From Coprothermobacter platensis DSM 11748 (GTDB taxonomy: Bacteria > Coprothermobacterota > Coprothermobacteria > Coprothermobacterales > Coprothermobacteraceae): a stretch of DNA of 64,000 nucleotides. The notes beneath the pieces were generated by a model that saw only the letters and a list, made by a program, of their open reading frames with translations, made no database searches and was not told the origin of the DNA. Shown piece by piece: positions 1 to 64,000 of the stretch (position 1 is its first letter; each line of letters starts with the position of its first letter). The translations under genes and the position numbers were made by a program. The DNA lies in assembly GCF_000378005.1 (NCBI RefSeq), contig NZ_KB899040.1, positions 253,468-317,467 of the forward strand, written 5' to 3'.

Positions 1-644
1 AATGGGAGTACATCCCATGGCACTGTTCCTATGCCCGCAGGTGGATAAGGTATGCCCGCAAGATTAGAAACCAAAGGCATAATATCGTAGACATCCATTT
101 TTACTTGTGTTTTTTGTGGAAGCTGCTGCTTAACGACTATCAAACCATACAGATTCAGCGCTCCGGAGTGCATCTCGATCACAATATCTCCTGGTTCCAG
201 TTGAGAAACCTCACCGACAAAGGTAATCTTTAGGAAATTTCCCTGACCGAGATTTTGCAATAAACTTAAGTTCTTTGGAGCGTTTGCTATTTGCGTATAA
301 CCGTCCAGATGGCTGAGTGCATAGGTGTACACTGTGCTATCTGTGGTACGGAAATTGTTCAAACCTGCATTGCATCCCGTAAGAACGTTTATTATGGTTT
401 GATCTTTATTCCAGATAATGGGTATACGTATATGAGATTCCAAATCGCTTTCTTGCTTGGCGCTATCCAATACTTTTGTGGCAAATATAAGCCTGGTTTC
501 CTCTTGAGATTTTGGTGGGGAAAACAGTGGCATATCAGACAGTTTTACTGCCCATGTGTTACGCGGTAGCGTGTCGATAAGCGGAAATATCAACACAAAT
601 ACGCAAATGGTAAAAACCATAATTATGTTCATCAGCTTATTCAT
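1..644 (-). CDS. Membrane-anchored exported protein, 3' end outside window
   Basis: This minus-strand reading frame runs off the left edge of the window with no stop codon, so only its first ~214 codons are visible. It begins at the ATG at 644, 16 bases after the histidine kinase stop. An earlier ATG in the gap stops at once. Residues 5-22 form one hydrophobic segment (IIMVFTICVFVLIF core), consistent with a signal anchor, and the rest reads as an extracytoplasmic soluble domain. I do not recognise the family. Its position directly downstream of the sensor kinase suggests co-transcription and possibly a linked envelope function, which is inference only. Confidence 0.65.
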   Translation of the reverse strand, partial: MNKLMNIIMVFTICVFVLIFPLIDTLPRNTWAVKLSDMPLFSPPKSQEETRLIFATKVLDSAKQESDLESHIRIPIIWNKDQTIINVLTGCNAGLNNFRTTDSTVYTYALSHLDGYTQIANAPKNLSLLQNLGQGNFLKITFVGEVSQLEPGDIVIEMHSGALNLYGLIVVKQQLPQKTQVKMDVYDIMPLVSNLAGIPYPPAGIGTVPWDVLP

Positions 645-660
645 CTTGATATTCCATCAT

Positions 661-2256
661 CTACGTATCGGCAGCAGGGGGAAATGTAATAGTAAAAGTG
701 GTTTTCCCATCAATTTGTCCTACTGCTATGGTTCCACCTTGTATTTCTGCAGCGCTTCTTACAATGGCCAAACCCAAGCCTGTGCCGGAAGTCTTTGTTG
801 TGTAAAATGGCTCAAAGATTTTCCCCGTATCGTCAGATGATATGGGCTCGCCATCATTTGATATCCTTAAGACCAGATTTAGACCCTCCGTTTTTGCTTG
901 AATATAAACGTTTTCTGCTCCGGCTTCAAATGCGTTGCCTACAATGTTTGTAACAATCTGGAGTAGATAATCTTCATCTAAGTACCATGTTAATTCTTCC
1001 GGTATATCCAAGAAGACATTCTCTTCGCCTTCCAAATGCTGTTCTAAAAATGAGCGTAAATGTATGGGCTTTTTATCTGGCGTTCTGGGGCGGGCGTAGA
1101 CCAGCATATCTCTGACTAACTTTTCGACACGCTCTTGCTCTCTAAGGATCTTTTCAGCATATGTTTTATCTTCTGTCTTTCCATTTTTTATAATCATTTG
1201 CGAAAAGCCCCTTATGGCGGTAAGCGGGTTTCTAATCTCATGGGCAATTCCCGCAGAAAACCGTCCTAAAGCAGCCAAACGTTCTTGAAGGGCCATAGCT
1301 TCTCGCATGTTTATCACATCTGTGATATCTTCTGCTACTACGATGAGTTCTTCTTCAGAAACACGCAGTAATGTCAGTGAAATTGTTCGCTCATTGGCTT
1401 TAATGGTTTCCTGATAGTAATCAGCACTGTTACTTGAAATTCTTTCTATTAAATCAGGCAAGAGTTTTTCCATAATAGGGTTTTCCAATATGACCTGACC
1501 ATCTTTTATAAGCGCTAACCCTACTGGGCTATTTTCCATAATGGCATTGAGCGCTTGTGTTTGCTCTTTTAACTGAGCAGCCAATTCGTTAGCAGTGCTG
1601 GCTATGAGCCCTATTTCGCCTTTGAATCTGCCTGTGGGTAGCGGGCTTTCTTTTAAAGAGGGTAGTTGCCTTACCAGATTTGTTATGTCTCTGTTGACAC
1701 TTTCTATGACTAAGAATGCGAGCAGAACAGCTAACAGCAATATTCCGCCCACTGCTTCCAGAACGGTGTTCCGTGTTTTTGTAAAACTCGCCCTGAGGTC
1801 TTCTACACTTTCCCATATGCGTGCTGCACCTATCTGCTCGCCGTTCCAGGATATAGGGGCCGATATCTCTATGTTTTTCTTTGCCTCCGAACCTGGATTT
1901 TGCACTTCGGCTATGGGGCCTCCCAGAACAGATATGGAATAGGATAGGCCTAACGTAGGCATAGCATTTTGCAGTGCCTGATTATATGGCAATAGGGCGC
2001 TGTTAAGCCTTAGGCGAGCTTCTTCTTGGTACTCCGCATCGCCTTTAATGGCCATTGTTATTACAGAATCTTTGTCCTGTTGCGGAGCCACCGCTTCAAA
2101 GTTTTTCACCACCAAGTTCAAAACGCCTTGCAACTTTGTTTCACGTTCTTGCAAATAGATGTTCCACATGTTAGTAGAGAATAGCCATGTTATTAAAAAA
2201 ACTGCTAACAAAAGTGGGACAATGGCGACGATCCAAAATCGCGATTTGAGGCTCAT
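661..2256 (-). CDS. Sensor histidine kinase, membrane-bound
   Basis: The 531-residue protein has the standard order of a two-component sensor kinase. A first membrane segment lies near residues 9-27, an extracytoplasmic region follows to about 165, and a second membrane segment lies near 168-186. A linker and a PAS-like region (ENSPVGLALI) come next, then the HisKA dimerisation domain with the phospho-acceptor in AGIAHEIRNPLTAI. The HATPase domain shows the N box (NIVGNAFEAG) and G boxes (GTGLGLAIV). It should autophosphorylate on His and pass phosphate to a response regulator, but no regulator is present within the visible part of this operon, so the partner is elsewhere or left of the window. 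The ATG at 2256 is the first in-frame start after a stop; the Shine-Dalgarno match is weak. The signal sensed cannot be read from the sequence. Confidence 0.93.
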   Translation of the reverse strand: MSLKSRFWIVAIVPLLLAVFLITWLFSTNMWNIYLQERETKLQGVLNLVVKNFEAVAPQQDKDSVITMAIKGDAEYQEEARLRLNSALLPYNQALQNAMPTLGLSYSISVLGGPIAEVQNPGSEAKKNIEISAPISWNGEQIGAARIWESVEDLRASFTKTRNTVLEAVGGILLLAVLLAFLVIESVNRDITNLVRQLPSLKESPLPTGRFKGEIGLIASTANELAAQLKEQTQALNAIMENSPVGLALIKDGQVILENPIMEKLLPDLIERISSNSADYYQETIKANERTISLTLLRVSEEELIVVAEDITDVINMREAMALQERLAALGRFSAGIAHEIRNPLTAIRGFSQMIIKNGKTEDKTYAEKILREQERVEKLVRDMLVYARPRTPDKKPIHLRSFLEQHLEGEENVFLDIPEELTWYLDEDYLLQIVTNIVGNAFEAGAENVYIQAKTEGLNLVLRISNDGEPISSDDTGKIFEPFYTTKTSGTGLGLAIVRSAAEIQGGTIAVGQIDGKTTFTITFPPAADT

Positions 2257-2326
2257 TAGGCGTTCATTTCACCAGTCTTTCTCTTTTTTCTTTTTGTTTG
2301 TAGTTAATCCATACGCCAATATATGT

Positions 2327-2356
2327 TTGAATGCCGATATTTTCATGGTTTATGTT
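2327..2356 (+). promoter_or_regulatory. Candidate sigma-70-type promoter for lemA
   Basis: TTGAAT (2327-2332) and TATGTT (2351-2356) are separated by 18 bases and lie just upstream of the lemA ribosome-binding site. A second AT-rich box, TATTAT at 2356, could be the real -10. Assignment is by eye only. Confidence 0.35.
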
Positions 2357-2382
2357 ATTATACGTCACAGGAGGTGATGCCA

Positions 2383-2922
2383 ATGTGGATTTTAATCGTT
2401 GTTATAGTTTTGCTACTGATCATCGTTTGGATTTACAACCGTTTGGTACAACTGAAAAACCGCGTGCAGAATGCGTGGCATCAAATTGAAGTTCAGCTTC
2501 AAAGAAGGCACGACTTAATACCAAATCTGGTGGAGACAGTTAAAGGTTACGCCTCTCATGAAAAAGAAACATTCGAACGAGTAATTAATGCGAGGAATAA
2601 AGCTGTATCTGCAACGACACCAGGAGAAATGGGTAAAGCAGAAGGTGAGCTTACCCAGGCACTGGGACGTCTGTTTGCATTGGCTGAAAATTATCCTGAA
2701 CTGAAAGCAAATGAGAATTTCCTTAGATTACAAGAAGAGCTTACCAGTACTGAGAATAAAATTGCCTATGCCAGGCAGGCCTATAACGATACGGTTATGA
2801 TGTATAACCAAACAATACAGATGTTCCCTTACAACTTATTATCAGGCCCCATGGGTTATAAACCTGCTGAATACTATGAAGCAGAAGAGGAAGCAAATCA
2901 GGCACCCAAAGTTCAATTTTGA
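2383..2922 (+). CDS. lemA: LemA family protein
   Basis: This 179-residue protein has a short N-terminal membrane segment (WILIVVIVLLLIIVWIY) and a mostly helical body with the LemA hallmarks WHQIEVQLQRRHDLIPNL and ENYPELKANENF. LemA proteins have an N-out single-span topology and unclear, membrane-stress-related roles in many bacteria. The reading frame is open further upstream, but AGGAGG at 2369-2374 lies 8 bases before the ATG at 2383 and only 2 before the ATG at 2377, so 2383 is chosen. It is apparently a single-gene unit, with a promoter candidate upstream and a strong terminator downstream. The usual partner, a TPM-domain protein, is not adjacent. Confidence 0.93.
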   Translation: MWILIVVIVLLLIIVWIYNRLVQLKNRVQNAWHQIEVQLQRRHDLIPNLVETVKGYASHEKETFERVINARNKAVSATTPGEMGKAEGELTQALGRLFALAENYPELKANENFLRLQEELTSTENKIAYARQAYNDTVMMYNQTIQMFPYNLLSGPMGYKPAEYYEAEEEANQAPKVQF

Positions 2923-2947
2923 TTCCGATTTTCACAGTAACAGGTTG

Positions 2948-2991
2948 AAGGAAGGCTTCCACAAAAAAGAGTGGAAGCCTTCCTTTTTTTT
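2948..2991 (+). terminator. Intrinsic terminator after lemA
   Basis: A perfect stem (AAGGAAGGCTTCCAC paired with GTGGAAGCCTTCCTT) with an 8-base A-rich loop is followed by a run of T. It sits between lemA and the convergent glucosaminidase gene and fits a Rho-independent terminator on the plus strand. Confidence 0.9.
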
Positions 2992-2993
2992 GT

Positions 2994-3440
2994 TTATGCT
3001 CTTCGTTTCAACGTAGCAGCTACGCTACATACTTTTTCTACCCAGTGAGGGTCTGATGCCCAGAGTTTTCCCATGGACTTTAATGTCCCATCCCTGTAGA
3101 ACACGCCACCTGGTGAGGCATAATGCGTTTTTATGTAGTCCGCTACGAAAAAAACGCCCTCTTCATAACTGCTAAACACTTTGGCTCCAGAAGGATTTCT
3201 ATCATATGCTTGAAAGCCGAATAGATTTTTTGTTCTCTTGCTGAGGGGAGATTTTCCCCATCCACTTTCCAATACAGCTACACTACTCAGCAAAACTGCA
3301 TTAACTCCAGATACTGTTTCTGCACAAGCGAAAGTGGGCCCGAGTGTCTCCATGGGCGTTCCTTTTAAGGCTCGCTGGAATTGGAGCCAGCTAATACCGC
3401 TGCTGCTTATTATCTTTGTATCAGGTGTCAATTCCCACAT
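2994..3440 (-). CDS. Glucosaminidase-domain peptidoglycan hydrolase (GH73-like)
   Basis: The 148-residue protein consists almost entirely of a glucosaminidase/FlgJ-like lytic domain. The likely catalytic Glu is in AVLESGWGKS, and the conserved NLFGFQAY and YEEGVFFVADYI segments follow. It should cleave glycan strands between N-acetylglucosamine and N-acetylmuramic acid. There is no signal peptide or wall-binding repeat, so the enzyme either needs a holin-like helper or acts only on lysis. The start at 3440 overlaps the end of the YvrJ-like gene by 20 bases in another frame, indicating translational coupling; AAGGAGG lies about 12 bases upstream. It is the last gene of a four-gene minus-strand cassette resembling a phage endolysin module, though no other phage genes are nearby. 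Confidence 0.85.
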   Translation of the reverse strand: MWELTPDTKIISSSGISWLQFQRALKGTPMETLGPTFACAETVSGVNAVLLSSVAVLESGWGKSPLSKRTKNLFGFQAYDRNPSGAKVFSSYEEGVFFVADYIKTHYASPGGVFYRDGTLKSMGKLWASDPHWVEKVCSVAATLKRRA

Positions 3441-3594
3441 TGGTTTTCACTGCCTCCTTAAGCAAGGTTATTTCTTCGGAAAGATCTTTTATAGCCATGA
3501 GCAGCTGGGTCAGAGTTTTGTTTATTTCTACGATGAAATACGCTGCCACTGCAATGGGAAATCCTAAACTACCGATAAGTTGAATTAAATCCAC
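3421..3594 (-). CDS. YvrJ-family small membrane protein, holin-like
   Basis: This 57-residue protein starts at GTG (3594) behind AGGAGG, with about 12 bases between. Residues 1-22 resemble the YvrJ family (LIQLIGSLGFPIAVAAYF): one membrane helix followed by an amphipathic, probably coiled-coil tail (EINKTLTQLLMAIKDL). YvrJ proteins are of unknown function and occur in Firmicutes beside DUF1659 and DUF2922 genes, exactly the neighbourhood here. Size, a single transmembrane helix and coupling to a signal-less glucosaminidase make a holin-like role attractive, but that is inference. It is too short for the 60-residue cut-off of most ORF lists and was found by reading the minus strand. Confidence 0.8.
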   Translation of the reverse strand: MDLIQLIGSLGFPIAVAAYFIVEINKTLTQLLMAIKDLSEEITLLKEAVKTNVGIDT

Positions 3595-3628
3595 GATTCA
3601 AAGACACCTCCTCTCTTAGTGAAAAAGC

Positions 3629-3670
3629 AAGCGGTAGGAGAGAAGCCTTTAGGCTTCTCTCCTACCGCTT
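3629..3670 (-). terminator. Perfect 19-bp hairpin between DUF2922 and yvrJ (terminator or attenuator)
   Basis: Nineteen bases at 3629-3647 are perfectly inverted at 3652-3670 around a TTTA loop. Read on the minus strand, the stem is followed by GCTTTTTC, so it can terminate transcription from the DUF1659 promoter. Because yvrJ and the glucosaminidase lie beyond it without an obvious promoter of their own, partial termination may lower their expression. Confidence 0.75.
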
Positions 3671-3676
3671 TGTCTG

Positions 3677-3892
3677 CTAAGGCAGCATATCAGTGGCGTT
3701 GCGCTCTACGTAGTTTGCATCCACCAACTGAGATGGTCTACCCAGTTTTTCGCTGAGGAGCACATTAGAAGCTATTATGGCGTTAGCTGCGTCTTGAATT
3801 TGCTGTGTCGTCAGATTCATTATTGGGTCAGGAATCCTTAGCACCATCGTTTTTCCCGTGTTCGTCTTAAAACTTAAGTTTAGTGTCACCAT
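3677..3892 (-). CDS. DUF2922 protein
   Basis: This small protein of 71 residues matches the pattern of DUF2922: an N-terminal beta-rich half (LNLSFKTNTGKTMVLRIPDP) and a helical half (TTQQIQDAANAIIAS), ending in NYVERNATDML. The family is known from Firmicutes, usually next to DUF1659 and YvrJ genes, and has no established function. The gene follows the DUF1659 gene by 26 bases on the same strand. Its stop is followed by the 19-bp hairpin at 3629-3670. Confidence 0.85.
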   Translation of the reverse strand: MVTLNLSFKTNTGKTMVLRIPDPIMNLTTQQIQDAANAIIASNVLLSEKLGRPSQLVDANYVERNATDMLP

Positions 3893-3918
3893 GTTTTATT
3901 CCTCCTTTCTTGCCCTGT

Positions 3919-4113
3919 TTAAGGCAGTACATTGCTTACTACCATGAGCTGTACGCCGTTGGTTACCCTGTTTGTTAGCGTGCCCATGGCATCTACCAAA
4001 GCCAATATGCTGCCAGTACTCGCTGCTGGGTCGATGTTGTTGAGAGACCATAGCCGTTTCTTTCCTTCTTGTGTCATCCACACAATTCTTAAGGTTCTTT
4101 TTACCTCTTCCAT
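3919..4113 (-). CDS. DUF1659 protein
   Basis: The protein has 64 residues (EEVKRTLRIVWMTQEGKKR; NVLP at the end) and fits DUF1659. The open frame extends upstream to 4200, but the ATG at 4113 is preceded at about 10 bases by a good GGAGGTG site, so the short form is preferred. It is the first gene of the minus-strand cassette DUF1659-DUF2922-YvrJ-glucosaminidase and is divergently transcribed from an XRE-type regulator gene, which makes that regulator its likely controller. Molecular function is unknown. Confidence 0.85.
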   Translation of the reverse strand: MEEVKRTLRIVWMTQEGKKRLWSLNNIDPAASTGSILALVDAMGTLTNRVTNGVQLMVVSNVLP

Positions 4114-4133
4114 CTGTGCTTCACCTCCTGTTT

Positions 4134-4200
4134 TTGATGAGCATGGTAGTAGTATAGGTATACAATAGTATGCTATTCTATAGCTTATAGACCAAGCCAT
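4134..4200 (+). promoter_or_regulatory. Divergent promoter/operator region between the regulator and the DUF1659 cassette
   Basis: This AT-rich region is full of short inverted repeats, for example AATAG-N4-CTATT and GCTAT-N-ATAGC, the kind of half-sites XRE regulators bind. TTGATG (4134) and TATACA (4159) could form a plus-strand promoter with a 19-base spacer, and TATACT boxes face the minus strand. The binding role is inferred from position and symmetry. Confidence 0.4.
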
Positions 4201-4240
4201 TATGTGATTAAACTGTGCTAAAAGGTGGAAAGGAGCAGCA

Positions 4241-4450
4241 ATGATGAGGCTAAACAGTAAGACAATAAAGCAGAAGTGTCTTGAAAAAGGATGGAGCCTG
4301 TACAGGCTTGCCTTGGAGTCGGGTGTGGATCCTACACATCTCTATCGAATTATGAGCGGCAAAAGGGGAGCAGGGGCGAGCACTATTTATAAGCTATCAG
4401 TAGCTTTAGGATGCTCGCCCTTGGAAATCATTTACAATGACGATGATTAA
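4241..4450 (+). CDS. XRE-family helix-turn-helix regulator
   Basis: The 69-residue protein is a bare Cro/CI-type DNA-binding domain: KQKCLEKGWSLYRLALESG forms the first helices and the turn, VDPTHLYRIMSGK the recognition helix, and STIYKLSVALGCSPLEI the closing helices. AAGGAG lies 5 bases before the first of two consecutive ATG codons (4241 and 4244). It is transcribed away from the DUF1659 cassette and probably represses it and itself through the shared intergenic repeats. Its last four bases overlap tail-to-tail the end of the carboxyltransferase gene on the other strand. It has no sensor domain. Confidence 0.9.
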   Translation: MMRLNSKTIKQKCLEKGWSLYRLALESGVDPTHLYRIMSGKRGAGASTIYKLSVALGCSPLEIIYNDDD

Positions 4451-5883
4451 TTCAGTCTTACTTTGTAATTTATTCCTTCTACTTCCACATCGAACGCTTT
4501 CTTTTTCAAGGGAAGGTCTTTTGATGTGAACTCTGGCTGTATTTCTCCTTTAAAGAAACGAAGAGCAATTTCTGGAAATATGGTGTAAGTTAAGACGTCT
4601 TCTTCTTTTTTCATAAGGCCCATTTTCTTCAATTCTTCGCGTCGTTTATCAAGTTCTGGTTCTAACAAATCAGCCGGTCTTACGGTGACTATCTGTTCCT
4701 TCCATGACGGGCCGAACACTTTCTTTAAAACATCTTCGTCAATGGGTGCAGGTGGCTTCCCATACATGCCTTTGAGATAATCCTTGGATTCCTTGGGTAC
4801 GATCTTGTATCGCTCGCCTCCTATTACATTTGCTACTGCTTGGCTGCCGACAATCTGACTCATGGGTGTTACCAGCGGTGGATAACCGAATTCATTCCAA
4901 ACCACTGGTACTTCTTTAAGAATTTCAGGCAGTTTATCCAAAGCGTTCATGCTTCGGAGTTGGGAAAGCATGTTGCTCATCATACCTCCCGGAATTTTGT
5001 ATTCCAAAACGCCGGGATCGGGGCGAAGAAGTGACTCTTCGTGTAAATGGCTGTATTTGTTCCAAATAACTTGTAGCTTTTCTCTTATTCGCATAAGTAA
5101 TTTGAGATCATATCCAGTATCCCATTGCGTTCCTTGAAGTGCCGCTACCATGGATTCTGTGGGTGGCTGCGATACCCCATTGGCAAAAGGTGACATGGAT
5201 GTATCCAGTATGTCTATCCCTGCATGCAGCGCTTCCATATAAGCCATTTCTGTCATACCACTGCCGCAATGTGAGTGCAATTCCAGTGGCAATGTAATGC
5301 CAGCAGCTTTTACGCCTTCAACGATTTCTCTGGCTCGTGTGGGTGATATAATGCCTGCCATGTCCTTAATTGCCAGAGAATCACAGCCCATATCAGCAAG
5401 TTTCTTAAAATTCTCTACATAATACTGTACGGTGTGAACGGGGCTTTCTGTGTAAGAAAGTGCACCCTGCGCATGTCCGCCATACTTCTTAACAGCCTTT
5501 ATAGGAACTTCAAGGTTCCTAAGATCATTTAATGCATCGAAAATGCGAAAATTATCGATACCATCCTTCTTAGACAGTCTAACAAATTCGTAGACCACAT
5601 CATCCGGGAAATTACGATAAGCAACTAAGTTCATAGCTCTGAGCAGCATTTGTAAAGGAGTTTTTGTAAACTTTTCTCTAAGAATAAGGAGCCTTTCCCA
5701 GGGGTCTTCGTTTAGGTAACGCATGGCGGCATCAAAAGTCGCGCCTCCCCAGACTTCTACAGAGAAAAATCCTACTTCATCCATCATTGGAGCTACTTCA
5801 AGCATATCTTCCGTTCGGAGTCTTGTGGCGAGGAGAGATTGATGACCATCTCTTAGCGTTTGGTCGTGCAGTTTTATTCCCAT
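4447..5883 (-). CDS. Biotin-dependent carboxyltransferase subunit (oxaloacetate decarboxylase alpha / transcarboxylase 5S type)
   Basis: The 478-residue protein carries the HMGL-like TIM barrel of OadA, PycB and transcarboxylase 5S subunits: LHDQTLRDGHQSLLATR at the N terminus (metal-binding Asp), IKDMAG with the carbamylated Lys, and the metal site LHSHCGSG. The C-terminal PYC_OADA region is present (GYPPLVTPMSQIVGSQA). Family members near 590 residues end in a biotinyl domain with a MKM motif; none is present here, so biotin must sit on a separate carrier protein that is not in the window. It transfers carboxyl groups between oxaloacetate/pyruvate and carboxybiotin. GGAGG lies 10 bases before the ATG. 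The exact substrate cannot be settled from sequence. Confidence 0.88.
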   Translation of the reverse strand: MGIKLHDQTLRDGHQSLLATRLRTEDMLEVAPMMDEVGFFSVEVWGGATFDAAMRYLNEDPWERLLILREKFTKTPLQMLLRAMNLVAYRNFPDDVVYEFVRLSKKDGIDNFRIFDALNDLRNLEVPIKAVKKYGGHAQGALSYTESPVHTVQYYVENFKKLADMGCDSLAIKDMAGIISPTRAREIVEGVKAAGITLPLELHSHCGSGMTEMAYMEALHAGIDILDTSMSPFANGVSQPPTESMVAALQGTQWDTGYDLKLLMRIREKLQVIWNKYSHLHEESLLRPDPGVLEYKIPGGMMSNMLSQLRSMNALDKLPEILKEVPVVWNEFGYPPLVTPMSQIVGSQAVANVIGGERYKIVPKESKDYLKGMYGKPPAPIDEDVLKKVFGPSWKEQIVTVRPADLLEPELDKRREELKKMGLMKKEEDVLTYTIFPEIALRFFKGEIQPEFTSKDLPLKKKAFDVEVEGINYKVRLN

Positions 5884-5973
5884 GTTTTCTCAACCTCCAC
5901 AGTTAAAACACTATAAGTAGTTGTTTGTTAAAGCCACTTTCATAAATTCTATAGCATATACAATGGGTTTTCA

Positions 5974-5982
5974 TGGTATAGT
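5974..5982 (+). promoter_or_regulatory. Extended -10 promoter, near-leaderless
   Basis: TGG followed by TATAGT (5977-5982) is an extended -10 element. Transcription would start about 4-5 bases before the ATG at 5993, which has no Shine-Dalgarno site, so a very short or absent leader is expected. Confidence 0.45.
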
Positions 5983-5992
5983 TACTTACGGT

Positions 5993-6538
5993 ATGAAGAA
6001 GTTAGCTGCATTGATAATGCTCGTCATGATTTTGGGTGTGCCTTTTAGCATCGCAGGTGCTAAAATCGACCGTTTGGCCTTAACAGATTTTCCGCTCGCT
6101 GAAGACACGGCAACCAAGAATGTAACAGCAACAAACACCGTTTTACCTTACGAAAGTTTACTTAGTTCCGTACCTTACACAGGTTTTCAAGCACTGCGTT
6201 TGCGCAGTATGTACCTGCTGGGGCAATACGATGCATTGTGGAATGAATGTGAAAGTGGAGCCAATAACTCCTCTATTACCAGTGTAAGGTTCTACTGCTA
6301 CGATGTGGCGTGGACTTACGATAGAGAAGTTGCGATACAGATAGGCTCAGCAAATCGGTTTTATTATTATGACCTCTATGTTTATTCTCAGAACCCAAGA
6401 AACTACTTAACAAGGGTTATGCTTACAGCATGGCGCAATGGTCAAGTTATGCGTCAAGCTGCAGCGTTAGCGCGGAGTCTTAATCTGCAGGATGTGGCAA
6501 ACCTTTATAACCACACTACGCAAAGCGCTGCCTACTAA
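5993..6538 (+). CDS. Exported protein of unknown function
   Basis: The protein has 181 residues if started at the ATG at 5993, which begins a clear signal peptide (MKKLAALIMLVMILGVPFS, then IAGAK). The frame is open further upstream, but that would bury the signal. The mature part contains RSMYLLGQYDALWNECES and many aromatic residues (FYCYDVAWTYDRE; RFYYYDLYVYS), and ends with helical segments that resemble short TPR-like units. I do not recognise the family. Its 3' end overlaps the O-antigen-ligase-like gene by 47 bases, so the two are probably coupled, which hints at a role in handling an exported glycan or in membrane-protein assembly. Confidence 0.7.
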   Translation: MKKLAALIMLVMILGVPFSIAGAKIDRLALTDFPLAEDTATKNVTATNTVLPYESLLSSVPYTGFQALRLRSMYLLGQYDALWNECESGANNSSITSVRFYCYDVAWTYDREVAIQIGSANRFYYYDLYVYSQNPRNYLTRVMLTAWRNGQVMRQAAALARSLNLQDVANLYNHTTQSAAY

Positions 6539-7379
6539 GTGGGAACTGCTGTTCATATTCTTTGTTGCGGTTTATAACACGGTATTTTCTTTACAACCGT
6601 GGAAAACTTTGCTTTTTTGGTGCTTCGTCCCTTTGGTTTATTGTTTTATTGTTTTTGCTATTGCTTGGTTGCCAGAAGAAATTGATCATCGTAAATTGAC
6701 TCTTATCGCGTTTCTGCTCTTGGTTGTGAGTCTTGCCTGGACAGTTTATGAAGCTAAGGGCATTAATTTAAGTGGGTGGCGCACCTTTAGGCTCACTTTA
6801 CCATTCTTTGTGAGTACCACCAGTGCTGCTTTTTTCATATATGTGTTTCTATACTCTTACAGCCAGCATGCTTTTTGGGCAGAGTTATTCAGTTTAATTT
6901 CGTTAATGCTTACACAGTCGCGCGGTCCGATATTAGGTTTAGCTATGGCCATACTTTATGGTGGCGTCAACATATACTGGTTTGTTGCTCTGACAGGTTT
7001 TATCATCTATGCCATTCCCTACACACTTCGGGAAGTTATCGGCCCCTATGCGTTCTACACGCAGCGTTTTCACATTTGGCGAGCGGCTTGGGACATGTTC
7101 ATCATGAGGCCCTTTAGTGGAGTGGGTTTTGGCACTTTCCCGAAAGCATTAGAGATATATGGGCATCCATTTTTGCTCCAGGCGTTGCCTCTTAACCATG
7201 CACACGATTTGTTGCTTGAACTGCTAGCAGAAATAGGAATTGCTGGGCCAATAGTTTTTCTTATCTTGCTTTGGCACCTTTATACCATATTCCCCGATGG
7301 AAATACCCAGAAAGGGCATTTCCTCAGGATGTCCTTGGTTGCATATTTAGGACGCAACATTTTTGACGTAACTCCTTAA
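6492..7379 (+). CDS. O-antigen ligase/polymerase-like membrane protein (short)
   Basis: This 295-residue polytopic membrane protein shows the Wzy_C/WaaL signature: LTQSRGPILGLAMAILY, then RFHIWRAAWDMFIMRPFSG with GVGFGTFPK, and HAHDLLLELLAEIGIAGPIVF with the conserved His. Family members join or polymerise lipid-linked glycans on the outer face of the membrane. At 295 residues it is shorter than the usual 400-450, lacking some N-terminal helices. It starts inside the preceding exported-protein gene and its 3' end overlaps ribU tail-to-tail by 33 bases. It is separate from the main polysaccharide locus that starts at 10.8 kb. Whether it is functional at this length is uncertain. Confidence 0.75.
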   Translation: MWQTFITTLRKALPTKWELLFIFFVAVYNTVFSLQPWKTLLFWCFVPLVYCFIVFAIAWLPEEIDHRKLTLIAFLLLVVSLAWTVYEAKGINLSGWRTFRLTLPFFVSTTSAAFFIYVFLYSYSQHAFWAELFSLISLMLTQSRGPILGLAMAILYGGVNIYWFVALTGFIIYAIPYTLREVIGPYAFYTQRFHIWRAAWDMFIMRPFSGVGFGTFPKALEIYGHPFLLQALPLNHAHDLLLELLAEIGIAGPIVFLILLWHLYTIFPDGNTQKGHFLRMSLVAYLGRNIFDVTP

Positions 7380-7850
7380 GTACTTGGCTGATGTTTCAGC
7401 CACTGCCAAGTTTAAATAAGCCTGCATCAGATTTACCGGAAGAACACCGATGAGCACATATGCAGGAACCATGTTGGCTGGGAGACCCCATAAGACAGGC
7501 GCTAAAAGCCAGTTGAAAGCTACCATAACGGTTGTCCTTATGGCAGGAACAACTATCCATTTTGATTTTGTATTTTTCATATAATGGTAAGGAATCAATG
7601 TGACCAATATGGACACGATTTTAAAGATCATGCCGATGGGGTTAGCACCAGTTAGATACCCTAAAAAGGCCCAAACTGTTAGTGCCATCAATGAATCTTC
7701 CAATGGAAACATCCAAACTCCCAAAAGTAAGAATGCTTCTCCTAAATCCAGTTTTAAAAACTCATAGTTAGGTACTGGATAAGGGATTTCCAATTTGAAA
7801 AACACAAACGCCAACGCTACAAAAATAGCTAAACGAGCTAATCGCTTCAT
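7347..7850 (-). CDS. ribU: Riboflavin ECF transporter substrate-binding subunit RibU-like
   Basis: A 167-residue hydrophobic protein with five or six membrane helices and the size of an ECF S component. The N terminus (RLARLAIFVALAFVFFKLE) and the segment LDLGEAFLLLGVWMFP resemble the S-component layout, where a conserved D/E-rich turn follows helix 1. The decisive evidence is the FMN riboswitch directly upstream, which nearly always controls riboflavin synthesis or uptake. With an energising ECF module (A, A', T; not in the window) it would import riboflavin. GGAGGG at 7858-7863 lies 7 bases before the ATG and is itself part of the riboswitch's predicted sequestering hairpin. Confidence 0.85.
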   Translation of the reverse strand: MKRLARLAIFVALAFVFFKLEIPYPVPNYEFLKLDLGEAFLLLGVWMFPLEDSLMALTVWAFLGYLTGANPIGMIFKIVSILVTLIPYHYMKNTKSKWIVVPAIRTTVMVAFNWLLAPVLWGLPANMVPAYVLIGVLPVNLMQAYLNLAVAETSAKYLRSYVKNVAS

Positions 7851-7857
7851 TTGTTAA

Positions 7858-8024
7858 CCCTCCTTGTTTATGCGGTGGAGGGCCGCAATCCAAGTGCCCA
7901 TCTCCCGTCCGGACTATTCACCGTCGGTGCTGGAATTCCACCAGCTCCACCCTGGTTGCGGACCAAGGGTTGCGGACTATTTCCGCCGGTACCGGAATCT
8001 CACCGGTCCTCGAGGGCCACCGCC
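7858..8024 (-). promoter_or_regulatory. FMN riboswitch (RFN element) controlling ribU
   Basis: On the minus strand the conserved RFN cores are plain: ACCGGTGAGATTCCGGTACC, then ACCGGCGG, GGTGGAATTCCAGCACCGAC, and AGTCCGGACGGGAGA. The P1 stem can form from GTGGCCC (8014-8020) and GGGCAC (7894-7899). Downstream, CCCTCC (7877-7882) can pair with the ribU Shine-Dalgarno GGAGGG (7858-7863). An alternative pairing of GGCGGTGG (8017-8024) with CCACCGC (7872-7878) would free it. This predicts translational shut-off by FMN. No U-tract terminator is seen. Confidence 0.95.
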
Positions 8025-8087
8025 TTCGATTACTTACAAAAGAAATTGTACTACAAGAATGTTTCCTTTGATACCATTAAGAATATC

Positions 8088-8714
8088 ATGGATGCTTTTA
8101 CGTTGGAGCCAACTTTTCATAAAAGTTTCTTCGTTGCACAACCTGTCCATGGTTACAGATTCACTGTAGATTCTGTGCTTCTACCTCATCTAATAGAAGG
8201 CAAATACATAAGCGCTGTGGAATTGGGAGCAGGTTCTGGCATAATGGCCCTTCAGCTTTTTGCTCATGAAAAAGCGACGTTTTTTCATTTGATTGAGAAC
8301 AATCCTTTCCAGTTTGAAGCACTTACATTGACATCCTCCATAAATAAGTTAGATAGATTTTTTAACTGTTACCCTGATGATGTAAAGGATGTGCGTACTA
8401 ACGCAGATTTAGTTTACTTTAACCCCCCTTTCGGCAGAGGAAAGATGGGTAAAGGAGAAGATATTGAACCGTTTCTGACGTACCTTAGAAACAATCACTA
8501 TCAGGAGGTCGCTTACATTGTGCCTTCCTATTTAGATCACGTTTTCTCTGATTTTCTGTCAGAAAGTATGCATTTACGTTTAGAAGTCCAGGTGTGTTAC
8601 AGGCACAGTACTCGTGTGGTCAAACAGTGGTCCATGGAAAATATAAAGACATCGAGAAGATCTTTGGTTGTTCCATCGGCTGAAACAGACATGATGTACT
8701 GGGACTGTGTTTAG
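8088..8714 (+). CDS. SAM-dependent adenine N6-methyltransferase, TrmN6-like
   Basis: The protein has 208 residues from the ATG at 8088. The frame is open back into the riboswitch, but that part has no protein character. It shows the layout of tRNA1(Val) A37 N6-methyltransferases: an N-terminal motif QPVHGYRFTVDSVLL, SAM-binding motif I VELGAGSGIMALQL, an acidic IENN for the ribose, and the catalytic NPPFG. It should methylate an exocyclic amino group of adenine in tRNA. It is followed after 90 bases by rsmI, a common genomic partner. No good Shine-Dalgarno precedes 8088, so the exact start is uncertain. Confidence 0.82.
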   Translation: MDAFTLEPTFHKSFFVAQPVHGYRFTVDSVLLPHLIEGKYISAVELGAGSGIMALQLFAHEKATFFHLIENNPFQFEALTLTSSINKLDRFFNCYPDDVKDVRTNADLVYFNPPFGRGKMGKGEDIEPFLTYLRNNHYQEVAYIVPSYLDHVFSDFLSESMHLRLEVQVCYRHSTRVVKQWSMENIKTSRRSLVVPSAETDMMYWDCV

Positions 8715-8804
8715 CTCTTTGTTTTGTTAAAATTACGGTATGCCATCCATATCCGTTTTTGCAAACCATAAGAACACTCTGAATAGTTCACGGTATGAAG
8801 CGTC

Positions 8805-9458
8805 ATGATCTACTTAGTTGGAACACCCATAGGCAATTTAGAAGATATAACTTTTCGAGCTGTGCGCATACTTGAAGAATGCGATGTAGTAGCATGCGAA
8901 AGTAAAGAGCGGGCACTTAAACTCCTGGCTCATTTAGGCATAAAAAAACCGCTTGTGTATCTACGCGAAGCGTCACGTGAGACAGATGCACGTCATATAA
9001 TCAGTCTCGATGCTGAAGGGAAAACCATTGCGGTCATAACCGACGCTGGCATGCCCGGTATTTCAGACCCAGGCGCTTATTTGGTTAAACAACTTAGCAA
9101 AGCGGGGGTACCGTATGGCGTCATTCCTGGCCCTTCGGCAGTGGATGTAGCGGTTGCCATGTCTGGTTTAGATGAACCTTGGGCTTTTCTTGGCTTTTTA
9201 CCGCTAAAAGAGGGGAAACGTCGCAAACTTTTGGAACGCTTCCTTCCCCTAAATATCGGACTTATCATTTTTGAAGGGCCGCATCGTGTAGAAAAACTTC
9301 TTACGCTTCTGGCCCATATGTGTCCTCAAAGGAAAGTTGCTTTGATGCGTGAACTTACAAAGGTGTACGAGCAAGTAGTGGTGGGATTCCCACAAGACAT
9401 ATCCCTTGACACATATAAAGGTGAGTTTGTGTTTGTAATTTACCCAGAGGAGCAGTAA
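8805..9458 (+). CDS. rsmI: 16S rRNA (cytidine-2'-O)-methyltransferase RsmI
   Basis: The protein has 217 residues with the tetrapyrrole-methylase fold: YLVGTPIGNLEDITFRA at the N terminus, VACESKERALKLL, ITDAGMPGISDPG (SAM loop) and VIPGPSAVDVAVAMSG, then FEGPHRVEKLL. These are diagnostic of RsmI, which 2'-O-methylates C1402 of 16S rRNA in the ribosomal decoding centre. The usual length is about 280; the short C-terminal domain found in many homologues is missing. A TrmN6-like gene precedes it and the MobA-like gene follows after 3 bases, suggesting one operon. Confidence 0.95.
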   Translation: MIYLVGTPIGNLEDITFRAVRILEECDVVACESKERALKLLAHLGIKKPLVYLREASRETDARHIISLDAEGKTIAVITDAGMPGISDPGAYLVKQLSKAGVPYGVIPGPSAVDVAVAMSGLDEPWAFLGFLPLKEGKRRKLLERFLPLNIGLIIFEGPHRVEKLLTLLAHMCPQRKVALMRELTKVYEQVVVGFPQDISLDTYKGEFVFVIYPEEQ

Positions 9459-9461
9459 ACA

Positions 9462-10031
9462 ATGAACCATACTGCTATTGTTATTCTTTGTGGTGATATT
9501 AGCCGCCGTATGAGCGTTTGTAAGGCCCAACTTACCGTGAATGGAAAACGCCTTTATGAAATCGTAAGACAGAATCTTTCTCCGCTACAAATACCTACTT
9601 TTATTGCTTCAAAGATTGACCTACATTGTGACAACTTGGTAATGGATTTTTTCGTCGAGGACACGCCACTTTCTGGTATCTTAACAGCGATGACGGAACT
9701 TCATTTTGAAGAATATGTATTTGTGCCTGTAGATATGCCTTTACTTACATCAGATATGATTGGTCCAATTTTGGAACGATCCAATAGGGATGTATCAGCG
9801 TTTTATACAGTTAACGGTTTCCTTCAGCCTTTTCCGGCATTTCTGAAAAGTGATGCAACACATCTCATTCGGAAATGCTTCTTAAACCACTGCTACAGGC
9901 TCACAGATGTTTTTTCTCATTTGCCTTCGACCCTTATACCATTTGAAGGGAACTTAGATTATTTCTTAAACATAAACACATGGGAAGATTGGCATGCTTT
10001 TAGATCGTTATGCGTTAATAGGTTTGAATAA
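9462..10031 (+). CDS. MobA-like nucleotidyltransferase
   Basis: This 189-residue protein has the outline of molybdopterin-guanine dinucleotide synthase MobA. A nucleotide-binding loop opens the protein (ILCGDISRRMSVCKAQL), then DTPLSGILTAM, a metal-binding VPVDMPLLTSDM, PFPAFLK and the closing NINTWEDW. The P-loop departs from the usual LAGGxSxRMGxxK: both Gly of GG are altered (CGD) and the Gly after RM is Ser. That suggests changed substrate use or lost activity. It is preceded by rsmI with almost no gap. No other molybdopterin genes are in the window. Confidence 0.72.
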   Translation: MNHTAIVILCGDISRRMSVCKAQLTVNGKRLYEIVRQNLSPLQIPTFIASKIDLHCDNLVMDFFVEDTPLSGILTAMTELHFEEYVFVPVDMPLLTSDMIGPILERSNRDVSAFYTVNGFLQPFPAFLKSDATHLIRKCFLNHCYRLTDVFSHLPSTLIPFEGNLDYFLNINTWEDWHAFRSLCVNRFE

Positions 10032-10050
10032 TGGCAAAAATGCATAATCC

Positions 10051-10067
10051 ATACCCTGCGTGGGTAT
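10051..10067 (+). promoter_or_regulatory. Inverted repeat upstream of the Hsp20 gene
   Basis: ATACCC and GGGTAT form a perfect 6-base inverted repeat around TGCGT, 54 bases before the hsp20 start, and overlap an AT-rich TATATA. It is a candidate operator for heat-shock control but does not match CIRCE. Confidence 0.35.
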
Positions 10068-10120
10068 ATAGACATACGGAAAGAGAAAAACAAAAAACGA
10101 CGCAAGGAGGTGGTTAAGAT

Positions 10121-10576
10121 ATGTTGAGCAGAAGATGGATTGATCCTTTCGAAGAAATGAGAAGCATGATGGAAGAGATGGATAGAATGATGGAAGAAAT
10201 GTGGGGCGGCTCTGAGGCTGGAAAGCCGCAAAAAAGAGGCTTTGGCAGAAGCCTAAGACCACCTGTTGAAGTTACCGAAGATGAGCAGAACGTTTATGTA
10301 CGTGCTGCAGTGCCTGGTGTTCCTAAGGATAAGCTTGAAATAACGGTGGAAGATGATAGGGTCTATTTGAAGGGTGAAGTGCAGGAACAAAAGAAAGAGG
10401 AAAAAGAAGGCACTGTCTACAGTGAGATGCGTTATGGCGCCTTTGAGCGTACCATTGCGCTGCCATCGGAAGTGAAGGCTGACGAAGCAAAGGCAGAATA
10501 CCACGATGGTATTGTGGAGCTTACGCTTCCAAAGAAAGCTGTTGGGTCTAAAGGTGTCAAAATAAGACTCGAATAA
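10121..10576 (+). CDS. Small heat-shock protein Hsp20
   Basis: The protein has 151 residues. A Met- and Glu-rich N-terminal arm (EEMRSMMEEMDRMMEEMW) precedes a complete alpha-crystallin domain (residues about 43-140) with PPVEVTEDEQNVYVRAAVPG, GVPKDKLEITVEDD and the closing YHDGIVELTLPK. The C-terminal KIRLE supplies the I-x-I/L-type anchor. It should form oligomers and hold unfolding proteins in an ATP-independent way. GGAGG lies 10 bases before the ATG. The 90-base gap to mobA holds an inverted repeat, so it is probably separately transcribed. A strong hairpin follows the gene. Confidence 0.96.
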   Translation: MLSRRWIDPFEEMRSMMEEMDRMMEEMWGGSEAGKPQKRGFGRSLRPPVEVTEDEQNVYVRAAVPGVPKDKLEITVEDDRVYLKGEVQEQKKEEKEGTVYSEMRYGAFERTIALPSEVKADEAKAEYHDGIVELTLPKKAVGSKGVKIRLE

Positions 10577-10600
10577 CGCTTGGACTATCACTCTTGCTTA

Positions 10601-10638
10601 AACAAAGAAGGCAGACCTTTAGGTCTGCCTTCTTTGTT
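10601..10638 (+). terminator. Perfect 17-bp hairpin after hsp20
   Basis: AACAAAGAAGGCAGACC is perfectly inverted around a TTTA loop. The right arm is T-rich but no U-tract follows, so it may act as an RNA-stabilising 3' hairpin as well as a terminator. Confidence 0.7.
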
Positions 10639-10672
10639 ATCTTACCTTTATAGAAAAATGCGAACATTCCTA

Positions 10673-10702
10673 TTGTTCACGTGATAAAATGAACCTTATA
10701 AC
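10673..10702 (+). promoter_or_regulatory. Candidate promoter of the polysaccharide locus
   Basis: TTGTTC (10673-10678) and TATAAC (10697-10702) are 18 bases apart, roughly 105 bases before the first gene of the polysaccharide cluster. The -10 overlaps the left arm of an inverted repeat (see the next entry). Confidence 0.45.
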
Positions 10703-10749
10703 ACTTTTGGCAAAATTGCTTTGAGGCCCATTGGTGGCCTCAGTGTTAT
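10698..10749 (+). promoter_or_regulatory. Nested inverted repeats in the polysaccharide-locus leader
   Basis: ATAACACT (10698) is inverted at 10742-10749, and inside it TGAGGCC (10722) is inverted at 10736-10742 with a 7-base loop. The inner hairpin should form in the leader RNA. The outer arm overlaps the proposed -10, so it may act at the DNA level. No U-tract follows, so this is not a simple terminator. Confidence 0.5.
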
Positions 10750-10806
10750 CAGGCTCGGGCTCACCATGATGGGCGGCAAAGAGCATAAGGTTGGAGGCAC
10801 TATTTT

Positions 10807-12021
10807 TTGACATTTGTGGCAAAGTTGACAAAATGTTTGAGCTGGGTTTGGCGCAGATTTCTCGATTTACTGAACATACCACTCTGGCTTATGGCCAAGT
10901 TGGTTCCAAAAAGCGATCGTGTGTGGGTATTTGGTGCTTGGGCAGGAGATAATTTTAGCGACAATCCAAAATGGCTTCTAAATTATGTCAGAAGAGAATT
11001 ACCTCGAATAAGGCCTATATGGCTTACACGGCAGAGGAAGCTTGCCAAACTAATAAATGATATGGGTATTGAATGCTATTATGCTTATTCATTTAAGGGG
11101 TATTACTGGAGTGCTAAGGCCAAAGTAGGCATTGTATGTGTGGGTTTATCGGATATAAACCGATATATAACACCGCCCATACTGGTAAACACATGGCATG
11201 GTACTCCCATAAAGAAAGTCTTGGAAGATTTTTCAGGTTCGAAGTTAGCAAAAACTTCTCTGCAACGACTTTCTCCATTTTCTGAAGACCCACATCGTTA
11301 TGCTTTGGTGACCACCGGTTCTGAACCGGAAGCTGAAGTAATGAAGCGTTCATTTGGCGAAAAAGCTGTTGCGGTAACAGGCCATCCGCGGAATGATGCC
11401 CTGATCAACAACGATATCAAAGCGTCTGGTTTCATAACGCAGCAAGAATCACATAAAAAAATATTGTATCCGCCTACCCATCGCATGGAAGGAAGAGACA
11501 AGATATTTACAGAATTGGTTTTCCAGTTCATGTCTTTACAGACATTGCTCGATGACATGGATGCTTTTCTTTTAATCAAACTTCACTATTACCACAGAGA
11601 TGAAGCTAGGGAACTGTCAAGCCAGGTTACGGCTGATAGTCGAGTAAAAATTTTACTTGATGAGCAGACGCATGGTGATGTTTATCCTTTACTTGCTCAA
11701 ACAGATATCTTGATCACGGATTATTCAAGTGTGTACGTAGATTTCTTGCTGACAGAAAAACCTATCATCTTTTACTGCTTTGATTTAACAGATTACACTC
11801 AAAGGGAAAGGGGCTTTAATTTTAACTATCTTGAAGTTACTCCTGGCCCTAAGTGTTTTTCCTTTGATGAAGTCTCTTATTGGGTCAGTACTTTTCTCCA
11901 GGATGAAACGCCATATTTAGAGGACAGAAGGCGCTTGAAAAACACCTTTCATAAATGGCAAGACGGCCAGAATAGTAGGCGTGTAACAAGCAAAATTTTA
12001 GAGACGCTGGAGGCATTGTAA
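10807..12021 (+). CDS. CDP-glycerol glycerophosphotransferase family protein (TagB/TagF-like)
   Basis: The 404-residue protein matches the Glyphos_transf domain of teichoic acid TagB/TagF enzymes: [11 protein letters not shown] near the middle, [33 protein letters not shown], and in the C-terminal half [13 protein letters not shown] and the conserved [19 protein letters not shown], the CDP-glycerol site. It would transfer glycerol-phosphate (or another polyol phosphate) to a lipid-linked glycan on the cytoplasmic membrane face. The start is TTG at 10807, chosen because GGAGG lies 9 bases upstream. Its TAA overlaps the first base of the rmlA ATG. It heads the rhamnose operon, so a phosphodiester-linked rhamnose polymer is plausible. 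Confidence 0.88.
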
Positions 12022-12902
12022 TGAAAGGAGTAATACTGGCAGGAGGCAGTGGGACAAGGTTGTATCCTACGACGCAGGTTATAAACAAGCACTTTGTACC
12101 CATCTATGACAAGCCCATGATCTATTACCCCATGTCTGTTATGATGATGCTAAAGATAAGAGATGTGGCATTGGTAGTAAACCCACAAGATAAAGCAGGT
12201 TTTGAGCGTTTGTTTGGACATGGAGAGAAGCTTGGTATGCACATAGAATACCTTGTGCAGCAGAAACCCAATGGGCTTGCAGAAGGATTAGTATTGGCAG
12301 AAGATTTTATAGGAGAAGACAGCATTTGCTATATGCTGGGGGATAACATCTTTTTTGGTCATGATTTGCCGAACGTACTAGGAAAGGCGAAGGCAGAAGT
12401 AGAAGTGAATGGTGGGGCATACGTGTTTGCTTATCCGGTGAAAGACCCGGAGCGTTTTGGTATAGTAGCGTTTAACGATAGAGGGGAAGTGCAGTCCATA
12501 GAGGAGAAGCCTAAGGAACCGAAGTCCAATTGGGCAGTGGTGGGATTGTACTTTTACGACAAGCATGCTGTAAAGGTAGCAAAAGGAGTAAAGCCTTCAG
12601 AGAGGGGAGAGGTAGAGATAACCTCAGTGAACGAAGCGTACTTAAAGGGAGGGAAGCTCAAAGTAGGGTTGTTAGGGAGAGGGTTTGCGTGGTTTGATGC
12701 AGGGACCTATGATAGTTTCATAGAGACGAGCGAGTTTGTAGCGACATTAGAGAAGCGAACAGGACTAATGATAAGTTGTCTTGAAGAGATAGCATACAAG
12801 AATGGGTGGATAAGCATAAAGGAATTAATGGAGATAGCGGAGGAGCTAAAGAACACAGACTACGGAGAATACCTGAAAGAAGTGATAGAAGATGCCCTTT
12901 GA
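12021..12902 (+). CDS. rmlA: Glucose-1-phosphate thymidylyltransferase RmlA (copy 1)
   Basis: The protein has 293 residues: [12 protein letters not shown] is the nucleotide loop, [18 protein letters not shown] the catalytic Lys region, [11 protein letters not shown] the metal-binding Asp, and [14 protein letters not shown] and [10 protein letters not shown] line the sugar site. It makes dTDP-glucose, the first step of dTDP-L-rhamnose synthesis. The ATG overlaps the preceding stop, and its own 3' end overlaps rmlC by 11 bases. A second copy at 23677 differs at only two residues that I can see (V-G and K-R), so the two share very recent ancestry or are homogenised. Confidence 0.97.
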
Positions 12903-13461
12903 TATGAAACCTCTGAGCATAGATGGCGTTGTACTGGTTAAACCAAAAGTATTTGCAGATGAGCGCGGCTTTTTTATGGAACTAAGCAAAAACACGGATT
13001 TGCAGCGCTTTGGTATAGATACAAATTTTGTCCAAGACAACCTCTCTTATTCTCACAGAGGTGTTGTCAGAGGACTGCATTATCAAAAGAGACCTAAAAC
13101 GCAAGGAAAGTTAGTCACTTGCATGGTTGGCTCCATATTTGATGTAGCCGTGGATATAAGAGTCGACAGCCCCACTTTTGGTAAATGGGTTAGTGTGGAA
13201 TTGAATAGCGATAATCATCACATGCTGTGGATACCTGAGGGGTTCGCTCACGGTTTTCTTGTGCTGTCCAACGAGGCATTGGTCATGTACAAAGTGAGCG
13301 GTTCAGAGTACGCGCCAGAGTGTGATGCAGGCATAAGGTGGAACGACCCTACTATAAACATCTATTGGCCTGTAAAGAATGAAGACATGGTGATCATGTC
13401 TGACAAAGATAGAAAACTGCCAACACTTTTAGAACGTAAAGAAATGGGGGAATTGTTATGA
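12892..13461 (+). CDS. rmlC: dTDP-4-dehydrorhamnose 3,5-epimerase RmlC
   Basis: The 189-residue cupin protein has the RmlC signatures: [31 protein letters not shown] with the catalytic His, [15 protein letters not shown], and [13 protein letters not shown] with the second active-site region. It epimerises C3 and C5 of dTDP-4-dehydro-6-deoxyglucose. The start lies inside rmlA (11-base overlap) and the stop overlaps the rmlB start by 4 bases, so translation of the set is coupled. The first 14 codons survive as part of the fusion remnant at 24548. Confidence 0.97.
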
Positions 13462-14450
13462 GAATGCTGGTAAGCGGTGGAGCAGGATTTATCGGTTCTG
13501 CATTTGTGAGGCAAGCAGTAGGAAAAGGTCACAATGTAGCAGTGGTGGACAAGCTTACTTACGCAGGAGACTTAACCAGACTTGAAGAAGTAATGGACGA
13601 TATAACTTTTTATAAGGCAGATATAACCAATAAAGAGTTCATAGAGCATATCTTTAACAAAGAAAAGCCAGAAGTTGTAGTGCATTTTGCAGCAGAAAGC
13701 CATGTAGATAGAAGTCTGATGGATCCATATCCTTTCATAAACAGTAATGTCATGGGAACACAGGTGTTATTGGATGTGAGCAGAACAAAAGGCATTGATT
13801 TGTTCATGAACATGTCCACAGACGAAGTGTATGGAGATTTAGGCAAAGATGGGACATTTACCGAAGAGAGTCCGCTAAAGCCAAACAGCCCATACTCTGT
13901 GTCCAAGGCATCAGCGGATATGCTTGGCAGGGCATACTATAGATCGTTTGGTTTGCCGGTAGTAACCGTGAGGGCATCAAACAACTATGGACCGTGGCAG
14001 TATCCAGAAAAGTTCATACCAGTAATCATTTTAAAGGCTATGAATGGGGAGAAGATACCGATATATGGAGATGGCACTAACATAAGGGAATGGCTTTACG
14101 TAGAAGATTGTGCAAGCGGAATAATGGCAGTAATAGAGAAAGGCAAAGCCGGGGAGATTTATAACATAGGGAGCAAAGAAGAAAGACCCAATATTGAAGT
14201 AGCAAAGGCAGTGCTAACCATATTAGGGAAAGATAAAGATCTAATGGAGTTTGTAAAAGATAGGCCGGGACATGATTTCAGATATTCACTGGATGCAAGC
14301 AAAGTGAAAGCAGAAGTAGGGTGGACGGCAAAGACATCGTTTGAAGAGGGGATAAAGAAGACAGTAGATTGGTACGTTAGCCACATGAATTGGGTAGAGG
14401 AGAAGAAAGCATACTTAAGTGAATACTGGAAGAGAGCGTATGCAGAATAG
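13458..14450 (+). CDS. rmlB: dTDP-glucose 4,6-dehydratase RmlB
   Basis: This 330-residue short-chain dehydrogenase-type protein has the NAD loop GGAGFIGSAFV, FAAESHVDRS, the catalytic TDEVYGD and YSVSKASAD (Tyr and Lys), and the substrate segment NNYGPWQYPEKFIP. It converts dTDP-glucose to dTDP-4-dehydro-6-deoxyglucose. It overlaps rmlC by 4 bases (ATGA) and abuts rmlD with no gap. A fragment of this gene, roughly codons 17-90, is found again in decayed form at 24.6-24.8 kb. Confidence 0.97.
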   Translation: MRMLVSGGAGFIGSAFVRQAVGKGHNVAVVDKLTYAGDLTRLEEVMDDITFYKADITNKEFIEHIFNKEKPEVVVHFAAESHVDRSLMDPYPFINSNVMGTQVLLDVSRTKGIDLFMNMSTDEVYGDLGKDGTFTEESPLKPNSPYSVSKASADMLGRAYYRSFGLPVVTVRASNNYGPWQYPEKFIPVIILKAMNGEKIPIYGDGTNIREWLYVEDCASGIMAVIEKGKAGEIYNIGSKEERPNIEVAKAVLTILGKDKDLMEFVKDRPGHDFRYSLDASKVKAEVGWTAKTSFEEGIKKTVDWYVSHMNWVEEKKAYLSEYWKRAYAE

Positions 14451-15305
14451 ATGAAATACCTCATTATAGGGAAAAGTGGCCAGCTTACAAAAGCATTTCA
14501 ACAGCTTTTAGCAGAAAAAGAAGAACCATTTATTGCCTTGTCGCATGAAGAGGCGGATGTATCCAATTATGCCCAATTAAAAAATGTCTTCGAACAGTAC
14601 AAGCCCGATTTTGTACTTAACTGCTCTGCGTACAACAATGTTGATAAAGCCGAGATGGAGTACGAAGAAGCATTCAAGATAAACAGCATTGGTCCTTATA
14701 ACCTTGCTCTATTAAGCCAAGAGTATGGCGCCTTTTTGGTGCATTATTCCACCGATTATGTATTTGATGGAACAAAAACAGAAGGACTTTATACCGAGGA
14801 GGATAAGCCAAATCCACTGAACAAATACGGTTTGAGCAAGCGAGTAGGAGAACGTCTTAGTTTGGAACTTTGCACTAATAAAAGTATGCTTCTATTTAGA
14901 ACAAGCTGGGTTTTTGGTGAGGGGACGCAGAACTTTATTCACAAGGTGCTGGGATGGGTGAAAAATGAGGACGTGCTCAAAATAAGCGCAGATGAAGTGT
15001 CAGTCCCCACGTGTTCAACAAGAATCGCTCTGGTTACTTATGAAGCTATTAGGCAGGGCGTGAGTGGTTTGTACCATCTGGTATCGTCCGGCTATGCTTC
15101 GCGCTACGAATGGGCAAAAGCCATTCTAAACGTTTATGGAATAAACCGCGTGGTTATACCTGTGCCAGCGGATACCTTTGAGCTTCCGGCAAAAAGACCT
15201 TCGTTCTCGGCTATGAGCAATGAGAAGATAAACCACTTGTTGAATTTAGACATTCCTAATTGGATGGAAGAACTTTCAACCTTTGCCAGGAGTAAGAATG
15301 GGTAG
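14451..15305 (+). CDS. rmlD: dTDP-4-dehydrorhamnose reductase RmlD
   Basis: The protein has 284 residues: an N-terminal NAD(P) loop (IIGKSGQLTKAF), NCSAYNNVDKAE, the STDYVFDGTK motif and the catalytic YGLSKRVGE (Tyr and Lys), then the RTSWVFGEG segment. It reduces the 4-keto sugar to dTDP-L-rhamnose, the last step. It starts immediately after the rmlB stop and overlaps the following glycosyltransferase by 8 bases. No copy is present in the second, rearranged rml block. Confidence 0.95.
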   Translation: MKYLIIGKSGQLTKAFQQLLAEKEEPFIALSHEEADVSNYAQLKNVFEQYKPDFVLNCSAYNNVDKAEMEYEEAFKINSIGPYNLALLSQEYGAFLVHYSTDYVFDGTKTEGLYTEEDKPNPLNKYGLSKRVGERLSLELCTNKSMLLFRTSWVFGEGTQNFIHKVLGWVKNEDVLKISADEVSVPTCSTRIALVTYEAIRQGVSGLYHLVSSGYASRYEWAKAILNVYGINRVVIPVPADTFELPAKRPSFSAMSNEKINHLLNLDIPNWMEELSTFARSKNG

Positions 15306-16245
15306 GAATGTTGATGTTCTCATGGCTACTTATAATGGTGAGCCGTTTCTCAGAGAACAGCTCCATTCCATTTTATGGCAGGATTTTACAGATTTTAGAT
15401 TAGTTATTCATGATGACGGTTCTACCGATGCCACTCTGAATGAGATTAACAAAGCTGTACAGAAGCATGCACATAGCATTACATTACTAAATGACGGTGT
15501 GGTTTTAAGAAGCGCGAAGAAGAACTTTGAGCACCTACTTTCTTCAAGCGATGCAGATTACATTTTTCTCGCAGATCAAGACGATGTGTGGTTTCCCACA
15601 AAGTTAAGCTCTATGATGGAGACATTGCTGGGTGTTGAGAAAACAGTCGGTAGCGATGTTCCTATCTTGGTTTTTAGCGACTTAACGCCCATCGATAGTT
15701 TGGGCTACCCAAGGTCTTCCTCCATGTTTAAGCTGGAAAATGTTGATCCTTCTTTAACGTCTTTAGAGCTATTGCTTAGCAGAAACATCATCCCTGGCTG
15801 CAGTATGGTTTTTAATAGAGCAGCACTGACGTTTGCTTTGCCTTTTCCTCAAGAAGCTATTATGCACGATTGGTGGATAGCCTTAACCACTGCAGCCACA
15901 GGAAAAATCGTTTACTTACCCAAGGTTCTTGTTCTTTATCGTCAGCATGCACATAACACTATTGGGGTTAAAGACCACAGTTTGAAAAGCAGTGCCATGA
16001 GAATGCTTCGCGCTCCATCAAGGATGGTGACCCATTTTCGCAATTTGGGCAGTATTACTATCGCTCAGTCTGAAGCATTACTTCGCAGATTAAACGAGCG
16101 CAAAGGTGATAAAGAATGGCCCGGGATTCGTGTAGTGGAGCAGTATCTTGAATACAGGCATGCACATATGACAAAAAAGTTACGCTACTTGAAGATATTT
16201 TCACGAGATCGTTTTGAAATTGCGAGGTTTTTACTGTGGAAATGA
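15298..16245 (+). CDS. Family 2 glycosyltransferase, probable rhamnosyltransferase (copy A)
   Basis: The 315-residue protein has a GT-A fold: VDVLMATYNGEPFLREQL, the VIHDDGSTDAT nucleotide site, the DXD-type motif FLADQDDVWFP, and IMHDWWIAL. These motifs resemble rhamnosyltransferases of the RgpF/WbbL-like group. The start at ATG 15298 has AGGAG 5 bases before it, inside the end of rmlD; the upstream TTG is less likely. It probably adds a sugar, likely rhamnose given the operon, to a lipid-linked acceptor on the cytoplasmic side. A clear but diverged relative lies at 24816, in the same position after an rml remnant. Confidence 0.9.
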   Translation: MGRNVDVLMATYNGEPFLREQLHSILWQDFTDFRLVIHDDGSTDATLNEINKAVQKHAHSITLLNDGVVLRSAKKNFEHLLSSSDADYIFLADQDDVWFPTKLSSMMETLLGVEKTVGSDVPILVFSDLTPIDSLGYPRSSSMFKLENVDPSLTSLELLLSRNIIPGCSMVFNRAALTFALPFPQEAIMHDWWIALTTAATGKIVYLPKVLVLYRQHAHNTIGVKDHSLKSSAMRMLRAPSRMVTHFRNLGSITIAQSEALLRRLNERKGDKEWPGIRVVEQYLEYRHAHMTKKLRYLKIFSRDRFEIARFLLWK

Positions 16246-17459
16246 AGAACTACATAAAATTTGCGAGGTTTAGCTTTATTGCATTATTTACACTCATGTT
16301 TGCTTTGCCCAGTGCATCTTTTACCTATGTAAAGTATGTTCTGTTCGGTTGTCTTGCGGTGAGTTGTTTATTAATTTTGATAAAAGAACACCGAGAAATT
16401 CACTTGCCGCGTGATGTATTGTGGTCAGTTAGCCTCATCTCGTTGGCGGTGCTTATTTCTCTTATAACTGCCGCATGGCACCATACACTTAGCGCTGATA
16501 CGCTGTTTGAGTTACGCAGTTTTGTACTCATCGTTTGTGAAATCTTGGCTGGTATATTGCTTTTTAGCATCGGTGCTCTAAGATGGCAGGATTTAGCAAA
16601 GTTGTTCGTTGTATCGTTGTCCATTTACGGTCTTATAAAACTTTTGTTCTTGGTTTTTGTGTATTTCAACCCTGCGCAAGGCACAGAGCTAAAAAGGTTT
16701 GTCTTCCCAGATGCATTTATGGGAGGCTATGTCTTACTGAATGGTTTTTATCGGCTCGTCGCTGTCAACGATTACTACTTACCTATTGCGTACGTAGTTT
16801 GTGACTTAGCCAACTTTAAACGTAGCGGCAAGATAGTGGCTCGGATATGTATATTGACCGTAATATTTTTGAGTTTCTCAAGGTTTTTGTGGTTAGAGAC
16901 GGTTGTTCTGATTTTGGTGGACATGTTGTTTCACCAGGAGAAGGTTCTTTCATGGAAAAATGTTGCCTTTGTTGCACTGGGTTTTGTTGTCTTACTTACA
17001 GCGGCACAGCTTTTAGGTGCAGACATCATTGGTACGCTCCGAAGCCGTTTTTTTGTAGAAGGTGGTGTTTCGCTGAACTATAAGTTCAGTCAGATTGCAG
17101 CACTCTTGGGTGAGTTTGTTAAACATCCCGTTTTAGGAAAGGGCTTGGGGTCTTCCGCACAGAACTTTCCCAAAGGTTGGGCTATTAATACTGGCGTAGA
17201 AACGCATATCATCGGTTACTCTTATGAAGTTTTCCTACTCGTTATCTTGATGCAGTTTGGACTTGTAGGAAGCGCTTTGCTATTCAGTGGGGTTTATATG
17301 CCATTCTTCAGCGCTCGTATAACGAACAGGTTTGTTCTGCTATCGATCATTTGCGTAACAGCTTTCTTTGCATCTGGTTTTACAAACCCTGTAATTATTA
17401 ATGCCCCTACTGGTTTGTTTCTTTCTATGTGGTACATGTTTCGTTACGAAAAAGGGTGA
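16236..17459 (+). CDS. O-antigen polymerase/ligase-like membrane protein
   Basis: This 407-residue polytopic protein has about 10-11 membrane helices and one larger loop at about 130-180. The C-terminal half holds the Wzy-like segment FVKHPVLGKGLGSSAQNFPKG and a His-containing loop (GVETHIIGYSYEVFLL), as in enzymes that polymerise or ligate lipid-linked repeat units outside the membrane. GAGG lies 8 bases before GTG 16236; the ATG at 16242, which overlaps the previous stop, is the alternative. It sits between two glycosyltransferases of the rhamnose cluster, supporting a polymer-assembly role. Confidence 0.78.
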   Translation: MEMKNYIKFARFSFIALFTLMFALPSASFTYVKYVLFGCLAVSCLLILIKEHREIHLPRDVLWSVSLISLAVLISLITAAWHHTLSADTLFELRSFVLIVCEILAGILLFSIGALRWQDLAKLFVVSLSIYGLIKLLFLVFVYFNPAQGTELKRFVFPDAFMGGYVLLNGFYRLVAVNDYYLPIAYVVCDLANFKRSGKIVARICILTVIFLSFSRFLWLETVVLILVDMLFHQEKVLSWKNVAFVALGFVVLLTAAQLLGADIIGTLRSRFFVEGGVSLNYKFSQIAALLGEFVKHPVLGKGLGSSAQNFPKGWAINTGVETHIIGYSYEVFLLVILMQFGLVGSALLFSGVYMPFFSARITNRFVLLSIICVTAFFASGFTNPVIINAPTGLFLSMWYMFRYEKG

Positions 17460-17464
17460 TGATA

Positions 17465-18601
17465 ATGAAGAAGATTTCTATTGTTGGCATTGTGGGGCTG
17501 CCACCCAATTACGGTGGGTTTGAATCCTTTGCCGACCATCTGGTAAAAAAACTTGGCAGTAAGATGAAGTTTCGTGTCTACTGCAGTAATAAAAGTTACA
17601 AAGAAAAACAAAAAGAGTATTTTGGAGCGGAGTTGAAGTATATACCGCTAAACGCTAATGGCTGGCAAAGTGTGTTCTATGATGGGTTTTGCATGCTTGA
17701 TGCTATTTTCCATTCCGATATAGTTTTTGTGCTCGGTGTGTCTGGTGCTGTTTTCATGCCACTTGCCAGATTCCTATGTGACATCACAGGCAAACGGTTG
17801 GTGGTCCATATGGATGGCTTGGAATGGAAACGCGCTAAGTGGGGGCGCATGGCTCGGTCGTTTCTCCTTTTTAGCGAAGGTTTGGCAGCAAGGTTCTCAC
17901 ATGTGCTCGTAACGGACAACGAAGCAGTAGCAGATTATGCAGAGAAGCGTTACCATAAACGCCCTGTGGTTATTGAGTATGGAGCTGATGATGTTTTAGA
18001 AAAAGTGTTGATGGACAGCGATAAACAAAAACCCTTGAACCTTTTTGAAAACTATGCCGTGGCTGTATCTCGTGCAGAACCAGAGAACCACGTGGATATG
18101 ATTTTGGAGGCATTCAAGGAAATTCCTGATGTGAATTTGGTTTATGTTAGTAACTGGAACCATAGCCGTTGGAGTAGAGAGCTGAAAGAACGTTACAAGA
18201 ATGTTCCAAACATAAAAATGATTGGACCTGTTTATGACCAAAAAGTTCTTAACCGCATACGATCTCACGCCTCGTTTTATGTGCACGGGCATAGTGTAGG
18301 TGGAACCAACCCGTCCTTAGTTGAAGCCATGTGGCTCGGTCTTCCCGTAGTTGCTTACGATGTGCCGTTTAATCGGACGGTTACGGAAAACGCAGCTTTT
18401 TATTTTAGCAATGTTGAAGAGTTGGTGCAGGTAGTAAAAGCTTTGAATGAAGAAAAGCTCCGCGAAAATGCTGCTAAGATGCTTAAAATAGCAGAAAAAC
18501 GCTATTCGTGGGATAAGATATTCGCGCAGTATGAGAAATTGTTCTTGCGTGACATAAAGAATGCACAGGCAAAAACACCCCTCGGACCATCACCCAAATA
18601 G
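17465..18601 (+). CDS. GT4 glycosyltransferase with DUF1972 N-terminal domain
   Basis: The 378-residue protein opens with IVGLPPNYGGFESFADHLV, the hallmark of the DUF1972 group (GT-B fold) that includes streptococcal rhamnosyltransferases such as Cps2T. The C-terminal half has VSRAEPENHVDMILEAF and HGHSVGGTNPSLVEAMWLGLPV, the nucleotide-sugar E-x7-E-type site. It would transfer a sugar, likely rhamnose, to a lipid-linked primer. AGGG lies 8 bases before ATG 17465; the frame is open further upstream inside the previous gene. It is the last gene of the plus-strand rhamnose operon and converges on the LCP gene. Confidence 0.88.
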   Translation: MKKISIVGIVGLPPNYGGFESFADHLVKKLGSKMKFRVYCSNKSYKEKQKEYFGAELKYIPLNANGWQSVFYDGFCMLDAIFHSDIVFVLGVSGAVFMPLARFLCDITGKRLVVHMDGLEWKRAKWGRMARSFLLFSEGLAARFSHVLVTDNEAVADYAEKRYHKRPVVIEYGADDVLEKVLMDSDKQKPLNLFENYAVAVSRAEPENHVDMILEAFKEIPDVNLVYVSNWNHSRWSRELKERYKNVPNIKMIGPVYDQKVLNRIRSHASFYVHGHSVGGTNPSLVEAMWLGLPVVAYDVPFNRTVTENAAFYFSNVEELVQVVKALNEEKLRENAAKMLKIAEKRYSWDKIFAQYEKLFLRDIKNAQAKTPLGPSPK

Positions 18602-18612
18602 GGTGCTTTTGC
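18591..18612 (+). terminator. Weak terminator hairpin after the rhamnose operon
   Basis: CACCC-AAATA-GGGTG is followed by CTTTTGCC. A longer imperfect inverted repeat (18567-18614) surrounds it, including the gene's last codons. It lies between converging genes. Confidence 0.4.
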
Positions 18613-18628
18613 CTAAAATGCTCCCGTG

Positions 18629-19609
18629 CTATTTGGACAACATGATGTGCACATTCTGCACATCTTCTTTATTCAAAATCCACGAGCTGAGCCCATCTAT
18701 ATAGGTTGCCGTACCTCTTAGGAATATCGTTTGTAATTTGTAGTTTGAGTATTTTTCTGCATTCCTCGCTAAAGAAAGCAATTCACCGGATGAGTAGTTG
18801 GTGACTACTACGTCTGGATCTTCCAATATAAAATTAGCCACAGTTAAATAGGCCTTCTTGGCTTTTATTTGCTTATACAAAGCGCTTATAAAAGCTTGTT
18901 GACGTTGTACTCGCTCTACATCGCTTTTTCTCGCTCTTACATATTGCAATGCCTGTGCTCCATTAAGTGTTACCTTACCCACGGGCAAGGGTGGGTCTAC
19001 ATTGTATTTTTCATTAAAACCTGGTTCTATTGTTACAGTGATGCCTCCGAGCACGTCAATTAGTTTTGTAAACCCGGCGAAATCTAAAACAACAACTCTA
19101 TCTATCTTTATATCGAATAACTGTTCTACTGTTTGCTGGGAAAGTGCTGCTCCACCTACTTCAAAAGCACGATTTATGTTAGTTGTCATGTAGCCTGGAA
19201 TCTGCACCCTTGAATCTCTCGGTATAGAAACTTCTACAATGCGATTCTTACACGGTTGCAGCGAATAGATCATCATCGTGTCTGATCTTGGCCTACGGTT
19301 GTATGGCTCACCTGTATCTATGCCCAGCACCAAAATATTTGTTGATCGCGTATTGCAAACCGCCGCAGGAATTTTATCACTTGAAGCTGTATGTGTTGAT
19401 GTGGCAGTAGAAGTGGTTTTCTCAGGTTGGTTTTCTTCTGCCGTAGCTGTATCGGTTTCAGGTTCTGCTTTGGGTATAACGTATGCTTCTTCCGCTTCTT
19501 TTAAGCCATGTTCATAGGAAGTATACCTGACACAAACATAGCCTGCCAGCACAACGGCCACAGCCAAAATAACCAGTAAAATAATTCTTTTCGTATTATT
19601 CTTTTTCAT
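18629..19609 (-). CDS. LytR-CpsA-Psr (LCP) family wall-polymer ligase
   Basis: The protein has 326 residues: an N-terminal membrane helix (IILLVILAVAVVLAGYVCV), a low-complexity Thr/Glu/Pro linker (residues about 45-85), and the LCP domain with NILVLGIDTG, RPRSDTMMIYS (conserved Arg and Asp for pyrophosphate), VSIPRDSRVQIPG, the DFAGFTKLIDVLGGI segment, ALQYVRARKSD and RVQRQQAFI. LCP enzymes attach undecaprenyl-linked glycopolymers to peptidoglycan outside the cell, so this is the likely last step for the neighbouring polymer. ATG 19609 is chosen; TTG 19615 is two codons upstream. No convincing Shine-Dalgarno is seen. Confidence 0.93.
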   Translation of the reverse strand: MKKNNTKRIILLVILAVAVVLAGYVCVRYTSYEHGLKEAEEAYVIPKAEPETDTATAEENQPEKTTSTATSTHTASSDKIPAAVCNTRSTNILVLGIDTGEPYNRRPRSDTMMIYSLQPCKNRIVEVSIPRDSRVQIPGYMTTNINRAFEVGGAALSQQTVEQLFDIKIDRVVVLDFAGFTKLIDVLGGITVTIEPGFNEKYNVDPPLPVGKVTLNGAQALQYVRARKSDVERVQRQQAFISALYKQIKAKKAYLTVANFILEDPDVVVTNYSSGELLSLARNAEKYSNYKLQTIFLRGTATYIDGLSSWILNKEDVQNVHIMLSK

Positions 19610-19670
19610 ATGCAAACTATTATTCTGAGTTTAGCACTCTCGTGTTAATTTTTGTTAAAGACAGTAATAC

Positions 19671-21227
19671 CTAATGATTAATATACTGTTTTATTTTGTT
19701 CAGTGCTTGTTTTGTAGTAGATATTGCATTTTCTTCGTGAAGCGCAAATAAACTGCCGAAATACACCAGTGCTGCTACAACAATGAGCAGGATTAAGTGC
19801 AAGCCTTCATAGGGCATAAAATGTTGCCATAGCAGTATTACAGCCATCATTATCAGCCCGGAAACTGTGCTTTTCCATAGTTTCCCGATGATATATATGA
19901 GGCTTATATGATGCCTACGCATCCATGAAGAATAGAGCCACAAACAAAGAATTGTCCACGATATGGCTGTACCCAATGCAAACCCAGCTGCATACATTTT
20001 TAGATGTATGCCAAACAGATAATTGAGCGATGCATTCAGTAGTATACCGACAATGTCTCTTTTTAGTGGCGTTATATTGTCTTTTTCGGACAGAAACACC
20101 GTATTAAGTAAGCTTTGCAAAGCAGAGAAAGGAACACCTATGGCGTAATATAGCAAGGCCGAGGCTGTCAACGTTGCGGCTGCCAGATCGAAGGCTCCGC
20201 GCATGTAAACAATTTTTACAATGGGCAAGGCAAGGACAGCAAGACCTATACAACAGGGTAGAACAATTAACCATATGAGCTGTGTCCCTCGGGAAACTTG
20301 TTCTGCCTGTGACTTCCAATCTTGGTTCGCTGAAGAAGAAGATATGCCAGGGTAAAGCACGCTTATTATAGGTGTGGAAAACAATGTTATGGGCAGATTA
20401 TAAAGAAGTGCGGCATAGTTCAGAGCGGATATATTACCTACGGGCAAGAATGATGCCATCAGTTGATCCACCAGCGTGAAAGATATAACAACCACTTGTC
20501 CAGCCAAGACAGGGAGTAAGAATCTCAAATAATCAGAAACGTAACTATTCCATAAACCTTCACCTTTCATATGGGCCTTATATGGTATGGCTAAGTAATA
20601 TGCTATGGCAAAGGTCACAAAGCCAGTGGTTAATGCTGACAAAGAAAGTGTTGTCGCATTAGCCCCGTGAAGGAATCCTGCCAATGCAAGCACTAAAACG
20701 CCTGCCGCCGATGCAAAGATGTTTATGCCTATCTGAGGCAGAAAGTTTTCAAAAATCTGTAGCAGAGATATTTGCATAGATGAAAGTACCTGAAACAAAA
20801 ACACCAATGCAGTGAACCTTATAAAGTACATTGTTAAGGAAAGACGCTGAGGGTCTTTATAAAAACCGGGTGCTAACAATGCTATGAACGGTTGAGGGAC
20901 AATCATCATTAGCGCTACAAACACCACCAAGATTGTAACGAGCCACCTGTAAATGCTGGCATATGCTTTCCAAAATGCATCTTCGCCTTCCTGGTTTCTT
21001 AGATGAATAAGATAAGGCAGAAGCGAACTGTTGATGGCTCCAAAAAATGCTGTGCCTATCCTGGTGGGTATAGCTTGGCTCACATTGAAGGCATCTTTTA
21101 TCACGCCAGCTCCAAAGTAGTATGCAGTTAGCATTTCCCTAAGGAAACCAAATACCTTTGACCACATTGTGGAAATTGAGAGCGCTAATACGGATTCTTT
21201 TCTACTCAAATTTAGTTTCTTTGCCAC
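19671..21227 (-). CDS. MurJ/MviN-family lipid flippase
   Basis: This 518-residue integral membrane protein with about 14 helices starts SRKESVLALSISTMWSKVFGFLREM and continues AYYFGAGVIKDAFNVSQAIPT, the N-terminal signature of the MVF/MurJ family. Members flip lipid-linked cell-wall precursors. Its place inside a polysaccharide locus, next to LCP and glycosyltransferase genes, suggests it flips the polysaccharide unit rather than lipid II, but either is possible. The start is GTG at 21227 with no Shine-Dalgarno; a TACAAT box lies exactly 6 bases upstream, so the mRNA may be leaderless. Confidence 0.88.
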   Translation of the reverse strand: MAKKLNLSRKESVLALSISTMWSKVFGFLREMLTAYYFGAGVIKDAFNVSQAIPTRIGTAFFGAINSSLLPYLIHLRNQEGEDAFWKAYASIYRWLVTILVVFVALMMIVPQPFIALLAPGFYKDPQRLSLTMYFIRFTALVFLFQVLSSMQISLLQIFENFLPQIGINIFASAAGVLVLALAGFLHGANATTLSLSALTTGFVTFAIAYYLAIPYKAHMKGEGLWNSYVSDYLRFLLPVLAGQVVVISFTLVDQLMASFLPVGNISALNYAALLYNLPITLFSTPIISVLYPGISSSSANQDWKSQAEQVSRGTQLIWLIVLPCCIGLAVLALPIVKIVYMRGAFDLAAATLTASALLYYAIGVPFSALQSLLNTVFLSEKDNITPLKRDIVGILLNASLNYLFGIHLKMYAAGFALGTAISWTILCLWLYSSWMRRHHISLIYIIGKLWKSTVSGLIMMAVILLWQHFMPYEGLHLILLIVVAALVYFGSLFALHEENAISTTKQALNKIKQYINH

Positions 21228-21233
21228 GGTCTA

Positions 21234-21239
21234 ATTGTA
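21234..21239 (-). promoter_or_regulatory. -10 box for a leaderless flippase mRNA
   Basis: On the minus strand TACAAT is followed by six bases and the GTG start codon. No -35 of good quality is visible. The spacing places the transcription start at or next to the start codon. Confidence 0.4.
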
Positions 21240-21385
21240 AACCAACCTTTCTAGTAGGTTCTGTTCTGAGTTCTATTAATCTATTCTTCTGCTTACCTTG
21301 TTGAGTTGCGTTATTGTACAAAACAAAAGAGTCGTCAGACGAGCAAGGAAACTATTTCGCCTTATACTTTAAGCTCATTAGTTTT

Positions 21386-22537
21386 CTAAGCTTTAAGGTA
21401 GAAATCGTAAATTTCTTCCATCATAGGCAATACGTTTTTTAAATCATATGCTTGGACTAATTCTTTGCTTCTCGATCCCAATTTCTTTCTTAGCTGTGGT
21501 GATCTCAACAATGTTTCGAGTGCTTTTGTTGTACCCTCAATATCATCCAACTCAACCAAAAGACCATTCTCTCTGTTAATAACTAAATCTCTATTTCCTC
21601 TAACGTTGGTGGCGATTATCGGCAATCCAACAGCCATCGCCTCCATAATTGCTCTTGTCAGTCCCTCGTGTTTTGAAGTAAGGACAAATATATCCGAAGC
21701 GGCTAGCAATTCTGGGATGTCTTTCCTGAAGCCTAAAAACTGGACTTTATCTTGCAGTCCTAGCTGTCTGACCCTTGTCTTGAGTTTTTCTTCACTTTCA
21801 CCGTTGCCAACTATTAGGTAATGAAAATTCTTTTCCTTGAGTATAGCGAGAGCCTCTAGTACTTGTTCATGGTTTTTCCTAGGAATCAATTCTGCTATTG
21901 TAATAATAACTATTTCATCTGCACCTACTCCTAAACTTTGACGAAGTTTTACGGTATCAACTAAACCAGCTTTTTCTCGGATGGCATTAATGTCAACCCC
22001 TACGCCAGGCACATAAAAAACTTTTCCATTGTTGTATAACTTAAACTTTTTTGCTGCTAAGTAATCCTCCTGATTTATGGTTATGAGTCCGTCCGTCCAA
22101 TGGGCAGCTATTTTTTCCATGTTGTAATAGAGTAACCAGTTTCTTAAAGGTGCACCTTTGTAGAAATGAAAGCCGTGGGCCGTATAAAGCACAGGGTGAG
22201 TGTTTGTTCGCTGACAAGCCAAACGTGTAACAAAAGCTGCCACTGGCGTATGCACGTGGACAAGTGAAAAAGGCACTTCTCTTAATAGTTTTTCCATCTG
22301 AAAAAGTGACGTAAAAACTTTCGGCGAGTAAGGACTCCTGGTAAAGTCAACGTTATGCTTGACTACACCAATATCATCAAATTCTTGCTGCCTGTTTGCA
22401 AGTTTGGTTGCCACATGCACTTCGTAGCCCTTATTCTGCAAAAGTTCCATAAAGGGTATGTGGAAGTTTAACAGATGACTTTCTACAGTAGCAACAAAAA
22501 GGACGCGGCCCTTGTATTTTTGCGGTGTGTTTTCCAT
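21386..22537 (-). CDS. GT4 glycosyltransferase
   Basis: The 383-residue protein has a GT-B fold with both domains complete: N-terminal VLFVATVESHLLNFHIPF and HVHTPVAAFVTRLA, TAHGFHFYKGAP, a linker with GVGVDI, then VIITIAELIPRKNHEQVLEAL, FLGFRKDIPELLAASDIFVL and the donor-binding SKHEGLTRAIMEAMAVGLPI. The N-terminal group resembles enzymes that add amino sugars such as GalNAc or GlcNAc early in capsule assembly. The ATG at 22537 has GGAG 7 bases upstream on the minus strand. It is divergent from the GT2 gene at 22665. Confidence 0.9.
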   Translation of the reverse strand: MENTPQKYKGRVLFVATVESHLLNFHIPFMELLQNKGYEVHVATKLANRQQEFDDIGVVKHNVDFTRSPYSPKVFTSLFQMEKLLREVPFSLVHVHTPVAAFVTRLACQRTNTHPVLYTAHGFHFYKGAPLRNWLLYYNMEKIAAHWTDGLITINQEDYLAAKKFKLYNNGKVFYVPGVGVDINAIREKAGLVDTVKLRQSLGVGADEIVIITIAELIPRKNHEQVLEALAILKEKNFHYLIVGNGESEEKLKTRVRQLGLQDKVQFLGFRKDIPELLAASDIFVLTSKHEGLTRAIMEAMAVGLPIIATNVRGNRDLVINRENGLLVELDDIEGTTKALETLLRSPQLRKKLGSRSKELVQAYDLKNVLPMMEEIYDFYLKA

Positions 22538-22664
22538 AACTTACTCCATCACCATACTACTATATAAAAGTTCAATTACCATAAGTCTTTCGTAACGCAC
22601 TGATCTCCTTTATGTTACGATTTTACCATGAAGATTGTAATTAATGGAGGTGTGACATTAACCA

Positions 22665-23615
22665 GTGAAATTCAGTGTAGTGATACCGACATATAAACGT
22701 CCTGACGATTTACGAAAGTGTATAAGTTCTATATTGAATCAGTCTCTTCTGCCGGAAGAAGTTTTGATAATTGACGATGATGATTTAGGTAATGGGCTGA
22801 TATCTGAGTTAGAGGAAAATTGTTTTAATAAAACTGTGAAAATGATTTACAACAAAAAAGACCTTTACAACGAACAAAGAGGTTCTAGTGCATCGAGAAA
22901 CAAGGGTCTACAGCTTGCTAATAACGACATTGTCTTCATTTTCGATGACGATATTGAACTTTACGAAGGTTTTTTTGAGCACATAATGAAGATTTGGGAA
23001 ACTAATAATGAAACAAACTTGGTGGGTGTTGGCGGTGTTATTGTTAATAACCGCAAAAAAGGAACATTTGAGAAATTATTTAATAAAGTCTTCTTATTGG
23101 ATTCCAGAATCTCTTGGGATGTGAATGATTTGGGCTTTCAGGTGTGGAATGACTGGGTTAAGGATACAACAAAAGGTTATTACGCACACGGGGGTGTCTG
23201 TTCGTACAACAAACGTTTAGCGAAGGAGCTTGGGTTGTTTAAGACGTTCAGTGGCGGTCGAACTGCCTTGGAAGATGTGGAGTTCTGCCTCAGAGCTAAA
23301 AAAAATGGTTGTTATCTCATGGTAGAACCTAAATCACGTGCCTTTCATCATCAGAGTAAGGCTGGCCGTGAAAATGAGAAAGAAACTGGCTACAAAGAAG
23401 GGTATAATCGTGTTCTCATCTATTTCGCGCACTGCCACAAGAATTCTTGCACGTACCTGAAGTTCCGTTGGGCAAGTTTCGGTTGGGTGCTTAGGCAGCT
23501 ATTGGTGGGGCATTACTGGAAAGCTGTGGCGATTCGTCGGGGAACTAGAGATGCGTTGAAGGAAATTTTCTTGGCAGATAATGACTATGGACGAGGTAGT
23601 ATTCAAGGGAAGTGA
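22665..23615 (+). CDS. Family 2 glycosyltransferase
   Basis: The 316-residue GT-A protein has FSVVIPTYKRPDDLRKCI, VLIIDDDDLG (in place of the usual DD-GS), SASRNKGLQLANND, the metal-binding IFDDDIELYEGFF, and a C-terminal FSGGRTALEDVEFCLRAKK with the catalytic acidic ED. The acceptor is unknown. The start is GTG 22665; GGAGG is 14 bases upstream, which is long, but no better in-frame start exists. It precedes the second rmlA copy by 61 bases and the duplicated segment begins in that gap. Confidence 0.85.
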   Translation: MKFSVVIPTYKRPDDLRKCISSILNQSLLPEEVLIIDDDDLGNGLISELEENCFNKTVKMIYNKKDLYNEQRGSSASRNKGLQLANNDIVFIFDDDIELYEGFFEHIMKIWETNNETNLVGVGGVIVNNRKKGTFEKLFNKVFLLDSRISWDVNDLGFQVWNDWVKDTTKGYYAHGGVCSYNKRLAKELGLFKTFSGGRTALEDVEFCLRAKKNGCYLMVEPKSRAFHHQSKAGRENEKETGYKEGYNRVLIYFAHCHKNSCTYLKFRWASFGWVLRQLLVGHYWKAVAIRRGTRDALKEIFLADNDYGRGSIQGK

Positions 23616-23676
23616 CTTAATTGCTTGAGGAATTCTCTTGGTTTGTTAGAGCCTTAGACATTAGGGAGGCATTGTA

Positions 23677-24558
23677 ATGAAAGGAGTAATACTGGCAGGA
23701 GGCAGTGGAACAAGGTTGTATCCTACGACGCAGGTTATAAACAAGCACTTTGTACCCATCTATGACAAGCCCATGATCTATTACCCCATGTCTGTTATGA
23801 TGATGCTAAAGATAAGAGATGTGGCATTGGTAGTAAACCCTCAAGATAAAGCAGGTTTTGAGCGCTTGTTTGGACATGGAGAGAAGCTTGGTATGCACAT
23901 AGAATACCTTGTGCAGCAGAAACCCAATGGGCTTGCAGAAGGATTAGTATTGGCAGAAGATTTCATAGGAGAAGACAGCATTTGCTATATGCTGGGGGAT
24001 AACATCTTTTTTGGTCATGATTTGCCGAACGTACTAGGAAAGGCGAAGGCAGAAGTAGAAGGAAATGGTGGGGCATACGTGTTTGCTTATCCGGTGAAAG
24101 ACCCGGAGCGTTTTGGTATAGTAGCGTTTAACGATAGAGGGGAAGTGCAGTCCATAGAGGAGAAGCCTAAGGAACCGAAGTCCAATTGGGCAGTAGTAGG
24201 ATTGTACTTTTACGACAAGCATGCTGTAAAGGTAGCAAAAGGAGTAAAGCCTTCGGAGAGGGGAGAGGTAGAGATAACCTCAGTGAACGAAGCGTACTTA
24301 AGGGGAGGGAAGCTCAAAGTAGGGTTGTTAGGGAGAGGATTTGCGTGGTTTGACGCAGGGACCTATGATAGTTTCATAGAGACGAGCGAGTTTGTAGCGA
24401 CATTAGAGAAGCGAACAGGACTAATGATAAGTTGTCTTGAAGAGATAGCATACAAGAATGGGTGGATAAGCATAAAGGAATTAATGGAGATAGCGGAGGA
24501 GCTAAAGAACACAGACTATGGAGAATACCTGAAAGAAGTGATAGAAGATGCCCTTTGA
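23677..24558 (+). CDS. rmlA: Glucose-1-phosphate thymidylyltransferase RmlA (copy 2)
   Basis: This is a full-length 293-residue enzyme with all RmlA motifs ([27 protein letters not shown]). It differs from copy 1 by two visible residues and a handful of silent changes. Homology to copy 1 extends about 15 bases before the ATG, into what was the last codons of the tagF-like gene there, and beyond the stop into the start of rmlC. This shows a segmental duplication rather than separate acquisition. It supplies the same dTDP-glucose as copy 1, so it looks redundant. The GGAGG before its ATG is the old tagF tail. Confidence 0.97.
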
Positions 24559-24813
24559 TATGAAACCTCTGAGCATAGATGGCGTTGTTATGAATACATG
24601 GAGGCAAGCAGTAGGAAAAGGTCACAATGTAGCAGCGGTAGGCAAGCTCACTTGCGCAGGAGACTTGACCGGACTTGGGGAAGTAATGGACGATATAACT
24701 TTTTATAAGGCGGACATAACCAATAAAGAGTTCATAGAGCATATATTTAACAAAGAAAAGCCAGAAGTTATAGTTCATTTTTCAGCAGAAAACTAGTTAG
24801 ACAGGAGCTTGAT
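24548..24813 (+). pseudogene. Fusion remnant of rmlC 5' end and rmlB interior
   Basis: The first 14 codons equal the start of rmlC ([14 protein letters not shown]). After a short unmatched stretch (24589-24600) the sequence jumps in frame to rmlB at RQAVGKGHNVA and follows it, with substitutions, to about 24813 (EKPEVIVHFSAEN, then a stop). About 576 bp between rmlC codon 14 and rmlB codon 18 are missing relative to 12.9-13.5 kb, and everything after about codon 90 of rmlB, plus rmlD, is gone. An 82-codon frame remains open, but it lacks the NAD loop and active site, so enzyme function is very unlikely. Confidence 0.92.
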
Positions 24814-24815
24814 GT

Positions 24816-25781
24816 ATGAATGATCGAGTTGATATAGTGATGGCAACATATAATGGTATGCCTTACATTCGTGAGCAGTTGCAGTCCATACTTTGGCAGG
24901 ATTACTCAGAGTTTAGATTACTTGTTCACGATGATGGGTCTAACGATGGCACCGTAGAAGAGATAAGAAAAGCAGCAGAGTGTTATCCAGATAAAGTTGT
25001 TTTCATTGAGGATGGTATCACATTCAAGGATGCTAAGAAGAATTTTGAACACGTCCTGAAGATGACTGAAGCTGATTACATTTTTCTTGCAGACCAAGAT
25101 GACGTTTGGTTACCTTCTAAAGTGTCTGTTATGGTAAAGGAGATATGTGAATTAGAGTACACGCATGGCAAAACTACTCCTGTACTTGTCTTCTCAGATT
25201 ATGCTTTGATTGATGAAGCTGGGTACTCGTTATCACCTTCTATTAAAGCTCTATGGAAAATAGACCCGAGTAGTAGGAAGGCAACATCCTTAGAACTATT
25301 GCTTAGTAGAAGTATTGCACCGGGTTGCGCCACGGCTTTCAACAAATCTCTACTACAACTTTGCCTTCCTATCCCTAAAGAAGCCATAATGCATGACATA
25401 TGGTTGCTCCTTATGGCTAGCGCGGTAGGGGTCGTAAAGTATGTACCTTTTGTTTTTACTCTTTATAGGCAGCATGGCAAAAACACGATAGGAGTGAAAG
25501 ATCAAAAACTTATACACAAGTTGGCAAGGATTCTAAAGTCTCCTGCTCAATCGATTGGTAAATTTGCTGCTGCAGGACCGGGAAAAGTTGGACAGGCTAA
25601 GGCTTTATTAACAAGGCTGGAAGAGCTTCACCTTGGGAATTCGAAATCTGCAAGAGCCATCACTGATTATATAGAATATCGTACCGGAAATATCGGATAC
25701 AAGCTGATACATTTTCCGAAATATGCGGTGGATAGTTTCACGTGGGAATTAGCGCGCTTTTTGCTTTGGAAGGGGAAATAG
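24816..25781 (+). CDS. Family 2 glycosyltransferase, probable rhamnosyltransferase (copy B)
   Basis: The 321-residue protein is related along its whole length to the enzyme at 15298 (roughly half the residues shared by eye). Shared motifs include VMATYNGMPYIREQL, LVHDDGSNDGT, FLADQDDVWLP, SLELLLSR, AIMHDIWLL and the C-terminal ARFLLWK. It has the same expected role in transferring rhamnose or a similar sugar, but divergence suggests a different linkage or acceptor. Its ribosome-binding site (AGGAG about 8 bases upstream of the ATG) is part of the decayed rmlB sequence, where the same bases formerly encoded the HVDRS region. Confidence 0.9.
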   Translation: MNDRVDIVMATYNGMPYIREQLQSILWQDYSEFRLLVHDDGSNDGTVEEIRKAAECYPDKVVFIEDGITFKDAKKNFEHVLKMTEADYIFLADQDDVWLPSKVSVMVKEICELEYTHGKTTPVLVFSDYALIDEAGYSLSPSIKALWKIDPSSRKATSLELLLSRSIAPGCATAFNKSLLQLCLPIPKEAIMHDIWLLLMASAVGVVKYVPFVFTLYRQHGKNTIGVKDQKLIHKLARILKSPAQSIGKFAAAGPGKVGQAKALLTRLEELHLGNSKSARAITDYIEYRTGNIGYKLIHFPKYAVDSFTWELARFLLWKGK

Positions 25782-27101
25782 TAGGCATGGAGTTAATTTT
25801 TGAGACTTTGCTAAGATATAAGCCATAGTGTATAAAGGAGAATATTAGGCTGGGCAAGTTAACTACTGAAGTTTAGAAGATTAATAGGTATCATTCCAAA
25901 TTGTTCGGCAGGTAAGTATTCATCGTTTTATAGATTACGTAGTTAGGCAGATGCACGATAATGATGCGTACATTACTTTGGATAAAAGATGTTCATTGCA
26001 GCAGCGTGGGGTGAACAAACGTGTTGAGTGTTCGCTGAACGTTGGAGCGGCCTTCTGCTATATGTACGAAATGTTAAAGTTAGAGTCATTGTTCTAAAAC
26101 CTCAGGGCAAAGGCTTGGCAAAAAATAGAAAATTGGGAAGCTTTTTAGACAAATAGTTATCAGTTCTGTGAGATTCAATTTGATCTCAAGTGGTATTAAG
26201 AGAGTGTCTAGCTCAAAAAATTCCTTCATAGACTATGTCGATTTCAAATACTGTCTTAGAATCAATGAGAAATGGTTAAATGTGGTGGATCAAAAACTTG
26301 GCGATTTCAAAACACGTTATTCTTTGCCGCGACGAACCACTTTGCCATTCGCAGGCATTATGTAACAACAAATAGAGTTGCAGTTGTGGAAAGAGTATTT
26401 CTCTCTGGACCTCAATACAGCATATATGACATGTCATGCTGTGCTGAAAAGTTAAATAGGGCAACACTTTCTGAGAATAACAAAGTAGGAAAACTCATGA
26501 ATGATTATTGACTCTATTTTGGTGATATTTGAGAACCTTCAAGGAATTTAATTTTTAACCTAGAGTACAAAAGGCGATGGCTAAGCCTATAGTAAAAGAA
26601 TTAACCATCAACAGCTTCAGCATACAATACCGTTTCATCTCGCGCAGGCGGGCATACTGTCCGTTCGAGAATAATCAGCTCTTATGTGAATTTGCGAACG
26701 AGTTACACTTATTAACCAAGTAATAGTTCTAAAACTTAAGGTATTCAGCTTGCTTTTAAATGCCATTCGGTATTTGAATTAAGATGTTTTTCTACAATAA
26801 AAGGACTTATAAAAGCTATAGCGTGCTGAAGCTATTCAATAACAGCCAATACATCTTGATTTCAGATGTTCTTACTGGTTTAGAATATTAAGGATGGACA
26901 AGACGATTCTTGTGCTGGATGCTTTTATTAAACAGGATATAAAGTTGCAATTGTAAAGTGTAGGAATCGTTCTTCAACTTATATGAAATGCCTTTGCATT
27001 TTGGTGTATCATTTCACAAGAAAGAACTAGATGTTATTTGTGGTCCTGATATTCATGAGACAATAGATTTTCATATTGTAGGCTTATAGGAGGGATGATG
27101 T
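25782..27101 (+). other. 1.3-kb non-coding, decayed region
   Basis: No intact gene, RNA gene or mobile element is recognisable. Short open stretches (26168-26365, 26272-26511) have protein-like composition but no family I know and are broken by many stops. The last ~100 bases encode MPLHFGVSFHKKELDVICGP and a few more residues before a stop, which reads like the C terminus of a lost gene. The region ends with the ribosome-binding site of the aminotransferase. It most likely holds the remains of one or two inactivated polysaccharide genes. Confidence 0.6.
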
Positions 27102-28217
27102 TTGACAATAAGTTTACTTGATCTAAAGGCTCAGTACGAACAAATACGAACTGAAGTACAAGGAGCAATTAATACTGTTCTCGAATCTACTAAATTCATT
27201 TTAGGCCCTAATGAAATATATTTTGAAGAGGAAATAGCAAAATATTTAGGGGTAAAACATGCTGTTGGTGTTGGCAATGGTACGGATGCTTTAGTTATTG
27301 CTCTTGATTCTCTGGGTATAGGGTTGGGTGATGAGGTAATCACGGTGCCTTACACGTTCTTCGCATCTGCTGAATGTATTTCTCGTGTAGGTGCAAAACC
27401 TGTTTTTGTGGATGTTGATCCTACAACACTTACCATGGACCCAGAGAAACTTGAAAGTGCAATAACTGCTAAGACAAAAGCCATAATTCCGGTTCACATA
27501 TTTGGCAGAGCGGCAAATATAAGGAGAATAACCGCTATTGCTCAAGAACATCATTTGTTTGTGGTGGAAGATGCCTGCCAATCCATGGGTGCTGACGCTG
27601 ACGGCAAAAAACTTGGTACCTTTGGGGATATAGGAGTGTTCTCATTCTTTCCGACCAAGAACTTGGGTGCTTACGGCGATGGAGGCCTAATTGTAACGAA
27701 CGATGACACTTTAGCGGAGCGTATGCAAATGCTCCGGGCGCATGGAAGCAAAGTAAAATATCACAATGAAATGATCGGTTATAATAGCAGGCTGGATGAA
27801 ATTCAAGCAGCTATACTTAGAGTCAAGCTGACACATTTAGATGACTGGAATCAAAAAAGACAAGATATAGCACGGAAGTACAACCAACTTCTTGATGGGC
27901 TCCCGATCCAATTGCCAGATATTGGTCTTGAGAATCAACATATTTTCCACCTTTATACCATACTCACAGATAAGCGTGACGAACTAAAGGAGTTTCTAGA
28001 GAAGAAGGGGATAGAGACGGGTATCTATTACCCACTACCTCTTCATCTCCAACCAGCGTATAGCGAGCTCGGATTTACGGTAGGAGACTTTCCTGTATCT
28101 GAGGCGGCTTGTAAAAGGAACTTATCTTTGCCTATGTATCCAGAGCTTACCGATGAGCAAATTGACTATGTTGCAAATTCCGTGAGGTCATTTTTTAAGG
28201 AGGAGTTAATGCCATGA
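27102..28217 (+). CDS. DegT/DnrJ/EryC1/StrS sugar aminotransferase (WbpE-like)
   Basis: The 371-residue PLP enzyme has ISLLDLKAQYEQIRTEVQ, GVGNGTDALVIALDSLG, TVPYTFFASAECISRVGAKP, VEDACQSMGA, and the PLP-binding Lys in FSFFPTKNLGAYGDGG, ending LPMYPELTDEQI. It would aminate a 3-keto sugar nucleotide using glutamate. With the following dehydrogenase, oxidoreductase and acetyltransferase it matches the WbpA-WbpB-WbpE-WbpD route to UDP-2,3-diacetamido-2,3-dideoxyglucuronate. The start is TTG 27102, supported by AGGAGGG 8 bases upstream. It overlaps the next gene by 4 bases. Confidence 0.93.
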   Translation: MTISLLDLKAQYEQIRTEVQGAINTVLESTKFILGPNEIYFEEEIAKYLGVKHAVGVGNGTDALVIALDSLGIGLGDEVITVPYTFFASAECISRVGAKPVFVDVDPTTLTMDPEKLESAITAKTKAIIPVHIFGRAANIRRITAIAQEHHLFVVEDACQSMGADADGKKLGTFGDIGVFSFFPTKNLGAYGDGGLIVTNDDTLAERMQMLRAHGSKVKYHNEMIGYNSRLDEIQAAILRVKLTHLDDWNQKRQDIARKYNQLLDGLPIQLPDIGLENQHIFHLYTILTDKRDELKEFLEKKGIETGIYYPLPLHLQPAYSELGFTVGDFPVSEAACKRNLSLPMYPELTDEQIDYVANSVRSFFKEELMP

Positions 28218-29560
28218 ACAAGTATCAACCGGGTCACGTTGATAATGAGTTAGCTGATGATTTAATTCAGAAAATAGAGCAGAAAACGGCGAAAGTTGGA
28301 GTAGTTGGTCTTGGGTATGTAGGCTTGCCTCTTGCTGTGGATAAGGCAGTTGCCGGATACCAAGTTCTGGGTTTTGATGTGCAGGAAAAAAGGGTGGCTA
28401 TGGTGAACAGTGGCATAAATTATATCGGGGACGTAGTCGATACAGAGTTGCGCGATATGGTGAGTGCCGGCAAGTTGAGAGCTACCACTGACTACGATGA
28501 GATAAAAAACCTTGATGTGGTTACTGTCTGCGTGCCCACACCTTTGGATAAAAACAAACAACCAGATCTAACATTTGTTAGAAGCTCTGCGCAAGAAGTG
28601 GCAAAGCGCTTACACAAAGGTATGCTCATAGTTTTGGAGAGTACCACTTATCCAGGCACAACTGAGGAAGAACTGAAGCCCATATTTGAGGCGACTGGTT
28701 TGAAATGTGGATCAGATTTCTTCCTCGCGTTCTCTCCTGAAAGAGTTGATCCGGGGAATAAACAGTACAATGTGAAAAATACTCCAAAAGTAGTAGGTGG
28801 TGTTACGCCGACATGCACAAAGGTGGCTGCAGCTCTTTATAGCAATGTGCTTCAAAGTGATGTCTTTGAAGTATCAAGCCCCCGTGTGGCAGAACTTGAG
28901 AAGCTCTATGAGAATACTTTCAGAAATGTGAATATAGCACTTGCTAATGAATTAGCGTTGATGTGTGATCGCATGGGAATCAATGTATGGGAAGTGATTG
29001 ATGCCGCAAGCACAAAGCCTTACGGTTTTATGCCATTCTATCCGGGTCCTGGATTGGGTGGTCATTGTATTCCTATAGATCCACTTTATCTTTCATGGAA
29101 AGCAAAAGAATACGATTATTACACAAAAATGATAGAAACATCTGCAGAAATAAATGATGGTATGCCGGAGTACATAGTTGATAGAACATACCGTATTCTG
29201 AACAGGTTTAAGAAATCCATCAACGGTTCCAGAATTTTGCTACTTGGTGTGGCTTATAAAAAGGATATTGATGATATAAGGGAATCACCTGCATTAAGAG
29301 TAATTGCTCTTCTTGAAAAAGAAGGGGCCAATGTTGTTTACAATGACCCCTACATACCAGTTTGCTCTATTAACGGGAAAGAATACCGTTCTGAAGAAGT
29401 AACTGAGGACTTACTTGAAAGCGTAGACTTGATCATTATCACAACTGACCATTCTATTTATGACTATGATTCTATTGTAGAGAATGCTCCTTTTGTGTTC
29501 GACACCCGAAATGCAACAAGGCACATTGCGCAAAATCGTGACAAGATAGAAGTACTGTAG
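28214..29560 (+). CDS. UDP-N-acetylglucosamine/mannosamine 6-dehydrogenase (WbpA-like)
   Basis: The 448-residue protein has the UDP-sugar dehydrogenase layout: NAD loop VGVVGLGYVGLPLAVD, VPTPLDKNKQPDL, ESTTYPGTTEE, FSPERVDPGN, the central ELEKLYENTFRNVNIALANE, the catalytic Cys in GLGGHCIPIDPLY, and a C-terminal domain with GVAYKKDIDDIRESPAL. It oxidises C6 of a UDP-HexNAc to the uronic acid. The ATGA overlap with the aminotransferase indicates coupling. In context the most likely substrate is UDP-GlcNAc, the first step of the diacetamido uronate pathway. Confidence 0.94.
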   Translation: MNKYQPGHVDNELADDLIQKIEQKTAKVGVVGLGYVGLPLAVDKAVAGYQVLGFDVQEKRVAMVNSGINYIGDVVDTELRDMVSAGKLRATTDYDEIKNLDVVTVCVPTPLDKNKQPDLTFVRSSAQEVAKRLHKGMLIVLESTTYPGTTEEELKPIFEATGLKCGSDFFLAFSPERVDPGNKQYNVKNTPKVVGGVTPTCTKVAAALYSNVLQSDVFEVSSPRVAELEKLYENTFRNVNIALANELALMCDRMGINVWEVIDAASTKPYGFMPFYPGPGLGGHCIPIDPLYLSWKAKEYDYYTKMIETSAEINDGMPEYIVDRTYRILNRFKKSINGSRILLLGVAYKKDIDDIRESPALRVIALLEKEGANVVYNDPYIPVCSINGKEYRSEEVTEDLLESVDLIIITTDHSIYDYDSIVENAPFVFDTRNATRHIAQNRDKIEVL

Positions 29561-29581
29561 GTTAAGTGAGGGATAAAGAAA

Positions 29582-30694
29582 ATGTCGGATAAATTAAGGT
29601 TTGCGCTTATCGGGTGTGGGAGAGTTGCCCCAAAACATATTGAGGCATTAGCTAACAATATTGAAAAAGCTGAGTTAGTTGCGCTCTGCGATTTAGAAGA
29701 AAGCAAAGCTCTGAGCCTTAAGGAGAAGTATGAATCATTGCTGCAAACAAAGGGAGCGCATGTTCCTCAGATTCGTGTATACACTGATTACCGCGAATTG
29801 TTATCAGGCAATGAAGGTATCAACGTGGTTAGCATCGCCACATACAGTGGTACCCATGCGCGCATTGCTTGTGATGCTATGCAGGCGAGCAAGCATGTCA
29901 TTGTTGAGAAACCCATGGCTCTTTCTACAATGGATGCCCAGATGATGATAGACGTGGCTAAAAACACAGGTAAAAAGTTAACTGTGTGCCACCAAAACAG
30001 ATTCAACCCACCCGTTAAAAAGCTTCGTGAAGCTTTGGAACAAGGGCGTTTTGGGAAGCTTGTTCATGGGGTTGCCGTCATACGCTGGAACAGAAACGAT
30101 GAGTATTATAAACAGGCTAACTGGCGTGGGACATGGCAGCAAGATGGCGGTGTACTTATGAATCAAGGTATACACGATATCGACCTATTGCAGTGGATGA
30201 TGGGGCCTGTGGACCATATATATGCCGAGGCTGACACATTTCTTAGGCCCATAGAAGCGGAAGACATGGGCGCAGCACTGCTCAGGTTCAAGAATGGCGC
30301 CATAGGTATCATTGAAGGTTCTGCATGTATTTACCCTAAAAACTTGGAAGAAACTTTGAGCATTTTTGGAGAAAAAGGCACTGTTAGAATCGGTGGGGTG
30401 GCACTAAACAAGATACTTGATTGGAAATTTGCAGATGGTTTAGATGATGAAGAACAAGTGAAGCAGTTGGTAAATTATGAGGACCCTGAAAGTGTTTATG
30501 GGCATGGCCATACCCCACTCTATGCAGATTTTATTGACGCTGTTTTGACGAATAGAGATCCTTACATCTTACCTGAAGAAGGGAAAAAGGCAGTAGAAGT
30601 TGTGCTTGGTATCTACAAATCCCGTAAGCTTGGGACAGCTGTGGGTTTCCCCATAGGCGATTTTTCCACCGTCGATATGGTAGAAAAGAGGTAG
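29582..30694 (+). CDS. Gfo/Idh/MocA-family sugar oxidoreductase (WbpB-like)
   Basis: The 370-residue protein has an N-terminal Rossmann loop ([16 protein letters not shown]), the conserved [14 protein letters not shown] with the active Lys, [33 protein letters not shown] with the catalytic His, and [13 protein letters not shown]. It would oxidise C3 of UDP-GlcNAcA to the keto form, providing the substrate for the aminotransferase at 27102. It lies 21 bases after the dehydrogenase gene and 5 before the acetyltransferase gene. Confidence 0.92.
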
Positions 30695-30699
30695 CTTTT

Positions 30700-31416
30700 A
30701 TGAGATATATATCTCCGAACGCTAAAATAGGAACAAACGCAAAAATAAGTGAATTTTCCGTGATTGAGGACGATGTTGTTATAGGTGACAACTGTACTAT
30801 TGGCTACTACGTCATCATTCACCGAGGTTCTATTATCGGAGATAATGTTCGCATTGACGACCACGCTGTTATTGGGAAACAGCCCATGAGAGCTGCTACG
30901 AGCATATTCAAAGAAAAGGGAGAAAAAGAAGAACCTCCTTGTAGTATTGGTGACAACTGTATCATCGGAACTTCCGCTATTATCTATGCAGGAGCACAAA
31001 TTGGAGCTGTTTGCTTAATTGCAGATCTTTCCACGGTGCGTGAAGATGTTACGATTGGCGATTATACAATTATAGGGCGTGGGGTAGCCATCGAAAATGG
31101 TTGCAGAATAGGTTCTAAATGCAAAATTGAAACCAATGCTTATATAACCGCGCTCTCAGACGTGGATGACGAGGTGTTTATTGCTCCATGTGTTGCTACT
31201 TCCAATGATAACTCTGCGGGCAGAGATGCCGATCGTTTCACTAAGATGAAGGGTTTAGTTGCAAAACGAAAAGCACGCATTGGCGTGAATGCGACAATAC
31301 TTCCTGGCAAAGTCGTGGGAGAAGATGCGTTCGTAGGTGCTGGTGCGGTAGTCACCAGGGATGTGCCTGCTGGTACCATAGTTACTGGCAATCCAGCTAA
31401 GCCAAAAAGTGTTTGA
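30700..31416 (+). CDS. Hexapeptide-repeat N-acetyltransferase (WbpD-like)
   Basis: The 238-residue protein consists of left-handed beta-helix hexapeptide repeats ([70 protein letters not shown]; closing [11 protein letters not shown]). In this operon it should N-acetylate the 3-amino group to give UDP-GlcNAc3NAcA. It is longer than the ~190-residue WbpD, with additional repeats. The last four bases overlap the start of the epimerase pseudogene. Confidence 0.88.
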
Positions 31417-31888
31417 GCGGGCTAGAACAGCTGAAAGTTGTTTCGCTTGTTGGTGCAAGGCCACAGATAATTAAGGAAGCGGTGGTGCAAGAACAGTTGG
31501 AAAAGAGTGGCACGCAAGAAATACTAGTGCACTCCGGGCAATATTATGGCTATGATATGTCGTACGTTTTCTTTAAGGTTTTGAAGATGAAACAGCCTGA
31601 TTACACATTGGGGTTGGGTCTGGTACTCACGGACAAATAACTGGCAAGGTTTAAGATGGTATTTCTTCAAATGTCATCTTGATAATCACGCTGCATGTAT
31701 ATTCTGCTTAAGGAGATATTGACACTACAGTGGTTGGAGTTAGGCCAAAGACAGCTACGGTGTACGTAGGAACATGCAAACATCATAAGGCACATCTGGT
31801 TTCTGAACAAGCGAACAAAGAAGTTACTAATGATGTTTCATGTTTTCTGTTTGTTCCGCCTCAATGTGCCGTTGAAAACCTTGCATAA
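31413..31888 (+). pseudogene. UDP-GlcNAc 2-epimerase (WecB/WbpI-like), frameshifted and truncated
   Basis: The start is typical of the family (LKVVSLVGARPQIIKEAVVQ, EILVHSGQYYGYDMSYVFF). After PDYTLGLG the reading frame is lost: the family's GSGTHGQITGK is still present at about 31617-31655 but in another frame and ends in a stop. Further on, in a third stretch, HKAHLVSEQANKEVTNDVS followed by FLFVPP and AVENLA (to 31888) corresponds to the family's PEE-NR-LTDH-S---LF-P---AVENL. The C-terminal half is absent. The gene is dead, so 2-epimerisation of UDP-GlcNAc3NAcA needs another enzyme or is lost. Confidence 0.92.
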
Positions 31889-32036
31889 CGTAAAAGCTAA
31901 CTAAGAATATACCTTTGCTATTTTCTTAAGAGTATATAAAAAACTGTTGTTGCCTTTCAAGGTGAGATGTTAGAATGATTAACGTAAAAAGTTTTTATAT
32001 AAACCATATTGTTTGGACAAGGAAGGAGTTCTATGT

Positions 32037-33020
32037 ATGTTTGTTCAACGAAATGAGTTTGAGGTTGAATCATTTAGAAATGCGAATATTCTAGTTACAG
32101 GCGGGGCAGGATTTGTCGGCTCTAATCTTGTGAGAAGGCTCGTAGAACTTGGAGCTAATGTAACTGTTTTAGATAACTTTTTTACTGGCTTTAAGGAAAA
32201 TCTTACACAATTACCTGTCCAAATAATAGATGGCGATGTTGAAGATGGAGAGTTAGTGAAACGTCTTGTTCAGACAAGCGAATACGTTTTTCACCTTGCT
32301 GTCAGGAATATTATCGTCTCTACCAAGGAACCGATGAAGGATTTCTTGACCAATGTCGGAGGAACGTTAAACGTACTTCAGGCTTGCTTAGCAGAGAAAG
32401 AACACATTAAAAGATTGGTATATACCTCTTCAGTTTCGATATACGGAAACGCTAAATACTTGCCAATAAACGAGGACGATCCAAAAACCATTTTAAATCC
32501 ATATGCTGCAAGTAAACTCTCCGCTGAAAACTACTGTATGGCCTATTTTGAAACATATGAGGTTCCTGTTTCTATAGTAAGATACTCAAATGTTTACGGA
32601 CCAAATCAGAGACCTGAAAATCCATATTGCGGGGTGATATCAAAATTCATAGCTAGTGCTTTCTCCAATTCACCACTTACAGTTTATGGTGATGGTGAGC
32701 AAACAAGAGATTTTACTTTTGTGGACGATGCAGTTGATGCGACCGTTAGAGCAGCAATTGTTAGCCCTGGCTTGGTTTTCAATGTGGGATCAGGTGTAGA
32801 GACGAGCATCAACTCGTTAGCCTCAACAGTAATTTCCATTATTGGAAGTAAATCTTCCGTTCAATACGTTGATAAGCGTGACATAGATGATGTGAGGCGT
32901 CGGGTACTTAATATCGATTTGGCGAGGCGCGTTTTAAGATGGAGCCCATCCACATCGCTAATACCAGGGTTAAAAAAGACCATAGAATGGTTTGAAAGCA
33001 AGAAAGATGAACAGCAATAA
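32037..33020 (+). CDS. NAD-dependent sugar-nucleotide epimerase/dehydratase
   Basis: The 327-residue extended short-chain dehydrogenase has NILVTGGAGFVGSNLVRRL as NAD loop, VTVLDNFFTGFKENL, SSVSIYGN, and the catalytic YAASKLSAENYC (Tyr, Lys), with RYSNVYGPNQRP following. It most resembles UDP-glucose/UDP-GlcNAc 4-epimerases (WbpP/Gne-like). The ATG at 32037 has GGAG 8 bases upstream; an in-frame TTG at 32013 is less likely. It follows the epimerase pseudogene after 148 bases and overlaps the next glycosyltransferase by 14 bases. Confidence 0.9.
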   Translation: MFVQRNEFEVESFRNANILVTGGAGFVGSNLVRRLVELGANVTVLDNFFTGFKENLTQLPVQIIDGDVEDGELVKRLVQTSEYVFHLAVRNIIVSTKEPMKDFLTNVGGTLNVLQACLAEKEHIKRLVYTSSVSIYGNAKYLPINEDDPKTILNPYAASKLSAENYCMAYFETYEVPVSIVRYSNVYGPNQRPENPYCGVISKFIASAFSNSPLTVYGDGEQTRDFTFVDDAVDATVRAAIVSPGLVFNVGSGVETSINSLASTVISIIGSKSSVQYVDKRDIDDVRRRVLNIDLARRVLRWSPSTSLIPGLKKTIEWFESKKDEQQ

Positions 33021-34002
33021 ACCTTTGGTCAGCTGTATCGTAGTAAACAAAAACTATGGAAGATTCTTGGCAGATGCTATAAATAGCATGCTGGCTCAAA
33101 ATTATCCGAAAGATTGTCTGGAAATCTTAGTTGTCGATTACGGGTCAACTGATTCCTCAAAGGAAATTATTGAAAGTTTTGGTAGTTCAATAAGGAAGCT
33201 ATATATTGACTCCACTTTTTTGGGTGCTATAAATACTGCAATCAAGAAAGCTCAGGGTAAATACATATCATTTATAGGCGCAGATGATATGTGGTTGCCC
33301 GACAAAATAGTTAAGCAAGTAGACATATTGGAAGCCAATCCAAACATTGGATTAGTTTATTCAGATATGATTGTCATTTCTGAAGATAAAAGGGTTCTCG
33401 CTCCTTCTTTCTGGAAATTGTACAGTATTAAACCGCTCAAGGGTAAAGTTATTTACGATTTGGCTCTTGGAAATTTCGTATCCGGTGGTACTATTATGGT
33501 CAGGTCGGATTTGACAGATTTATATTACCCTATACCAGAAAATGTGGGCTTTGATAGGAGCGAAGATTGGTGGATTGCTTTAAATATTGCTGGCCATTAT
33601 GACCTAGAATATATTGATGAACCACTTACTTTATACAGAGTCCATGGGCAAAACATGGCTATTGGTATGGATGTTAAAAAAACTTCACTTGATAGCAAAA
33701 TCGATGTTTTATCGTCTGAAGTGTTAGCTATTCACAAAATACTTGAAATATTGAGACGTGACGCCGAATGCCCACAAGAGCTGTTGAATAGAATGCAAAA
33801 CAGGCTAGCTCAAAAGGAAACAGAATTAAGACTCGCACAAAGCGCAAAACGTAGTTTTACAGAGTTTCTAATGCAGTCGATACACGACCTATTTTCTAAT
33901 CCCTTATCTATAAAGGCTTCTTTAAGGGTTTGGGGATTAACATTGTTCCCACATACATTTAATACACTTAGAACAATTAAGAACAAAAAGCTAAGCCAGT
34001 AA
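33007..34002 (+). CDS. Family 2 glycosyltransferase
   Basis: The 331-residue protein has the GT-A core VSCIVVNKNYGRFLADAI, EILVVDYGSTDSS (a Tyr where Asp is usual), the metal site ISFIGADDMWLPDKI and NVGFDRSEDWWIAL for the catalytic acid. A C-terminal helical tail includes a possible coiled coil (RMQNRLAQKETELRLAQSAK). It is the last gene of the polysaccharide locus and is translationally coupled to the epimerase. Acceptor and donor cannot be read from sequence. Confidence 0.88.
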   Translation: MNSNKPLVSCIVVNKNYGRFLADAINSMLAQNYPKDCLEILVVDYGSTDSSKEIIESFGSSIRKLYIDSTFLGAINTAIKKAQGKYISFIGADDMWLPDKIVKQVDILEANPNIGLVYSDMIVISEDKRVLAPSFWKLYSIKPLKGKVIYDLALGNFVSGGTIMVRSDLTDLYYPIPENVGFDRSEDWWIALNIAGHYDLEYIDEPLTLYRVHGQNMAIGMDVKKTSLDSKIDVLSSEVLAIHKILEILRRDAECPQELLNRMQNRLAQKETELRLAQSAKRSFTEFLMQSIHDLFSNPLSIKASLRVWGLTLFPHTFNTLRTIKNKKLSQ

Positions 34003-34060
34003 ACTAAAATTGCCACTTATCAATAATTGATATTGACATAGTGATATATGCAGTGTTTGC

Positions 34061-34483
34061 TCACCACTCGAAGATTTCGTCGTCTTTGAAAAACAAAGCT
34101 ATTTCACGTTCGGCTGCTTCTATGGAATCGGAGCAGTGAACGGTATTCATGGGCATGCAAAGACCATAACGGCCACGTATGCTGCCGGGGGCAGCCTCTA
34201 ACGGGTCAGTGGCTCCTGCCATCTGTCGCGCTATGGCTATGGCGTTGTCGCCAGACCATACTGTTATGAATATGGGGCCGCTGGACATGTAGTTCACCAA
34301 ACGCTCGAAGAAGTCTTTGCCTTTGTGTTCAGCATAGAATTCTTCCCAAAACTCGCTGGGATACCAGCCTAGTTTGGCTGCGACCATTTTCATGCCGCGG
34401 TCTTGAAAAAGAGCCGTTATTTCACCGATAAGATTTCTGCGAACAGCATCTGGTTTATAAATAATTAATGTTTTTTCTGCCAT
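34061..34483 (-). CDS. ndk: Nucleoside diphosphate kinase
   Basis: The 140-residue protein has the family start EKTLIIYKPDAVRRNLIGEI and the phospho-histidine site in MPMNTVHCSDSIEAAEREI, with the Kpn-loop region AGATDPLEAAPGSIRGRYG (R-to-G/Y changes are within family range). It balances NTP and dNTP pools. There is no Shine-Dalgarno before the ATG at 34483; a perfect TATAAT box ends 6 bases upstream, so the transcript is probably leaderless. It is a lone minus-strand gene between the polysaccharide locus and polX. Confidence 0.96.
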   Translation of the reverse strand: MAEKTLIIYKPDAVRRNLIGEITALFQDRGMKMVAAKLGWYPSEFWEEFYAEHKGKDFFERLVNYMSSGPIFITVWSGDNAIAIARQMAGATDPLEAAPGSIRGRYGLCMPMNTVHCSDSIEAAEREIALFFKDDEIFEW

Positions 34484-34489
34484 AAATAC

Positions 34490-34518
34490 ATTATATCATC
34501 TGTGTTTTTTGCAAACAG
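34490..34518 (-). promoter_or_regulatory. Promoter of a leaderless ndk transcript
   Basis: On the minus strand TATAAT (34490-34495) is a perfect -10 with six bases to the ATG. CTGTTT (34513-34518), 17 bases upstream, is a weak -35. Confidence 0.6.
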
Positions 34519-34572
34519 AACACCATTATTGCAGTGTTAATATATGGCTATAAACGGACGTTGGGAGGGGCC

Positions 34573-36288
34573 ATGACAAATCAGGAAGTGGCTAATTTAC
34601 TTAGGCAAATTGCAAGGATACTGGAGATAAAAGGGGAAAGCACTTTTAAAATAAGAGCTTATGATGAAGCAGCTACGAGGATAGAGAACCTTTCTGACCC
34701 AATAGAACAAATTTGGAGAGAAGGTAAGCTCAAAGATATACCGGGAGTTGGTGAGAGTATAGCATCAAAGATAGAAGAGTATCTAAAGACAGGCAAGAGT
34801 TCATATTTAGAAGAAATATCCAGTGACATACCTGAAAGTCTGTTTGCGCTTATGGATGTCCCAGGAATTGGTCCTAAGCTTTCTTGGCGTTTATACCAAG
34901 AAGCAGGGATAACTAGCATTGAAGAGCTTGAAGAAGCGTTAAAAACGCACAGACTCCAGGGCATGCGCGGGTTTGGAGCAAAAATGGAAAAAAAGTTACT
35001 TGACGGAATACAGATGTATAGACAGCTTAGTGGTAGAATACCGCTTTATTTGGCGCTTCCCATTATTCACAATGTCATTTCTTATCTAAAAAGTAATGCG
35101 TCATTTGTAGATATAGCACCTGCTGGGAGTTTAAGGCGAGGCAGGGCAGATATAGGGGATTGCGATGTGTTAGTTGCAACTGACAATCCTATTCCTGTTA
35201 TGGACGCTTTTGTCAAAATGCCCGGCGTTACTCAGGTTTTGGCTAAAGGTGATACAAAAACATCGGTTTTTACAGGAGGTTTGCAAGTAGATTTAAGAGC
35301 GGTACCTGTAGATTCGTGGGGTGCTGCTCTTCAGTATTTTACGGGCTCTAAAGCGCACAATATTAAGCTCAGAGAGCTTGCCATAAAGAAGGGCTATAAG
35401 CTCAACGAATACGGTTTATTCAAGATGGATAACGACGAAAAAATTGCCGGGCGAACAGAAGAAGAGATATATAACGCTTTGGGTCTTCCGTGGATTCCCC
35501 CTACAATGAGGGAAGATAGAGGAGAGATAGAACGTGCCATGAGCGGGAAACTGCCCACTTTGGTACAACAGAAAGATATAAAAGGTGACACTCATGTGCA
35601 TAGCACGTTTTCTGATGGGTCTAATTCAATTGAAGAAATGGCACGAAAAGCAAAAGAACTTGGTTATGAATGGTTGGTAATGAGTGACCATGCTACTGGT
35701 ATAGGTGTGGTAAATGGTTTAACGCCGGAAATACTGCCCGATTACATAAACGCCATAAGAGAAGCAGAAAAAAAAGTGGGCATAAAGATATTCGTGGGCA
35801 TGGAAGGGAATATAAAAGCCGATGGCACGTTTTTGTTTACCGATGAGCGCTTGGATGTACTTATCGCGGCTATACACAGTGCATTGAATCAGGAAAAGGA
35901 AAAAATCCTCGGCCGCTATGAAAAGGCATTTAGTGATGCAAAACCAAACATCGTTGCGCATCCTACGGGCAGAATACTGGGTAGACGAGAAGGCATGGAT
36001 GTTACCTCAAATGAGGTGATACAACTGTGTCACAAATATGGTGTGGTACCTGAATTGAATTGCACGCCCATGCGTTTGGATATCGACGATGTAGGTGTTC
36101 TCACAGCAATCACGCAGTACGATATGCCAATAACTATTGGTACGGATTCTCATGATACTGATGAGCTGGATAATATGGCGTTGGGAATCATTCAAGCTCA
36201 ACGTGGATGGGCTGATCCAGACCATGTAATAAATACATGGCCTGCAAAAAAAGTGGAGGAATGGCTTAAAGGGAAAAATAAGCAATGA
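34573..36288 (+). CDS. polX: DNA polymerase/3'-5' exonuclease PolX
   Basis: The protein has 571 residues from ATG 34573 (GGGAGGGG just upstream). It has the two parts of bacterial PolX. The N-terminal pol-beta-like half has helix-hairpin-helix motifs (IPGVGESIASKIEEYL; VPGIGPKLSWRLYQ), the nucleotidyltransferase site GSLRRGRADIGDCDVL and VDLRAVP. The C-terminal PHP phosphoesterase has GDTHVHSTFSDGSN, MSDHATG, VGMEGNI, VAHPTGRIL and ITIGTDSHDTDEL. PolX fills short gaps and trims 3' ends in base-excision and end repair. It stands alone on the plus strand. Confidence 0.96.
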   Translation: MTNQEVANLLRQIARILEIKGESTFKIRAYDEAATRIENLSDPIEQIWREGKLKDIPGVGESIASKIEEYLKTGKSSYLEEISSDIPESLFALMDVPGIGPKLSWRLYQEAGITSIEELEEALKTHRLQGMRGFGAKMEKKLLDGIQMYRQLSGRIPLYLALPIIHNVISYLKSNASFVDIAPAGSLRRGRADIGDCDVLVATDNPIPVMDAFVKMPGVTQVLAKGDTKTSVFTGGLQVDLRAVPVDSWGAALQYFTGSKAHNIKLRELAIKKGYKLNEYGLFKMDNDEKIAGRTEEEIYNALGLPWIPPTMREDRGEIERAMSGKLPTLVQQKDIKGDTHVHSTFSDGSNSIEEMARKAKELGYEWLVMSDHATGIGVVNGLTPEILPDYINAIREAEKKVGIKIFVGMEGNIKADGTFLFTDERLDVLIAAIHSALNQEKEKILGRYEKAFSDAKPNIVAHPTGRILGRREGMDVTSNEVIQLCHKYGVVPELNCTPMRLDIDDVGVLTAITQYDMPITIGTDSHDTDELDNMALGIIQAQRGWADPDHVINTWPAKKVEEWLKGKNKQ

Positions 36289-36357
36289 AGTGTTTCACAA
36301 TTATTTAAAAAGAGCCATTATTAAGCGGTGCTATAAATAAAAAAGAGGTGAGAATGG

Positions 36358-37104
36358 ATGTATAAAGTCGTTATGATAAGACACGGGGAAAGCGATTGGA
36401 ACAAGCTAAACTTGTTCACCGGCTGGACAGATGTCGATCTTTCCGAACGAGGTGTGCAAGAAGCCATTGATGCTGGCAAGAAGCTAAAAGAAGAAGGTTA
36501 CACATTCGATGTTGCATTCACATCTGTATTGAAGCGTGCTATCAAGACACTGAACATCGTGTTAGAGCAGATGGATCTTCAGTGGATTCCTGTTTATAAG
36601 CACTGGAGGCTCAATGAGCGTCACTATGGAGCTTTGCAGGGCTTGAACAAGGCTGAAACCGCAGAAAAATATGGTGAAGAGCAGGTTACACTATGGAGAC
36701 GTTCTTATGATGTACCGCCGCCACAGTTAGAGAAGAGTGATCCACGTTGGCCTGGAAACGATCCGAGGTACGCTTTGGTTCCCGAAGATGAACTTCCACT
36801 TAGTGAATCTCTTAAAGAAACAGAAGCTCGTGCCATACCTTATTGGGCTGATGCTATAGCACCATCTATAAAAGAAGGCAAAAAGGTTCTGATAGTAGCT
36901 CACGGTAATAGCATGCGTGCCATCGTGAAATACTTGGATAAAATGTCCGGTGATGAAATAGCCAAGACAAATATTCCAACAGGTATACCGCTGGTTTATG
37001 AGCTGGATGATTCACTTAAACCTATTAAGCATTATTACTTGGCTGATGAGGAAGCAGTAAAAGCCAAGGAACAGGAAGTAGCAAACCAAATTCACAAGAA
37101 ATAG
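36358..37104 (+). CDS. gpmA: 2,3-bisphosphoglycerate-dependent phosphoglycerate mutase
   Basis: The protein has 248 residues with the histidine-phosphatase core: [21 protein letters not shown] (catalytic His), [30 protein letters not shown] (acid and substrate loop), and the second His in [18 protein letters not shown]. It interconverts 3- and 2-phosphoglycerate in glycolysis. GAGGTGAG lies just upstream of the ATG, and a TATAAAT box lies further back. It is a single-gene unit that converges on the C39-type gene and is followed by a hairpin. Confidence 0.96.
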
Positions 37105-37129
37105 ACACTCTCCCCCTCCCATGTTTTTT

Positions 37130-37159
37130 GAAGATGGCTCCCTAAAGGGAGCTATCTTC
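37130..37159 (+). terminator. Hairpin between convergent gpmA and C39-type genes
   Basis: GAAGATGGCTCCC and GGGAGCTATCTTC pair around a TAAA loop with one mismatch. No U-tract follows in either direction, and the right arm covers the stop of the minus-strand gene. It is probably shared as a 3' stabiliser or weak terminator. Confidence 0.55.
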
Positions 37160-38645
37160 ATTTAGAAATTACGTTTATTATTTTTGCTGCGTTGTCCCAT
37201 GCAATAGTTGCGCTTAAATTATCTACAATAAAACGTAAAGGTAAAAGTGTTCTGCCATTTGCTATAATTGGCACCACGTCTGCTTTGCTCTCATCAATAA
37301 GCTTGCGTTTACCGTTTACATAAGCATAGCGTGAACCAATCCATAACTCTATGGTGTTTATACTTTCTCCTTTTTTAAGAGTAATGGTCACTTTCTGCTT
37401 TGCACTATCCCAGGTTATGGTCCCACCCAAAGCTTTCACTACATCGCTTATAGGCAGCAGCGTGCGGCCACTTTTTATAATGGGAGGCATGTCCAAAAAG
37501 TGCGGTTTTCCGTTTATAAGGAATTTGTCATTCATGACCTGCAGCTCTACATTGGTGGCGGTAGAAAGTCCATTTTCTACAAATGGTCCGTTAAACTGTG
37601 TTAGTGCGTGTTTGCTGCCCCAAACACCGGCATCAGGCGGCAACCAAACGGTGTAGTTATTTGTCGACACGACGAAATAATAGTTATGTGTACCCGATTT
37701 CAGCGCAGTCTTGTACTGATATGTTCCGCTATAGGGCGTGCCATATGCAAGTATCATTTTATATGGTTTTCCGTCCACATATACAATAACTGTGGGCGTT
37801 ACTTTTTCTGGAACAACCAATGGAAGTTCATAGGTGTATACGGTATCAGCAGAATAAACGCTGTAAAGTGGCTTTACATAGCTTTGAGTGGCGCTCATTT
37901 GAGGAGAATAAGGTACTTTTGCCGTAAAACCGTTATTAGGCCATGTGGGAATAAGCCCTCTGAAAGGCTGAGTAATTTCCAGCTGCTCAAATGTATAAAC
38001 CATGCGTCCGTTCCATGGGTCGTTTACTAAATACTTGAATACACTTTGTGTGGCATCATAGCCATATATGACCATGTAATGTCCGCCACCTTTGTCGCTG
38101 TTTACCATTAGAGGATGCCCTGCGTTTATTTCTTGCATAACACGTTGTTGTACATAACTTTTTGATGGTCGCCAAATGATGGTGCCTAAAACATCGTTTC
38201 GAGCCAAAAAGGGCAACACATCACTGCTGGTCTTATCTGTGCCATTACGCCATATGAATCCCCATGCGCCCCAACCTTGAAGTCCGGGTCTTTGTTCTTG
38301 GTTCGCAAAGTAATTCCAGGTTACGTCATTGTAAACAGATTTATAGTGATAAGCTCGGCTGATGTACCAGCCGTAATCAGTAGGTGTTCCATCCATGCCC
38401 TTTATGGTGTATGGCGCCACGCGTCCGTAGTACCCCAAGACCATGGCGGCTGAGGTTACACCGCATGCTCGAGAGAAACTGAAACCGATAGGGATGTCGT
38501 CATATTGACTTAAGTAAGGAACCAGTAGCTCGGCCCTTTTCGGATAATTGGCCGCGCTCAAGGTGTTCAAGGGGAGCGCAGCCAATAACAGCATTAGCAG
38601 AGTGAAACATGCAACCAGAAGGACAATGTTTTTTCTTTGTTTCAA
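37158..38645 (-). CDS. Exported C39-like peptidase with copper-amine-oxidase-N-like domains
   Basis: The protein has 495 residues. A signal peptide (NIVLLVACFTLLMLLLAALP, cleaved near LSAAN) precedes a C39_2-like papain-fold domain: the catalytic Cys in SRACGVTSAAMVLGYYG, His in KGGGHYMVIYGYD, and NDPWNGRM. A beta-rich linker follows, then a C-terminal stalk typical of clostridial exported proteins (GRTLLPISDVVKALGGTITWD and GRTLLPLRFIVDNLSATIAWD). It is probably a secreted cysteine peptidase or peptide-binding protein. The start overlaps the gltX stop by 4 bases, an odd pairing for a secreted protein. Confidence 0.85.
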   Translation of the reverse strand: MKQRKNIVLLVACFTLLMLLLAALPLNTLSAANYPKRAELLVPYLSQYDDIPIGFSFSRACGVTSAAMVLGYYGRVAPYTIKGMDGTPTDYGWYISRAYHYKSVYNDVTWNYFANQEQRPGLQGWGAWGFIWRNGTDKTSSDVLPFLARNDVLGTIIWRPSKSYVQQRVMQEINAGHPLMVNSDKGGGHYMVIYGYDATQSVFKYLVNDPWNGRMVYTFEQLEITQPFRGLIPTWPNNGFTAKVPYSPQMSATQSYVKPLYSVYSADTVYTYELPLVVPEKVTPTVIVYVDGKPYKMILAYGTPYSGTYQYKTALKSGTHNYYFVVSTNNYTVWLPPDAGVWGSKHALTQFNGPFVENGLSTATNVELQVMNDKFLINGKPHFLDMPPIIKSGRTLLPISDVVKALGGTITWDSAKQKVTITLKKGESINTIELWIGSRYAYVNGKRKLIDESKADVVPIIANGRTLLPLRFIVDNLSATIAWDNAAKIINVISK

Positions 38646-40027
38646 TTTCTCGCCGTGAGCCTCCGAAGCACCATTTCTTGAGGCATAGCCTCCATGAGGT
38701 GGAACAAAGAAGGCCCAACAGATTTTCCACTTATGACTGCTCTAACAAAGGGAAAATAGTCCCGTGGTTTTATGCCTTTATCTTGAGCATACGCCCTTAG
38801 AACCTGCTCTATGTGCTCGGCATCCCATGGTTGTGCTTTCAACTCATCGGATAAACCATCAAGAGGCATGTTTTTTTCTAAAATGGTTTGCGCTTTTTCA
38901 TCGATGGAAAAGTCGTCTGTAAAGATGTAATCAGCCATTTCTACAAAGTCTTTAAGAGTGTGCATGCGGTCTACCAAAAGGGGTATGAGCTTGATGTGGA
39001 ATGGTTCCACCTTAAAACCTTTAGCTTCAGCGAACGGTTTTATGCGTTCCAACAATTCTTCAGGGGGGAGCATTTTCATATGCTCACGGTTTATGTAATT
39101 GAGTTTATCTGGATCAAAAACGGCAGCGTGCAATCCAATTTTTTTGGGATCAAAAAGGTCTATCAATTCTTGCTTTGTATAAACTTCCCTGTCTGGATCG
39201 TAAGAGGCGCCTAACAGCGCTAAGAAGTTAAACAATGCTTCAGGTAAATAACCCTCATCACGGTATGCTTCAACGCCTACAGCGCCATGCCTTTTAGAAA
39301 GCTTTGTTTTATCTTTACCCAAAATCATGGGCACATGACCGAATACAGGCGTTTCCCAACCAAGTGCTTCGTAAATAAGAATTTGCTTAGGAGTGTTGGG
39401 GATGTGATCTTCACCTCTTAATACATGCGTAACACCCATAGTGTAATCGTCTATGACCACGGCGAAGTTATATGTGGGTGTCCCGTCACTCCTTACCAAT
39501 ATGAAGTCATCTAATTCGCTACTGTTTATCTCGATGTGCCCCTTTACCATGTCGTCCCAGGCAATGATACCTCTATCTTGAGGCACTTTTAGCCTTATAG
39601 CATAAGGCATGCCTTTGTCCAATTTTTCTTTGATTTCTTCCTGTGTAAGCCGAGAGCAGCGTCCATCATAGCGTGTGGGTAACCCAGCTTTACGCTGCTG
39701 TTCACGCATTTCCTCCAGTTCTTCTTGCGTGCAGAAGCACCGATATGCTTTGCCTTCTTTGAGGAGCTGCTCAGTATAAGATTTGTAAATGTCCATGCGC
39801 TGGGATTGATGATAAGGTCCTTCGTCCCAATCGAGCCCAAGCCACTTCATGGAGATGAGTATCTGCTCCGAATACTCAGGCTTACTGCGTTCTGGATCGG
39901 TGTCTTCTATGCGTAATAGAAATGTTCCACCAAATTTTCTTGCGAATAGGTAATTGAACAGTGCAGTACGAGCTCCGCCCACATGGAGAAAACCTGTGGG
40001 GGAGGGCGCAAAACGTGTTTTTATCAT
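38642..40027 (-). CDS. gltX: Glutamyl-tRNA synthetase
   Basis: This class I synthetase has 461 residues. The HIGH-type motif is FAPSPTGFLHVGGARTALFN, followed by LRIEDTDPERSKPEY, YDGRCSRLT and YNFAVVIDDYTMGVTHVLRGEDH, with the KMSKS-type motif as KLSKRHGAVGVEAY. The C-terminal anticodon-binding part is short but complete in outline. It charges tRNA-Glu, and where GatCAB is present often tRNA-Gln too. It overlaps alaS by 4 bases on the minus strand, giving an unusual alaS-gltX-peptidase operon. Confidence 0.97.
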   Translation of the reverse strand: MIKTRFAPSPTGFLHVGGARTALFNYLFARKFGGTFLLRIEDTDPERSKPEYSEQILISMKWLGLDWDEGPYHQSQRMDIYKSYTEQLLKEGKAYRCFCTQEELEEMREQQRKAGLPTRYDGRCSRLTQEEIKEKLDKGMPYAIRLKVPQDRGIIAWDDMVKGHIEINSSELDDFILVRSDGTPTYNFAVVIDDYTMGVTHVLRGEDHIPNTPKQILIYEALGWETPVFGHVPMILGKDKTKLSKRHGAVGVEAYRDEGYLPEALFNFLALLGASYDPDREVYTKQELIDLFDPKKIGLHAAVFDPDKLNYINREHMKMLPPEELLERIKPFAEAKGFKVEPFHIKLIPLLVDRMHTLKDFVEMADYIFTDDFSIDEKAQTILEKNMPLDGLSDELKAQPWDAEHIEQVLRAYAQDKGIKPRDYFPFVRAVISGKSVGPSLFHLMEAMPQEMVLRRLTARN

Positions 40028-42690
40028 GCCAAACCAAGCCTCCTTTTGCTCTCATAGACGGCTTGCTGAATTGCTACAGACAAACGGGATGCATCGCTAC
40101 CGCCAGCCTGCACCAGTGTGGGCCTGCCGCCTCCTTTGCCGCCTATGTAGGAAGCGGCAATATTTATAACCTCTCTTAGGTTTACTTTAGGTGCAATATC
40201 TTGTGAAGCTGCCAATACCAGTATGGGTTTATCGTTTTGCAAAGTGCCCAAGGCCGCCACAAATGGTTTATTAAAACTCCTCATGGCATCTATGGCAGTT
40301 ATAAGCGCGCCCGGGTCTCTGGGAGGGAATACGGCATTTATAAACTTGATACCGTCTATTTCTTCTGCTTTGTTGAACATTTCTTTGCCCTCGGCAGTAT
40401 AAACCTGTTCCATAAGATGTTTTATTTGTTTATCTTTTTCCTTCATGTCTTCTGTGAGACGGTCTATTTTTGTTATGATCATATCTTTGGTTGTATCCAA
40501 GTGGTTAGCTACGTCCTTGACCAGTTTTTCCAACGTTTGAAGGTGTTCCCATGCACGCATTCCCGTTACCGCTTCTATTCTTCTGATTCCTTGGCTGCTA
40601 GCTGATTCACTTAATATGTGAAATAACCCGATATCGCCTGTACGCTTTACATGGGTACCGCCACAAAGTTCCATGGACCAATCTGGAACTTCTACAACTC
40701 TGACGCGTTGCCCATATTTTTCCCCAAACAACGCTGTGGCACCCATGGCTTTTGCTTCGTCAAGACTGGTTTCGAAAATGTGTAGTTCTTTATTAGCCAT
40801 TATTTGTTCATTGACCAAGTGTTCTACTTCTGTAATTTGTTCCGCAGTCATGGCCTCAAAGTGGCTAAAGTCGAAGCGCAAGTAATCTGGGCCCACCTTT
40901 GAACCGCTTTGCCTTACATGGTCTCCTAAAACTTGCCTAAGGGCGGCATGAAGCAAATGCGTTGAGGTGTGCGCTCGCTGTATGGCATGGCGCCTCTCCA
41001 CATCGATTTTCAAATGTGCTTCCTGACCTTGTGTTATGGTACCTGACTCTACCTTGCCGTAGTGCACGTATACATTTCCACCGATGACTTTTTGCACGTC
41101 GTCCACGCGGAATGATCCTGTTTCAGTGGTTATGACACCATGGTCTGCCTCTTGTCCACCGCTTTCTGCGTAGAAGGGTGTGCGCTCTACTATGATGGCA
41201 CCTTCATCGCCCTCATGAAGTTCTGCTCGCTGATTGTCTTTCACTGTGGCAATTATGGTGGAGTGGTCTTGCACGCGTTCATAGCCAGTGAACTCCGTCT
41301 TTATTAACAGCTCGGCGTTCGCAGAAACACTGTTTTCCGATGACATGATAACTCTGGCAAATATGGTATCGGTTAGAACGGCTTCGCCGCCTTTCCATGA
41401 AGCTCTGGATTGTTCCTTGTATTGTTCTATGATTTGGTTTAGTTTTTCCTTATTCAGCTGGAGGCTATTCTCCTCCAAAACATCTTCAATGATGTCCAAA
41501 GGCAACCCGTAGGTGTCGTAAAGTCTGAACACTTCCTCAGCGGGCACCTCTTTTATGTTCTGCTTTTTTGCCTCCTGAACTACTTCGTCCAAGTAATGCT
41601 GGCTGCTTTTTAGGGTGCGCAAAAATGCTTCTTCTTCTTGCTGTATGAGTTTTTGCGTCAGGTTTTGCCCATTTACGAGCTCGGGATACCATTTACTGTA
41701 ATGATCAACAACCACAGGTACAATCTTGTAGAGAAATGGGTCACTTTGGCCGAGTTGAAGACCGTATCTAACCGAACGGCGGGCAATACGTCTTATTACG
41801 TAACCTCTGCCTTCATTAGAAGGAACTGCTCCGTCGGTTATAGCAAATGTTAATGCTCTTACGTGGTCTGCTACAACTCTGAACGGTACAAGGTTTTCTT
41901 CATACTTCTTACCTGTTATGTCCTCTATGGCTCTTAATATGGGTTCAAAAAGATCTGTTTCAAAATTTGTTGGTTTGCCTTGTAGAATAGCTGCCATGCG
42001 CTCCAATCCCATGCCTGTGTCGATGTTTTTTCTGGGCAAATCTGACATGTTGCCATTTTCGTCTTGATAATACTGCGTGAAAACAAGGTTCCAAAACTCT
42101 CTGAAACGTTCTCCTTCTGCTGCGGGTCCTTTAGATGGATCATCGCATGGCCATTCTTCGCCCATGTCATAGTAAATTTCACTGCAAGGACCACAAGGGC
42201 CTGTTGGCCCAGGAGGGCCCCAGAAGTTGTCTTCTTTACCCATGCGGACAATTCTGTTTTCTGGAATTCCCACTACGTTATGCCATATTTCGAAAGATTC
42301 GTCATCATCCTGATAAATAGTTACCCAAAGCCTATCTGGAGGAAGTTGGAAACGCTCTGTGATCAACTCCCATGCCCATGTGATGGCTTCTTTTTTGAAA
42401 TAATCTCCTACAGAGAAATTGCCGAGCATTTCAAAAAATGTGTGATGACGTGATGTGTGCCCAACGTTTTCCAAGTCACCTGTACGCAAGCATTTTTGTA
42501 CGGTTGTCAGCCGTTTATTAGGTGGCTCGGCTTGGCCCAAAAAATATGGTTTAAACTGTACCATACCGGCACTGGTAAACATTAACGTTGGATCGTCCGG
42601 TAGTAATGATGATGAAGGAACTCTTAGATGACCTCTGTCTTCGAAAAAATTTAGATAAGTTGAGCGTATTTCATCTCCGGTCATATACAT
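40024..42690 (-). CDS. alaS: Alanyl-tRNA synthetase
   Basis: The 888-residue protein has the full AlaRS architecture. The class II catalytic core has EIRSTYLNFFEDRGH, motif 1 DDPTLMFTSAGMVQFKPYF, motif 2 SRHHTFFEMLGNFSVGDYF and GRGYVIRRIARRSVRYG. The editing domain has HTSTHLLHAALRQVLGDHV and CGGTHVKRTGDIG with the zinc ligands. The C-terminal DHHA1 domain ends GGKGGGRPTLVQAGGSD. No T-box or other leader is visible in the 77 bases upstream. The ATG at 42690 is preceded by GGATGG at about 11 bases. Confidence 0.98.
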   Translation of the reverse strand: MYMTGDEIRSTYLNFFEDRGHLRVPSSSLLPDDPTLMFTSAGMVQFKPYFLGQAEPPNKRLTTVQKCLRTGDLENVGHTSRHHTFFEMLGNFSVGDYFKKEAITWAWELITERFQLPPDRLWVTIYQDDDESFEIWHNVVGIPENRIVRMGKEDNFWGPPGPTGPCGPCSEIYYDMGEEWPCDDPSKGPAAEGERFREFWNLVFTQYYQDENGNMSDLPRKNIDTGMGLERMAAILQGKPTNFETDLFEPILRAIEDITGKKYEENLVPFRVVADHVRALTFAITDGAVPSNEGRGYVIRRIARRSVRYGLQLGQSDPFLYKIVPVVVDHYSKWYPELVNGQNLTQKLIQQEEEAFLRTLKSSQHYLDEVVQEAKKQNIKEVPAEEVFRLYDTYGLPLDIIEDVLEENSLQLNKEKLNQIIEQYKEQSRASWKGGEAVLTDTIFARVIMSSENSVSANAELLIKTEFTGYERVQDHSTIIATVKDNQRAELHEGDEGAIIVERTPFYAESGGQEADHGVITTETGSFRVDDVQKVIGGNVYVHYGKVESGTITQGQEAHLKIDVERRHAIQRAHTSTHLLHAALRQVLGDHVRQSGSKVGPDYLRFDFSHFEAMTAEQITEVEHLVNEQIMANKELHIFETSLDEAKAMGATALFGEKYGQRVRVVEVPDWSMELCGGTHVKRTGDIGLFHILSESASSQGIRRIEAVTGMRAWEHLQTLEKLVKDVANHLDTTKDMIITKIDRLTEDMKEKDKQIKHLMEQVYTAEGKEMFNKAEEIDGIKFINAVFPPRDPGALITAIDAMRSFNKPFVAALGTLQNDKPILVLAASQDIAPKVNLREVINIAASYIGGKGGGRPTLVQAGGSDASRLSVAIQQAVYESKRRLGLA

Positions 42691-42767
42691 AAGGCTGTTA
42701 CACCATCCTTTCTTAGAACGGAACAGTTATTAATTATTTTAAATCATGGCTTCTGTGACAATCTGCA

Positions 42768-43607
42768 TTAACTTTTATGTTCATTTATGAATGATATGCA
42801 TTGCGTTATATAATCCTCATGTTTTCTGTTGTTTTGTAGGACCTTTGTTTGCCTATGTCTGAATAACGCCCACTGTTTGTAAAGGCTTATCACTTCATCG
42901 TCGTTTTGAACCAACGCTGCTCTGACAGCCTTTTTGCCATGAGAGCACAGTGCCAATGCGGGATTAGAAAGTTCCATGTTGGAGAGTTCTTCGGCCGTTT
43001 TTACCAAAGAAGAGGGTAAGCCAAACAAACGCGGATTTAAATATGACTGGCATGCGGCAGTGCGAACCTCTACAATGGGAGGTAAATGCCTCTGTGGAAG
43101 TTTGAGCGGCAAAGCAAAAAACTCCGTTAGCACTTCCACTGCTTTTATCCAATTGGGGGATAAAATGAGCTTTAAGTATTCCTGAAATAACCTTCCTTCG
43201 CTAACGGTCGCCAATAAAGAGGGGTCAATCTTTTCACCTTCTGGTGCAAAGTTTAGTTCAGCACAAAGCTTTGCGCAGCGAAAAATTCTCACAGGGTCTT
43301 CCTGCAATCTTTCTTTTGTAAGGGTTATGCGCTTCATAAAGAGGTCTTCCATGCCCATTCTTGGATCTTTAACATTTCCATTGAAGTCTAAAGCTATGGC
43401 ATTTATGGGAAAATCGCGCTTATCCAAATTAAGCTCGAAGCTTACATCTAAGGTTACCCCTCGGATTATATAGCGATATGTTTTTATATCTTTTCCTAAA
43501 ACCGCTTTTGGAGGGAATGGGGGAAGTTCGCTTGTTATGATATCATAATCTTTAGGCAGTTTTGCCAAACATATATCTCGCAAACTGCCTCCGACTATGT
43601 AATCCAT
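42768..43607 (-). CDS. CCA-adding/poly(A) polymerase-family tRNA nucleotidyltransferase
   Basis: The 279-residue protein is a compact class II nucleotidyltransferase. It starts directly with the motif YIVGGSLRDICL and the metal-binding LPKDYDIIT, then VTLDVSF, KRDFPINAIALDF and the second-domain motif EDPVRIFRCAKLCAELNF. It lacks the ~20 residues that usually precede the GGxxRD motif and is far shorter than the usual 400-450, so the tail domain is reduced. It may add or repair CCA ends, although the tRNA genes here already encode CCA. No Shine-Dalgarno; a TAAAAT box lies 6 bases upstream (leaderless candidate). It is divergent from rplM. Confidence 0.85.
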   Translation of the reverse strand: MDYIVGGSLRDICLAKLPKDYDIITSELPPFPPKAVLGKDIKTYRYIIRGVTLDVSFELNLDKRDFPINAIALDFNGNVKDPRMGMEDLFMKRITLTKERLQEDPVRIFRCAKLCAELNFAPEGEKIDPSLLATVSEGRLFQEYLKLILSPNWIKAVEVLTEFFALPLKLPQRHLPPIVEVRTAACQSYLNPRLFGLPSSLVKTAEELSNMELSNPALALCSHGKKAVRAALVQNDDEVISLYKQWALFRHRQTKVLQNNRKHEDYITQCISFINEHKS

Positions 43608-43613
43608 GCTATT

Positions 43614-43619
43614 ATTTTA
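43614..43619 (-). promoter_or_regulatory. -10 box for a leaderless nucleotidyltransferase mRNA
   Basis: TAAAAT on the minus strand ends 6 bases before ATG 43607, the same spacing as at ndk. No good -35 is visible. Confidence 0.4.
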
Positions 43620-43692
43620 TATTGGTATGGTCGGATAAAGAGCGTACTACATTTTTGTGTAAATAAAGTTGTAAGCGGAAGGAGGAAACACA

Positions 43693-44124
43693 GTGGATAC
43701 GATAATGGCAAAACCAGGTCAGGTGGAAAAGCATTGGTACCTGGTGGATGCTACCGGAAAGCCTCTCGGTAGGCTTGCGGCTGGCATTGCGCGTCTGCTC
43801 ATGGGAAAACATAAACCCATCTGGACACCTGGCGTGGATTGTGGCGATTTTGTTGTTGTGATTAATGCAGAAAAAGTGGCTTTAACGGGTTCTAAAGAGC
43901 TGAAAAAGGTGTACTATGATCACTCTGGATACCAGGGTGGGCAAAGGGTTACGCCGGCATGGTTGATGAGGCAAAGAAAGCCTGAACAGCTCATATATAG
44001 GGCTGTGAAGAACATGCTTCCGAAGAACAGTTTAGGGCGTAAACAGATTACGCACCTGAAGGTTTATGTAGGGCCAGAGCACCCTCATCAAGCTCAGCAA
44101 CCCATAAAGATTGAACTGCCATAA
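43693..44124 (+). CDS. rplM: 50S ribosomal protein L13
   Basis: This 143-residue protein shows L13 motifs: [42 protein letters not shown] and [10 protein letters not shown], then [18 protein letters not shown] and [12 protein letters not shown]13 binds 23S rRNA early in large-subunit assembly. GTG 43693 is chosen because GGAGG lies 7 bases upstream, whereas the internal ATG at 43705 is 19 bases away. It is followed 31 bases later by rpsI, the standard L13-S9 pair. Confidence 0.97.
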
Positions 44125-44155
44125 GAACGAATAGAGAAGGAATTAGGAGGGACTT

Positions 44156-44557
44156 ATGCAAGCACAAGCACCGGTAGTAGGTAGAAGAAAACGGGCAGTT
44201 GCGCGAGTCAGGATAATGCCTGGGACCGGTCGCATTCTTGTGAATGGGCATGATTACAAGGAGTACTTTCACAGGGTAACCTTGGAGAAAGTGGTTGAAA
44301 AAGCGTTTGAAGCCACCGGAACCATGGGACAGTACGATGTAATCGCCCGCGTCGAAGGCGGCGGCAAGAGCGGTCAGGCAGATGCCATAAGGCTTGGCAT
44401 TGCCAGAGCATTAGTAGCAGTTAATCCTGAATGGCGTAAATCACTGCGCCAAACCAAATTGGTTTTCTCGTTACTTACGAGAGATCCAAGAGAGAAAGAA
44501 AGAAAGAAATACGGTTTACACAGGGCTCGTAGGGCTCGTCAGTACAGAAAGCGTTAA
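44156..44557 (+). CDS. rpsI: 30S ribosomal protein S9
   Basis: The 133-residue protein has VGRRKRAVARVRIMPGTG, INGHD-like ILVNGHDYKEYF, RVEGGGKSGQADAIRLGIARAL and the basic C-terminal tail ending RARQYRKR, which reaches into the ribosomal P site. AGGAGGG is close upstream. It is the second gene of the rplM-rpsI operon; tRNA-Arg follows after 36 bases, so the tRNA may be co-transcribed and end at the terminator at 44676. Confidence 0.98.
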   Translation: MQAQAPVVGRRKRAVARVRIMPGTGRILVNGHDYKEYFHRVTLEKVVEKAFEATGTMGQYDVIARVEGGGKSGQADAIRLGIARALVAVNPEWRKSLRQTKLVFSLLTRDPREKERKKYGLHRARRARQYRKR

Positions 44558-44593
44558 AAACGCTGTACAATTATATTGTTACATCTATAAGGT

Positions 44594-44670
44594 GCGCCTG
44601 TAGCTCAACTGGATAGAGTGACGGACTACGGATCCGTAGGCTGGGGGTTCGAATCCCCCTAGGCGCACCA
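44594..44670 (+). tRNA. tRNA-Arg (anticodon ACG)
   Basis: A complete cloverleaf: acceptor GCGCCTG paired with TAGGCGC, D-arm with AGCTCAACTGGATAGAGT, anticodon stem ACGGA/TCCGT with loop CTACGGA, T-loop GTTCGAATCC, discriminator A and encoded CCA. ACG would be modified to ICG by TadA, whose gene is at 48983. Confidence 0.97.
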
Positions 44671-44675
44671 TATTG

Positions 44676-44706
44676 AGAGAAGCTCATCAGGGCTTCTCTT
44701 TTTTTT
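44676..44706 (+). terminator. Intrinsic terminator after tRNA-Arg
   Basis: AGAGAAGC pairs with GCTTCTCT around an 8-base loop and is followed by a run of seven or more T. Confidence 0.92.
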
Positions 44707-44868
44707 GTGTTATTTACGTACTGTTTCTTTGATATATTTGTCAAGGTTATGTTCTTAGTTTGGTCCTTTTTCGCTTGTAATAGGTTTTAAAACTTCGTAT
44801 GCGTGGGTATTTGTAAAAATGAAGATACATTTGGCAAAGATTGAGGTTAAATCGTTGGAGGTGAAACA

Positions 44869-45711
44869 GTGACCTATTTACTTATCGTAATTGTCGGTTT
44901 AATTGCAGGCATAGTCACAGGGTTGATTGGCGCCAGTGGTGTTATGGTTATTGTTCCCGGTCTTGTGTTGCTTGGCTATTCTACGTTTGATGCCATAGGG
45001 GCAAGCTTATTTGCTGATACCATGGCGTCGCTTGTGGTAAGTTGGACGTATTATCAAGCGGGAAACTTAAACCTAAAACAAGGTTGGTGGATAGCTGTCG
45101 GCTCCATTTTGGGGGCACAAATTGGAAGCTTTATATCCCCGCACATATCTGAAGGCGGTTTAGGTGGTTCTTTTGGTATTTTTCTTCTTCTCACTGCAGT
45201 AGTTTTCATATTGCGCGGTTATAGAAGGCAACCTGTTCTTGAAGCGGGAGAAGAAGCAGGAGAACCCAATATTTTTGTGCGTATGCTGAGAAAGAATGTC
45301 GTAATTTCCAGCTTGCTATTAGGAACACTTGTTGGGATAATCAGCGGGCTAATCGGGGCTGGCGGCGGTGTCATGATTCTGCTGATTTTGGTCTTCTTGC
45401 TTCAATACAAGATGCACGAGGGCATAGGAACATCTACCTTTATTATGGCGTTTACCGCAGCATCCGGAGCCATTGGACATGCCATAACAGGCAATTTGCC
45501 ACTATTGGTAGCCATTTTGAGTGCTTTAGGAACAGTTGTTGGAGGGCGTATAGCGGCTCGTTTCGCCAACAGGGTAAATGAAAAAGTTTTGAGTTATGCG
45601 GTAGGGATTGTTTTTGCGGTTTTGGGCATTGTCATGTTATTGAATCCCAAATCTGGAAAGGTAGGCTTTAGGCTGCTCAAGGGAGCTGTCGCTGTAGCAT
45701 TAAGTGGTTAG
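44869..45711 (+). CDS. TauE/SafE-family membrane exporter
   Basis: The 280-residue protein has about eight membrane helices in two related halves, each with a Gly-rich motif: IVTGLIGASGVMVIVPGLVL and IISGLIGAGGGVMILLILVF. TauE/SafE proteins move sulfite, sulfoacetate or other organic anions; the substrate here is unknown. The start is GTG 44869 with GGAGG 7 bases upstream. The stop codon lies inside the first copy of an 18-bp direct repeat whose second copy precedes the GNAT gene, suggesting the two genes were once adjacent. Confidence 0.88.
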   Translation: MTYLLIVIVGLIAGIVTGLIGASGVMVIVPGLVLLGYSTFDAIGASLFADTMASLVVSWTYYQAGNLNLKQGWWIAVGSILGAQIGSFISPHISEGGLGGSFGIFLLLTAVVFILRGYRRQPVLEAGEEAGEPNIFVRMLRKNVVISSLLLGTLVGIISGLIGAGGGVMILLILVFLLQYKMHEGIGTSTFIMAFTAASGAIGHAITGNLPLLVAILSALGTVVGGRIAARFANRVNEKVLSYAVGIVFAVLGIVMLLNPKSGKVGFRLLKGAVAVALSG

Positions 45712-45724
45712 TAATGCTTGCTGA
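45707..45724 (+). repeat. Direct repeat, copy 1 (18 bp exact, ~35 bp imperfect)
   Basis: GTTAGTAATGCTTGCTGA occurs here, across the stop of the TauE-like gene, and again at 47057-47074. Similarity continues imperfectly for another ~18 bases at both places. Confidence 0.9.
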
Positions 45725-46177
45725 CAGAGAAAGGTGGTAATTGGACAGTTGTGCATACTCGCAAGAAAGATTGCTATCACAAAGTAGCGCAATGAACTTG
45801 TGATGCATAGAAGTCGTTCTCAGTTGAAGTAGTGATAAATTTTAAGAGTTTTTACAGGCGCTTTCTGTCTTTGAGAGAAAGCTGATGAACAAGATTCACA
45901 GCGCGAAATCCAAAGTTGACATTTATAATGTTGCAATTTACATGGATAATGCACACGTATACAATTAATCAACTTCTTTAAGGAAAGTGAAGGAGCGCCA
46001 TAAAAAGTTCTTCTACCGAAGTTCTCATAGACCTACTGATGTTTAAGTTAAGCAGGCTTGACCAATTCTAAAAACCTGCGGTTACATATATGCACAAAAA
46101 GTGTTTCGAAACATTCTTGAGTAGACTATCTGCTATTATTGTTAATAGTAATTTAAAATGTTCGCGGAGGTATTTTT
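45725..46177 (+). other. 450-bp intergenic region without a recognisable gene
   Basis: There is no convincing open reading frame or RNA. The first ~18 bases are a degenerate copy of the sequence before the GNAT gene. A perfect TTGACA (45916-45921) is present but has no good -10 at the right distance. The region ends with GCGGAGG, the ribosome-binding site of the third rmlA. Its base composition is AT-rich and looks decayed. Confidence 0.55.
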
Positions 46178-47047
46178 ATGAAAGGCATTGTTCTGGCTGC
46201 TGGTTTGAACACGCGTCTTTACCCTGTTACCGTGGCAGTGAATAAACAGCTGCTGCCCGTCTATGATAAACCTATGATCTATTACCCGTTGTCCATACTT
46301 CTCATGGCTGGAATAAGGGACATACTGGTCATCGCAGATCCATACAATGTTAGTGCATTCCAAAGACTTTTGGGCAGTGGTGAGCAGTTAGGTGTCAAGT
46401 TCAGCTATGCTGTGCAATGGGTTCCCCGGGGCATCGCAGATGCATTCATAGTTGGAGAGTGGTTTGTAAACGGCAGTAGGTGTGCGCTGGTCCTTGGGGA
46501 TAATGTGTTTTTTGGGCCCTCCTTGGAAAAGGCTGTGTCTGAAGCGGTAAATTTTGACGATGGTGCCATGGTTTTCGGCTATCCGGTGGAAGATCCGCGT
46601 TCTTTCGGTGTGGTGGAATTCGACCCCGAGGGCAACGTACTCTCCTTAGAGGAAAAACCTAAGCAGCCAAAGTCGAATTATGCCGTACCTGGCCTGTATT
46701 TCTACGATAATCATGTGGTTGAAATGACAAAGATGCTGAAACCATCTGATCGAGGGGAACTGGAGATAACAGATCTGAACAAAGCATACCTTTCGGAGAA
46801 TAAACTAAAGGTAAAGCTCTTAGATGACGACCTGCAGTGGTTTGACACCGGTACGCACGATAGCCTTTTGCATGCCAGTAACGAGGTGGCACGATATCAA
46901 AGAGATACAGGCACATATGTGGGATGCTTGGAAGAAGTGGCATACAGGATGGGCTTTATCAGTAAAGAGCAGTTAAAAGTGCTGGGTAAAAGATACAAGA
47001 ATACGGCTTATGGGCAGTATTTGCAGAAAGTCGCAGATGGAGGATAG
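46178..47047 (+). CDS. RmlA-like nucleotidyltransferase (copy 3, divergent)
   Basis: The 289-residue protein is clearly RmlA-like ([65 protein letters not shown]). The nucleotide loop is unusual: where RmlA has GGSGTRL this protein has AGLNTRL, with two of the loop glycines replaced. The catalytic Lys and metal-binding Asp are kept. It may still make dTDP-glucose or may use another nucleotide. It is only distantly similar to the two copies in the polysaccharide locus. It sits alone between direct repeats, so it looks inserted or left over from an old locus. Confidence 0.88.
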   Translation: MKGIVLAAGLNTRLYPVTVAVNKQLLPVYDKPMIYYPLSILLMAGIRDILVIADPYNVSAFQRLLGSGEQLGVKFSYAVQWVPRGIADAFIVGEWFVNGSRCALVLGDNVFFGPSLEKAVSEAVNFDDGAMVFGYPVEDPRSFGVVEFDPEGNVLSLEEKPKQPKSNYAVPGLYFYDNHVVEMTKMLKPSDRGELEITDLNKAYLSENKLKVKLLDDDLQWFDTGTHDSLLHASNEVARYQRDTGTYVGCLEEVAYRMGFISKEQLKVLGKRYKNTAYGQYLQKVADGG

Positions 47048-47056
47048 CATTACATA

Positions 47057-47074
47057 GTTAGTAATGCTTGCTGA
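47057..47074 (+). repeat. Direct repeat, copy 2
   Basis: Identical over 18 bases to 45707-45724. It lies directly upstream of the GNAT gene and includes part of its leader. Confidence 0.9.
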
Positions 47075-47092
47075 GAGGGGAGGCTGATAACT

Positions 47093-47635
47093 ATGCTTTC
47101 GGGACATTTTGTTCGTTTGCGTGCTTATGAACGAGAAGATTTAGAAAAAGCCAGAGCCATATATAATGATCCAGAAGTAAACATGTACCTACGACCTGAT
47201 ATACCATTTCCGCTTAAAGCAGAAGACGAGATAAGGTGGTATGAAAGCCAGAATCCTTATGGTAGCGGTTCTTATTCTTTTGCCATAGAACGATTGGAGG
47301 ACAGACAGTATTTAGGTTCTTGCGGTATTGATACGGTAGATTGGAAGAACTCTCACGCTTCTGTAGGGTTATTTCTCGACAAGCTTTATTGGAACAAGGG
47401 TTATGGAACGGATGCTTTATCTACGTTGGTAGATTTCTGCTTTCAGGAAATGAATTTGCACAAGGTATACCTTTATGTTTTCGCTTATAACCAGCGAGCT
47501 ATCCATACTTATGAAAAGATCGGCTTTAAGATTGACGGTACTTTACGGGAGAATGTATTTAAGAATGGAAAGTACCAAGACGAACTGGTAATGTCCGTAT
47601 TGCGTAATGAATGGACATTACCTTCTAATGATTAA
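47093..47635 (+). CDS. GNAT-family N-acetyltransferase (RimJ/RimL-like)
   Basis: The 180-residue protein has the Acetyltransf_3 layout: FVRLRAYEREDLEKARAIYN at the start, LGSCGIDTVDWKNSHASVGLFL, the acetyl-CoA loop WNKGYGTDAL, and VFAYNQRAIHTYEKIGFKIDGTLRE. Relatives acetylate ribosomal-protein N termini, antibiotics or small amines; the substrate is not apparent. GGGGAGG precedes the start by about 12 bases. Confidence 0.92.
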   Translation: MLSGHFVRLRAYEREDLEKARAIYNDPEVNMYLRPDIPFPLKAEDEIRWYESQNPYGSGSYSFAIERLEDRQYLGSCGIDTVDWKNSHASVGLFLDKLYWNKGYGTDALSTLVDFCFQEMNLHKVYLYVFAYNQRAIHTYEKIGFKIDGTLRENVFKNGKYQDELVMSVLRNEWTLPSND

Positions 47636-47811
47636 ATATGAGAGCATGCTAATAAAGTATGGTGCTGTTTCAAAGCCGCATCGTACAGGTGATTTTTCTC
47701 GGGGTTCATCTGTTCAAAAAAGTTGTGGAATTATGATCGCTTGCTTTAGCATTATAAATACTGTAAAACCATAGTGAACTGAACAGCTTTTCATCATTAG
47801 GAGGGGGAAGA

Positions 47812-48273
47812 ATGAAAAAGTTTTTAACGTTTTTTGTGGCTTTTGTTATCGTCGCCTTTATTCATGAAGGAACTCACGCATTAATCGCTGCAGCTTATGG
47901 TGAGTTTGCTGATTTTCTTGTACATCCATACGGTTTTGAGGTTGTCTTCAGGACGCCTACTATTCAAAGGCATGGTATCCAGTGGGGTTTTATTTCAGGT
48001 AGCAGTAGTGTTCTAACAGTGCTTTTGGGCTATTTATTGATGTTTTTTGTAAAGCCTATGGCACATATGAGGAACACTTTTCTAAGCGCTGTAGGTTACT
48101 GGCTTATCATGATGCTGTTGCTGTTAGACCCACTAAACCTCTCTGTTGGCCCATTCTTGTATGGAGGGGATATAGGCGGCATTGTGGCTCAAGTCTTGCT
48201 CCCTGCTTACGGAATAAAAACGGATCATCCTTTATTTAAGCCATGGTTTCATTTTATTGGTTCTGAACAATGA
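47812..48273 (+). CDS. Putative membrane zinc metalloprotease (HExxH)
   Basis: A 153-residue protein with an N-terminal helix containing the zinc motif FIHEGTHALIAAAYGEF, as in DUF3267/M50-like intramembrane proteins, and two further hydrophobic helices at about 62-80 and 95-110. The conserved Asp expected near the third helix may be D in LLDPLNL. It would act inside the membrane on an unknown substrate. AGGAGGGGG lies just before the ATG. A lipoprotein gene follows after 15 bases, suggesting a functional pair. Confidence 0.7.
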   Translation: MKKFLTFFVAFVIVAFIHEGTHALIAAAYGEFADFLVHPYGFEVVFRTPTIQRHGIQWGFISGSSSVLTVLLGYLLMFFVKPMAHMRNTFLSAVGYWLIMMLLLLDPLNLSVGPFLYGGDIGGIVAQVLLPAYGIKTDHPLFKPWFHFIGSEQ

Positions 48274-48288
48274 GCAAAGGAGGAGGCA

Positions 48289-48705
48289 ATGAAAAGGCAT
48301 AACGGGGCTATGAGAAGTTCTATTGCTTTTCTACTTGTTTTCACAGCTCTTTTAACTTTTGGGTGCACTACAAAGAACAGTTCTTCGCAGCGAATAGGAT
48401 TCACTGGGTCAAGTTATGGCAACCACATGGATTATAAATTTACCACCTTTACGGGAACAGAAAGCAATAGTTTTAAAGCGCAGAAAGGCGATATTGTTAC
48501 ACCAACATACAATATCACGCTTACAAAAGGGAAAATTACAATCCAGCTTATAAGTCCGACAGGCAAGATACTTTGGAAGCGAGATTTTACGAAAAGTGAA
48601 CAAGGTCTGATCCAGTTTACTTTAGATGAAACAGGTTGGTACAAGTTTCTTGTTTCCGGTAACGCATCGGGCGGGTCGTTTGACCTTTCTTGGACTGTAG
48701 AATAA
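48289..48705 (+). CDS. Small lipoprotein of unknown function
   Basis: The 138-residue protein has a signal sequence ending in the lipobox LLTFGCTT, so Cys at about position 26 should be lipid-modified. The mature part is beta-rich, with repeats of TFTGTESNSFKAQKGD and ITIQLISPTGKILWKRDF followed by GWYKFLVSGNASGGSFDLSW, the outline of a pre-peptidase C-terminal-like (PPC) beta sandwich. AAGGAGG lies 5 bases before the ATG. It is co-oriented with the putative metalloprotease. Confidence 0.8.
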   Translation: MKRHNGAMRSSIAFLLVFTALLTFGCTTKNSSSQRIGFTGSSYGNHMDYKFTTFTGTESNSFKAQKGDIVTPTYNITLTKGKITIQLISPTGKILWKRDFTKSEQGLIQFTLDETGWYKFLVSGNASGGSFDLSWTVE

Positions 48706-48851
48706 AAGGTAGCAGAACTTTCCTTTTTGGTAAAGTGGGGGGTTTGTTATCATTTTTAATGATGAACAGTCACTTTTTAGGCATGTGATTGTGTAACGCA
48801 TTTTGTTTAAGGTTAGGCTCTTGAGCGATAACCTGTAGCAGTTTGACAAGA

Positions 48852-48967
48852 AGAAGAAGGATGGCTTGCAGTCATGTGAGCTGTTTTAGAAACAATTATG
48901 GCAGATGCGCTACAAAAATGCGGCTTATGGTTAGCATTTAGAAAGAATTGCTGACTATTTAGCTTAA
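48852..48967 (+). pseudogene. Decayed 3' end of an rmlA-type gene (copy 4)
   Basis: In one frame the stretch reads KKDGLQSCELF, stop, KQLWQMRYKNAAYG, stop, HLERIADYLA, stop. This matches the RmlA C terminus (compare RYKNTAYGQYLQKVADGG of copy 3), with a CAG-to-TAG-like change at the Gln after AAYG. Everything upstream of it is unrecognisable. It ends 16 bases before tadA. Confidence 0.8.
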
Positions 48968-48982
48968 TTATGGTGATAGAAG

Positions 48983-49444
48983 ATGTTAGAAACTGATACG
49001 TACTTCATGCACGAAGCACTAAAAGAGGCGTTAAAAGCTTATCGATCCGGCGATGTGCCTGTGGGGGCAGTTGTCGTTGTGGAAAACGCCGTTGTAGGTA
49101 GAGGCCACAACTTACGTGAGAGGGACAATGATCCTACCGCTCACGCGGAAATATATGCCCTTCGAGATGCTGGTGCCATTCTCGGTAGATGGAATTTGAG
49201 CGGTGCAACACTTTATGTGACGTTGGAACCATGCTTGATGTGTTGTTATGCTGCTGTGTTATCCAGGGTTGACCGGGTTGTTTTTGGTGCATATGACCCT
49301 AAAGCGGGTGCTCTGGTTAGTAATATGGATTTTCTATCTTTGCCTTTTCTCAACCATCGTTTTGATGTAGAAGGTGGCGTTATGGCAGAGCGCTGTGGCG
49401 CTCTTTTGCATTCGTTCTTCAAGACGTTACGTGATGAGGTATGA
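48983..49444 (+). CDS. tadA: tRNA-specific adenosine deaminase TadA
   Basis: The 153-residue protein has the deaminase zinc site: TAHAEIYALRDA (His and catalytic Glu) and TLEPCLMCCYAAVLSRV (two Cys), with GDVPVGAVVV upstream and VFGAYDPKAGAL after. TadA converts A34 to inosine in tRNA-Arg(ACG), a gene for which lies at 44594. It precedes tRNA-Ser, the SRP RNA and dnaX, the usual order in Firmicutes. The ATG at 48983 has a weak GATAGAAG-type site. Confidence 0.96.
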   Translation: MLETDTYFMHEALKEALKAYRSGDVPVGAVVVVENAVVGRGHNLRERDNDPTAHAEIYALRDAGAILGRWNLSGATLYVTLEPCLMCCYAAVLSRVDRVVFGAYDPKAGALVSNMDFLSLPFLNHRFDVEGGVMAERCGALLHSFFKTLRDEV

Positions 49445-49504
49445 GTTCTTTAAAATAATGGTTTGCAGGCAAAAAGGGGTAGAACTGTTATAATCATAAT
49501 ATAC

Positions 49505-49597
<93 letters not shown>

Positions 49598-49598
49598 A

Positions 49599-49689
49599 CC
49601 CGGTACGTGGAGCGAAGTACGGCTGTGAACCCCGCCAGGCCTGAGAGGGAGCAACGGTAAGCAGTTTAGTGCTTGTGCTCCACACCGGG
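49599..49689 (+). ncRNA. ffs: Small SRP RNA (4.5S type)
   Basis: It starts two bases after tRNA-Ser. The ends pair (CCCGGT-AC-GTGGAGC with GCTCCAC-ACCGGG) and the apical helix 8 reads CAGGCCTGAGAGGGAGCA, matching CAGGUCCGGAAGGAAGCA of other bacteria. The apical loop is GAGA closed by a U-G pair instead of GGAA. It binds Ffh for co-translational targeting. The tRNA-Ser/SRP RNA/dnaX order supports the call. Confidence 0.9.
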
Positions 49690-49739
49690 CTTTAAAGAAA
49701 CATCACCACAAAAAAGGAAAGTATTGGTAAATTATAGAT

Positions 49740-51224
49740 ATGGCTCTCTACAGAAAATATAGACCACAAACCTTTGACGAAGTCATAGGACAATCCCACG
49801 TTACAGAAATTTTAGTTAAAGCGCTAGATAATCAGAAGGTTTCACATGCATATTTGTTTGCAGGACCAAAAGGTTCTGGCAAGACGTCGTGCGCTCGCAT
49901 ATTTGCAAAAGGCCTGAATTGTGAGCAAGGCATAACGTCGAAACCTGATAACACGTGTGAGAGTTGCAAGCTCATAAATGAAGGGCACAGCCTTGACGTG
50001 ATAGAAATTGATGCTGCATCTAACAGAGGAGTTGACGAAATTAGGGAACTTCGCGAGCGTGTTAAATACAGACCCGCACAAAGCCGCTATAAAGTTTACA
50101 TTATCGATGAAGCACACATGCTTACCCGTGAGGCGTTCAACGCGCTTCTTAAGACGTTGGAAGAACCACCTGATTATGTGGTATTTATTTTGGCAACTAC
50201 TGATCCGCAAAAAATTCCTCCAACGGTACTGAGTAGATGCCAGCGTTTTCGGTTCAAGAAACTTACCAGTGACGAAGTTTATCAAATACTTGTTAATGTG
50301 TGTAAAAAGGAAGGCTTTTCTTATGAAGAGGAAGCTCTTCAACTTATTGCAGAGGTGTCTGATGGAGCAGTACGTGACGCATTAAACTTGCTGGAACAGA
50401 TTTCTGTTGTGGATGAAGGGAACGTGACAGCGAAAACTGCTCGTTTTCTACTCAATGTTGTGGATGACGATGTGGTCATAAATCTCTTTTCTGTGGCTTC
50501 CCAAGATATGAACGAGGCGGTTTCTCAAATGGCCAATTTGTTGGAATCTGGCATTGAACCCATGGAATTATTCCGCCCATTAAAGACACTGGTAAGAAGA
50601 AGTGTGTTCAAAAACAATCCTTGGCCACGAGAAAAGGCGCTGAAAATGTTCAAGGTACTGGAATCATTTAATTACACTATGGAGCACACAGAATTCCCAG
50701 CAGTAGCCCTGGTGGCCATCCTTAATGAATTAGGTCCCATCATTGCTGACCAAGATGAACCTTCTTCAACCGATGTGCCAGCGCCTAAACGTCAAAGAAG
50801 ACATCAAGAGACGAATATAAACATGGATCCGCAGGAAATACAAGAAACACCTGAAAAACCAGCATTTGTTGAGGAAGTAGTGCCTAAAGAAGATATCGTA
50901 GAAAATGCTAAAAGCAGTTTTTCAGACGAGAACGAAACTTCAACATTGGGTTGGTTGAACGATGTAAAAAATGATTATTTGCCTCTATACGTGGTTCTAA
51001 AGGAAGGAAAAGCGCGTGTAGATGCAGACAAATTGATTCTATCTTTTCCAGGACTTAGACACATCTATGTGAAATTCATGAATCTGCCTAAAATACGAGC
51101 TGTGCTAAAGAAGTACGGAGATTTTAGTGTGGATGTGGAGGCAAAACCTGAACAAAAAGATGTGGGTGTTCTGGATCTATTTACAAAAGTGTTTCCCGGT
51201 ACTCAGATAGAGGAGGTCAAGTAG
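49740..51224 (+). CDS. dnaX: DNA polymerase III subunit gamma/tau
   Basis: The 494-residue clamp-loader ATPase has YRKYRPQTFDEVIGQSHV, Walker A FAGPKGSGKTSCARIFAKG, the zinc cysteines in NCEQGITSKPDNTCESCK, DVIEIDAASNRGVDEIR, Walker B IIDEAHML, LLKTLEEPPDYVVFIL and the sensor segment VLSRCQRFRFKKL. The tau-type C terminus is short, with an acidic linker. No clear slippery heptamer for frameshifting was found. No strong Shine-Dalgarno: the nearest (AAGGAAAG) is about 17 bases away. recR follows with a 1-base gap; the usual ybaB gene between them is missing. Confidence 0.96.
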   Translation: MALYRKYRPQTFDEVIGQSHVTEILVKALDNQKVSHAYLFAGPKGSGKTSCARIFAKGLNCEQGITSKPDNTCESCKLINEGHSLDVIEIDAASNRGVDEIRELRERVKYRPAQSRYKVYIIDEAHMLTREAFNALLKTLEEPPDYVVFILATTDPQKIPPTVLSRCQRFRFKKLTSDEVYQILVNVCKKEGFSYEEEALQLIAEVSDGAVRDALNLLEQISVVDEGNVTAKTARFLLNVVDDDVVINLFSVASQDMNEAVSQMANLLESGIEPMELFRPLKTLVRRSVFKNNPWPREKALKMFKVLESFNYTMEHTEFPAVALVAILNELGPIIADQDEPSSTDVPAPKRQRRHQETNINMDPQEIQETPEKPAFVEEVVPKEDIVENAKSSFSDENETSTLGWLNDVKNDYLPLYVVLKEGKARVDADKLILSFPGLRHIYVKFMNLPKIRAVLKKYGDFSVDVEAKPEQKDVGVLDLFTKVFPGTQIEEVK

Positions 51225-51225
51225 T

Positions 51226-51822
51226 TTGAATTTGGAGGAACTTAGCAAACAGTTCCGAAGACTTCCCGGGGTTGGCCCAAGAACGGCTGAGAAAATGGCC
51301 TATTACTGGCTTACACTGGAAGATGAAGAAGCAGAGCAATTTGTACATACCTTGGAGAACTTCCGTCATGAAGTGGGTTTATGTGTGCGCTGCCATAACT
51401 TGGCAGTAGGCAGTGACCTATGTGAAATATGCAACGATAACAGAAGAGAAAAAAGCATTGTGATTGTGGAAACACCTCAGGATGTAGAAAACATTGAACA
51501 AGCTGGCATTTATCACGGATATTATCATGTGCTCAACGGCTTGATTTCACCTCGCAGAGGAATAACGCCAGATCAGTTATTCATATCTGATCTGAAAGAA
51601 CGAATTATGAACGAAGGCATTAAGCAGATTATTATAGCAACGTCCTTTACATTAGAAGGGGATATAACAGCAGATTACTTAACCAAACAACTACACGGTT
51701 TGGGCGTACCTATTTATCGCCTTGGCGCTGGTTTGCCTGTAGGCGGAGAACTAAATTATGCCGACAAAGCAACGCTAAAGGCGGCATTTATGACGAAACA
51801 TGAAGTGGGGGAAGAAGAGTAA
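51226..51822 (+). CDS. recR: Recombination protein RecR
   Basis: The 198-residue protein has the RecR order: helix-hairpin-helix QFRRLPGVGPRTAEKMAYYW, the C4 zinc finger CVRCHNLAVGSDLCEIC, and the Toprim domain with VIVETPQDVENIEQAG, YHVLNGLISPRRG and YRLGAGLPVGGELNYAD. It works with RecF and RecO to load RecA at gaps. The start is TTG 51226 with AGGAGG 9 bases upstream inside the end of dnaX. Confidence 0.97.
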   Translation: MNLEELSKQFRRLPGVGPRTAEKMAYYWLTLEDEEAEQFVHTLENFRHEVGLCVRCHNLAVGSDLCEICNDNRREKSIVIVETPQDVENIEQAGIYHGYYHVLNGLISPRRGITPDQLFISDLKERIMNEGIKQIIIATSFTLEGDITADYLTKQLHGLGVPIYRLGAGLPVGGELNYADKATLKAAFMTKHEVGEEE

Positions 51823-51824
51823 TA

Positions 51825-53375
51825 ATGACGAAAAGAGTTGTTACCGATAATTTGGATGAAGTACTAAATATACTTCCTCCTTGGATTTCGGAAAGGCTCA
51901 GACAGAGCCCCATGTTGAGTGATTTGGTGGACATCGTTTTAGATTTGAAACGTCCGCCCGTTATACGGTTTAGCGCATCGCAGAACGTTTGGGACGATGT
52001 CTTGGTTAGTGAAGATGACATACAGTATGTAGTACAGCATATAGGTAGTTTTGGCAAAGATAATAGAGCGGGTTTGGAAGGGACACTACATCGTATATCT
52101 TGTATGAGGAATAGACAGGGGAAAATTATCGGGTTAACTATTAGAATTGGAAGAGCCATTTATGGCGTAGTAGACCCTTTGGAATCTTATTTTACGCAAG
52201 ATAAGAGCATCCTTTTGATGGGACGGCCGGGTGTAGGAAAGACAACCCTTCTAAGGGAAGTCGCGCGCCTTTTGTCTGTGGATTACCAGAAGCGTGTGAT
52301 AGTTGTGGACACATCAAATGAAATCGCTGGCGACGGCGATGTACCTCATCCAGCTATTGGATTAGCTCGCCGAATGCAGGTGCCTGAACCGAACATGCAG
52401 CACGATGTGATGATAGAAGCCGTAGAAAACCACATGCCAGAAGTTATCATCATCGACGAAATAGGCAGAAAAGAAGAAGTGGATGCAGCACGGACCATTG
52501 CTGAAAGAGGCGTTCAACTTATCGCTACAGCTCATGGAAACACATTAGAAAACATATTAGTAAACCCAACGTTGTCTGATTTAGTTGGTGGTGTTCAAGT
52601 GGTTACGCTTTCTGACGAAGAAGCTCATCGCCGAGGAACGCAAAAAACGATTTTGGAACGTAAAACGAGTCCCACATTTGACATACTCATAGAAATACGC
52701 TCGCGTGGTGTTTATGCTATTCATGAGGATGTGGCAAAAGCGGTGGATGGGCTTTTAAGAGGCATTCCACCTAACCCGCTGATATTAAAAGTGAATGAGG
52801 ACGGTTCTGTAGAGCGCAGTTATGAGCAGACACTCCCACCTGTGTCGGTAGTAGAACAGCAGCAGATCGAAGGCAGACGCGAGAAAAAGGCGGAAAGGGG
52901 CTCTGAGATAAGGATACTGCCTCTGGGCATTTCTCGAAGTAAATTAGAGAAAGCTATAGCCAACCTAGGTGTACCTGCTGTGGTTGTAGATGACGTGAGC
53001 GATGCCGACATGGTCCTTACATTGAGGTCTCAGGTTAATAAGGGATACCAACGTCTTAGAGAAGCAAAGGTAAGAAATGTGCCCATAAAAACGATAAAGA
53101 GCAATACCATGAGCCAAATGGAAGACTTTCTTTCTGACTTTTTTGCTGTTTCTCCAAGAGAAATGGAAGCAGAAATAGCAGAAGCACTTCAAGAGGCTGA
53201 AGAGGCCGCTATGCTTACAACGCAGGATCAAAAGAGGCGAGAACTCAGGCCAGAGCCACATCGCATAAGACGTTTACAGCATGAGCTTATAGCAAAGTAT
53301 GGTCTTCTTAGTTTTAGTGTGGGAGAAGAACCACATCGGCATGTTGTTGTCACATTTCCGGGAGCAGAGGAATAA
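51825..53375 (+). CDS. SpoIIIAA-like AAA ATPase with C-terminal R3H domain
   Basis: The 516-residue protein has an N-terminal SpoIIIAA-like region (LNILPPWISERL; TIRIGRAIYG), then a secretion-type/AAA ATPase with Walker A LLMGRPGVGKTTLLREVA, VVDTSNEIAGDGDVPH, Walker B VIIIDEIGRKEEVDAA and TAHGNTLENIL. A variable middle follows, then a single-strand nucleic-acid-binding R3H domain (RIRRLQHELIAKYGL). Homologues (Ycf45-like in plastids and cyanobacteria) have no firmly known role; an RNA or DNA function is likely. The gene sits in a replication/repair operon. Absence of other spoIIIA genes argues against sporulation. Confidence 0.9.
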   Translation: MTKRVVTDNLDEVLNILPPWISERLRQSPMLSDLVDIVLDLKRPPVIRFSASQNVWDDVLVSEDDIQYVVQHIGSFGKDNRAGLEGTLHRISCMRNRQGKIIGLTIRIGRAIYGVVDPLESYFTQDKSILLMGRPGVGKTTLLREVARLLSVDYQKRVIVVDTSNEIAGDGDVPHPAIGLARRMQVPEPNMQHDVMIEAVENHMPEVIIIDEIGRKEEVDAARTIAERGVQLIATAHGNTLENILVNPTLSDLVGGVQVVTLSDEEAHRRGTQKTILERKTSPTFDILIEIRSRGVYAIHEDVAKAVDGLLRGIPPNPLILKVNEDGSVERSYEQTLPPVSVVEQQQIEGRREKKAERGSEIRILPLGISRSKLEKAIANLGVPAVVVDDVSDADMVLTLRSQVNKGYQRLREAKVRNVPIKTIKSNTMSQMEDFLSDFFAVSPREMEAEIAEALQEAEEAAMLTTQDQKRRELRPEPHRIRRLQHELIAKYGLLSFSVGEEPHRHVVVTFPGAEE

Positions 53376-53381
53376 ATTGCT

Positions 53382-53963
53382 ATGTTTATTGTCATCGATG
53401 GCATAGATGGATGCGGAAAAAGTACTGTGGCTTCACTTTTGTCTAAAGAAATAGCTAAATTCAGACCGGTGTTTCATACGTTTGAGCCGGGGCACGTCCG
53501 TGATGGTCTGTACAGAAAACTGATTATGGAAAACGTTGCTAATCCGTATGTAGTAGCAGCGCTGTTTACCGTGGATAGAGCAGAGCATGTGGCAAAAATG
53601 ATAAGACCAGCATTAGACGAAGGGCAATGGGTAATATGCGAGCGATACGCTGACTCTACACTGGCTTATCAGGGTTATGGTATGGGCTTAGATAAAGACT
53701 TAATCAATCGCATGAACGATGAGGCGGTTAAGGGGCTTTGGCCAGACAAGATTTTCTATTTGGATATACAACCACGCTTGGCGTTGGCACGTTTAAGTAG
53801 TAAAGATAAAGATGCTCTTGAGCAGCAGGGTATAGAATTCTTAACAAGAGTGCGCGAGGGATATGAGGAAATAGCAAAGGAGAAGAATTACATTCGTATT
53901 GATGCGACGAAATCTCCTAATCATATAGTAAAGCAAATTTTGGAGGAGGTGCACATTTCATGA
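53382..53963 (+). CDS. tmk: Thymidylate kinase
   Basis: The 193-residue protein has the P-loop FIVIDGIDGCGKSTVASLL, the DR(E/X) motif in FTVDRAEHV, ERYADSTLAYQGYG (dTMP site), FYLDIQPRLALARLSS and a LID region ending in EQQGIEFL. It phosphorylates dTMP to dTDP. It overlaps darA by 4 bases; tmk-darA-holB-ricT is a conserved block in Firmicutes. Confidence 0.97.
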   Translation: MFIVIDGIDGCGKSTVASLLSKEIAKFRPVFHTFEPGHVRDGLYRKLIMENVANPYVVAALFTVDRAEHVAKMIRPALDEGQWVICERYADSTLAYQGYGMGLDKDLINRMNDEAVKGLWPDKIFYLDIQPRLALARLSSKDKDALEQQGIEFLTRVREGYEEIAKEKNYIRIDATKSPNHIVKQILEEVHIS

Positions 53964-54286
53964 AATTGTTTATAACCATATTGCAAGAAGAAGACTACAG
54001 ACCTCTTGCGGAGCGGCTTACCGAGAAAGGCATCTATCATACAAGACTTGCAGGAGAAGGTGGCTTTCTTGGAGGTAGAAAAGTAGTGCTTCTAAGTGCT
54101 GTGGAAGATGAAGAAGCGGATACCCTCCTTGGACTCATAAAAGAGTCTTGTAGTGAAAGGGAAGAAACCATATTAGCTGAAGCACCATCAGGGTTCATAG
54201 GCATGAGTATACCAATACCTATGAAGGTACATACCGGGGGTGCGGTGGTTATGATTCTTCCGTTGGAAAAAATATTGAAAGTATGA
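53960..54286 (+). CDS. Cyclic-di-AMP receptor DarA/PstA-like
   Basis: This 108-residue PII-like protein has MKLFITILQEEDYRPL, the ligand-binding YHTRLAGEGGFLGGRKVVLLSAV and a C-terminal GMSIPIPMKVHTGGAVVMIL. It matches the YaaQ/PstA/DarA family, trimeric proteins that bind cyclic di-AMP. It is coupled to tmk and holB by 4-base overlaps. The output of the signal is unknown. No cyclic-di-AMP synthase gene is in the window. Confidence 0.92.
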   Translation: MKLFITILQEEDYRPLAERLTEKGIYHTRLAGEGGFLGGRKVVLLSAVEDEEADTLLGLIKESCSEREETILAEAPSGFIGMSIPIPMKVHTGGAVVMILPLEKILKV

Positions 54287-54981
54287 GCGAATGGGCCGCA
54301 CGCCTTGAACAATTAGTGGGCAAAATCTCGGCACCTATCGCAGTTGTTGGCCCAGATTGGTCTGATGCCTACGTATGGGTTAAACAGCGCATAGGTAATG
54401 TGTCGCCACAGAATTTGTTGGAACTACAAGAAGAAACATTGGGCATAGATGCTGTACGCGAAGCTGAGGAATTTCTTAGCTTTGTCCCTGGCGCTGAATT
54501 GAAGTATTTGTTAGTGCCTGGTGCAGATAACTTAACACCGGAAGCCCAAAACGCTTTCTTAAAAACGTTGGAGGAGCCTCCAATCTATGCGAGGATATTT
54601 CTTTTTTGCCAACGTTGGAGCAGTTTGTTGCCTACCGTAAGGTCACGCGTGGTGAGTGTGACACTTGCTCCAAAGAGCAAGGAAGAGTTAGGTGTAACGA
54701 ATCACTGGGAATACCTTATGTGCGGTGGGAGTAAAAAGCTCTTACAGGTTTTACGAGAAAACATTGACTGGGCAAAAGACGTAAAAGGAAAAAAGGTATT
54801 GTTCTGCAAGGATTTAGATAGTTATAAATTAGCTGCCTTCTTTTTACAGCTCATGAATGATAACGGGAAGAAAATAAATCTTTTGAATGATATGTTTGAA
54901 ATGGAAAATGCGTTGCAATCTAATGTGAACAAAGAAATGGTGTTTGATAGGATGTTGATGACTGGAGTGACAAACAAATGA
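54283..54981 (+). CDS. holB: DNA polymerase III delta' subunit (HolB-type), short
   Basis: The 232-residue protein is related to the N-terminal part of HolB: VVGPDWSDAYVWVKQRIG takes the place of the P-loop, LLELQEETLGIDAVREAEEFL, YLLVPGADNLTPEAQNAFLKTLEEPPIYARIFLFC and LLPTVRSRVVSVTL follow. As in other delta' subunits there is no working Walker A Lys. It is about 80-100 residues shorter than usual, with the collar domain reduced. Its place in the tmk-darA-holB-ricT order supports the call. Confidence 0.88.
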   Translation: MSEWAARLEQLVGKISAPIAVVGPDWSDAYVWVKQRIGNVSPQNLLELQEETLGIDAVREAEEFLSFVPGAELKYLLVPGADNLTPEAQNAFLKTLEEPPIYARIFLFCQRWSSLLPTVRSRVVSVTLAPKSKEELGVTNHWEYLMCGGSKKLLQVLRENIDWAKDVKGKKVLFCKDLDSYKLAAFFLQLMNDNGKKINLLNDMFEMENALQSNVNKEMVFDRMLMTGVTNK

Positions 54982-55784
54982 TATATTTGGTTCGAACCAT
55001 GTTTAGCCAAAAACCGGGTTTTATTGAAACGGACGAGCCATTAGAAAAAGGACATAACATAAGAGTAGTAAAAGAATATGGGCAAGTACCTGCTGTGGTA
55101 GTAGGGACGTGGAAATATGGTGCAAATGAACTTTGGGGTTATGGTGGCCCTTTAGGTGATGTGGATTTATCAGTGCTCGAACAAGATGTCAAAGAAGGAT
55201 TAGGTTTTTTGCGCCATGAAGGTAAGAGCAATCTTGATATTGCCATATTTGCAGCTGAAGAGAGTGTGGACAGGCAAACAGTACAGGCATACTTCGTTGC
55301 AGAAGGACGTGTAGATTTTCGAGATTTGGTAAGGAGCTTTCAGCGCCGTTTTAGCAAGCGCCTCAGATTGTGGCAAGTTGGTGTTAGAGACCGCTCTCAA
55401 ATGGTTGGTGGTATAGGCGTTTGTGGAAGTATGCTTTGTTGCCATGCGTTTTTGAAAGATTTTGAATCAGTGAGTGTAAATATGGCAAAGGAGCAGGGAC
55501 TTCTTTTGAATCCAGACAAAATAACCGGTACGTGTGGGCGATTACTTTGCTGTTTGCGTTACGAACATGAGTGGTATTGTGAAGCATTTTCAAAAATGCC
55601 TGATCAAGGTAGCCGTGTGAAGGTTCATAAAGATGGTCAGCTCAAAGAAGTCCGCTTAGTCACTAGGAATGCTGTTCTTGGGACAGCTTATGTGGCTGAT
55701 GATGAAGGTAATATGTTCTGGGTTGATTTTGAAGAGATAATCCGCACGTGCGATGTGGTTCAAAGGAGAGAGGAAAACACGTAA
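54978..55784 (+). CDS. ricT: PSP1-domain protein RicT (YaaT)
   Basis: The 268-residue protein has a PSP1 domain and the Cys signature of RicT: GGIGVCGSMLCCHAFLKDF followed by NPDKITGTCGRLLCCLRYE, cysteines thought to hold an Fe-S cluster with RicA and RicF. In Bacillus RicT takes part in RNA-processing control through RNase Y. It overlaps holB by 4 bases and ends the operon; tRNA-Leu follows on the other strand. Confidence 0.94.
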   Translation: MIYLVRTMFSQKPGFIETDEPLEKGHNIRVVKEYGQVPAVVVGTWKYGANELWGYGGPLGDVDLSVLEQDVKEGLGFLRHEGKSNLDIAIFAAEESVDRQTVQAYFVAEGRVDFRDLVRSFQRRFSKRLRLWQVGVRDRSQMVGGIGVCGSMLCCHAFLKDFESVSVNMAKEQGLLLNPDKITGTCGRLLCCLRYEHEWYCEAFSKMPDQGSRVKVHKDGQLKEVRLVTRNAVLGTAYVADDEGNMFWVDFEEIIRTCDVVQRREENT

Positions 55785-55808
55785 AACAAAAAACACGAAA
55801 TATGTTCT

Positions 55809-55896
55809 TGGTGCGGAAGGGGGGATTTGAACCCCCAAGGGCGATTAACCCACTGGCTCCTGAGGCCAGCGCGTCTGCCAGTTCCGCCACTTCCGC
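55809..55896 (-). tRNA. tRNA-Leu (anticodon CAG)
   Basis: Class II tRNA on the minus strand: acceptor GCGGAAG/CTTCCGC, D-arm TGGCGGAACTGGCAGACGC, anticodon stem CTGGC/GCCAG with loop CTCAGGA, a long variable arm, T-loop GTTCAAATCC, discriminator A and encoded CCA. Confidence 0.97.
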
Positions 55897-56022
55897 ATTA
55901 CTTGCTTTAATATTATACTATAACAGTGTTGATCATATTTGGTTTTTGCTTTGAGTTATATAATAGTTTATGGGCTTTTCACCAGTGAACTAAATTGTTG
56001 CCCGGGAAGGGGTGTGAGTTCA

Positions 56023-56445
56023 ATGGCCGAGGGCGGCTTTTGGAAAAGAGTTACAAGCTTCTTTACCGCGTCCGATGAGGATGAAGACATTGTAGAAGAG
56101 GATTATAGTGATGAAACCTTTGAAACGAATGAACCTACTACACTGTTGCCAGCGATATCTTCGCGTCCGGTAGCAGCGGGTTCTACTATTTGGGTTTATC
56201 AGCCAAGTTCATTTTCTTTTGATGTGGATTCAAGTTTCATAGGCGCTCGCATAAAAGATGGTTACATCATCATATTGAATCTTCAGGATCTTGATGATAC
56301 AGCAGCTCAGCGCCTCATTGACTTTGTCAGTGGTGCGTTGTATTCAGTAGAAGGAAAATTGAAAGCCATATCTAGTAGTGTATTCCTGCTGATTCCAAAG
56401 AATGTGAGGGTCGAAACATTTGATGAAGGTTTTAGCGCAGAATAG
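56023..56445 (+). CDS. sepF: Cell division protein SepF
   Basis: The 140-residue protein has the SepF outline: an N-terminal amphipathic helix (GFWKRVTSFF), an acidic linker with many Asp and Glu, and the DUF552 core with DSSFIGARIKDGYIIILNLQD, AAQRLIDFVSGALYSVEGKL and SVFLLIPKNV. It tethers FtsZ to the membrane and helps septum formation. The open frame reaches 55939, but only the start at 56023 gives the family N terminus and has a purine-rich GGAAGGGG site upstream. It overlaps smpB. Confidence 0.95.
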   Translation: MAEGGFWKRVTSFFTASDEDEDIVEEDYSDETFETNEPTTLLPAISSRPVAAGSTIWVYQPSSFSFDVDSSFIGARIKDGYIIILNLQDLDDTAAQRLIDFVSGALYSVEGKLKAISSSVFLLIPKNVRVETFDEGFSAE

Positions 56446-56875
56446 AAAAGCTCATCATGATTACCAAATACTGGATACCTACGAAGCGGGAATTGCGCTT
56501 ACGGGAGATGAAGTAAAATCTGCCAAGGCTGGAAATGTCCAGCTTCGTGATTCTTTCGTGCGCATAGAAAACGGTGAGGCTTGGGTTTACAATATGCACA
56601 TTTCTCCTTATGAAAAAACCGGTGAACCATTCAGACGCGATGCAAAGAGGAAGAGAAAGCTTTTACTTCACAAGAGCGAAATCAATAAAATTATGGGTTT
56701 TCTAACACAGAAGGGCTTGACGGCTGTACCGTTGTCTATGTATGTTAATGACAAAGGCATAATAAAGCTGTCCATCGGCGTAGCGAAGGGTAAGAAAACG
56801 GTGGATAAGCGCGAAACAATAAAAGAGCGCGACATAGAGCGGGAAATTAGAAGAGAAGGTAAGATTAGTTACTAA
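56423..56875 (+). CDS. smpB: SsrA-binding protein SmpB
   Basis: The protein has 150 residues: QNRKAHHDYQILDTYEAGI, LTGDEVKSAKAGNVQLRDSF, NMHISPYEKTGEPFRRDAKR, RKRKLLLHKSEI, and the basic tail with GKKTVDKRETIKERD. It brings tmRNA to stalled ribosomes. The ATG at 56423 lies inside the end of sepF (23-base overlap). Its RNA partner, ssrA, follows 25 bases downstream, an ideal gene pairing. Confidence 0.97.
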   Translation: MKVLAQNRKAHHDYQILDTYEAGIALTGDEVKSAKAGNVQLRDSFVRIENGEAWVYNMHISPYEKTGEPFRRDAKRKRKLLLHKSEINKIMGFLTQKGLTAVPLSMYVNDKGIIKLSIGVAKGKKTVDKRETIKERDIEREIRREGKISY

Positions 56876-56899
56876 CAGTTTTGGGTAAAATATTAATGC

Positions 56900-57252
56900 G
56901 GGGGCGAAAAGGTTTCGACGGCGAGTCGGAGCTCGGAGCTGCAGGTGGGGTTGGCTGCCAGACCTTAAAAATGGTAGCAAGGCAAAAAATAAATGCCGAA
57001 CCAGAATTAGCATTAGCTGCTTAGAATAAGCAGCCGCTCTTCGGACTGAGGCTGCATACGTTCGAAAGAGTGTCAAAGCATGCAGCAGCCCTTAAATAAT
57101 CGCACCAGTTATTTAAGGGTACAAAGCAGGTGCTGGGCAACGTGATTGGGCTTCCTGGATCACGTTACCGAGACAAATCAGGAAAGCTAAGCCTGTAGTA
57201 GCAATGGGTGGCGGCTCGTCGGACGCGGGTTCGATTCCCGCCGCCTCCACCA
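56900..57252 (+). ncRNA. ssrA: Transfer-messenger RNA
   Basis: The 5' end (GGGGGCGAAAAGGTTTCGAC) and the 3' end (GGTTCGATTCCCGCCGCCTC, then ACCA) form the tRNA-like domain, with acceptor GGGGGCG/CGCCTCC and encoded CCA. The tag frame begins near 56976 and reads ARQKINAEPELALAA before TAG, with the usual hydrophobic LAA end that directs proteolysis. Length is 353 nt. Confidence 0.97.
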
Positions 57253-57356
57253 AAATGTTAAATACATTAATCACTTTTGTGTCCTCTCAGTTGTGTTAGC
57301 ATAATCCCAATTACATCTATTCAATTAGGCATTTTTCCTTTTTTAAGGAGGTTTTT

Positions 57357-57722
57357 ATGGATACTCATGTAGTTGAGAAAAATGGAATGAGGATTGCTGT
57401 GGTAAAAAGCAATAACATGATAATCAGTGATGAGCAGTCGGTGGTGGATTTTATAGCAAAAGTACTTGAGGAAACCGGTTGCGACAGGATAATTGTTAGT
57501 AAGGACATTGTTCCTGAAGAATTCTTTGACCTAAGTACGAGGCTGGCGGGCAGTATTTTGCAGAAATTTGTGAATTACAACGTGAAAATAGCCTTTGTAG
57601 GCGATTTCTCTTCATACCCGAGCAAGAGTTTAAGAGATTTTATTTATGAAAGCAATAACGGCAACGATGTATTCTTTGTTCAGACTGAGGAGGAAGCATT
57701 CAATAAACTTAAAGCAGTTTAG
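57357..57722 (+). CDS. DUF4180 protein
   Basis: This 121-residue protein fits DUF4180 (VVDFIAKVLEETGCDRIIVS, EEFFDLSTRLAGSILQKFVN, VKIAFVGDFSSYPSKSLRDF and IYESNNGNDVFFV). The family has a STAS-like alpha/beta look and no known function; it often sits next to regulators or small redox enzymes. AAGGAGG lies upstream of the ATG. It is followed 18 bases later by a flavin-binding protein, with which it may be co-transcribed. Confidence 0.9.
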   Translation: MDTHVVEKNGMRIAVVKSNNMIISDEQSVVDFIAKVLEETGCDRIIVSKDIVPEEFFDLSTRLAGSILQKFVNYNVKIAFVGDFSSYPSKSLRDFIYESNNGNDVFFVQTEEEAFNKLKAV

Positions 57723-57740
57723 CAACCTTGGAGGTAGGGA

Positions 57741-58211
57741 ATGCGGCGGATTGATAGGGAAGTTACTGATCCAGCAAGGATTGACGAAATTATAAGAATA
57801 TGTGATTGCTGTAGGCTTGGGATGGTAGACAAAGATAGCGTTTACATCGTCCCGCTGAATTTCGGTTTTAAAAATGAAAATGGGAAAAGAATCTTTTACT
57901 TCCACGGAGCAAAAGAAGGCAAAAAGATGGAGCTTGTAAAATTAAACCCTTTAGTCGGTTTTGAAATGGATACAAACCACCGGATAAGTGTGGGTAAAAA
58001 TGCTTGCGATTATTCTTTTCTATATAGCAGTGTTATCGGAAAAGGCGTGGTAACGTTAGTCGAAGACGTGCAAGAAAAAAGGAATGCGCTAAATCTAATA
58101 ATGCAACACTATTCAGGTAGAAATAACTGGACGTTTCATCCCGAAGCGTTAGAAAAGATCGCTGTTATGAAGCTTGAGGTAACGGAACTTTCTTGCAAGG
58201 AACATGTATGA
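57741..58211 (+). CDS. Pyridoxamine 5'-phosphate oxidase-family flavin-binding protein (NimA-like)
   Basis: The 156-residue split-barrel protein has RRIDREVTDPARIDEIIRIC, LGMVDKDSVYIVPLNFGF, FYFHGAKEGKKMELVKLNP and SVIGKGVVTLVEDVQEKRNAL, then a C-terminal GRNNWTF. These are typical of NimA-like nitroreductase/flavoprotein relatives that bind FMN. The physiological substrate is unknown. GGAGGTAGGG precedes the ATG. Confidence 0.9.
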   Translation: MRRIDREVTDPARIDEIIRICDCCRLGMVDKDSVYIVPLNFGFKNENGKRIFYFHGAKEGKKMELVKLNPLVGFEMDTNHRISVGKNACDYSFLYSSVIGKGVVTLVEDVQEKRNALNLIMQHYSGRNNWTFHPEALEKIAVMKLEVTELSCKEHV

Positions 58212-58445
58212 ACTGCTATGCTCTTATAAACAATCCTTAATGTGGAAACCACAAGGCTGATAATCTGGAACATTACTTTAGTTGATGTATCCAAGTTATT
58301 TGAGGGCCTTGGTGATCTGGTAGGTTTAATACGCGTGCGGCAAGGAGGAAGAATAAGTCAAGAGAGCAAACTTGTTATCGCCATTTGCCAAATGAAACAG
58401 GTTTTTCTAGGGACAGTGTTTTTTTTGCACCGCTTTGTTTGTAGT

Positions 58446-59312
58446 ATGCTAAAAAGCATGAGTCCTCGTAGGAAGAAGTTTATGCTAACGTTTGTTTTGG
58501 TTGTTACGATAGGTGCGCTTTTGGTGGTTAGCTTATGGGAAGGACTAACCGTCAGACCCTACACGTTGAGTACCGGGAAGATTAGTACGAAGCTAACGAT
58601 TGCAATTCTTTCTGATCTCCACAGTACAGTTTACGGGGAAAATCAGTCGGTACTTCTTAAGAAGGTCAAGGAGCAAAAACCGGATCTTGTGCTTTTAGCA
58701 GGTGACATCGTGGATGACAGGAGACCTGCAGAAGGCGCTATAGCGTTGCTAAAGTCAATTGCTACGGCGTATCCATGTTTTTACGTGACAGGCAACCACG
58801 AGTTCTGGTCTGGGCGAGCAGATGAGATAAAGGAGTCCATCCGTTCTTTAGGTATTACTGTGCTGGAAGGAAGGTGCACAGATATCACGCTGAAGGGCCA
58901 GCAATTGCAGATTTGTGGCGTGGATGACCCGGACGGTTTTACACATGAACGGTTCTACGGTGAGGAAATTTCTGCAAGATGGGATGAACAGTTTGAAAGG
59001 TGTAAGAAAGAACTGAAGAAAAACGTGTTTTCCATACTTCTATCGCATCGTCCAGAGCGTGTGGCGTATTACAAAGGGAGCGGTTTTGATCTTGTGGTGT
59101 CGGGTCATGCCCATGGTGGGCAAATAAGGATTCCTGGGCTAATCGATGGCTTGTATGCTCCAGATCAGGGGCTTTTACCTAAATACACTGGTGGTGTCTA
59201 CGATTTGAGGGGGACGAGAATGGTTGTGAGTCGTGGACTCAGTAGAAGTTTCATTCCCAGGGTGTTTAACCCTCCTGAATTAGTCATCATGAATATAGAA
59301 CCTTTACAGTGA
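58446..59312 (+). CDS. Membrane-anchored metallophosphoesterase (YkuE/YaeI-like)
   Basis: The protein has 288 residues from ATG 58446: one N-terminal membrane helix (FMLTFVLVVTIGALLVVSL), then the calcineurin-like metal site SDLHS, LAGDIVDDRRP, VTGNHEFWSG, ILLSHRPE and VSGHAHGGQIRIPGL. Related proteins act on phosphodiesters or lipid phosphates at the membrane. The frame is open upstream to 58242, and the true start is uncertain: no clear Shine-Dalgarno precedes 58446, and the upstream part (MKQVFLGTVFF) could be an extension. Confidence 0.88.
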   Translation: MLKSMSPRRKKFMLTFVLVVTIGALLVVSLWEGLTVRPYTLSTGKISTKLTIAILSDLHSTVYGENQSVLLKKVKEQKPDLVLLAGDIVDDRRPAEGAIALLKSIATAYPCFYVTGNHEFWSGRADEIKESIRSLGITVLEGRCTDITLKGQQLQICGVDDPDGFTHERFYGEEISARWDEQFERCKKELKKNVFSILLSHRPERVAYYKGSGFDLVVSGHAHGGQIRIPGLIDGLYAPDQGLLPKYTGGVYDLRGTRMVVSRGLSRSFIPRVFNPPELVIMNIEPLQ

Positions 59313-59353
59313 ACGTTTCTTCAAGAATGCGTTCGGAGCCAATCTTGTTTTTT

Positions 59354-59511
59354 CCTTTCGCTTAAAATCATCGGAGCTTAAGATGGCTGCGTCGGAAACA
59401 TAGAGAAGATGAAATGAGAGAGTTGCAGGCTGTTCTGAAATTTGCTCAAAAGCGTATCGATGGTGCCTCAGGGAAAACAAAGGATAAAATTCAGCAGGTT
59501 ATAGATTTTAT
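59354..59511 (+). pseudogene. Partial copy of the coiled-coil gene at 60594
   Basis: About 155 bases match 60632-60786 closely (for example GATGGCTGCGTCGGAAACA and GGATAAAATTCAGCAGGTTA are shared exactly). A one-base insertion near 59401 and several substitutions introduce stops, and neither start nor end of the gene is present. It lies between the phosphoesterase gene and the EamA transporter gene. Confidence 0.92.
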
Positions 59512-59528
59512 CAGCAAACAAGTTGTTG

Positions 59529-60410
59529 CTATCCTGTTTGTGGGTTAGTGGCTGACAGATACGTTCCTACGATCATCAGCGATAGTGCTACGGGAAACAG
59601 CGAATTCGGTGGTGTTCCAAACAAGAAGAAAGAAAGAACAACGCCTATGAATGGTCCCACGGCATAGAAGGTGCTTGTGCGTGCCGCCCCTAAGTAACGC
59701 TGTGCAGAAACATAGAAAAAGATGCTGAGTCCATATGCAATAAAGCCGAGGAACAAAGCAGCGAAAACATGTGAAATGCTGGAGCTAATTTGTCCAAACG
59801 ATGCTGCAATGCAAAGAGAACCAAAACCTGAGCAGAAACCTTTTATGACAACAACTTCCATGGGGTCTCTCATTGAGAGCATCCTGGTGCAGTTGTTTTC
59901 CAAACCCCAACAGGTAGTGGCTGCAAGTGCAAGAATAGAACCAATGGATAAAGTGTAGTTAGCATCAGCCTCTGTGGACAGAAGTATGCAGGAAATGGTA
60001 ATAAAGAATATTGCAGTCCAGAGTCTTGTACTTATATGTTCTTTAAAGAGTATGGATGCGATGAAAGCTGTGGCAACGATTTCAAAGTTGCCCAATAGAG
60101 AAACGGTGGCTGCGTTGGACATGCTTAGTCCGTACATGAGCAGTATTGGAGCTGCCACGTCCAAAACGACCATTCCTATGACATATGGGAAATCGCTTCT
60201 TAAAATGTGTGTTTCACTTTTCCCCTTACCTAAGATGCTTCTGATTACCATAAGAACAAAAACGCCTATACCTGCACCAATGTAGAGAAGTGCTGCCATT
60301 AGAGTTGGGCTAATGTCACCAAGAAGGATTTTAGAAAATGGAGAACTCAAACTATAAAGTGCAGCGGCGAGAACTGCCAGAAAAGTCGCTCTTGTTTCTT
60401 GTGCGTTCAT
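59529..60410 (-). CDS. EamA/DMT-family transporter
   Basis: The 293-residue protein has ten predicted membrane helices in two EamA repeats, starting ETRATFLAVLAAALYSLSSPFSKILL and with the second half beginning near SIGSILALAATTCWGLENNC. Members export amino acids, nucleotides or other metabolites; the substrate is unknown. It is the only minus-strand gene between 55.9 and 64.0 kb and is flanked by a complete and a partial copy of the coiled-coil gene, suggesting it arrived with a duplication. Confidence 0.9.
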   Translation of the reverse strand: MNAQETRATFLAVLAAALYSLSSPFSKILLGDISPTLMAALLYIGAGIGVFVLMVIRSILGKGKSETHILRSDFPYVIGMVVLDVAAPILLMYGLSMSNAATVSLLGNFEIVATAFIASILFKEHISTRLWTAIFFITISCILLSTEADANYTLSIGSILALAATTCWGLENNCTRMLSMRDPMEVVVIKGFCSGFGSLCIAASFGQISSSISHVFAALFLGFIAYGLSIFFYVSAQRYLGAARTSTFYAVGPFIGVVLSFFLFGTPPNSLFPVALSLMIVGTYLSATNPQTG

Positions 60411-60593
60411 AAAATGGAGCCTTTCTTGTATGTTCTAAGCTTCATATGAAAATATTATAAGTGTGACAGTGGTTTCAAACAAAGGTGAATTATAATACAC
60501 AATAGGGGTACAAGAAAGGTGATTTATCTGTTTTGAATTTAATAACCTCGGGTTTGGGTATAAGTCATGTAACTGAAATAAGGGGTGATTACA

Positions 60594-61268
60594 TTGGCAG
60601 AAAAAGACAAATTGGATGAGGTTTTGGAGTACTTCCGTTTAAAATCATCTGAACTTAAGATGGCTGCGTCGGAAACATTGGAAGATGAAATAAAAGAGCT
60701 GCAGGATGTTCTGAAATTTGCTCAGAAGCGTATCGATGCTGCCACAGGGGAAACAAAGGATAAAATTCAGCAGGTTATAGATTTTACTCAACAAAAGATT
60801 GATGAATTAACGGTTCAGGCTGATTTAGGCACATCCCAAGCAAGGGACGTCGCTGTGTCTTTAGCTGATGAAATGGATGAACTTATAGATGATTTGCAGC
60901 GTTCAGATCTGACGAAGAAAGCTGGAGATGTGGCTAAAAGTGTGGGGAATCTGCTGGGCACTATTGGGAAGAGAGTTGGAAAAGGTGCATCAGATCTATC
61001 AAAAACAATAAGCATAAGAGCAGAACTTAGCAAATTGAATAATAGAAGAAAAGATTTGATAACACAAATAGGTGAAAGCGTTTACAAAGGGCTGCATGTC
61101 TCTGGAAGTTTGGTAGTAACGGATGACTTAGTTAAACTTGCTAAAGAAGTAGAATCTGTAGAAAACGATATAAATAACAAAAAAGCAGAGCTTGCAAAAG
61201 TAGGGAAAGAAGAAAACCTGTCTGATGAACAAATAAGCAAGATTATTGAGGACGTGGACAAGGAATAG
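60594..61268 (+). CDS. Coiled-coil protein of unknown function
   Basis: The 224-residue protein is charged and almost wholly helical. The N-terminal half has heptad-like repeats (LEDEIKELQDVLKFAQKRI; TKDKIQQVIDFTQQKIDEL), the middle a Gly-rich amphipathic segment (AKSVGNLLGTIGKRVGKGAS), and the C-terminal half another coiled coil (SVENDINNKKAELAKVGKEE). No family is recognised. The TTG at 60594 is chosen since AAGGGG lies 8 bases upstream and overlaps the alternative GTG. Rubrerythrin follows after 50 bases. Confidence 0.78.
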   Translation: MAEKDKLDEVLEYFRLKSSELKMAASETLEDEIKELQDVLKFAQKRIDAATGETKDKIQQVIDFTQQKIDELTVQADLGTSQARDVAVSLADEMDELIDDLQRSDLTKKAGDVAKSVGNLLGTIGKRVGKGASDLSKTISIRAELSKLNNRRKDLITQIGESVYKGLHVSGSLVVTDDLVKLAKEVESVENDINNKKAELAKVGKEENLSDEQISKIIEDVDKE

Positions 61269-61288
61269 GCGTTAATATTTTGATGTAT

Positions 61289-61294
61289 TATAAT
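61289..61294 (+). promoter_or_regulatory. -10 box upstream of rubrerythrin
   Basis: A perfect TATAAT 24 bases before the rubrerythrin start. No good -35 is visible at 16-18 bases. Confidence 0.4.
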
Positions 61295-61318
61295 AAAGCC
61301 ATAAGGAGGGGATAAGGT

Positions 61319-61831
61319 ATGCATGACATGACTAAGAAGTTTTTAGAGGATGCATTTGCTGGTGAATCACAGGCACACATGAGGTACACGATTTTTGCCG
61401 AGGATGCGGAACAAAAGGGTCTTAAGAAACTTGCTAATTTGTGGAGAGCTATTGCTTATGCAGAATTTGTACATGCCAAGAATCACTTTAAGGCGCTTGG
61501 AAGATTAGGAGACGTTCCGGCTAACTTGCAGATGTCTATTGATGGTGAAACATTCGAAGTTAATGAAATGTATCCTGTTTACAACAATGCTGCTCAGTTC
61601 CAGGGAGAAAATGATGCCGTTAGATCAACCCATTTTGCTTTAGAGGCAGAAAAAATTCACGCTGGAATGTATACAAAAGCGTTGGATTTGTCAAAACAGG
61701 GCAAAGACTTTGAGGCAGATAAGATATTCATATGCCCTGTGTGCGGCTACACAGTTGAAGGGGAACCACCTGAGAAGTGCCCCGTATGCGGTGCACCTAG
61801 GGATAAATTCAGGGAATTTAACGCTGACTAA
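61319..61831 (+). CDS. Rubrerythrin
   Basis: The 170-residue protein has a four-helix ferritin-like diiron domain (FLEDAFAGESQAHMRYTIFAE with Glu ligands, AIAYAEFVHAKNHFKAL, HFALEAEKIHAGMY with E-x-x-H) and a C-terminal rubredoxin-like iron site (CPVCGYTVEG and CPVCGAP). It reduces hydrogen peroxide in anaerobes. AAGGAGGGG precedes the ATG; the internal ATG at 61328 is an alternative. The next gene is the broken DUF72 gene, whose hairpin may end this transcript. Confidence 0.96.
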   Translation: MHDMTKKFLEDAFAGESQAHMRYTIFAEDAEQKGLKKLANLWRAIAYAEFVHAKNHFKALGRLGDVPANLQMSIDGETFEVNEMYPVYNNAAQFQGENDAVRSTHFALEAEKIHAGMYTKALDLSKQGKDFEADKIFICPVCGYTVEGEPPEKCPVCGAPRDKFREFNAD

Positions 61832-62552
61832 CCTTTTTATCGGAACCAGTGGCTACAGCTATAGCCATTGGAAGGGAGTGTTTTATCCTGAAAGCATAAA
61901 AGGGGAGTAAATGCTCCCCTTTTATGCTAAAAGTTTCAACACAGTTGAAATAAATAATACTTTTTATCATGTGCCCATTGAGAATACCGTAAAAAAATGG
62001 TTATCCAATTTACCTGTGGGCTTTGTCTTTTCCATAAAAGGTAACAGAAATATTACACATTTTAAGCGACTAACCGATGTAAGCGATTTAGTAAAACAGT
62101 TTTATAAATCTTTATCTCCTTTAGGCGAACATCTGGCAGTGGTTTTATGGCAACTTCCGCCTTCACTTAAGAAAGATATGAATGTGCTGAAATCGTTTCT
62201 GGATGTTTTGGACCATGAGCCAAAGGGTAAAGCGATAGAATTCAGGCACCAAAGCTGGGTCGATCCAGAGGTTATGGATGTTCTAAAAGTACATAATGTA
62301 TCTTTTGTAGTCAGCCACGGAGATAATTATCCTTTAGTGATCAACGAGACCACAGCCAATTTTGTTTATGTAAGGTTGCATGGTTACCCTTTACTTTACA
62401 GGTCCGGATATTCACAAGAGCAGCTAATATGGTGGCGAGAATATATCCAAGGATGGCTAAGGCAAGGTAAAGACGTTTTTGTTTACTTTAATAACGATGC
62501 TGAGGGCTACGCTGTTGAAAACGCGCTTTTGTTAAAGCAAATCTGCGCATAA
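61824..62552 (+). pseudogene. DUF72 (YecE-like) gene interrupted by an in-frame stop
   Basis: The DUF72 N terminus is intact in sequence (LFIGTSGYSYSHWKGVFYPE) but has no ATG, GTG or TTG near its start, and after SIKGE a TAA at 61908-61910 stops it. The same frame goes on at once with ATG and LPFYAKSFNTVEINNTFYHV to 62552, including KGNRNITHFKRL, QLPPSLKKD, EFRHQSW and YVRLHG. The TIM-barrel-type protein would be whole but for that one codon. Re-initiation at 61911 would give a 213-residue form lacking the first strand. I call it a pseudogene, though regulated expression is possible. Confidence 0.8.
61893..61928 (+). terminator. Perfect 15-bp hairpin at the DUF72 stop, likely rubrerythrin terminator
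   Basis: AGCATAAAAGGGGAG is perfectly inverted around TAAATG. The GGGGAG/CTCCCC stem followed by TTTT has the look of an intrinsic terminator and lies 62 bases after rubrerythrin. Confidence 0.75.
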
Positions 62553-62651
62553 AGTATATACTTATAGCTCGCTTTAGAGCGTTTTTGTGCAACTTTCCCT
62601 GTTTCTCTGGCGTATTACTTATAAACGCCCTAAGGAGGTTCTCATCTCACG

Positions 62652-64000
62652 ATGAACCATACAAAAAACACGTCTGTAGAAAAACTGCTCGTTGTACTAA
62701 TATTCTTCGTGGCTTTTGCGTTAAGGTTAAAGATGCTATTCTCAATGAATTTGTTCCCCGGTACCGATGGTGCTTATTATCTAATTCAAACCCGAAGTAT
62801 CTTAGAAACAGGTAGACTTGCGGGTGCTGACACGCCTCTTGTTTTTTATATAATGGCGGCTGCTTCGTGGATAGTAAGGTTGTTTTCCAGTTTGTCTACA
62901 GAACAAGCGGTTTTGGTAGGTGTAAAACTAATAACGGCGTTAGCTCCAGCATTGGCAGCTATTCCTGCTTATCTGTTAGTTAGATCTGTACAAAAAGAAA
63001 ATGGCAGTATCCTGCTACCTGTAGCTGCTGCATGTATTGTTGCTACGCTTTCATCTGGGCCTATTAGTCTTTCCAGTGATTTCATAAAAAACTCTTTAGG
63101 CATGGTATTCTTCTTGTTCATGGCCTATTACGTTGTAAGGTCACTGAAAGATGGTAAGCCTAAAAACATTGTGATGGTCATGGTTTTCCTTGGTCTGTGC
63201 GGAGCAACACACATAGGTGTTTTTGCTTTGGCTCTGTTATTTGCGGCTGTAACAATGCTGGGTTGGATATTGTTTGTGGAAGGTTTAAGTAAGAGGGCGC
63301 TAAAAACGGTTGGTCTGGTAGTAATTCTTGTCACTGCTGTTTTTGCCGCTCTTTCGTTGGTAGGAATCAGCAAATCTGTTTCCGTACTGAATTATGTGAA
63401 AAGTGCATTGAGTTCTCTCGGTTCCATGGGAACAATGCAAAACAGGATGATTAGAGGGATGGGGCAGACGGAAGGTTCTGCAAGCTTGTTCATGTTGCTT
63501 TTGGGTGGTTTGTTTGTAGCGTTTCTTATACAGAAAGACAAACTTGAAAAATGGGAATTAGCCATTGGTTTAGGTTCTGCTTTAGCTACCTTATTTTGCC
63601 TCTATACACCATCCTTTGTTACATACAGTTCAAGATTCTTGAACATGGCGTTTGGTCCCGGCTTAATTGTTCTTGCTATCCTACTTAGGCAGATGGAATT
63701 AAAGCCTCAAGCGTTGCTGTCAGGTGCTGTACTTGCATTTGTGTTAGTTGGTATTCCTACCGATTTGCAATCAATGAACAACACGGCCATTAATGAAAAC
63801 GTCTATGAGGAGCTTTCAATATTTAGGAATTCAATTACCGACAGTAGTCACACTCTTGTTATCGCGCAGCATGGGCTTGAATATTGGGCTGGTTGGATAC
63901 TTCATACTAATTGTGCACAGACGGCAAATACTGTAGATACAACAAGATATTCTACTGTTCTTTATGTTCAAACGAGTGGTGGCAATGTCTTTGGCGATTT
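62652..64000 (+). CDS. Large polytopic membrane protein, GT-C-like; 3' end outside window
   Basis: About 449 residues are visible, with no stop before the window edge. The protein has an N-terminal helix (KLLVVLIFFVAFALRLKML) followed by an extracellular acidic loop, FPGTDGAYYLIQTRSILETG, the place and style of the catalytic Asp in GT-C glycosyltransferases that use lipid-linked donors. At least eight more membrane helices follow, then a soluble C-terminal part. It could be a mannosyl/oligosaccharyl-transferase-like enzyme, but this is inferred from layout. AGGAGG lies about 13 bases before ATG 62652. The frame runs through the TAA-free remainder of the window. Confidence 0.75.
   Translation, partial: MNHTKNTSVEKLLVVLIFFVAFALRLKMLFSMNLFPGTDGAYYLIQTRSILETGRLAGADTPLVFYIMAAASWIVRLFSSLSTEQAVLVGVKLITALAPALAAIPAYLLVRSVQKENGSILLPVAAACIVATLSSGPISLSSDFIKNSLGMVFFLFMAYYVVRSLKDGKPKNIVMVMVFLGLCGATHIGVFALALLFAAVTMLGWILFVEGLSKRALKTVGLVVILVTAVFAALSLVGISKSVSVLNYVKSALSSLGSMGTMQNRMIRGMGQTEGSASLFMLLLGGLFVAFLIQKDKLEKWELAIGLGSALATLFCLYTPSFVTYSSRFLNMAFGPGLIVLAILLRQMELKPQALLSGAVLAFVLVGIPTDLQSMNNTAINENVYEELSIFRNSITDSSHTLVIAQHGLEYWAGWILHTNCAQTANTVDTTRYSTVLYVQTSGGNVFGD

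Follow-up and report, generated by a model that had tools for sequence, protein, structure and literature searches.

Gene remnants are known from O-antigen clusters, such as those of wzy in Salmonella groups B1 and D1 (PMC3715488), and remnants left in polysaccharide clusters by serial deletion are an established phenomenon. Those remnants resemble the present case in that partial genes, produced by serial deletion in a sugar-polymer cluster, adjoin working glycosyltransferase genes. The Shine-Dalgarno (SD) sequence of a downstream gene is also reported to lie frequently inside the coding sequence of its upstream neighbor when the gene spacing is 1–4 bp (PMC2784483), and there, as here, it is codons of the upstream gene that form the SD. 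The remnant described below differs from the wzy remnants in that two genes are joined in frame and in that the following gene has its candidate SD in the remnant's end. From the second kind of case it differs in that a relic stands in the place of the upstream gene, with the SD immediately past the relic's new stop codon. The most similar operon is rmlACBD (L041) of the congeneric genome G002, which has the same order A-C-B-D and an RmlB with 78% amino acid identity but which, unlike the locus considered here, is intact and has no scarred second copy in view. Literature searches by topic and by organism retrieved no publication on this locus, and nothing wider is claimed.

The locus lies in a window of 64,000 nucleotides, which is the whole stretch of DNA that was analyzed, from a 1.42-Mb genome. 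Its features are the following.

12021–15305, plus strand: intact rmlA-rmlC-rmlB-rmlD operon, taken as the model (Pfam; NCBIfam for rmlA and rmlB).
15298–16245, plus strand: GT2 paralogue after rmlD, with 48% amino acid identity to GT2' over 321 columns.
23665–24588, plus strand: copied block with ribosome-binding site, complete rmlA' (23677–24558) and, from 24548, the initial 41 nt of rmlC.
24548–24796, plus strand: in-frame rmlC-rmlB relic open reading frame of 82 amino acids with stop codon TAG (translation; weak Epimerase match).
24589–24600, plus strand: 12-base filler, probably derived at its 5' end from the rmlC/rmlB overlap (self-BLAST, genome search, match test).
24601–24817, plus strand: rmlB remnant, codons 18–89.
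24803–24807, plus strand: candidate SD AGGAG (from sequence), within the R85-S86 codons of the remnant and 8 nt upstream of the GT2' start.
24816–25781, plus strand: GT2', a GT2 family glycosyltransferase gene (Pfam PF00535; N-terminus aligned with the paralogue).

Self-BLAST of the window gives two blocks of similarity, one of 924 nt without gaps and with 98.6% identity (23665–24588 versus 12009–12932; E 0), the other of 217 nt with 88.9% identity (24601–24817 versus 13508–13724; E 1e-76). Expectation values of this size exclude chance similarity. An earlier note, made from the letters of the sequence, had described an rmlC-rmlB fusion scar here and had proposed an alignment with the intact operon; the two blocks flanking a gap bear out the scar. 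The note's unmatched stretch of 12 bases is also seen, as the blocks end at 24588 and resume at 24601, and rmlB does resume at its codon 18. Other figures need adjustment: the rmlB piece ends with codon 89 rather than at about codon 90, the missing part of the model is 575 bp (12933–13507) and not 576 bp, with 12 other bases in its place, and the copied segment begins not at 24548 but far upstream, 12 nt before rmlA' and just 5' of the rmlA' GGAGG. The product of rmlA' matches the RmlA family above the NCBIfam cut-off. Homology to the intact copy is certain on either side of the internal gap, and the segment is thus a deletion-derived remnant. The rmlC-rmlB junction is in frame, and the relic frame begins within the last codons of rmlA', just as rmlC begins within rmlA; its TAG is the former rmlB codon 82 and stands 19 nt upstream of GT2'. 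The scar, left by an in-frame deletion within a duplicated rml block, is real; as an instance of gene decay it is neat but commonplace. A search of the window's own genome gave only these copies.

The 12-base filler occurs nowhere else in the genome than at the scar itself. However, the four bases to its left together with its first five, TTGTTATGA at 24585–24593, are identical to 13453–13461, where the rmlC stop overlaps the rmlB start. A left-anchored match of nine was reached in 1.5% of 20,000 trials with random 12-mers (P 0.015), and the same 9-mer is present at two further sites in the window. Part of the filler thus probably derives from the rmlC/rmlB overlap. If the match is real, it follows that the ATG at 24590 is the start codon of rmlB itself and that there were two deletions, not one. 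A simple second microhomology finds no support, since on its right side the filler matches the deleted stretch over 6 nt at best (P 0.62).

Consider now how the remnant has changed. With G002 serving as outgroup to polarize the 24 differences between scar and intact rmlB, the scar branch receives 16 (ten replacements and six silent) and the intact branch five (one replacement and four silent); three are undecided. The excess of replacements (10/16 versus 1/5), together with the premature stop at H82, indicates that coding constraint was lost on the remnant branch, although the numbers are small. Residues replaced in the relic include D31, Y35, A78 and S81. Over the whole rmlB piece, 11 of the 24 differences are silent, against an expectation of 27.5% per change without constraint (P 0.04); outside codons 84–87 the silent share is 7/19 as counted in that test (P 0.25).

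The two parts of the copy also appear to differ in age. Between rmlA and rmlA' 12 codons differ, ten silently and two by replacement (V129G, K209R). Of the silent sites, about 44 in the rmlB piece and about 187 in rmlA, 11 have diverged in each (Fisher P 0.0005), where the rmlA count takes in the third base of codon 129. On these sequence counts, the rmlA copies look younger than the rmlB piece, as would be expected if gene conversion held rmlA and rmlA' alike up to the edge of the deletion; codon selection is the alternative. The contrast between 98.6% for rmlA' and 89% for the rmlB piece may, in other words, reflect local gene conversion that stopped at the deletion edge. Divergence within the GT2 pair far exceeds that of the rmlA or rmlB pairs, from which it follows that GT2' was not simply copied along with them in the recent duplication, unless its evolution has been unusually fast. 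Differences along 24601–24817 are clustered, being dense in codons 29–43 and 74–89 and sparse in codons 44–73. Tests of patchiness in this piece gave P 0.27 for the longest clean run, P 0.03 for the three longest runs and P 0.007 for 30-nt bins; the clustering perhaps reflects patchy gene conversion.

The start of GT2' at 24816, as the earlier note had it, is well supported, because the N-terminus aligns with that of the post-rmlD GT2 from the first residues (MNDRVDIVMATYNG for GT2', MGRNVDVLMATYNG for its paralogue). AGGAG is an SD core at normal spacing ahead of this start codon. The scar thus bears the candidate SD of GT2' and ends at its start codon, a statement supported by the sequence. 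How strongly such a core speaks for use can be judged from two comparisons. In a sample of 35 window genes, chosen by hand and including GT2' and rmlA', an SD core of at least 5 nt was in range in 17 and absent in 18. About half of the sampled genes therefore lack a strong SD, so that one is not strictly required for GT2'. When junctions were simulated throughout the window's rmlB, on the other hand, AGGAG or GGAGG at 5–9 nt arose in about 1%, and throughout the G002 rmlB in 28/976; this rarity is a hint that the junction was retained as functional. The GT2' start region folds no better than its shuffles (z +1.35), which leaves a regulatory leader structure unsupported; a small predicted stem at the start covers the last two bases of the SD.

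The history proposed for the locus, to which a probability of about 0.66 is given as a whole, runs as follows. A copy of at least the segment from ribosome-binding site through rmlA and rmlC to rmlB codon 89 would have been placed directly upstream of a GT2 paralogue of greater age. Deletions, plain in the alignment as a gap, would then have taken away the greater part of rmlC along with the beginning of rmlB. There were probably two of them, and the first would have run from a TTGT in early rmlC to the TTGT in the rmlC/rmlB overlap. Selection, recent gene conversion or both would have kept rmlA' intact and nearly identical to rmlA, while the rmlB piece lost its function and was kept as the in-frame relic frame seen today. 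Translation of GT2' would proceed from the relic's AGGAG, possibly aided by ribosomes that terminate 19 nt upstream, and this SD would probably have been present in the rmlB coding sequence beforehand rather than made by decay.

The last step turns on three bases. At the SD, scar and intact rmlB differ at 24802, 24805 and 24808, all silently: codons 84–86 read GATAGAAGT (GAT-AGA-AGT) in the intact copy and GACAGGAGC (GAC-AGG-AGC) in the scar, and both encode D-R-S. The SD could have arisen on the scar branch, with GATAGAAGT changed to GACAGGAGC during decay of the remnant and perhaps selected for better translation of GT2'. The intact copy has the former sequence, the distant genome G018 likewise reads GAT AGA AGT, and the scar branch carries most of the differences. 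Yet the change at codon 87 (CTG/TTG) is also silent, so that all four changes in codons 84–87 are, an outcome with P of about 0.01 without coding constraint (0.0006 to 0.025, varying with transition share and starting codons), in codons that were picked after inspection of the data. Furthermore, the intact rmlB of G002 has the scar's nine bases here. G002 is the sole congeneric genome with an orthologous rmlB, and only 69 of 119 twofold sites are equal between it and the window's rmlB; as third bases are thus near saturation, single silent changes can be polarized only weakly, and the outgroup alters the odds by a factor of no more than about 2.6. Taken together, the all-silent codons and the shared bases in G002 favor a codon pair that was SD-like before the deletion, and creation of the SD by decay of rmlB is unlikely. 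Retention of the older coding sequence by the scar, with change in the intact rmlB, is no less likely than the reverse. GT2' thus probably took over an SD-like codon pair already present in rmlB, though the direction is not proven.

The SD and leader could also belong to the GT2' gene itself, in which case the last 21 bases (24797–24817) resemble rmlB fortuitously and the breakpoint lies near 24796. Similarity is indeed lower at the end, with eight differences in the last 24 bases versus 16 in the first 193, and the other GT2 likewise has CAGGAG upstream of its start. But in this stretch the frame retains L-D-R-S-L-M-Y where the intact copy has V-D-R-S-L-M-D, and the G002 rmlB carries precisely GACAGGAGC at the same place. 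This is the least likely of the alternatives. Another is that GT2' is untranslated, or translated mainly by coupling to the relic frame or from another signal, with AGGAG incidental. The relic frame overlaps rmlA' and stops close upstream of GT2', and the sampled genes that do without an SD core fit the idea; against it stand the normal spacing of AGGAG and the GT2' frame, open over its full length of 321 amino acids, and it is considered improbable, more so than an SD made by decay. Translation of GT2' from the AGGAG formed by the relic's Arg-Ser codons remains the probable reading. The earlier note had the sequence for HVDRS turning into AGGAGC and the decayed end providing the ribosome-binding site. 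A candidate SD does lie in the relic's end, but AGGAGC is only the R-S codon pair, with H82 now TAG, V83 now Leu and D84-R85-S86 unchanged as amino acids, and the silent differences and the same bases in G002 lean against an origin by decay. "Decayed end" is better put as relic end, in which an SD-like pair of codons was probably present from before.

The scar illustrates on a small scale how translation within a sugar-polymer cluster can be rewired by duplication, by deletion and by where a junction falls. It also calls for caution, since a signal in a relic may come from coding sequence by inheritance and not from decay. A tentative formulation, held at somewhat less than even odds, is that a silent variant in the codons for Asp-Arg-Ser, part of a conserved motif of the enzyme RmlB, amounted to a dormant SD, which turned into the working ribosome-binding site of another gene once truncation had brought the start codon of that gene to 8 nt downstream, while the intact paralogue drifted away from SD-like codons. 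No general understanding is altered by the scar.

A DNA search with scar plus GT2 found neither an intact nor an intermediate second locus in 41 genomes. Four of these matched, the window's own included, and the matches in the others cover only the rmlB part (G002 and G018) or a 25-base piece (G005). The absence of a scarred copy in G002 is weak, because that genome is 78% complete and in 160 contigs. In L041 (reverse complement, about 3226–3483), rmlD is succeeded by a short, truncated piece resembling GT2, as though a GT2 gene had formerly followed there too. Within the phylum (nine genomes searched), a close GT2' paralogue was found only in the window's own genome. Among named genomes, two loci out of 26 pattern matches gave protein relatives of GT2', in a Halioglobus MAG (42%) and in Bifidobacterium (36%), which are too distant to date the junction.

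The neighborhood of the scar is a polysaccharide cluster. By Pfam, 12021–18601 holds rmlA, rmlC, rmlB, rmlD, GT2, a weak O-antigen-ligase-like protein and GT4, and beyond this first rml set follow GT2, rmlA', the scar and GT2', then genes for an aminotransferase, a nucleotide-sugar dehydrogenase, an oxidoreductase and a hexapeptide transferase. The 1.3 kb between GT2' and the aminotransferase gene (25782–27101) are without long open reading frames; they have no DNA match beyond themselves in nine genomes, tblastx at E 0.01 matched them to nothing else in the window, and they are possibly decayed genes. A third RmlA, at 46178–47047, has 49% amino acid identity to the first and scores above the NCBIfam rmlA cut-off. 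Farther on, self-BLAST shows a direct repeat of about 165 bases with 90% identity (59355–59518 and 60632–60795) flanking an open reading frame at 59529–60410.
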